Part shown: one piece after another, positions 1 to 24,883 of the stretch
Layout: each line of letters starts with the position of its first letter
Position numbering within the stretch: the stretch's first letter is position 1
Virus record (IMG/VR): IMGVR_UViG_3300044837_000053
Location: 1-24,883 of that record
Source: a virus
Strand: one strand, 5' to 3'
Length of the DNA stretch: 24,883 bases
Program-made: the position numbers and the translations under genes
Notes under the pieces: model-generated
What the model was told of the DNA's origin: nothing
Seen by the model: only the letters and a program-made list of their open reading frames with translations
The model's database searches: none

Positions 1-155
1 GCCCTACGCTTCTCTGCGCGACGGTCCGCGAAGAACTCGGCGATCTGCAACTTGGCTTCTAGGATGAACGCTGGAATGGCCACGAAGACTAGAACTCCAA
101 TCAGAAGGTACTCAAGCGTACGGTACAGGGCGGCTACGGCTTCACAAGCCTCCAT
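1..155 (-). CDS. Small membrane protein, partial at window edge
   Basis: An open frame starts with ATG at 155, nine bases after the stop of the 172-aa gene, and runs off the left edge of the window without a stop (at least 51 codons). A GGAGAAGTC ribosome binding site lies directly upstream of the ATG. The visible product starts MEACEAVAALYRTLEYLL, then has one strongly hydrophobic stretch at about residues 15-32, then a charged, Arg/Lys-rich tail. This fits a single-pass small membrane protein. I do not recognise a family. It continues the series of small membrane proteins that follows the holin. The full length cannot be judged from this window. Confidence 0.6.
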   Translation of the reverse strand, partial: MEACEAVAALYRTLEYLLIGVLVFVAIPAFILEAKLQIAEFFADRRAEKRR

Positions 156-163
156 GACTTCTC

Positions 164-682
164 CTACCTAGCTAGGTGCACCTTCGTGGTCACGCCGATC
201 ACGGTCAGCGAGAAGTTGATCGTGTTGTTCTCGTACGTGAACGTCTTGGTCAGGTCCTCGGACGCGAGCATCGACTCGTCCATCGCGTGGAGGTCCCCTT
301 CCGACTCGACGGTGAACTTGGCGCCGTGGTTGGCTGGGACGGGGAACGTTCCCTTCCAGTAGAGCGCACTGGTGTCGCCGTTGGCCCACTGGATCTCGAT
401 CCCGTCGTCGGTGACGGTCGCGAGCATGGTTGAAGACTCGAGCGATGCGGCCCACTTGCCGTTCAGGCTCGAGGTGCTGGGAGTAATCTCGACGGCTGGA
501 ACCGCGGCGGTCATGGTAGATGATGCGGGCTTGCTTGAGTTGTGACTCTCTTTGCTGCCGAGCAGGACGAGAGTCACGCAGATGCCCGCGATGGCCAGGA
601 ACGTTCCGAGCGGGATGATCCACTTGAGGTGGTTGGTCTTCTTGATCTTCTTGATCTCTTCGTTGGGAACTGTCCAGAACAT
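164..682 (-). CDS. Membrane-anchored extracytoplasmic protein, 172 aa, function unknown
   Basis: The ATG at 682 follows a good AAAGGAG site. Residues 1-18 are polar and Lys-rich, residues about 19-41 form one membrane segment (KWIIPLGTFLAIAGICVTLV), then comes a Ser/Pro/Thr-rich linker (about 42-72) and a beta-rich domain (about 73-172) starting near LNGKWAASLESSTM. The topology suggests N-terminus inside and the domain outside the membrane. The domain resembles small lipocalin-like secreted proteins I recall from actinobacterial phages and bacteria, but I cannot name a Pfam family. Codon use is GC-rich at third positions, like the capsid and lysin genes, which suggests strong expression. The position after the holin and a terminator-like hairpin allow a role at the host envelope such as superinfection exclusion; that is inference only. 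Confidence 0.75.
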   Translation of the reverse strand: MFWTVPNEEIKKIKKTNHLKWIIPLGTFLAIAGICVTLVLLGSKESHNSSKPASSTMTAAVPAVEITPSTSSLNGKWAASLESSTMLATVTDDGIEIQWANGDTSALYWKGTFPVPANHGAKFTVESEGDLHAMDESMLASEDLTKTFTYENNTINFSLTVIGVTTKVHLAR

Positions 683-703
683 GTGCTTCTCCTTTGGTTA
701 AAA

Positions 704-731
704 ACTAAAAGACCGTGTTAGGGTCTTTAGT
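704..731 (-). terminator. Terminator-like hairpin between the 40-aa and 172-aa genes
   Basis: On the minus strand AAAGACC pairs with GGTCTTT around a seven-base loop, and the stem is extended by ACT/AGT beyond a one-base bulge. A T-rich run (TTTTAGTTTTT) follows directly. This is the form of an intrinsic terminator. It lies between the stop of the 40-aa gene (751) and the ribosome binding site of the 172-aa gene (about 690), so it should lower or gate expression of the latter. The stem is short, so the strength is uncertain. Confidence 0.5.
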
Positions 732-750
732 TTGGTCTAGTTGGGAGTTG

Positions 751-873
751 TCAGTCTTTGATGAACTTCTTCTCGATGACGAGGGCAGCAGCACAGACCG
801 CGAGCGGTACGATGAATCGTACAGTCACGACGAGCGCGAGCTTCTTGACATCGGGGTTGATGTTCTTCAGCAT
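751..873 (-). CDS. 40-aa single-pass membrane protein
   Basis: The product is MLKNINPDVKKLALVVTVRF followed by a hydrophobic segment and a KKFIKD tail: one membrane helix at about residues 12-34 with basic residues at both ends. I chose ATG 873 because AAAGGAATT lies just upstream; a longer frame to 942 would read through the conserved promoter-like element. The gene sits as an isolated unit between that element (881-924) and a terminator-like hairpin (704-731). No family is recognised. Such small one-helix proteins next to holins are often holin- or antiholin-like, but nothing in the sequence proves it. Confidence 0.6.
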   Translation of the reverse strand: MLKNINPDVKKLALVVTVRFIVPLAVCAAALVIEKKFIKD

Positions 874-880
874 GATAATT

Positions 881-924
881 CCTTTCATAGGGGTCTCATT
901 ATACCCCGTGTTTTTTTCGCGACC
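881..924 (-). promoter_or_regulatory. Repeated promoter/operator element, copy 1
   Basis: Read on the minus strand: GGTCGCG, 14 nt, TATAATGAGACCCC, then TATGAAAGG which supplies the SD of the 40-aa gene. The TATAAT (898-903) is a perfect -10 hexamer. No TTGACA-like -35 is present at 17 nt; instead GGTCGCG is conserved at fixed distance in all three copies. The outer GGTC and GACC form a short inverted repeat. Start codon is 24 nt after TATAAT. Confidence 0.65.
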
Positions 925-954
925 TCCTGACGATTTCTTCACCCGGGATTTTTT

Positions 955-994
955 TCGAAAAGGAAAACCTAAATCCCTCGTAAGGGACTAGGTT
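955..994 (-). terminator. Intrinsic terminator after the 70-aa gene
   Basis: On the minus strand AACCTA pairs with TAGGTT and TCCCT with AGGGA (966-994), separated by a small internal loop and capped by a four-base loop. A T-rich run (TTTTCCTTTT) follows. It begins eight bases after the stop of the 70-aa gene and lies just upstream of promoter-like element copy 1, so it separates the two units. Confidence 0.65.
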
Positions 995-1001
995 GTGAGA
1001 T

Positions 1002-1214
1002 CTAGCGGGATATGGCTTTTGCTCCGATGCGCAGCAAGTCACAGGCCGTCTTGACGACGAGCACGGACGTGACAACTCCAGCGATCTCCCAGGCGAAGTC
1101 AGTCGCGATGTCGGCATAGGCCTGAAGCGCGGAAATGGATTCGGTGGGATCGGTGGAGACGCCGTCGGTGTTGTTCTTGACGAACTTGACTTGGACTGCA
1201 CGATTTCTGAACAT
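1002..1214 (-). CDS. 70-aa small protein with C-terminal membrane segment
   Basis: ATG 1214 follows AAAGGACCGCC. The first half is polar (MFRNRAVQVKFVKNNTDGVS), the second half is amphipathic to hydrophobic (about residues 38-60, FAWEIAGVVTSVLVVKTACD) and the end is basic (IGAKAISR). It looks like a small membrane-associated protein. I recall similar short ORFs at the end of the lysis region in actinobacteriophages, all without known function. The gene is a stand-alone unit: element copy 2 lies directly upstream and a clear terminator hairpin directly downstream, so it can be transcribed apart from the late operon. Confidence 0.65.
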   Translation of the reverse strand: MFRNRAVQVKFVKNNTDGVSTDPTESISALQAYADIATDFAWEIAGVVTSVLVVKTACDLLRIGAKAISR

Positions 1215-1220
1215 GGCGGT

Positions 1221-1264
1221 CCTTTCATAGGGGTCTCATTATAAGCCCCGTTTTCTTCGCGACC
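1221..1264 (-). promoter_or_regulatory. Repeated promoter/operator element, copy 2
   Basis: Minus-strand order: GGTCGCG (1258-1264), 14 nt, TATAATGAGACCCC (TATAAT at 1238-1243), TATGAAAGG. It is nearly identical to copy 1 outside the 14-nt spacer and has the same total length. It is placed immediately before the ATG of the 70-aa gene, 23 nt between TATAAT and start codon. Confidence 0.65.
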
Positions 1265-1284
1265 GCCAAAAATTATAGGATTGG

Positions 1285-1316
1285 CAAAACATAGAAGGCG
1301 TGTATCTCTACACGCC
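1285..1316 (-). terminator. Stable hairpin after the 96-aa gene, likely terminator
   Basis: GGCGTGTA and TACACGCC (1297-1316) form a perfect eight-base-pair stem. On the minus strand the loop is GAGA, a GNRA tetraloop, and TTCTATGTTTT follows. It starts 33 nt after the stop of the 96-aa gene and lies about 33 nt upstream of promoter-like element copy 2. The T-run is imperfect, so it could also be a transcript-end stabiliser. Confidence 0.6.
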
Positions 1317-1348
1317 CTCCACGTCTTTAGCCTCTTCGGGTCACATAT

Positions 1349-1639
1349 TCACTTCAGCTTCATCACGAAACTGAGCGCTTTCGAGGTCACAACGTTCACT
1401 TTCTCGTAATGAAGGATCGCCAGGATTCCGAATAGATTTGCGGCCACGGTCAAGGCAACTTCAGGACTGATGAATGGCTGTGGAGTGTCTTGCTCCTTCA
1501 GCTTGTACAGTCTTTCGAGTTTCTTGAGCATGTCTGCATACTCTTCGGTTTCTGAGGTGAATCCTCCCATATCGATGAAAATGTCTTCTATGGCCTTATC
1601 AAGACGCTCAAGTGTCGCGGGGGTCTGCTTCTTGAACAT
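1349..1639 (-). CDS. 96-aa protein with C-terminal membrane segment
   Basis: ATG 1639 is chosen because AAAGGACCTAT lies just before it; the longer in-frame start at 1663 lies inside promoter-like element copy 3. The N-terminal half is charged and probably helical (DIFIDMGGFTSETEEYADML, then KKLERLYKLKE), and a hydrophobic stretch at about residues 63-80 (SPEVALTVAANLFGILAIL) is followed by KVNVVTSKALSFVMKLK. This layout, including the NVVTSKALSFV-type end, is common in small phage proteins of Gram-positive hosts that I recall near lysis or structural genes; no function is known to me. It is the first of three small genes that each carry the repeated element. Confidence 0.65.
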   Translation of the reverse strand: MFKKQTPATLERLDKAIEDIFIDMGGFTSETEEYADMLKKLERLYKLKEQDTPQPFISPEVALTVAANLFGILAILHYEKVNVVTSKALSFVMKLK

Positions 1640-1645
1640 ATAGGT

Positions 1646-1688
1646 CCTTTCTAGGGGTCTCATTATACAGCGTGTTATACACGCGACC
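1646..1688 (-). promoter_or_regulatory. Repeated promoter/operator element, copy 3
   Basis: GGTCGCG (1682-1688), 14 nt, TATAATGAGACCCC (TATAAT at 1662-1667), TAGAAAGG. The 14-nt spacer differs from copies 1 and 2 but keeps its length. Here a perfect GCGTG-TATAA-CACGC inverted repeat (1670-1684) overlaps the spacer and the GGTCGCG block. It separates the holin gene from the 96-aa gene. Confidence 0.65.
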
Positions 1689-1701
1689 CTAAGTTAGAAC
1701 C

Positions 1702-2034
1702 CTACTTCTGGATGACCTTGAAGACGACGTCCGTCTTCTGATCGAGTTGGGCCGGATCTCCGTTCATGGCCAATGTCATCGTCTTGTGGCCCTCCGGAGT
1801 CGTCGTCACCAACATATCTCCATCGTACTTCTCGTCGCTCTTGTTGAACGAGAGCGAGCTGATGCCGAGCACCAGGCCGAGGAACGTGTCGATCGCCACG
1901 ATGGACCCAGTCACCTGCTCAGCCGCAGGGAGATGCCAGATCTGAGCCAGGGCGAAGTACAGCGTTCCCACGCCTGGGAGGTAAATCTGCGCGATGCTCT
2001 TGAGGACGTTGTACACGCCACTATTCAGCTTCAC
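1702..2034 (-). CDS. Holin, phage Dp-1 type
   Basis: This 110-aa protein resembles the Dp-1 holin family: a short N-terminus ending VYNVLKSIAQIYLPGVGTLY, a first hydrophobic segment, IWHLPAAEQVTGSIVAIDTF, a second membrane segment (FLGLVLGISSLSF), then NKSDEKYDGD and a polar tail. The order 'LP-G-LYFALAQIW-LP...EQV...IDTFLG...YNKSD..YDG' is the family pattern as I remember it. Holins make pores in the cytoplasmic membrane and release the endolysin. The start is GTG 2034 with AAAGG eight bases upstream; a nearer ATG is out of frame and stops at once. The endolysin is about 21 kb upstream, so the lysis genes are split. Confidence 0.8.
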   Translation of the reverse strand: MKLNSGVYNVLKSIAQIYLPGVGTLYFALAQIWHLPAAEQVTGSIVAIDTFLGLVLGISSLSFNKSDEKYDGDMLVTTTPEGHKTMTLAMNGDPAQLDQKTDVVFKVIQK

Positions 2035-2038
2035 GACA

Positions 2039-2353
2039 TTAGCCTTTCTTTTTGGGGTGGTTCATTCTCCACATCAAGATGGCCAGCGAAGATGTTGACA
2101 CAGCGATTATCGTCAACACAATCGCATCCGTCCAGAAGATTGCCAGAATGTTTGTCGGCCGCCAAAACATGAATATGACGGACAAGTCCATTGCCAAGGC
2201 AAATGAAACCGCCTTCATCATGAACAAGCGACCGAGCTTACTGGCGTACCACGGGGAGAATGCGTAGATAACCGGTACTGATGTAGTACAGATCGCCGCT
2301 ATCAAAGTGACGACTTTGATCCATTCGGTGAGTACATGAACGTCGTGCGTCAT
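2039..2353 (-). CDS. Multi-pass membrane protein, 104 aa, holin-region
   Basis: Start ATG 2353 overlaps the TAA of the preceding gene (TAATG). Three to four hydrophobic stretches are visible: about residues 12-31 (IKVVTLIAAICTTSVPVIYA), 44-64 (MMKAVSFALAMDLSVIFMF) and 70-93 (LAIFWTDAIVLTIIAVSTSS), with a basic KKKG end. It lies directly before the Dp-1-type holin, so a role in lysis (second holin or antiholin) is plausible. I recall close relatives in actinophages annotated only as membrane proteins. Function remains inferred from position and topology. Confidence 0.65.
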   Translation of the reverse strand: MTHDVHVLTEWIKVVTLIAAICTTSVPVIYAFSPWYASKLGRLFMMKAVSFALAMDLSVIFMFWRPTNILAIFWTDAIVLTIIAVSTSSLAILMWRMNHPKKKG

Positions 2354-2556
2354 TAGAGGGGTCCTTCATGGCGAAGAATAATCGCTTGCAAGTTCTCAGC
2401 GAAGTGATTTCTCTCACGAAGCTCTCGTAGTGACCTAGAGACCCTTTGTACTTCTGGGTTGCGTTTCTGGACCTCCCTCAGGCCATTTTCCGCATCCTTC
2501 AGCGCATCCTCAGCCTCTTCGGTCAATCTACTTTGGCGATTTCGTAGAAACCACAT
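2353..2556 (-). CDS. 67-aa basic coiled-coil protein of the lysis region
   Basis: ATG 2556 is preceded by AGGAGAGGCCC, and the product MWFLRNRQSRLTEEAEDALK continues as an almost wholly helical, heptad-rich, Arg/Glu-rich chain (ENGLREVQKRNPEVQRVSRS, then LRELRERNHFAENLQAII). The layout MWF-R-rich start, 'DAE..L..V..R.PEV..VS..LRE.RERNHFAE' is one I recall from many actinobacteriophages in the same place after the tail genes (I believe a DUF). The longer reading frame up to 2751 is the shadow of the upstream gene. The gene overlaps the 101-aa gene by 29 bases and abuts the next by TAATG. Function unknown. Confidence 0.7.
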   Translation of the reverse strand: MWFLRNRQSRLTEEAEDALKDAENGLREVQKRNPEVQRVSRSLRELRERNHFAENLQAIILRHEGPL

Positions 2557-2833
2557 GGGCCTCTCCTGTACGTCTTGCACGCTCCTCAGCCCCGAAGACA
2601 GCATAAATAATGCTGTGCGTGGTCTTGGCAACTTCGAGGAGCTCAGCAGTCTGTGCATCGGAAGTGGTGGCTCTTTCTTTTTCAGCCTCGTACGCGAGAC
2701 GCCATTTCTCAGCTTCCTTCGCCTTGTCCACGAGAGTAGCCCTCGGGACAATCTTTCCGAGGAGAAGCAGGATGACTGTAATCCCGAGAAGCGACGGCGC
2801 AGTCAAGTCTGCGAACGGAATCCCATCAAACAT
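2528..2833 (-). CDS. 101-aa membrane protein with helical tail
   Basis: I place the start at ATG 2833 (MFDGIPFADLTAPSLLGITV), one base before the TAA of the Fn3 protein gene, with GGAGG about nine bases upstream inside that gene. One membrane helix (about residues 10-29) is followed by a long charged helix (KAKEAEKWRLAYEAEKERAT) and TAELLEVAKTTHSIIYAVFG. This protein type, starting MFDG-PFADLTAP, is common after minor tail genes in actinophages I recall and is annotated as a membrane protein. Position between tail tip and holin suggests a lysis-related or injection-related role, unproven. Confidence 0.7.
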   Translation of the reverse strand: MFDGIPFADLTAPSLLGITVILLLLGKIVPRATLVDKAKEAEKWRLAYEAEKERATTSDAQTAELLEVAKTTHSIIYAVFGAEERARRTGEAHVVSTKSPK

Positions 2834-2834
2834 A

Positions 2835-3821
2835 TTACGAGGCCTCCTCCCACACACCTGCTACCTTTGCCCATGGGCGTGCGACTTTCCACACACCACT
2901 AACCCGTACATAGGGTACAGCATTTACCCAAACACCGCCGTACTTAACCCTTGCACCGGCGATCATATGGATAACAGTTACTGCGGACCAACCACTCCAC
3001 CCAACGGCGTTATGCGCCCTCGCCCAGAAGTAATATGTTCGTCCTGGGAGAAGATTCGTGATAGCTCGAGGAGAAGCGCCAGACGTCGAGTTCGTGCCAG
3101 GCAAGGTGTTGGTAAGGCTCCACCAGACTTCGGTGGCGTTGATCGCCGAACCACCATTACCATTTACCGTGAACGACGCGGTCAGAGTCTTCTGAGTGAG
3201 ATCAGATATAACGATCGAACTGGGGGCATCTGGGACTCGGAGCATTGTTGCTTGCCCTCGAGGTGACCAGTCACTCCATCCCTGGGAGTTGTGTGTTGCG
3301 GCCCAGAAATAGTAAGTGACACCGGTAGTAAGACCAGAAAGAGACGTGGTCCCATCCGAAGCAACCTGAGTGGCAGCACCGAGGTCTGTGGTTGCCCCAT
3401 ATGCAAGCAGACGCTGATCGATCGCTGCGCCATTGTTCGACCCGTCCGTGAAGGCGACATCGATGGTCGTCGAACCGATATTTGAGAACGTTGGGGTACT
3501 CGGCGCGTTCGGTCTCGAGGAACGGTTGATGAACACCGTGAACGATGTCGGCCCACCGAAACCGCTTGTTCCCGAATTTCCGATGTTGAACGTTACGTTC
3601 TGAGAAGTCCAAACGTTCCAGGACCCGAGCTGGTTCCAACCGGATCCTGGATGATAGTAGTGACTTCCAGAACCACTTGTGCCATTGAGAGCCCAGCTCC
3701 ATGGTAGGTGATCTGTCCATGTGGAGCCATTGTTCGCGTTGATCCAGAAGGAAATGGTAAGCCCATTATCCCGGATCATCATCGTGCCGGAGTTACCAGT
3801 ACCCCTTGTGTAGTCAGTCAC
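2835..3821 (-). CDS. Minor tail protein with two fibronectin type III domains
   Basis: 328 aa. Residues about 1-95 are a Gly/Ser/Asn/Trp-rich beta domain. Residues about 102-195 and 196-287 are two Fn3-like domains (RPNAPSTPTFSNIGSTTIDV ... GLTTGVTYYFWAATHNSQGW; VPDAPSSIVISDLTQKTLTA ... NLLPGRTYYFWARAHNAVGW), each with the Fn3 'L.PG.TYYFW..AHN..GWS' end. The C-terminus holds short repeats of the type VKYGGVWVNAVPYVRVSGVW, seen in phage tail-tip proteins. Fn3 domains on tail proteins are thought to bind surface sugars. Start is GTG 3821 with GGTGACCC just upstream. It follows the tail-hub genes, so it is probably an exposed tail-tip protein. Confidence 0.8.
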   Translation of the reverse strand: MTDYTRGTGNSGTMMIRDNGLTISFWINANNGSTWTDHLPWSWALNGTSGSGSHYYHPGSGWNQLGSWNVWTSQNVTFNIGNSGTSGFGGPTSFTVFINRSSRPNAPSTPTFSNIGSTTIDVAFTDGSNNGAAIDQRLLAYGATTDLGAATQVASDGTTSLSGLTTGVTYYFWAATHNSQGWSDWSPRGQATMLRVPDAPSSIVISDLTQKTLTASFTVNGNGGSAINATEVWWSLTNTLPGTNSTSGASPRAITNLLPGRTYYFWARAHNAVGWSGWSAVTVIHMIAGARVKYGGVWVNAVPYVRVSGVWKVARPWAKVAGVWEEAS

Positions 3822-3828
3822 GGGTCAC

Positions 3829-4068
3829 CTACGGCAAGACTTTGAAATAGATATCTCCATCGTTGCCACCACTGGGGTCAGCGGTTCCGGACGTGATACC
3901 CGCGGCCGTGCGGTTGGCAGCCTTCCCAACGGGAACGAGAGCCTTCGTCTGAGCGACCTGGTCTCGAGTACGATTGATCTCTCGAGCACCCCAGCGGACT
4001 TTACCTTCTTCACCGGTATCGGGTACGAGTGGGAAACCAGCTGCCGCAGCATCGTCTCCAATGGCCAT
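3829..4068 (-). CDS. 79-aa tail-tip associated protein
   Basis: ATG 4068 is preceded by GGAGGAGG. The sequence starts MAIGDDAAAAGFPLVPDTGE, contains AREINRTRDQVAQTKA, and ends with DPSGGNDGDIYFKVLP. Short proteins with an 'MAIGDDAAAAG...EINRTRD' start and a 'PSGG-DGD-YFK' end occur among minor tail genes of actinophages I recall. They resemble the attachment region of tail fibres, so it may link the tail hub to the Fn3 protein encoded next. No enzymatic motif is visible. Confidence 0.65.
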   Translation of the reverse strand: MAIGDDAAAAGFPLVPDTGEEGKVRWGAREINRTRDQVAQTKALVPVGKAANRTAAGITSGTADPSGGNDGDIYFKVLP

Positions 4069-4088
4069 GTGTTAAACCTCCTCCGCTG

Positions 4089-5258
4089 TTATTGGTCTGC
4101 CCAGTGCTCCGTGTCTGCAACTTCGGACCACTCTTGGTTGAAGTCCCAAGCTGCCCAAGATCCTGGTGTGATGAACGTGTTCACCGACAACGTAGGATAT
4201 GACCGCTCGCCTTCCTTGTCAGACACGAAAATCTGCTCCGTGACCTGCATGTGGTTGGTGACACCGTCATCGTTCCGGAGCTCTACCAAGTCACCCAAGT
4301 AGTAGTGAGTCTCGTAAATATAGTTACTGAACTGGCTGATTTCGCCGTCGAATCCAGAGAACTGCCGATTCTTCGAGAGCTCTTCCTTGCCTCGTTGAAT
4401 CATCTTGGCGTTGGCCGTCGGAACGTCGACGTCCGTAATATCTGTGGCGTTCACCAAGAGTACGTGGCGATCGAACCCAGTGATGGTGGGATCGATATCC
4501 AACGCATAGACAATCTGGTAACCAACGGGAGAAAAGACGTACGCGCAGTTCTTGTACGACTCGATAGTTGTTAGCTCAGTTGTATTTTGCAGGTTCTCCA
4601 GATCCGGACTGAAGACCACCGCGGCGAGTGTGGTTTGTTCTGTGGTCCTGTCACTTCCCATATATACGTCCCAGTACAGATGAGACGTATCGCCGTCCCT
4701 GACAAGTCTGAAACCCATGTCGTACAGGTCGCAGACATTCTTTACGGCCGTGTAGACCGTTGTCAGGTCGATGTCGATTGTGATCGTATCCGATGGTTCG
4801 GCGATCGTGTCAGCCGGATATATGGATGCCTCTGTGACGCCGGGGATCCTGTCAGCCGTACTAAGAACCCCCGTGACACAGATATCGTGAAAGATTTTTC
4901 TCGCCAATGCCGCTGGCAAGCCGGTAAGTGTCCACTTCGGAACCGCGGTCGTGTCGTCAAGAACCCCGTGAGCAACACGATCGTCGAGGATGGCTTCCAA
5001 AGACTTACCGGTGAGTGTCAGGTTCTTCGTGCCGTCATCCGCGACACTGTCTTGTACGGTTGTCACTGTCATGACACGCTTCGACTTGTTCATCCCGAGT
5101 CGAGTACCGACGGGGAATCGGTTGCGATTCTCGAGTGTCGACGGCAAGACCAATTGGAAGTCGCCGGCGGCTGAAAACCTCTCAGTCCAGATGAACGAGT
5201 CGAACGTGTCCACCAAGGTCACACGACGGTACAGAGTGTCCAGGATATAAGCTTCCAT
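4089..5258 (-). CDS. Gp37-like tail hub / minor tail protein
   Basis: 389 aa, matching the siphovirus ReqiPepy6 Gp37-like family in pattern: the N-terminal MEAYILDTLYRRVTLVDTFD and FIWTERFSAAGDFQLVLPST (the 'SF.W...f...GdFel..p' opening), then 'G..L..nkS.R.m.v..v' and LTLTGKSLEAILDDRV ('l.v.G.sLe.iL..R'). The C-terminal part has TANAKMIQRGKEELSKNRQF and 'Y.LGDLVELRN..G'. Proteins of this family form the tail hub or Tal-like part that docks on Dit. The start ATG 5258 overlaps the Dit stop as TAATG, with GGAGG upstream. The order TMP, Dit, Gp37-like is the usual one. Confidence 0.85.
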   Translation of the reverse strand: MEAYILDTLYRRVTLVDTFDSFIWTERFSAAGDFQLVLPSTLENRNRFPVGTRLGMNKSKRVMTVTTVQDSVADDGTKNLTLTGKSLEAILDDRVAHGVLDDTTAVPKWTLTGLPAALARKIFHDICVTGVLSTADRIPGVTEASIYPADTIAEPSDTITIDIDLTTVYTAVKNVCDLYDMGFRLVRDGDTSHLYWDVYMGSDRTTEQTTLAAVVFSPDLENLQNTTELTTIESYKNCAYVFSPVGYQIVYALDIDPTITGFDRHVLLVNATDITDVDVPTANAKMIQRGKEELSKNRQFSGFDGEISQFSNYIYETHYYLGDLVELRNDDGVTNHMQVTEQIFVSDKEGERSYPTLSVNTFITPGSWAAWDFNQEWSEVADTEHWADQ

Positions 5259-6079
5259 TACAGACCTCCATACCTATTCATGTACTTCATGGTGTAGGGT
5301 ATTGCCGCTCCCAAGGCGTAGAGGCGAATATGGTTATCTCCATGCTGCAACGAAGTCCAGTTGGCTTGTGGAGAGACTGCGTAGAGCAAAGAGCTATTCG
5401 TCCCACCCCTCGTGAGGGTTGCGCCTTTGGAACCTGGAATAGTGCTGATCGTCACCACGTCGCCAGTCACCAATGCCGCCGCGAAGTCCATGATACGAAG
5501 ACTTCCGTCCGGAGCATTGTGGTAGATGGTGAACTGGGTCAGTGTTCGGTTCACGCTCAGCGTGAAGGTGACACCAGTGTCCGTGGTGCCGTCGTACGTA
5601 ACTGGTATCGTCGTAGTGGTCGATGTCGTGTTTCCAGACACCGTGACCAGATCCAGATCAATGAAGTCCGGGTCAAAGCAGATGACCGAGATATCCATCT
5701 CTGGATCCTTGGAGAAGAGGGAGGTTTCGCAAGATTCCACCCTCCCCACGATTTCCACCTCGAGGCCATCCGACATGTAGAATCGGAGTTTGACCTCGCT
5801 CTTCGGCATGAAGTAGTTATATACACGAAGCCGCAGGTCTCGAACCGTGGTTGAAATATAATCCGGTTCGAGACCCAGCTTGATCGTTATGTTGCGATCG
5901 TCTCGTCGACTTGAGTGGTACTGCGTTCCGTCTTGCTGAGCGAAGCTGGATGTGACGACCGTAGCCTTCACCGGATCCATTCCGTCGACGTTCTCGAGAA
6001 CGAGTCCATCGGAAATATCATCCAGCGGAAGAACAAGAAGGGCGCCGGCACTGGTTCGTACTTCGAGCTTAGTTAGCAT
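5258..6079 (-). CDS. Distal tail protein (Dit-like)
   Basis: 273 aa. The N-terminal half (to about residue 140) is the Dit-type ring domain: KLEVRTSAGALLVLPLDDIS, 'GL.L..VDGMDPVKA', GLEPDYISTTVRDLRLRVYN, then a short FYMSDGLEVEIVGRVESCET strand pair and the FDPDFID end. The C-terminal part is a beta-rich galectin-like domain (Thr-rich linker, 'GDVVTISTIPGSKGATL') ending with a run typical of Dit proteins (QHGDNHIRLY). Dit joins tail tube and tail hub. ATG 6079 overlaps the tape-measure stop by 11 bases. Position right after the tape measure strongly supports the call. Confidence 0.85.
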   Translation of the reverse strand: MLTKLEVRTSAGALLVLPLDDISDGLVLENVDGMDPVKATVVTSSFAQQDGTQYHSSRRDDRNITIKLGLEPDYISTTVRDLRLRVYNYFMPKSEVKLRFYMSDGLEVEIVGRVESCETSLFSKDPEMDISVICFDPDFIDLDLVTVSGNTTSTTTTIPVTYDGTTDTGVTFTLSVNRTLTQFTIYHNAPDGSLRIMDFAAALVTGDVVTISTIPGSKGATLTRGGTNSSLLYAVSPQANWTSLQHGDNHIRLYALGAAIPYTMKYMNRYGGL

Positions 6080-9000
6080 TCGCCGTCACGGCTCCCTTCG
6101 TCACAGACAGTTGGTTCTTCGTCTGACGGTAGATCTGCGCCGCGGACAAAGACTTGGGCGAGTTGTTGTACTGGTTGTACGTCACCGGAGAAGTGGCCGG
6201 CGTGGTGTCGGTGTTAGTTGCATCACGGTTGTTCTGGAGACCCGTGGATGCATCCGTAGCAGAAACCAAGGCTGCGTTGACGGATATCGGCTTCGTCTGA
6301 AGAATAGCGCCGACTCGATCAGCATTCTTTTTTATCTCTGACAGGTCGAGAACCGGAGTGATTACCGGCGCAGTCTCGACACTCGTGTTGATCAGACCAG
6401 ACATATCACTCAACGATGTTTTGAGTGAGTCAAGTGCTGCGTTCCCAAGCACTACAGCAGAATCAGCGGCCGCGGAGGCGTACTTCTCCAAGCCGACGGC
6501 CATGCCGAGGGCGGAGAACTTGCCGATCTCCTCGAATGCCTTGGAAGGTGACTTGATACCTAGGAGGTGGAGTGCTGCGTCCAGAGCCGATTGAGCAACG
6601 TGTCTCGCTTCAGATGCGATTCTGCCGGCCCCAGATGCGAGACCTCGGATCATACCCTCGACGATAGCGGTGGCCAGGTTTGCTCCAGCATCACCCATGG
6701 CACCGGAGTTACTGCGAATGGCGCTCGCAAGTCCGTTGATATAGTTGATGATGAAATTTACGCCGGCCTGGATGATCCGACCCTGATTCGCCGACACGCC
6801 ATTGATGAAGGCAACCACGACGCTCGTAGCCGCGGTGACGACTCCGCCAATATTTCTGGCGATACCGTCGAGTAGACCGATAATGAGCTTGTAGCCTTCA
6901 TCGACCAAGTGGGGCTCATATTTTACCAACGTCTCGAGCAGAAGAGTTAGCAACTTGAACATCGTTGCGATGATCTTCGGCGACGTGGCGTTGATCGCAT
7001 CCATGAGCGCGCCCAGGACCGTCGTGATGGCCTGCACGATTGCTGGTCCTGCTGTACCAATTACCTGTGCGAAAGCCACCAGACCGAGGGCAACCTGCCG
7101 CATGACCTCAGGGAAGAGGCCTGCGATTGCAGCGACGATCCCAACCAATGCCGCGGCGCCAGCAACACCAGATATACTCAATGCCGTAAGGGCTACCGAG
7201 AACGCGAGCAGTCCCGCACCCGCAGCCAGCATACCAACACCAAGAAGGGTGACAGCAATACCGAGAGCAATCAGTGTTGGAACAACTGGGGTAAGAACAA
7301 GCCCTGCTACGCCAAGCACCACGAAGACGCCGGCGAGCATGAGCAGACCCTTGCCCATCTCCTCCCAAGACATATTTCCAAACAACTCGAGCACTGGAGC
7401 AAGAATTGCCAAGGATGCTGCTACGACAAGTAGAGCTGCTGCTCCAGGAAGAGCCAACACCATCGCTGTCATTGTGCCCGTGATGATACCCAAAGCACCA
7501 GCGAGCTCGACGAGACTCTTGCCGATCTCTGTCCAACTCATCTTGGCCATCTGAGCCAAGGCGTCTGCGATTGTCGAGAGCGTTCCAGCCACGATGAGAA
7601 CCGCGGCCGCGGAAAGCAATGACGTCGGCGGAATCAGAATCAATGCTGCCGCGATCAGAGTCAGAGCTCCGGCCAGGACGGTTAGGCCCTTTCCGATGGA
7701 GCCCCAACTCATCTGCCCCATGCCGTTTAGTGCATCGCCAATCAGACCCAGCGAAGTTGCCACCACGAGGATAGCGGCCGCTGAGAACAGCGATGACGGA
7801 GGGATCAGGATCAAAGCCGCTGCCATGAGCGTGAGACCACCGGCCATGGCCGTAAGACCCTTGCCTATCTCAGACCATGACAAATTGCCCAGATCAGACA
7901 ATGCACTCGCGAGTATTTTGACGCCTACTGCGAGCAGGACAATTCCAGCACCCTGGATAATGCCTGCCTTATCGGCCTCAGCGAACTTGGTGAACAGAGC
8001 CAGTGAGGCCAGAAGAGACCCGACGCCGACTAGACCCTTACCGATTTCCTGCCAACTGAGTCCCGACAAGTCGGTCACAGCACTGACGAGAACCTTGATT
8101 GCGGCGGAGAGGATCAGGAGACCCGTTCCAGCAGCGATCAATCGAGCGTTATCTGGGAGAAGTTGGGTTGTCACGATCAGTGCGGTCAGAATCCCAGCAA
8201 GACCTGTCAGACCCTTAGCCAGTTCCTGCCAGCTGAGCTGTGACAGATTCTTGACAGCCACGGTCAGAATATCAACCGCGGTCGCCAAGAGAATCAGGGA
8301 CGCTCCGACCAATATGAGCTTGGCTGACCCCTTACCAGCCACCTTGGTGAACAGACCGAGCGTGAGCACCAGCTGAGCGAACATCACCCCGATGGCAGTA
8401 AGAGCCTTTGTGAGACCGTCTGCGTCCACCTTGGACAGGCCAATGACCGATATCGTCAGCAGCGCGATGGCAGCGGCGATTTCGAGTAGAGTCGCTGCCT
8501 TCAGCGTGTTCTGCATCGTCTTTAGCGTGTTGGTCAACTCGTCGAACGGGGCTGTGATGGCCTCGATGATGCCGCCGGTATCGACACCGCTCTTCAACTT
8601 CTTGATGAAGCTGGTGATCGCCAAAAGGAGGGCTGTGAAACCTCCGGTGGCAATTCCCTTGAAGAGTGTATCGAAGTTGATTCCATCGAAGGCCGTTGCT
8701 ATCAGGTGACCGAGACCAGCGAAGAACGAGCCGAACTTGGCGGCGATCGGCGCCATAAGCTCCCAGGCTCGAGACACCGCGTTCGGAACTTGACTCCAAA
8801 CATTGATGATCGCGTCAGCGATATGACCGAACGGCTCGATCTTACTGGCCAGACCACTGATCTTCTTTTCGGCGTCGTTGCCGTCGAACTTATCGAACAG
8901 ACTCCCGACAGCTGACGCAGCCATCTGGAGGAGCTTGATCGGGACCGCGAGAATCTTCTCGATGTCCTGGAAGAAATGCGTCAGACCTGTGCCGGACTTG

Positions 9001-10490
9001 ATGGCCTTGTCGAGCGCAACCAGGAAATCACCGACGTTGGCTGTGATGCCTAGGAAGCTACTACCGCCAGCGGAAGCTGAAGTGAACAGATCGATGAGAA
9101 CATGAGCGATCTTACCGATGATCGTGAACCCGATATCGAAGATCGCGAACACACCAGCGAAAGTGCGCTTCAAGTTCTCTGCGGTGTTTGCTCCTATTAT
9201 GAGCCCTGCGGTGAAGTTCTCAAGAGCGACTGAGAGATGATCGAGCTGTGCCCCGGTTGTTGGCGGGAAGATCTCTCGGAAAGCGTCCTTGAGTGGGGTG
9301 ACCACCGCGATCAAAGCATGGAATGCATTCTCGATGGCGTTGATGATGGCCGTACGGCCACCCATAGCCTTCCAGTCACCAAGAACCTTGTTACGGGCGT
9401 TGGCCGAAGCGTTGATGTACCCACTCAGGACATTGTTGACGTCCGTGAACATAGTCTTGGCTTCGTCGAAGTCGCCGAAGATCAGTTGCCACGTCTGGGT
9501 CCATCCAGAACCCGCAGCCTCCTGAAGGGTGTTGACCAACTGACTCAGCGTCTTGATCTTTGTCGCTGCGTCCTTGGCCGTCCGGCCCATCTCCAGGATG
9601 CCGGCGATCTGCTTGTCGTTGTAGCCCATGGTCTTAAGCTGGGCCGCGGTCAGATCTCCGGTGAACTTGCTAAGCGTCTCAGTCAGAATCTGGCCCGTGA
9701 GCCAACCATTCTGAAGGGTCATCCGGAACGAGCCCTCATCCTTGACCATCTGATCGATGGCCACACCATGGATTCGAGCTGTCTCCATCAGGGCGTTCTG
9801 GAAGACCTTACCGCCCATACCGGCGTTGACGACCGAGTTCCAGTCCTCGAGCGACACCTTGCCCGCAGATATAGCCTGCGAGAGTTGGTACATCGCGGTT
9901 GAAGCCTGGTCCGCACTCGATCCAGAAATCGCAGCCAGGTTGGCGATACCCTTGATGGCTGATGTAGCAACGTCCAGAGTCACACCAGCGGCCGTGAAGG
10001 TGCCGATGTTCCTAGCCATCTCCGAGAAGTTGAAGATGGTCTCGTCAGAGAACTTGTTCAGCTCGTTCAGAGCTGCGTTTACCTTGCCGAGGCCTTCCTG
10101 GCCAGTCAACCCCGTGTTGGCCATGATCGTCTGAATCGAGTTGAGGTTCGTCTCGTACTCGTGCAGACCATCGATGATGGGTTGAACTGTGAAAGACTTC
10201 AGAAGAGCTGATCCAGCGTCGATCGCCTTCATGGCGATATTCGTCAGAGCAGTGATGCCAATGATGGAGAGGGCTTTGAACTTGCTGGCGATATCTTCTG
10301 CCGCGGTGGCGATATGGCCGAGTTGAACCTTGTCACCAGCAGAGCTGAGATCCTCCAGCCCTTTCGTGGCCCCCTGGAGCTTCAAACTCTTGTTTAGAGA
10401 GTCGAGCGATGAAAGTGTCGCCTTGACGCCAGATTCGAATTGGGCGTTATCGAACGACATCTTGACTACACGATTATCGACAGCACTCAC
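6069..10490 (-). CDS. Tail tape measure protein
   Basis: I place the start at GTG 10490 (MSAVDNRVVKMSFDNAQFES), which overlaps the previous stop as GTGA; an upstream ATG at 10511 is possible but adds seven unconserved residues. The product is about 1473 aa. N-terminal 300 residues show the TMP pattern (tandem alpha-helical region, 'GLHEYETNLNSIQTIMANTG', 'GKVSLEDWNSVVNAGMGGKV'). Residues about 683-1097 are about seven hydrophobic repeats of roughly 58 aa. The C-terminus has HLLGIKSPSKAFEEIGKFSA, typical of TMPs. The protein sets tail length (about 0.15 nm per residue would give about 220 nm) and is ejected during infection. I see no lysozyme or peptidase motif. Confidence 0.93.
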   Translation of the reverse strand: MSAVDNRVVKMSFDNAQFESGVKATLSSLDSLNKSLKLQGATKGLEDLSSAGDKVQLGHIATAAEDIASKFKALSIIGITALTNIAMKAIDAGSALLKSFTVQPIIDGLHEYETNLNSIQTIMANTGLTGQEGLGKVNAALNELNKFSDETIFNFSEMARNIGTFTAAGVTLDVATSAIKGIANLAAISGSSADQASTAMYQLSQAISAGKVSLEDWNSVVNAGMGGKVFQNALMETARIHGVAIDQMVKDEGSFRMTLQNGWLTGQILTETLSKFTGDLTAAQLKTMGYNDKQIAGILEMGRTAKDAATKIKTLSQLVNTLQEAAGSGWTQTWQLIFGDFDEAKTMFTDVNNVLSGYINASANARNKVLGDWKAMGGRTAIINAIENAFHALIAVVTPLKDAFREIFPPTTGAQLDHLSVALENFTAGLIIGANTAENLKRTFAGVFAIFDIGFTIIGKIAHVLIDLFTSASAGGSSFLGITANVGDFLVALDKAIKSGTGLTHFFQDIEKILAVPIKLLQMAASAVGSLFDKFDGNDAEKKISGLASKIEPFGHIADAIINVWSQVPNAVSRAWELMAPIAAKFGSFFAGLGHLIATAFDGINFDTLFKGIATGGFTALLLAITSFIKKLKSGVDTGGIIEAITAPFDELTNTLKTMQNTLKAATLLEIAAAIALLTISVIGLSKVDADGLTKALTAIGVMFAQLVLTLGLFTKVAGKGSAKLILVGASLILLATAVDILTVAVKNLSQLSWQELAKGLTGLAGILTALIVTTQLLPDNARLIAAGTGLLILSAAIKVLVSAVTDLSGLSWQEIGKGLVGVGSLLASLALFTKFAEADKAGIIQGAGIVLLAVGVKILASALSDLGNLSWSEIGKGLTAMAGGLTLMAAALILIPPSSLFSAAAILVVATSLGLIGDALNGMGQMSWGSIGKGLTVLAGALTLIAAALILIPPTSLLSAAAVLIVAGTLSTIADALAQMAKMSWTEIGKSLVELAGALGIITGTMTAMVLALPGAAALLVVAASLAILAPVLELFGNMSWEEMGKGLLMLAGVFVVLGVAGLVLTPVVPTLIALGIAVTLLGVGMLAAGAGLLAFSVALTALSISGVAGAAALVGIVAAIAGLFPEVMRQVALGLVAFAQVIGTAGPAIVQAITTVLGALMDAINATSPKIIATMFKLLTLLLETLVKYEPHLVDEGYKLIIGLLDGIARNIGGVVTAATSVVVAFINGVSANQGRIIQAGVNFIINYINGLASAIRSNSGAMGDAGANLATAIVEGMIRGLASGAGRIASEARHVAQSALDAALHLLGIKSPSKAFEEIGKFSALGMAVGLEKYASAAADSAVVLGNAALDSLKTSLSDMSGLINTSVETAPVITPVLDLSEIKKNADRVGAILQTKPISVNAALVSATDASTGLQNNRDATNTDTTPATSPVTYNQYNNSPKSLSAAQIYRQTKNQLSVTKGAVTANAN
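7200..8440 (-). repeat. Seven tandem ~58-aa repeats inside the tape measure gene
   Basis: Six clear units carry the core SW-x-E-[ILM]-x-K-[GS]-L followed by about 20 hydrophobic residues, a P-rich or polar break and a second hydrophobic helix; a seventh, degenerate unit (VDADGLTKALTAIGVMFAQL) precedes them. The SW codons lie near 8226, 8051, 7873, 7704, 7530 and 7364, so the period is 168-178 nt (56-59 codons). The two central units (IPPSSLFSAAAILVVA and IPPTSLLSAAAVLIVA) are closest to each other. Confidence 0.85.
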
Positions 10491-10864
10491 GCGGAGGTCA
10501 CCGCCTTCCATACTCGGTCTGCGATCATGTCAAATATCGGAGCGATCGCGGGGTTGATGTAATCTCTCCCTTGGACGTAGCCACCAGTGCCAGTACCGTA
10601 GCCAAACTGAAGCATGATGGCGACAGGGAAGCCGTTTTCGATGTCGGAGTTCGTCCAGGTGATGGAATATACTCCGCCAGAAGAACTAACCTCGTAGCCC
10701 CAAGCCGCGGCAGTTCGACCCGTGTCCTCAGGGGTCCTAGACGCAAGAGCAGACACGCCTCGTTGAGCGCATGATACCAATATACTCTTTATGTCTATCT
10801 TGGATACAGCTTCGAGGAAACGTTGACTATTTTGAAAGGAGCCACTTACTGAGAACGTAATCAC
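10487..10864 (-). CDS. HK97 gp10-like protein
   Basis: 125 aa. The pattern 'F...V..ID....L...A..GV.AL...TPEDTGRTAAAWGYEV', then 'WTNSDIENGFPVAIMLQFGY' and 'GRDYINPAIAPIFDMIADRV' is that of the HK97 gp10-like neck/tail-completion family (tail chaperone or head-tail joining). Start GTG 10864 with AGGAG five bases upstream. Members usually stand between the capsid gene and the major tail gene; here it lies directly before the tape measure, after the receptor-binding-like gene. It overlaps the tape measure start as GTGA. Confidence 0.75.
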   Translation of the reverse strand: MITFSVSGSFQNSQRFLEAVSKIDIKSILVSCAQRGVSALASRTPEDTGRTAAAWGYEVSSSGGVYSITWTNSDIENGFPVAIMLQFGYGTGTGGYVQGRDYINPAIAPIFDMIADRVWKAVTSA

Positions 10865-10881
10865 CTGGGCTCCTCTACTTG

Positions 10882-11949
10882 TTAAGTTTTGATGATGTAC
10901 TTGATCGTCAGATATGGCTGGAGAACATTATGTGCTCCTCCGCCGCCGGCGACTTGGTTCACCGCGGTTGTTGCGCCCGGCTGTGCTGCCTTGAATCCGA
11001 AGAATGTGCCGTTTTGAACACCGTAATTCACCGAACCGCCGCCATCAGTAAGGGCGCCATTCCCACCGTTAGCGAAGTTGTGTGAGTGAGAGGTTTGAAG
11101 GTGATTGTGCGAGGGTATCTCCGCCGTGGTTAGGAGGTGGGTCTTCTCTCCACCAGTCTTACCTCGAGCGTTGAACTCGGTTTGGGTACTGTCGAACCCA
11201 GTCGGGACTCGCCCACGCATGTCAGGAACGTTGAATGTCGTAGTTCCATCGCCGACACCATACGTAGTTCCGATCAATGCGAACAACGCAGCGAACGTCG
11301 TACGGCTTATTGCTCCGCCCTCACAGAGCATCCACCCGCTTGGTGCATTGGCTGCGGGCCACATCTTCATCTCGCCGGTTAATCCCATCGTTGAGGGATC
11401 TTGTGGCGTAGACAGTTGGAACCATGGCGTCCAACCTTCGGGAGTGTGATACGTCCTAGACCACACAGATACTACGCCTGAAGAACCGCCGGCCGTTGTG
11501 GTGAACATCTGGTAAACACGGTTATTATTCTGAACAGCGGTCGTAATATTTCCGAAACCGCCATTCAAAGACCACCCAGAACCAGTACCAACTGTCGTTA
11601 GCGATACTCCAGTAGGATATGCTGTGTAATCTGCATTTTCCGCTGGAGCTGTAATCAGATGTACGTTTCCTGCGGTAACCGCAGCTATAGTTGATACCAG
11701 ACTTACGGGTGTAACCGCTCTGAAGGTGTCTGTGCGAGCCAACGTCTCGGCATCTGTGGCAAGTTCAACGACGCCTTGAACTGTAGTGCTTGCCTCGGGA
11801 ACGGCGACCAAGGCATACCCTGCGTCGATCTCTGTTCCATCGTGCGTCGTCAGGATGAGGTGTCCTGAACCGTCAATGGCTCCATCAACGACGGTTCCTG
11901 CTTCAAGAGAGAGCAGTCTTGCTAGGGTCATTCCATCTACGGTAGCCAC
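10882..11949 (-). CDS. Tail collar / pyocin-knob receptor-binding-type protein
   Basis: 355 aa. Residues about 1-85 match the usual fibre attachment region (YALVAVPEASTTVQGVVELA, 'TDAETLARTDTFRAVTPVSL'). Residues about 92-182 resemble a pyocin-knob domain (NVHLITAPAENADYTAYPTG ... VWSRTYHTPEGWTPWFQLST). Residues about 190-290 are a phage tail collar domain (MKMWPAANAPSGWMLCEGGA, 'FALIGTTYGVGDGTTTFNVPD.RGR.P.G', IPSHNH). The end HNVLQPYLTIKYIIKT is the standard C-terminus of such proteins. Start GTG 11949 with AAGGAGG upstream. Such proteins form short fibres that bind the host surface. Finding one between tail-tube paralogues and the tape measure, not after the hub, is unusual. Confidence 0.85.
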   Translation of the reverse strand: MATVDGMTLARLLSLEAGTVVDGAIDGSGHLILTTHDGTEIDAGYALVAVPEASTTVQGVVELATDAETLARTDTFRAVTPVSLVSTIAAVTAGNVHLITAPAENADYTAYPTGVSLTTVGTGSGWSLNGGFGNITTAVQNNNRVYQMFTTTAGGSSGVVSVWSRTYHTPEGWTPWFQLSTPQDPSTMGLTGEMKMWPAANAPSGWMLCEGGAISRTTFAALFALIGTTYGVGDGTTTFNVPDMRGRVPTGFDSTQTEFNARGKTGGEKTHLLTTAEIPSHNHLQTSHSHNFANGGNGALTDGGGSVNYGVQNGTFFGFKAAQPGATTAVNQVAGGGGAHNVLQPYLTIKYIIKT

Positions 11950-11961
11950 AAGGCCTCCTTC

Positions 11962-12669
11962 CTAGAGCGAGCTAATCGAGTAGGTTACGGCATCGATATA
12001 GATCGCCGACGGCCAAGTGATCTGCCATGTTGTTCCACTGAGCATCTGGATCGCTTCATCAGGTCCAGTGATTGTGAACGTTCCATCGCCATGATCGATA
12101 ACCCGAAGAATCGAATGCTCTTCAAATATCTTAAGAACTTCTACGGGAGAAGGGAAATGAGCACTCATCGAGTCGGTTCCGTACAGAATATCTTCGAGAG
12201 CCTGAACCGTTTCGGGATAAGCCACGTCAGCATCCACAATCAGATGTGCACTCATGGCCACATCAGGAATCGGGATTGCCAGAGTGGTAAAGTCCCAACT
12301 GATAAGATCAACTTCTGATTGTTTGTGAGAAGCTCCCCCCGGGGAAAATCTCGCATTGTAAATCAGATGTATTTTGGAACTCTTAGCGGTCGAGATTCTA
12401 TAGCTGAACCCGAAGCTTTTTAGACTTCTCTGATCGAGCATCTCAGGATATGTGTAAGCCTCTACAGATCCTGAGAAGTCACCTTTCCGTCTTCTTTGTA
12501 GGGTTTTCACTCCGTCCAGATACCTAATCTGAATATCAGATCCAGAATCGGTTTCTTTGACGGAGGATAGACCATTCCAGACTTCTCCTGGTCCTCCGTC
12601 AAGATATAGAACGCCGTGATCTACACCGACTTCGTAATCCCGAGTTTTGTCCCAGGTCAATCTAGTAAT
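11962..12669 (-). CDS. Major tail protein paralogue 3, probable ATT start
   Basis: About 235 aa, clearly homologous to the major tail protein: DYEVGVDHGVLYLDGGPGEV, 'WNGLSSV.E..SG', 'YLDGVK', 'GSVEAYTYPEM', SFGFSYRI, 'KIHLIYNA', 'ISWDFTTL', 'ALEDILYG'. A C-terminal extension (about residues 186-235, VIDHGDGTFTITGPDEAIQM to the end SAIYIDAVTYSISSL) is absent from the other two. Alignment of the starts (ITRLTWD against MPRLVWG and MTALAWD) plus an AGGAGG exactly six bases upstream point to ATT at 12669 as the start; the fallback is TTG at 12660, 15 bases from the SD. An in-frame TGA sits just upstream. Probably a tail-tube or tail-end variant subunit. Confidence 0.8.
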   Translation of the reverse strand: MTRLTWDKTRDYEVGVDHGVLYLDGGPGEVWNGLSSVKETDSGSDIQIRYLDGVKTLQRRRKGDFSGSVEAYTYPEMLDQRSLKSFGFSYRISTAKSSKIHLIYNARFSPGGASHKQSEVDLISWDFTTLAIPIPDVAMSAHLIVDADVAYPETVQALEDILYGTDSMSAHFPSPVEVLKIFEEHSILRVIDHGDGTFTITGPDEAIQMLSGTTWQITWPSAIYIDAVTYSISSL

Positions 12670-12679
12670 GGGTCACCTC

Positions 12680-13312
12680 CTAGGCGAATATGGCCGCAAG
12701 TTCATCTGGCGTAGGGATCCGAGCCGAATGACTATCGTCCCCGTAGAGAATCACCTCGGCAGCAGCCACCGCATCGCTATCGGCGAGAGTCGAGTCGATG
12801 ATCAGATGTGCCGTCGGCTTGTAACCCGTAATTGCCGGCGGCAGCGTCGTGATAGACCAACTGAGGTCCGCAAGGTCGACCGAACTGCCAAAAGTCTTGT
12901 GACTACGTTGTGATGGCGCAGCGAGCGCGTTATAAACCAGGTGAATTCGGTAGCCCCGTTCGGGATCGATGTCGTTCCCAACTCGAGTTCGATACGAAAG
13001 CCCAAACGATTTACGAGGCTGTTGTGTCGCAAGCAGACCGTTCTGTATGGACGCAACCCCATCGCAAGACCCAAACTCTCGAGGGGCCGAGAAGGCATTT
13101 ACAGTCGCCTCGAACTCTTCATCGGCGGCAATGTTGAGATACTTGACGCCGTCCATGTAGTACGGCTTGGGGTCCCCACCAGATGGACTTTCAGAAATCG
13201 AGATGAGACCGTTCCAGGATACACCAGGACTGCTCCCGACATAGAGGACTCCTCGATCCACCCCGGTCTCATAGATTCGTTCCCCTACTGAACCCCAAAC
13301 AAGTCTTGGCAT
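12680..13312 (-). CDS. Major tail protein paralogue 2
   Basis: 210 aa, aligned over its whole length with the first 220 residues of the major tail protein (14774-13884): GSVGERIYETGVDRGVLYVG, 'WNGLISISESPSGGDPKPYY', 'DGVKYLN', 'FGSCDG', 'QQPRKSFGLSYRTRVGNDID', 'YRIHLVYNALAAPSQRSHKT', 'KPTAHLIIDST', 'AAEVILYGDD'. It lacks the C-terminal Ig-like domain. ATG 13312 with GGAGGAAGT. The gene lies after the chaperone-like gene rather than next to the main copy. It could be a minor tube subunit, a tail-end cap or a spare with different expression. Codon use is less GC-biased than in the main copy, which suggests lower expression. Confidence 0.85.
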   Translation of the reverse strand: MPRLVWGSVGERIYETGVDRGVLYVGSSPGVSWNGLISISESPSGGDPKPYYMDGVKYLNIAADEEFEATVNAFSAPREFGSCDGVASIQNGLLATQQPRKSFGLSYRTRVGNDIDPERGYRIHLVYNALAAPSQRSHKTFGSSVDLADLSWSITTLPPAITGYKPTAHLIIDSTLADSDAVAAAEVILYGDDSHSARIPTPDELAAIFA

Positions 13313-13323
13313 ACTTCCTCCTC

Positions 13324-13863
13324 TCAGCCCTTAGTGTTCAATTGTGCTTTTCGTTGCTGATTGAGATCTCGGTTCCTCTTAGCGAGATCCTGAGGACTCA
13401 TCTTCTTCTGTGGGGCGTTCTTTTGGTTGCAGACCTTGACTAGCGTCAGCAATCGATTCAAATGCCAGTTCTGACACTCGAATGGAACGCCCAACGAAAT
13501 CATCCAGTAATAAATGATCTCAGCAGTGATGATCTCACGGCTATGACCACGACTTTGGACCTCGGTAAACCATGTCGCGGTCATTTTTGCGTTGATGTAT
13601 TTATCGATATCTGAGACATTCGCATTGGATAGTTTCTCAAAGACTTCTGAGGGAACTTCCGGAGTGATTACCATCGCCTTGATGTACCACAAGATCTCTT
13701 CAGAGCTCTTACTTGCCGTAGCGAGGAACGGCTTTTCGAAGAAAGACTCCCATTTTGACAGAGAAACCAAGGAGTGCTCGAGCTGAATGTCGAAACCCTC
13801 AATGATGAACTCACTGTTCTCTTCGTTGAACGATTCCGACATTGGAACCGTAATAGTGAGCAC
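13324..13863 (-). CDS. Tail assembly chaperone-like protein
   Basis: 179 aa from GTG 13863, seven bases after AAAGGAGG ([20 protein letters not shown]). It contains '[20 protein letters not shown]', '[20 protein letters not shown]', '[16 protein letters not shown]', '[20 protein letters not shown]', [20 protein letters not shown] and a basic Arg/Gln-rich end. I recall this family from actinophages in the slot between major tail protein and tape measure, where tail assembly chaperones are found; the slot and the helical, acidic-to-basic layout support the call. The usual programmed frameshift into a second frame is not visible, so only one product is predicted. The longer frame upstream to 14304 is the shadow of the major tail gene. 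Confidence 0.6.
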
Positions 13864-13883
13864 TCCTTGGCCTCCTTTCTGCC

Positions 13884-14774
13884 TTACACGAAGTCGAAGA
13901 ACCAGTCGTCGTCGACGACGGCCGGGAACGCGTAGCCCGGGTTTGGCTTGGCCTTGACTACCGTGTCGACGGCGATGACGTGGGCGCCGGTGGTGTACGG
14001 CTCGTCGGTCGCGTTGTTGAAGTAGGTCACGCCGGTGACCGACGGGATGGTGATGGTATGGGTGCCACTGTTGAACGTCGGGGCCGTCGGCGTGACGGTG
14101 GTAACGCTGGCCAACAGCATGGTGATGACGTCCGCCGGCGGCGGCAGCGACGGGTCCGAGCCGACTGTGCCGTACAGGAGGGCCTCGAGCGCGGCGAGCG
14201 CCGTCGGGTCCACCTTGGAAGAGTCGATCGCGAGGGAAGCCGTCGGCTTGTAGACCACGCTGTCCACGGTGCCGACCTGCACCGGGTAAGTGGTGAAGTC
14301 CCACGAGAACGAGATCGCTTCCGGCGAGTCGTTGATCGTGGTGTACTGCCGCTCGGACGGCGAGGCCAGCGCGCCGTAGACGATGTGCAGCTTGTAGGCG
14401 TGGTCCACGCCCTCGAGGTCGTTGCCGAGACGGGTACGGTAGCAGAGGCCGAAGGTCTTGCGGGTCTGCTGGCCGACGGCGATGCCGGGCTGCGGCGTCG
14501 CGGTACCGTCACACTGCTGGAACTCGTCCGGGTAGGTGAACGCCTCGATGGTGCCGCCGAACGTCTCGAGCGACAGCAGGTTGAGGTACTTGATGTTGTC
14601 CGCGTACTGTGGGTTCGACTCGGCTCCGGAAGGACTCTCAGTGACCGACACCATGCCGGACCACGCGAATCCCTGGTTGTACACGCCCGAGCCGTCGGGC
14701 AGGAACAGGACGGCCTTGTCGACGCCGGTCTCGTAGAGACGCTCGCCGACCTGATCCCATGCGAGAGCGGTCAT
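13884..14774 (-). CDS. Major tail protein with C-terminal Ig-like domain
   Basis: 296 aa. Residues about 1-222 are the tail-tube domain ([20 protein letters not shown], '[20 protein letters not shown]', '[20 protein letters not shown]', '[12 protein letters not shown]', 'ISFSWDFTT', 'ALEALLYG'). Residues about 223-296 are an Ig/Big-like add-on ([40 protein letters not shown], 'NPGYAFP...DDDWFFDFV') that is related to the end of the capsid protein. The start ATG 14774 overlaps the terminator gene as ATGA, with GGAGGAG ten bases upstream. Third codon positions are almost all G or C, unlike neighbouring genes, as expected for the most abundant tail subunit. It polymerises into the tail tube around the tape measure. 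Confidence 0.9.
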
Positions 14775-15103
14775 GTTTGTTTAACTCCTCCGTAGTACAG
14801 ACTGAAGACGTCGTGGTTGAGGCCGTCCGCAGCATAGCCTCGGTTGTAGAGACACATTGGTAGCGCAGCGATCTTCTCGATAGTGTCCCCGTCAGGGTTT
14901 CTATCGATCACGGTCACTTGATACCGCTGGACATAGCGGTACGGTAGATCACCAGCGAACTCAGTACGAGCCTGATCGCGTTGATACACGATGCAGGGGT
15001 ACTGCATTTGCACATTCGCCGGAGGTTGGAAATATACGTTACCGCTATCCAGAATGCTCTCAAGGAGAGACTGGAGCTGTAGCCGTGGGCCCATTATAGA
15101 CAC
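14771..15103 (-). CDS. Tail terminator / tail completion protein
   Basis: 107-110 aa. It reads 'LQLQSLLESILDSGNVYFQP', 'PPANVQMQYPCIVYQRDQAR', 'YRYVQRYQVTVIDRNPDGDT', 'KIAALPMCLYNRGYAADGLN', 'HDVFSLYYGG'. This is the pattern of minor capsid/tail-terminator proteins (SPP1 gp17-like role) in Gram-positive phages: short, with 'YPCIVYQRD' and 'RYQVTVID.DPD'. Two starts are possible: GTG 15103 (GAGG seven bases upstream) or ATG 15094 (GGGGGGTG six bases upstream). It overlaps the stopper gene by over 30 bases and the major tail gene by ATGA. Confidence 0.7.
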   Translation of the reverse strand: MSIMGPRLQLQSLLESILDSGNVYFQPPANVQMQYPCIVYQRDQARTEFAGDLPYRYVQRYQVTVIDRNPDGDTIEKIAALPMCLYNRGYAADGLNHDVFSLYYGGVKQT

Positions 15104-15401
15104 CCCCCAACCTCAAGATAAGCCGGGGGCGCTGCACTTCGACGGATTCAACCGCCCACAGCGCCCCCTGCCATCTCACGTAGCGCATGGCAAATATGTG
15201 TTCGTTGGCGTATGCGTCTGCGACAATACTGATGGAATTTCCGACAGTCAGATCGCTATTAACTTTCTGACTATCATCAATCCGCCGGGTGTTTCGGATA
15301 ACATCACCATAGTACTGGACTTCAGTGATTACGTCATCCCAAACACCCTGCGAAACTTCCATCGACTCGCCGTAGCCGACTACGTCGAAGAACTTTGCCA
15401 C
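15060..15401 (-). CDS. Head-tail stopper-like protein
   Basis: 113 aa from GTG 15401 (MAKFFDVVGYGESMEVSQGV), 15 bases after the capsid stop. Content: 'GVWDDVITEVQYYGDVIRNT', 'VNSDLTVGNSISIVADAYAN', 'HIFAMRYVRWQGALWAVESV', 'RPRLILRLGGVYNG'. The small beta-rich layout 'V.Y.GD........', 'N..LtvgN.iSivaD.ya......i.Y..w.g..W.v..vev.rPrL.l.lGgvYng' is a stopper-type protein family I recall from Gram-positive phages. No strong SD is visible before the GTG, so it may depend on translational coupling to the capsid gene. Confidence 0.7.
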   Translation of the reverse strand: MAKFFDVVGYGESMEVSQGVWDDVITEVQYYGDVIRNTRRIDDSQKVNSDLTVGNSISIVADAYANEHIFAMRYVRWQGALWAVESVEVQRPRLILRLGGVYNGPTATAPVSP

Positions 15402-15416
15402 GTCGAGCAGCCCGGT

Positions 15417-17423
15417 TTAGGCGGCCGGACGGGTGAACGACCACTCGTCTTCGGCGTTGGTGGCGAAGTAGTATCCGCTCGCCGGGACGGCCAGGACGTT
15501 GAGCGTCGCGCCGACGGCCAGAGCGGTCTGAGCGCCCGCGGACAGCGTGGCGTTGGTGTCGCCGTTCTTGTAGGTGACGCCGGTCTTGGTCGGGATGGTG
15601 ACGACGCCGGTCGCCTTCACGAAGGTCGGGTCGGTCGGAGCGACCAGGACGTTGGTCGACGCGGTCTTCTTGATGACCAGCGCCGAGAACATCCGGGTGA
15701 GCGCGCCCGAGACACGGGTCTCGATCAGGTACTTGTACTGGTTGTAGTCGATGTCGAAGTCGTCGAACAAGTTGACTTCGCCACCTTTATCTGCTCCGAT
15801 GTTGTAGTCGGAGAGATTGACGATGATGCCGACCAGGTCGTCGACGGTGTTCATCACCTCGACCTCGACGATCTCCGACACCATCAGCGCCGCGGCGAGG
15901 TCTGCGATGCTGTTGTACAGACGCCGACCGAGGGTGTCCTTGAGCAGGAGCATCTCGACGATGACCTGATTGGTCGTGTAGAAGGACGGCGAACCGGAGC
16001 CCTTGTAGAAGGTACGAGCCCGCAGGACGGACTCGATGACCTCCGTGTAGCTCGAGGAAGCGTCGTCGATGTTCACGGTCACGGTGACGGCGAACGCCTC
16101 GTGCTCGTTGTAGATCGATCGGATGCCGGCGCCGTCGGTGGCGGCCATCGGATCCTTGATCTTGTCCTCGTCGTCCACGGCCCGGCCGTCGCCGATCAAG
16201 ATCGCGCGCGCGAGCTCCTCGTCGAGCATGACCCGCATCTCGGCGCGCATCCACGCCACGACGTCGAAGTCGACGATGTCGACGATGTCGTCCCGGTCGA
16301 GCTTCTGCTTCTTGTAGACCGTGGTCGGGCTGGTGGTCCGGGCCGTAACCGAGAACCACTCTTCCTTCTTGTAGGAGCCCTTGATGTAGCCCAGCGCACG
16401 CGCGGCGTCCTGGGTGATGTCCGCGGTGATCGTCTTCACGCGCGAGAATGGGCTGTGGTGGGTGCCGTTGAGCACGCCGGGAACCCACGCCATCCGGCGG
16501 GACTTGAACTCCGGCGTACCGCCGAGGGTCTTCGCGTCCGGGAAGAGCACGTCGAGGTTGGTGATGCCGTGCGCAACGGCGTACTCCTCGACCGCGGCCT
16601 TCAGGGACCCGCCCTTGATCGCCGAGGCCATCAGACCCTGCATGTCGGAGTGCGAGAGCACGTGACGCTCGAGCGCCGGAGGGGTCTCGCCCTTCTCGAA
16701 GATGTTCTTGTGGACCATGTCGGTTCCTTCCTTGTTACCCTCGTCGCCAGCGTCGTCGCCCGGCTTGTTGTCGTCGGTCTTGATGTCGGAGTGCGCCGCC
16801 TGGTCGGCCTTCGCGCCGGTGGCCTGCTCGAGAGCGGCACCGATCATGAAGTTGACGACCTGCTTCTGCTGATCGCTCAGAGAGTCGTAGACGTCCTGAA
16901 CCGTCGTGTCCGCGTGTTCGATGACCTCTTCGGTATCGTCGTCTTCCGCCGGACCTGCTCCGTGCTGCAAGGTCAGGCCGGTGTAGATCACGGCCTCGTC
17001 CTCGAGGGTCACCGGTTCGTCGGAATCGCTGTGCTGGACCCGAACGTAGTCGATGAGAGCCCCGGGGTTTGCGCCCGAGAGAACCAGGCTAACCTCGCGA
17101 ACCATGCCGTGCAAGACCCGCTTGGCCTTCTCGACCAGTTGGTTCGCGTAGATGCTGAGCGCGTTGATGTCCTGGTGCTCGACGAGAGCCTTGGCGTTCT
17201 TGCCCTGCTTCGTCTCGTTGAAGAAGGCGTCGCAGCGAAGACCCTCAGTCTTCGCCGTGAGCAGAACGTGCCCCAAGATGTTGTCGGGGCTGTCGTGGCC
17301 GTGCTGCCAAACCAGCGGAACCTTCTTGCCATTCATGTGACTGAAGGCGTTGGTACCGATAGTCCTGCCGTCGGAGCACTTGAGACCAGCCTTGGTGGCC
17401 CACCCGCTGAAATCAGGTTCCAT
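15417..17423 (-). CDS. Capsid maturation protease-major capsid protein fusion
   Basis: 668 aa. Residues 1-130 are an HK97-type (S78-like) prohead protease: 'FSGWATKAGLKCSDGRTI', VPLVWQHGHDSPDNILGHVL with probable catalytic His 41 or 43, and REVSLVLSGANPGALIDYV with probable catalytic Ser 112. Residues about 150-235 are an acidic, flexible linker that may work as scaffold. From about 236 follows an HK97-fold major capsid protein (DVVAWMRAEMRVMLDEELAR, 'AILIGDGR', 'EHEAFAVTVTVNIDDASSSY'). The last 75 residues form an Ig-like domain (APTDPTFVKATGVVTIPTKT ... WSFTRPAA). Fusions of this kind are known in actinophages. ATG 17423 overlaps the portal stop. An internal start at 16718 may give free capsid protein. 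Confidence 0.92.
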   Translation of the reverse strand: MEPDFSGWATKAGLKCSDGRTIGTNAFSHMNGKKVPLVWQHGHDSPDNILGHVLLTAKTEGLRCDAFFNETKQGKNAKALVEHQDINALSIYANQLVEKAKRVLHGMVREVSLVLSGANPGALIDYVRVQHSDSDEPVTLEDEAVIYTGLTLQHGAGPAEDDDTEEVIEHADTTVQDVYDSLSDQQKQVVNFMIGAALEQATGAKADQAAHSDIKTDDNKPGDDAGDEGNKEGTDMVHKNIFEKGETPPALERHVLSHSDMQGLMASAIKGGSLKAAVEEYAVAHGITNLDVLFPDAKTLGGTPEFKSRRMAWVPGVLNGTHHSPFSRVKTITADITQDAARALGYIKGSYKKEEWFSVTARTTSPTTVYKKQKLDRDDIVDIVDFDVVAWMRAEMRVMLDEELARAILIGDGRAVDDEDKIKDPMAATDGAGIRSIYNEHEAFAVTVTVNIDDASSSYTEVIESVLRARTFYKGSGSPSFYTTNQVIVEMLLLKDTLGRRLYNSIADLAAALMVSEIVEVEVMNTVDDLVGIIVNLSDYNIGADKGGEVNLFDDFDIDYNQYKYLIETRVSGALTRMFSALVIKKTASTNVLVAPTDPTFVKATGVVTIPTKTGVTYKNGDTNATLSAGAQTALAVGATLNVLAVPASGYYFATNAEDEWSFTRPAA
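16716..16733 (-). promoter_or_regulatory. Internal ribosome binding site and start for free capsid protein
   Basis: Inside the fusion gene, in frame, the minus strand reads AAGGAAGGAACCGACATG. The AGGAAGG block is a strong SD with seven bases to the ATG at 16716-16718. Starting there would give a 433-aa protein beginning MVHKNIFEKGETPP, that is, exactly the capsid domain without protease and acidic linker. The proper SD spacing at the domain boundary suggests it is used. Confidence 0.55.
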
Positions 17424-18660
17424 TTTGGCTGTTGTCTCCCTTCGGTATTGTTGGATCTGGAGTGACTGGCCCCGACGGAGCCGGCATGTTGTTGTTCTTG
17501 AGCTGATCGGCTTGTGGATCTTTCGAAGGCTTCCAACCGATCGCGACTCGAATGTCGTTCGGAGAAGCGATCAGGTTTCTGGTGAACTTGTCGGCGATCT
17601 CTGCGACTTCGGTGATCGGAACGAGGCGGAACGGATCACGGAAGAACATGATCGACTGGTTCTGCGAACGAGCGGTCTTAGTGAGGAAGGTGCGCCGCAT
17701 CGCTTCGACGATCGCAGTCAGGATTGGTGCGATCGTGCGATTCATGTAGTTGAGCATCGCCTTCTCGTCAGCTGTGCCGTTCATGACTTCCTCGGTCAAG
17801 CCCAGCTGGCTGTAGAGCATGTTGGTCAAGTACTCGACTTGCTTGAGCAGATTGTTCTCGGCCGGGCGATTCAGCTGAGTGATCTTCTCGGTTCCGTCTG
17901 TATAGGCAATGCCGTACTGGCTACCCTTAAGTTGGAACTCGATGTCCTTACGCCGCTGTTCGGCCTGTTGCCGCCTAGCTTCAGACTTGATGACGTAAGG
18001 TAGCTGAATGATCATGTCCAGCTTACCGGAACTAGACTGCTCGTCGACGGCGTCCAGAAGGTTGAGTTTCCGGATGAGCCTCTGAAGAGTGGAGCTCGTC
18101 TCGTTCATCACCGTATAAAGCGGGTTCTCGACGATAGCGACGAACTTCTTCTCGAGAGTGATCTCTTCACGTCGACCAGTTTGATCGTTGTACAGACTAA
18201 CTCGAACGTGTTGAGGAAACCAACCAACGACCTCTCCAACACGAAGGGTCCTGATGTCGAAGCTCCCCGAAACCGCTGGATTGATCGTCGTATCAACTGG
18301 AACGATCGCCGCGACTCCTCTGTCGAAGAGGGTCAAAGCGATGTCTTGTCTGAATGCCGTCGCCGCCTGATCAATGTTGGCTTCAAGCGTCAAACAAGTG
18401 TTCAAACCACTGTCGATGTCATCCACGTATCGTCGAGCATCGTCTGTACGAACATGTCTGACATCGATAGCCGACACATCGATGCTCAAACGAGCATAGA
18501 TCGACGAAATGATCGATCGCTCGTTTGAAATGTTCAATCGAACACGATCAGGTCGAGTTCCGTAAGACGCGCCACCGCCATAAGACTTGAACTGAGCCAC
18601 CAGGTCCATGTTCAAGAAGGCGTTCCAAGCGTGCTTCAAACGTGAAGTAAATCCTGCCAT
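17413..18660 (-). CDS. Portal protein
   Basis: 415 aa, from ATG 18660 with AGGAGGGAGGTGACGC upstream. HK97-type portal pattern: 'WNAFLN', 'SIISSIYARLSIDVSAIDVR', 'DDIDSGLNTCLTLEANIDQA', 'GVAAIVPVD', 'WFPQHVRVSLYNDQTGRREE', then the long helical part 'LKGSQYGIAYTDGTEKITQL', 'AENNLLKQVEYLTNMLYSQL' and GLTEEVMNGTADEKAMLNYM, and the wing/crown 'RTFLTKTARSQNQSIMFFRD'. The tail is Pro/Asn-rich. The dodecameric portal is the DNA channel at one capsid vertex. Position between terminase and capsid protease-MCP is standard. Third-position GC is low compared with the capsid gene, as fits a 12-copy protein. Confidence 0.92.
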   Translation of the reverse strand: MAGFTSRLKHAWNAFLNMDLVAQFKSYGGGASYGTRPDRVRLNISNERSIISSIYARLSIDVSAIDVRHVRTDDARRYVDDIDSGLNTCLTLEANIDQAATAFRQDIALTLFDRGVAAIVPVDTTINPAVSGSFDIRTLRVGEVVGWFPQHVRVSLYNDQTGRREEITLEKKFVAIVENPLYTVMNETSSTLQRLIRKLNLLDAVDEQSSSGKLDMIIQLPYVIKSEARRQQAEQRRKDIEFQLKGSQYGIAYTDGTEKITQLNRPAENNLLKQVEYLTNMLYSQLGLTEEVMNGTADEKAMLNYMNRTIAPILTAIVEAMRRTFLTKTARSQNQSIMFFRDPFRLVPITEVAEIADKFTRNLIASPNDIRVAIGWKPSKDPQADQLKNNNMPAPSGPVTPDPTIPKGDNSQNGT

Positions 18661-18696
18661 GCGTCACCTCCCTCCTGGAATATGGGGCGCGAACGC

Positions 18697-18996
18697 CTAC
18701 TTCATGGTTGTAATCTTGTGAACACCTTGTCGGTTTGGCTTGATGAACTTCGTCGGCTCTGGAGTGGACGACAAACCCGGCGTGTTGGAACGGGGGGCCG
18801 TCTTACGCTCGAGTGACGCAAGAATCTTATCTCCATGCTCCAGAAGCACAGCAGCCGCGACAGTAGCGCCAACAGCGAAGAGACCCTTGGCCAGCTCTTT
18901 TTTAGAGCTTTTAGGTGAAGAAATGGCTGTAGTTTTTCGTTGGCCCCATTTCATGCCTTTGACACCGTGGTGGGCCATCACCTCATCGAATGTCAC
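18697..18996 (-). CDS. 99-aa protein with HHGVKGMKWG motif, copy B
   Basis: GTG 18996 overlaps the terminase stop as GTGA, with GGAGG seven bases upstream. Residues 9-18 are HHGVKGMKWG, directly after MTFDEVMA. A membrane-like helix follows (about 35-55, LAKGLFAVGATVAAAVLLEH), then a Pro/Ser/Lys-rich tail. The H-G-[VI]-K-G-M-[KR]-W-G motif is known at the ends of MuF/capsid-related proteins and in small proteins of many phages of Gram-positive bacteria; its function is not known to me. It lies between large terminase and portal, so a head-associated or DNA-injection role is plausible. A second gene with the same motif lies on the other side of the terminase. Confidence 0.75.
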   Translation of the reverse strand: MTFDEVMAHHGVKGMKWGQRKTTAISSPKSSKKELAKGLFAVGATVAAAVLLEHGDKILASLERKTAPRSNTPGLSSTPEPTKFIKPNRQGVHKITTMK

Positions 18997-20735
18997 TCGA
19001 AAGCCTCCTTGTGGGCCTTGTACGCGATATAGGCATCCATCAAGGCTGCCACGTTATCGATTTTCTCCTCTTGACGCTTCTTTAGGAGTTTACGGTTTCC
19101 GTTCGTGTCCTCGAGCGTGATCGCATTCCCCATAGCGAAAGACATCAAAGCTTGATCGAAGAACAACATTCGCTCTTCACTGAGAATCTTGATCTCCCCA
19201 AGAGGGACAGACTCAGTTCTCGCACCCTGAATGACTTTTTCGATGCCAAAAGGACCGTTCTCCGCTTCCCAACGGGCGACGAATTCCTTGGCGTTGTATG
19301 GGTCGAAGCCTAGCGAACGAACATCGTAACTTTTACTCTCAATGAAGGCGTCAAGATCCTCGTACACCTCCATCATGTCAAGGATGGTTCCTTCGAGAAC
19401 GTGCAGACTTCCTTCGTTGATGAATTCGTCGTACTTAGCCCGCATGGCGCCAGGCAACTTCATCAATGTCAACGAAGTTATATAGCTTCGGGTCTTTACA
19501 CCGAACCCTTTTCGCAATGGGAACAAGAAAGTGAACGCACAGAAGTCGTCACCCTGCGAAAGGTCGGCACCAAGTGAACAAGGAAGCTCCCAGAACTCCC
19601 GAACACGGTGAGGAATCGTTTCTTCGTAGGTGAAGTAGTACGTATAACCTTCCATCGGAATACCGAAACGCTTAGCTAGGATGTCGTTTCGTGAGGCCGG
19701 CGCCTTCTCGGCCCGTTCGACATCCAATTGGTACGTTTCGTATGTGACGGTGAGGCCGATGTTCGGATTCGCCTTAGGCCACATCGCAGGGTTGGCAACT
19801 TCTTCCAACTCATCCAGCTTATAGTGCCAGATCGAAACATGGGGCGCAAGATAGTCCCCTCTCAGAATGGTGGCGAGTTCCATTTTGATAGTATCGCCAG
19901 AACCGTTCCGAACTGTTCCCTCTGAACTGATGGCGATGATGAGCCAGTCGTCCAACTTTGAAGCGCCTTGTTCAACTGCTCCGACAACATCTTCTCGAAG
20001 ATCCCCAGAAAGCCATTCGTCGATTGTAGAGACTTTTGGACGAAGACCTTGGAGCTTAGGGATGGCCATTGGTCGAACTTCAACCAACGAACCGGTGAGA
20101 AAGTTCTCAACGCCCTTCTTGGTTGGCGAAAGTTTCTGACGAAGGAATCTGGACCCTGTCGTGTTCTGCAAAGAACCCTCGGTAAGGAACTTGAAGAGAG
20201 GTCCTCTACTTCTGGTGATGGAAGTCCGGATAGGCGACATGACTTCGTCGGCCTGCTTCATCGTCGGCGCTGTGGTGATCTGGTGTGTTGTCGAAGTGTC
20301 GACATTCAAGAAGTAGTTTTGGATACACGACGCGTACATCGACTTAGCAGCACCTCGAGCGATGATGAGGTACTGCTTCGTGGTCAACCTCTTCTTGATA
20401 GTCTTCTTGACGTAACGACCACCATGATTCTTCGGTGACGGAACATAAACACTTCGTTCTTGGAAGTGGTACCAGCCGAAAATCTGCTCAGCCCAGAGCT
20501 TGAAGGATGGAAGTAGATGGAGGTCACTTCCATCCGTCAGCGTCAGTTCGTTTTCGCAGTATAGGACGAATCCGTCGACAGCCTTGTCGTCGTAATAGAT
20601 GCTCGGATTGGCTATCAGCGCATCAATGCGATTCATCTCCATAGCAATTTCCCGATTTACAGGGATCTCACCACGAAGCACCGCGTCACGAAACTGACCG
20701 TAATAGATCGGTGTCGCTTTGTTTGATAGCGCCAC
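18993..20735 (-). CDS. terL: Terminase large subunit
   Basis: 580 aa, start GTG 20735 with GGAGG eight bases upstream. ATPase domain: adenine/Q-like region 'LLPSFKLWAEQIFGWYHFQE', Walker A-like ARGAAKS at 126-132, Walker B TIDEW at about 237-241, coupling motif 'IIAISSEG' near 266-273. Nuclease domain: SLGADLSQGDD with Asp 391, GFDPYNAKE with Asp 478, and KIDNVAALMDAY with Asp 560 as likely metal ligands. Length and motif order match the HK97/phiC31-like terminase family. It packages DNA through the portal and cuts at packaging start and end. The candidate small terminase and HNH genes are about 3.1 kb upstream, not adjacent. Confidence 0.95.
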   Translation of the reverse strand: MALSNKATPIYYGQFRDAVLRGEIPVNREIAMEMNRIDALIANPSIYYDDKAVDGFVLYCENELTLTDGSDLHLLPSFKLWAEQIFGWYHFQERSVYVPSPKNHGGRYVKKTIKKRLTTKQYLIIARGAAKSMYASCIQNYFLNVDTSTTHQITTAPTMKQADEVMSPIRTSITRSRGPLFKFLTEGSLQNTTGSRFLRQKLSPTKKGVENFLTGSLVEVRPMAIPKLQGLRPKVSTIDEWLSGDLREDVVGAVEQGASKLDDWLIIAISSEGTVRNGSGDTIKMELATILRGDYLAPHVSIWHYKLDELEEVANPAMWPKANPNIGLTVTYETYQLDVERAEKAPASRNDILAKRFGIPMEGYTYYFTYEETIPHRVREFWELPCSLGADLSQGDDFCAFTFLFPLRKGFGVKTRSYITSLTLMKLPGAMRAKYDEFINEGSLHVLEGTILDMMEVYEDLDAFIESKSYDVRSLGFDPYNAKEFVARWEAENGPFGIEKVIQGARTESVPLGEIKILSEERMLFFDQALMSFAMGNAITLEDTNGNRKLLKKRQEEKIDNVAALMDAYIAYKAHKEAFE

Positions 20736-20751
20736 TTACCAACCCTCCTTT

Positions 20752-21108
20752 CTATGCCGTTGATTTCTTCTTGAGTAGACCGCTGACTTGCTGACCCGCA
20801 GCATCGTTGGCGACTCGAGTGATTTGGTTCTTTCCCACACCGACAAGCAGGTCAAGAACGAACTTCTTCGCCTGTGAGCCTGGCTGAAGTGCGGAGAACT
20901 GCCGCTCCAAGTTCACTCGTGTGACGTATGCCTGAAGCTCGTTGTTGCTGAGAGCTTTTCGACCGCCGGCCTTGGCTTTTCCCTTGATCACCTGGACGTT
21001 GGTGTGATCCTGTGAGGGCGGGGCAGACATCGAAGGCATACCACCTCGAACGCCCCACTTCATCCCCTTGATCCCGTGGTGAGCAAGGATTTCGTCGAGT
21101 GTTTTCAT
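20752..21108 (-). CDS. 118-aa protein with HHGIKGMKWG motif, copy A
   Basis: ATG 21108 is chosen because TAAGGAGGT lies just before it and because the product then starts MKTLDEILAHHGIKGMKWGV, aligned with copy B (MTFDEVMAHHGVKGMKWGQ). The longer frame to 21198 overlaps the fibre gene and lacks an SD. After the motif comes a Pro/Ser-rich stretch, a basic part (VIKGKAKAGGRKALSNNELQ), then 'YVTRVNLERQFSALQPGSQA', a helical hydrophobic segment (FVLDLLVGVGKNQI) and a basic end. Proteins with this motif are associated with capsid genes in many phages. It precedes the large terminase. Confidence 0.75.
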   Translation of the reverse strand: MKTLDEILAHHGIKGMKWGVRGGMPSMSAPPSQDHTNVQVIKGKAKAGGRKALSNNELQAYVTRVNLERQFSALQPGSQAKKFVLDLLVGVGKNQITRVANDAAGQQVSGLLKKKSTA

Positions 21109-21118
21109 CAATACCTCC

Positions 21119-22408
21119 TTACTGCCACTTGATGCCAACCTTGGGGCCATTGTCCGAACCGCCGGCGGTGAAGTTGGCGCCGAGTGCTCCGGAAACACCG
21201 GTTTGGGTCAACGAAGCAGAGCTCTGAGTTCCTGTCGGAGCTGCCTGATCGTAGACGTATGGGTTACTCGAGCCGATCGATCGAAGACCACAACCAGAGA
21301 CCTGACCTGTGACCGAGAGCCAGTACATAGTTCCTGTAGCCACGGCTTGGGGTACTGTCAACGCCAGTTCCTTGGAACCTGTGCTTGTGGTGTCCACCTG
21401 ACCCGCGTCGTAAAGCAGGCTGCTGTTTCCTGGGAAACCATCAGCTCCAGCTGTCCGAATTCCGAGTCGAACTTTTCCTCCCGCGCCCGCGGCCGATGAA
21501 ACTTCAACCGACAACGAAGCGATAGTTCCGCCAACTTCGACGGGCATGGGAACACAGAACTCGGTGTTCGTGCCCGTCGTCAAATTTGCGCCGACGAAAC
21601 CGCTCGGAGCCGAAGACCACTTACCGGACTTGGGGTGAAGACCGCCAGGGAGACCTTGTGGGCCTGTGGCACCAGTGGCTCCGGTCGAACCAGCAGACCC
21701 AGTGGCACCAGTCGAACCAGTTGCTCCCGTTGCTCCTGTCGATCCAGCAGGACCAACCAGCGAGGCGAGCCAAGCGGTCTGATTTCCGACGAAACCGTTG
21801 GCGACAGCTACCTGATAGGCGTTGTCGCCATCTGTACCGTGTTGGCCTTGATCGCCGGTGTCACCCTTATCGCCTTTGGCACCCGTAGCACCGGTCGAGC
21901 CCGCGGAACCTGCGGCACCAGTCGCTCCCGTTGACCCAGCAGAACCAGTTGCGCCAGTCGCTCCGGTAGCTCCAACGAGAGAGGCGAGCCAAGCGGCCTG
22001 ATTGCCGACGAAGCCCGCATTGACTGCGACCTGATAGGCCGACAAGCCATCAGCTCCATCGGAACCGATGATTCCGTCGGAGCCGTCGTCGCCCTTATCT
22101 CCCTTGTCGCCTTTCGCACCGGTGGCTCCTGTCGCCCCAGTAGAACCCGTGGCTCCAGTAGGACCTGTTGGGCCCGTGGGACCGGGAACGCCCTCGAAAG
22201 TGGCATCGGCGATGGCCTGAGTAATCAGAGCATCGACCTGATCCGAGCGAAGATAGTAGATGAGGTCCGCCCAAGTGTGAACCCCATCTCCAATCTTCAG
22301 CTTTCCAGTATCACTCTCGAGTCCCGGCTCTCCTGCCAAGAGAATCGGGTTGTCGGATGTCCACTCCGCGGCGAAACCTCGGCGGAGTTTGAATCTGAAC
22401 GCTTTCAT
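21119..22408 (-). CDS. Collagen-like fibre protein with Mtd-type N-terminus
   Basis: 429 aa, start ATG 22408 with AGGAGGGGTG directly upstream; the longer frame to 22510 overlaps the connector gene without SD. Residues 1-55 are the 'LRRG.AAEWTSDNPIL..GEPGLE.DTGKLKIGDG...WADL.Y' domain found at the start of major-tropism-determinant-like and head-fibre proteins. Residues 73-121, 146-193 and 219-257 are collagen Gly-X-Y repeats rich in GATGSTGAT and GAKGDKGD. Two copies of a 22-aa module (AYQVAVNAGFVGNQAAWLAS and AYQVAVANGFVGNQTAWLAS) interrupt them. The C-terminal 170 aa is a beta-rich head domain. It is a trimeric surface fibre, of tail or head; location beside neck and terminase genes leaves this open. 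Confidence 0.85.
   Translation of the reverse strand: MKAFRFKLRRGFAAEWTSDNPILLAGEPGLESDTGKLKIGDGVHTWADLIYYLRSDQVDALITQAIADATFEGVPGPTGPTGPTGATGSTGATGATGAKGDKGDKGDDGSDGIIGSDGADGLSAYQVAVNAGFVGNQAAWLASLVGATGATGATGSAGSTGATGAAGSAGSTGATGAKGDKGDTGDQGQHGTDGDNAYQVAVANGFVGNQTAWLASLVGPAGSTGATGATGSTGATGSAGSTGATGATGPQGLPGGLHPKSGKWSSAPSGFVGANLTTGTNTEFCVPMPVEVGGTIASLSVEVSSAAGAGGKVRLGIRTAGADGFPGNSSLLYDAGQVDTTSTGSKELALTVPQAVATGTMYWLSVTGQVSGCGLRSIGSSNPYVYDQAAPTGTQSSASLTQTGVSGALGANFTAGGSDNGPKVGIKWQ
21638..22192 (-). repeat. Collagen Gly-X-Y repeat region
   Basis: Codons for Gly-X-Y triplets run in three blocks, divided by two copies of an A-Y-Q-V-A-V-x-x-G-F-V-G-N-Q-x-A-W-L-A-S-L-V-G module. The DNA is repetitive (for example CCAGTGGCACCAGTCGAACC on the plus strand), so copy-number change by slippage is likely. 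Confidence 0.85.
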
Positions 22409-22416
22409 CACCCCTC

Positions 22417-22818
22417 CTAGGGAGCGCCACCGTCGAGAATAATCTCGAGCTCTCGGACTCCGGACGGATCGGTCCAGCCGGTGCCTTCCCGGTATGTACT
22501 TAGACGCCACTCGAATTCCTTGATCTGATTATGAGTAGCGTCGATGAGATATGAAGTTGTTGGGGGGTCGAAGAGCAGTCGAACACGAAGATACGTGTAC
22601 GTCTTGACTGGGTTCAGGCGAGGATCTCCACCAGTGAAGGCGTCCCACGTGGGCGTCGCATCTTCGATCTCGAAACCGTCTTCAGGACCGATGCCCAGCT
22701 GGTTAAGCGTTCCGAAGACCGAGTTGATATGGATCATGATGTCGAAATCGAAGGCTTCGTAGCCTTCATCGATACCCAAGATCTTCTTTACGCTAGTTAG
22801 GATGCTTGGCGAGCTCAC
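22417..22818 (-). CDS. gp6-like head-tail connector (neck adaptor)
   Basis: 133 aa from GTG 22818, eight bases after GGGAGG; an upstream in-frame GTG at 22827 touches the SD and is unlikely. It reads 'SILTSVKKILGIDEGYEAFD', 'FDIMIHINSVFGTLNQLGIG', 'PEDGFEIEDATPTWDAFTGG', 'KTYTYLRVRLLFDPPTTSYL', 'QIKEFEWRLSTYREGT'. This is the alpha-helical gp6/gp15-like connector pattern of Gram-positive phages that sits under the portal. Such genes usually follow the capsid gene; here it comes before the terminase, between endolysin and collagen-like fibre. Confidence 0.7.
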   Translation of the reverse strand: MSSPSILTSVKKILGIDEGYEAFDFDIMIHINSVFGTLNQLGIGPEDGFEIEDATPTWDAFTGGDPRLNPVKTYTYLRVRLLFDPPTTSYLIDATHNQIKEFEWRLSTYREGTGWTDPSGVRELEIILDGGAP

Positions 22819-22842
22819 GTGAGACACCTCCCTCGGGTGTGG

Positions 22843-23634
22843 TTAGAACCAGCCTTCGTTCAGCCGGCGTTGAATGGCGCCGACGACTTCGGACTTCGGC
22901 TTAGAGATCACGCCGTCCTGTGGTGAACCGAGGTAGCGTTGGAGACCGCGGATCGTTCTGGATCCAAGCTCGCCGTCCTCGAGAAGACCGAGGTGCAGCT
23001 GGTTGTTCAGGCGAACTTGGACGGCCTTGATCAGACTCGACTTCGGCGTACTGATCACTCCGTCGACCGGAGTCTTCATGATCTGCTGCCAGCGCGTGAT
23101 CGTCTTCGGACCGAGCTCCTTGTCGACGACGAGCAGACTGGGGCCTGGCGCGACGACCACGACGACGCCGGAACCACCGAGACTGGCCAGATGCCAGTTG
23201 GTACCCGTGACGGTGTCGGCCGACTGCGTGAAGTCCGAGTTGACGTGCACGTGGTCGTAGTGCTGGTTGCTGCCGTTGTACTTGCGAGTGACGAACCCGT
23301 CGCGACGATGCCAGATGCGACCGGCGTAGATGAAGTACCGAATCCACCACATCGTGCCGCTGCGAGCCAGGCCGATCCAGAGCTGGACCACCTGCTCCAT
23401 CGTCACGCCGTGCGAGTCGTTCAGGTTCTTGTCGAAGTCGGCCGCACGAACCTCGTCCACGCCGTCGTGGTCGTCGTACTCGGGGTTGCCAGTCTCGTCC
23501 GGGTTGTGACTCGAAGCGGACGCCTTGTGTGAGGTGTCGCCGATCGTACCCTCGGCGCCCTTGGCTCGGGACGGGAATCGAGCGTTGAGCTGATCACGAC
23601 CCTCGAGTAGGTTTGGAACTACCATCCAACTCAT
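22843..23634 (-). CDS. Endolysin: M15-type peptidase with two peptidoglycan-binding repeats
   Basis: 263 aa. The N-terminal 135 residues show an M15-like zinc peptidase: 'GTIGDTSHKASASSHNPDET' with His 43, EVRAADFDKN with Asp 66, and QHYDHVHVN with His 128 and His 130 as probable zinc ligands. A Gly/Val-rich linker (about 150-166) leads to two repeats of about 45 aa (DKELGPKTITRWQQIMKTPV ... AVQVRLN and DGELGSRTIRGLQRYLGSPQ ... AIQRRLN), typical of cell-wall-binding regions of actinophage lysins. It would cut peptide cross-links or stem peptides of peptidoglycan at the end of infection. Start ATG 23634 overlaps the previous stop as ATGA, with GGAGGTGA upstream. GC-rich codon use suggests high expression. 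Confidence 0.88.
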   Translation of the reverse strand: MSWMVVPNLLEGRDQLNARFPSRAKGAEGTIGDTSHKASASSHNPDETGNPEYDDHDGVDEVRAADFDKNLNDSHGVTMEQVVQLWIGLARSGTMWWIRYFIYAGRIWHRRDGFVTRKYNGSNQHYDHVHVNSDFTQSADTVTGTNWHLASLGGSGVVVVVAPGPSLLVVDKELGPKTITRWQQIMKTPVDGVISTPKSSLIKAVQVRLNNQLHLGLLEDGELGSRTIRGLQRYLGSPQDGVISKPKSEVVGAIQRRLNEGWF

Positions 23635-23789
23635 TCGCCAGTCACCTCCTTCGGTGCATCGTCGAGGGCCAACCAGTCGTGGTTGAGCCCGTCTCCCCAG
23701 GGGTCGGGGAGCTCCTCGCCGATGTGGTCCTCCGGGTCTTCGGTGTGACCCTGCGGATCGAGAGAAAGGCCACTTGCCGTCTCTTCCAT
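23631..23789 (-). CDS. 52-aa acidic protein before endolysin
   Basis: ATG 23789 has a perfect AGGAGGAGAA immediately upstream; the longer frame to 23882 overlaps the HNH gene and lacks an SD. The product MEETASGLSLDPQGHTEDPE followed by DHIGEELPDPWGDGLNHDWL is strongly acidic (net charge about -13), Pro- and Asp-rich and without a membrane segment. Its stop overlaps the endolysin ATG, so translation is coupled. I recall short 'GEE-PDPW' proteins next to lysin genes in other actinophages, but no function. It could be a small chaperone or regulator of the lysin; that is speculation. Confidence 0.6.
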   Translation of the reverse strand: MEETASGLSLDPQGHTEDPEDHIGEELPDPWGDGLNHDWLALDDAPKEVTGE

Positions 23790-23802
23790 TTCTCCTCCTC
23801 TG

Positions 23803-24210
23803 TTACCACAATTTAGTGTCACCAGGTCTACGTTCAACAAGAGGTCTTCGAAGCAACTTCTCGTCGCCGTAGTGGATGGCATTGTGGGTCATATGAGCGA
23901 CCGAGATAAGGTACTCAGGGTCGAGAATTGCTGGATCACCGTTGGAAAGATCCGCCGCGGAAATCGGGTTCATGTGATGAATCGTGATTCGGTCATGAAC
24001 CTCGTAGTCCCGCACACCTAAGTCGCATCCATTGTCTCGGACGATGACTTGATCGCGGATCTGTTTCCACTGAGTGGATCGATAGAACTGCTGGTTCATC
24101 CAGCGATCGAAACCGAAGGTTGCTTCGCCGACTTGACCATGCAAAGCCAGGTACTTGTACCGTTCTGAGAAGGTGGCTAGGCTTCTCAGCTCGGAATAAG
24201 TCTTAATCAT
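23803..24210 (-). CDS. HNH endonuclease
   Basis: 135 aa from ATG 24210, overlapping the candidate small terminase by eight bases (ATGs at 24219 and 24240 are possible alternatives; none has a strong SD). HNH region: 'RSTQWKQIRDQVIVRDNGCD', ITIHHMNPI with His 78 and His 79, 'LDPEYLISVAHMTHNAIHYG' with His 109, Asn 110 and His 113. It belongs to the phage HNH type coded next to terminase genes, known from cos-type phages to be needed with the terminase for DNA packaging. The Cys pairs of other HNH proteins are absent, as usual in this group. Position after the small terminase fits a packaging role rather than a homing endonuclease. Confidence 0.85.
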   Translation of the reverse strand: MIKTYSELRSLATFSERYKYLALHGQVGEATFGFDRWMNQQFYRSTQWKQIRDQVIVRDNGCDLGVRDYEVHDRITIHHMNPISAADLSNGDPAILDPEYLISVAHMTHNAIHYGDEKLLRRPLVERRPGDTKLW

Positions 24211-24547
24211 CGAAGTCATCCGGTGTACTGATCGGCTCATGACCCGCGTAGGTTCTCATGGCATTCAAAGCTTCAGCATACATTGCTTCCACTCGAGCCT
24301 GTGAAGCCATCGCCTCGGATTTGGCCGCCAGAAGTTCGTTTTCTCGGAACAAACGCTCCTGCTCAAGTCGTTCTCGTGAAGAACCGAGCTTGACAAAGTG
24401 AGAAATGACCTGAGCAGAAGCGGTTCCGTCTCTCAGCTGCTTCTCGGCGAGATCGATCGCCAAAGCAACCATCTGGTTCTCTCGAGCTTCGGGAGTTGTG
24501 GCAGGCCGCCCTCTTTTAGCCCCAGAGGTCTTTCTTTCGGCTGTCAT
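24203..24547 (-). CDS. Small terminase subunit (candidate)
   Basis: 114 aa, ATG 24547 with GGGAG seven bases upstream. The N-terminus is basic with a GRPATTPEARE stretch (AT-hook-like GRP), then a helical core 'VALAIDLAEKQLRDGTASAQ', 'VISHFVKLGSSRERLEQERL', and a long charged helix (FRENELLAAKSEAMASQARV). This pattern, with 'AEKQLR.GTAS.QVI.H..K', is one I recall in phages of Gram-positive bacteria directly before an HNH gene, annotated there as small terminase. It should bind the packaging site and recruit the large subunit. The large subunit gene lies 3.5 kb downstream behind lysin, connector and fibre genes, an uncommon split. Confidence 0.65.
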   Translation of the reverse strand: MTAERKTSGAKRGRPATTPEARENQMVALAIDLAEKQLRDGTASAQVISHFVKLGSSRERLEQERLFRENELLAAKSEAMASQARVEAMYAEALNAMRTYAGHEPISTPDDFDD

Positions 24548-24570
24548 TCGTCAACTCCCTTCGAGATAAG

Positions 24571-24801
24571 CTAGCTGAGAATGCCGGCCAGTCGAAGCTT
24601 GGCCAGCAGCAGGTTGAAGTCGACCTTCAGCGCCGCCAGGTCGGCCGCGACGGTGTCGGCCTGAGCCGCCTGCTTCGTGGGGATGGGCAGAGCCGCGCCG
24701 GCGGAGCTGTAGAGGGTGATCGGCTCGAGCGGACCGCCCGTGTGAGCTCCAGAAGCGTTGAATACGGCGTACGACTTGCCTTCGGGGGTACTACTGGACA
24801 T
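24571..24801 (-). CDS. Head fibre-like protein, 76 aa
   Basis: ATG 24801, with AGGAAGAG about seven bases upstream. The first part is Gly/Ser/Pro-rich (GKSYAVFNASGAHTGGPLEP), the last part is a helix ADLAALKVDFNLLLAKLRLA ending GILS. The C-terminal 'DvaaLk.DFN.LLaKLR.AG.L' motif is typical of phage head fibre proteins (Phage_fiber_2, phi29 gp8.5-like context), where it forms the trimer coiled coil. Third codon positions are almost all G/C, like the major capsid and tail genes, which agrees with an abundant virion protein. It is the first gene at this end and comes before the small terminase. Confidence 0.6.
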   Translation of the reverse strand: MSSSTPEGKSYAVFNASGAHTGGPLEPITLYSSAGAALPIPTKQAAQADTVAADLAALKVDFNLLLAKLRLAGILS

Positions 24802-24883
24802 TGTTCACTCTCTTCCTACGAGTTCCCTGGCACTTCCGGGGTAGAAACATTGCACAAAAAGTCCCGCCGGGGGTATTTTTAGG
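24802..24883 (-). other. Leader with possible cohesive-end (cos) sequence
   Basis: No gene with a good SD is seen here. On the plus strand CCCGCCGGGGGTA (24863-24875) stands out against AT-rich flanks (CACAAAAAG on one side, TTTTTAGG on the other). GC-rich 9-12 nt overhangs between AT-rich flanks are typical of cos phages that have an HNH protein beside the terminase, and this stretch lies just before the candidate small terminase. It may mark the genome end. No TATAAT-like promoter is visible. Confidence 0.3.

Follow-up and report, generated by a model that had tools for sequence, protein, structure and literature searches.

Repeated TATAAT elements in front of small phage genes are probable promoters of a phage-encoded single-chain RNA polymerase

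The three repeated elements analysed here are probably cognate promoters of a single-chain, two-barrel RNA polymerase encoded by the phage itself (PHROG 4291) and not of the host RNA polymerase carrying its main sigma factor. The mechanism suggested by sequence comparison would be as follows. The PHROG 4291 polymerase, encoded at the right end of the genome, would recognise elements whose boxes lie, relative to the predicted start, at -25 to -21 (TCGCR), -14 to -12 (ACA) and -6 to -1 (TATAAT), and the RNA would begin at the G following TATAAT (GAGA...). Each promoter would drive a short unit, usually with its own terminator, in most cases a single small gene behind a leader of about 22-34 nt; in some units, a tRNA or a structured small RNA would take the place of the gene. 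The original prediction had seen in these elements a phage-specific promoter regulon that lets small genes be expressed apart from the late operon, and the family of related motifs found in other phages supports that view.

The window, that is, the whole stretch of DNA analysed, is the entire 24,883-base IMG/VR record. A pattern search of its 24,883 nt found exact matches to GGTCGCG-N14-TATAATGAGACC at 924-892, 1264-1232 and 1688-1656, all on the minus strand, which also carries the genes around them, and no other match in the window. Since three exact copies compare with 0.01 expected by shuffling, and no shuffle contained three, the repetition first noticed by reading the sequence is real. 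Scored with a PWM derived from relatives, the three copies reach 44.8-49.1 bits and the next best site in the window is negative. In copy 1 (892..924), TCGCG occupies 922-918, ACA 911-909 and TATAAT 903-898, giving a predicted +1 G at 897 and a predicted initial sequence of GAGACC from 897 on the minus strand. Copy 2 (1232..1264) carries TCGCG at 1262-1258, ACG at 1251-1249 and TATAAT at 1243-1238, with the predicted +1 G at 1237, and copy 3 (1656..1688) carries TCGCG at 1686-1682, ACA at 1675-1673 and TATAAT at 1667-1662, with the predicted +1 G at 1661. As had been described, each copy stands in front of one small minus-strand ORF: 40 aa after copy 1 (751..873, ATG at 873), 70 aa after copy 2 (1002..1214, ATG at 1214) and 96 aa after copy 3 (1349..1639, ATG at 1639), with leaders of 24, 23 and 22 nt, respectively, from the predicted +1. 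Neither the 40-aa nor the 70-aa ORF had a PHROG match, and the 96-aa ORF matches PHROG 5818, which has no known function. The proposal that all three encode membrane proteins is plausible, each having one hydrophobic stretch by eye. Terminator-like hairpins were found by a terminator scan after cassette 1 (708..728, minus strand) and cassette 2 (972..989, minus strand); after cassette 3, a candidate hairpin (GGCGTGTA...TACACGCC, then TTCTATGTTTT; 1297..1317, minus strand) was seen by eye and was not flagged by the scan. In agreement with the earlier remark that the elements have no -35, the window promoter scan returned no TTGACA-type promoter overlapping the TATAAT of any of them. After cassette 1 lies a 172-aa ORF (164-682, minus strand) that has no element before it, no PHROG match and, by eye, a putative N-terminal hydrophobic stretch.

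The motif is widespread among relatives, with more than 120 stretches of IMG/VR carrying TATAATGAGACCCCTA. Alignment of 321 unique related copies corrected it to TCGCR-N6-ACA-N5-TATAAT-GAGA. In full, the conserved blocks of these copies are TCGC(A/G), six mostly A/T bases, ACA, five bases, TATAAT, GAGACC, CC, TA, the SD and the start codon, of which GAGACC belonged to the search string behind the 321 copies. The element is conserved in relatives far beyond neutral similarity. In the sublineage of the window, GAGACCCCTA downstream is also part of the motif. The 14-nt spacer had been described as variable in sequence and fixed in length; its length is indeed kept, but it contains N6-ACA-N5, with A, C and A conserved in 93, 99 and 89% of the 321 copies (copy 2 of the window has ACG). 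The first two positions of GGTCGCG are G at frequencies of 0.30 and 0.27 in the same alignment. Because this GG is not conserved, the GGTC/GACC inverted repeat, once suggested to be an operator palindrome, is not a feature of the family. No conserved TGn (extended -10) was found ahead of TATAAT in the 321 copies. The part after TATAAT varies by sublineage (AGAACC in Curtobacterium, GACACC in Arthrobacter AU and GAAATA in a saliva phage), and TCGCR-N6-ACA-N5-TATARTR is still recognisable across these other sublineages; Lactococcus phage 1706 carries 11 forward copies of a diverged motif, against 0.03 expected. The motif is directional, as all copies in nine other reference genomes lie on the coding strand and none of these genomes has a reverse-strand match. 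An SD and a start codon follow 557 of 590 sites (~94%), the motif being 13-53 nt ahead of the start codon, and the remaining copies (about 6-12%) head small structured RNA or tRNA units. A TTTT is found no more than 22 nt ahead of 257 of 625 sites, whereas control positions give 49, an excess that is expected if many promoters directly follow the terminator of the preceding unit.

Where does the RNA begin? In many apparently non-coding units, GAGAxx right after TATAAT pairs with xxTCTC just before the T-run, as in GAGAACCTAG...CTAGGTTCTC-ATTTTT. When sites were chosen on the sequence up to TATAAT only, 8-bp stems starting from the first base after TATAAT were present in 2 of 400 coding units but in 18 of 80 non-coding ones, where shuffling the partners left 2.1 (maximum 4). 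Stems beginning three bases upstream showed no excess in the same 80 non-coding units. Among 22 anchored stems, the first, second and third bases after TATAAT are paired in 19, 18 and 20 cases, respectively, but the last T of TATAAT in only 10 of the 22. Single tRNA and ncRNA units fold alike, as seen for the Poco6 tRNA and for the degenerate tRNA-like units of the saliva phage and of Lactococcus 1706. Sigma-A transcripts start about 7 nt after TATAAT, and an RNA beginning there would lack the paired bases; we therefore infer that +1 is the G after TATAAT, which in the window would correspond to 897, 1237 and 1661. The pairing boundary does not fall at about 5-9 nt after the -10, where the start of a host promoter is expected, and by putting +1 directly after TATAAT it argues that this hexamer is not the host sigma-70 -10 box, with a start 6-8 nt downstream, for which it had been taken.

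The candidate reader of the motif is a right-end gene product, exemplified by Tanis gp92, a protein of 904 aa that belongs to PHROG 4291, is annotated as RNA-dependent RNA polymerase and has HTH domains near both ends. The catalytic DxDGD of two-barrel RNA polymerases is represented by GADFDGD, which is invariant in an 18-row alignment, and 46 of 47 ORFs from a DxDGD search have an LSGADFDGD-type motif. The predicted structure, a moderate-confidence model (pLDDT 75.7, pTM 0.52), has Arabidopsis RDR2 as its best PDB fold match (E 0.004, probability 1.00), which is consistent with the RDR/beta'-like fold of a two-barrel polymerase, and the next matches are many bacterial beta' subunits, weak and with E above 0.1. 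A sequence-profile search of the PDB with the polymerase returned HTH fragments and helical repeats only, and the link of the PHROG 4291 protein to PDB polymerases comes from the fold comparison only. The polymerase protein of Lactococcus 1706 is ~38% identical, and in Poco6 the 1706 homologue is described by a GenBank note as a structural protein; the polymerase gene is placed between the replication and structural modules. In three MAG phages, a motif copy precedes the VRR-Nuc-Cas4-polymerase genes (G067:C153 7247-7346, G070:C16 24073-24099 and G057:C21 4276-4302), so that the polymerase may drive its own gene. At the N-terminus of the polymerase, HYGxxxxSGRYPWGSG (P0001 residues about 10-26) is near-invariant and loosely resembles HHGIKGMKWGVR, which starts the window head-region ORFs 20752-21118 and 18697-18996, both on the minus strand. 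The two might possibly be a common virion-protein signal.

The minus-strand gene order of the window, in which some gene names were assigned from position only, is small ORF, HNH endonuclease, endolysin, terminase, portal, protease, tail genes, tape measure, minor tail proteins, holin and promoter cassettes, and it is that of the left part of Streptomyces phage Scap1. The terminase large subunit (18993..20735, minus strand), used for lineage placement, is 83-85% identical to those of ClubPenguin and RosaAsantewaa (Streptomyces) and of Gordonia cluster DJ phages. ClubPenguin, the nearest relative, has 8 forward and 0 reverse motif copies, beginning directly after the holin, and at its right end encodes a 906-aa protein with GADFDGD. 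The window represents the left 25 kb of such a phage, and the contig stops before the region corresponding to the polymerase gene; from its placement by terminase and synteny, the window's own phage may carry a PHROG 4291 polymerase.

Across phages, the motif is restricted to one lineage, which comprises Lactococcus 1706-like phages, phages of Gordonia, Streptomyces, Arthrobacter and Rhodococcus, and gut phages. By tblastn, the PHROG 4291 polymerase is present in 250 phage records. Counted as group totals, not record by record, motif and polymerase records are 55/55 for Gordonia, 54/54 for Streptomyces, 12/12 for Siphovirus, 4/4 for Rhodococcus and 2/2 for Caudovirus. Polymerase records outnumber strict-motif records for Arthrobacter, Lactococcus, Curtobacterium, Microbacterium and Faecalibacterium, and diverged copies were found in phages of the first four of these groups (one or two genomes per group). 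Arthrobacter Mudcat has the polymerase but 3 motif copies, and some other polymerase-bearing phages have few. Among 50 motif-bearing IMG/VR records, 35 encode PHROG 4291 and the other 15 are mostly short or short of the right end; three negatives of about 40 kb or more (G033, G045 and G047) apparently do not reach the right end, and members in which it is present have an intact polymerase gene. The motif is thus limited to polymerase-encoding phages, the negatives being explained by short or partial contigs. When the core pattern was run against 84,980 genomes of bacteria and archaea, 28 stretches matched, against ~2 by chance as estimated for even base composition. PHROG 4291 was found in 15 of 25 motif-picked bacterial genomes and in 1 of 195 background genomes, all of one class, that of one of the 25 (Fisher p about 8e-16). 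In 13 motif-picked genomes, motif and polymerase gene share contig and strand; a similar pattern had 2 chance matches in the 195 background genomes.

Nine right-arm genes are common to 10 of 10 reference phages, among them those for the polymerase, a primase-polymerase, an SSAP, a helicase, a VRR-Nuc and a Cas4-like exonuclease, and the seven MAG phages that were checked, some on partial contigs, have all or most of the nine. The eight other core genes, three of which have no known function, accompany the motif to the same extent as the polymerase gene does. Since the nine are common across one lineage, co-occurrence alone cannot pick the polymerase over these three. The PHROG 4291 polymerase, and not another common phage protein, is suggested as the reader of the motif because it is a polymerase, because HTH domains lie near its ends, because the start position is not that of a sigma promoter, and because AR9, phiKZ and P23-45 offer precedents.

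An unlikely alternative takes the elements for promoters of host sigma-A that have a perfect -10, lack a -35 and are activated when a phage protein binds TCGCR/ACA, following the logic of T4 MotA middle promoters. The perfect TATAAT in all three copies, the lack of a -35 and the GAGA purine stretch, a favourable discriminator, would all suit such promoters; any of the three common proteins without known function could be the activator, and published authors have read the motif as sigma-70 (PMC9671010, PMC10868162). However, the start set by the pairing boundary is too close to TATAAT, the boxes recur in phages of both Actinobacteria and Firmicutes, and among the proteins common to all there is a complete polymerase but no member of a recognised sigma or activator family. 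It is very improbable that the elements are repressor operators or stoperator-like sites overlapping promoters. They are repeated, directional and intergenic, as are cluster A stoperators, and GGTC...GACC is present in the three window copies, but the palindrome is not conserved in the 321 copies, the copies are placed where units begin and lead into tRNAs and ncRNAs, and no repressor gene is common to the lineage. A role in a lysogen, which had also been considered, is not borne out: no integrase or repressor is annotated in the actinophage stretches examined, and both are described as absent from the published cluster DJ phages. Hardly tenable, finally, is a translation-level start-associated sequence in the mRNA leader, like the SAS of cluster K. 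The near-fixed distance to the SD and start codon would fit it, but non-coding or tRNA units follow about 6-12% of copies, and the inferred RNA start is downstream of the conserved boxes. Cluster K SAS are repeated before small genes, have a proposed role in translation or other processes and appear to differ in sequence; the comparison first made with them holds as an analogy of layout and goes no further. An N4-like DNA hairpin promoter was also considered and rejected, as copy 3 has GCGTGT-ATA-ACACGC and copies 1 and 2 do not.

What was already known of promoters of this kind? The motif alone appears to be known from Gordonia cluster DJ, and its pairing with a polymerase, its start site and its breadth appear to be new. 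In the cluster DJ phages Vardy and Conley, a 43-50 bp intergenic motif was read as a sigma-70 -10 (PMC9671010, PMC10868162), and repeats were reported in Pherobrine and Burley (PMC9753669). The sequence is the same, with TATAAT, upstream of ATG and in a small-gene array after the tail genes, and cluster DJ phages are among the best motif matches; these reports, however, concern one cluster and do not include a polymerase, a start site, ncRNA units or a wider family. Small membrane gene arrays in clusters AM and AU and in Poco6 have been noted without promoters. In the literature searched, we found neither the TATAATGAGACC string nor a paper linking these phages to such a polymerase. In other phages, the AR9 nvRNAP promoter is AACA-N6-T(A/G) and that of the phiKZ nvRNAP is TATG, with G as the start (PMC5312081); for the P23-45 RNAP, motifs have been described that follow the presence of the polymerase in relatives (PMC10770324). 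These systems share with the one proposed here a phage-encoded two-barrel polymerase and a conserved T before a purine start and, in AR9, an ACA-type box upstream, but their polymerases belong to other families (multi-subunit or tape-measure-fused) and their sequences and spacings are different. YonO of SPbeta is a single chain that combines two double-psi barrels with a conserved triad of aspartates, and its promoter was stated to be unknown (PMC5467207). It resembles PHROG 4291 in being a single-chain phage polymerase, and differs in that it transcribes late genes as one operon; no clear motif copy was found near SPbeta yonK. T7-type promoters are compact phage promoters in which TATA immediately precedes +1 and the transcript opens with a GGGAGA-like sequence, and the elements would resemble them in these respects, T7 polymerase itself having an unrelated single-subunit fold.

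Hundreds of sequenced phages have a PHROG 4291 gene, whose product is in most cases annotated no further than helix-turn-helix or hypothetical protein. If the elements are indeed read by this protein, they would be the first promoter for a little-studied polymerase family, and a presumed host sigma-70 promoter would become the cognate promoter of a compact single-chain polymerase. Exact RNA starts would then be predicted in easily grown actinophages, unannotated small RNAs would be exposed, and a new orthogonal polymerase-promoter pair for high-GC hosts could be obtained. Our guess is that the cassettes are expressed early, possibly by virion-carried polymerase. We put forward more tentatively a family-wide, sigma-independent system, in which virion-carried PHROG 4291 would be injected with the DNA and would start at the base after TATAAT from arrays of one-gene and one-ncRNA cassettes conserved in phages of both Actinobacteria and Firmicutes; its products would include uncharacterised structured RNAs.

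Structured small RNAs follow promoter copies without an ORF at L140:17830-17946 and L141:15053-15190 and at loci L017, L081, L110, L023 and L042. Several of them have a common GAGACrCGAAyGyGTAGG...CCTACC core, and the L023 and L042 units contain internal tandem hairpin repeats. No Rfam family other than one tRNA was found for loci L023, L042, L058, L140 and L141. At L143:13070 (Lactococcus phage 1706) and L148:17871 (saliva phage D_HF5_2C), the copies run straight into degenerate tRNA-like genes. The one at L148 had no ARAGORN call, and in the matching setting of Poco6 a tRNA-Ala is called.
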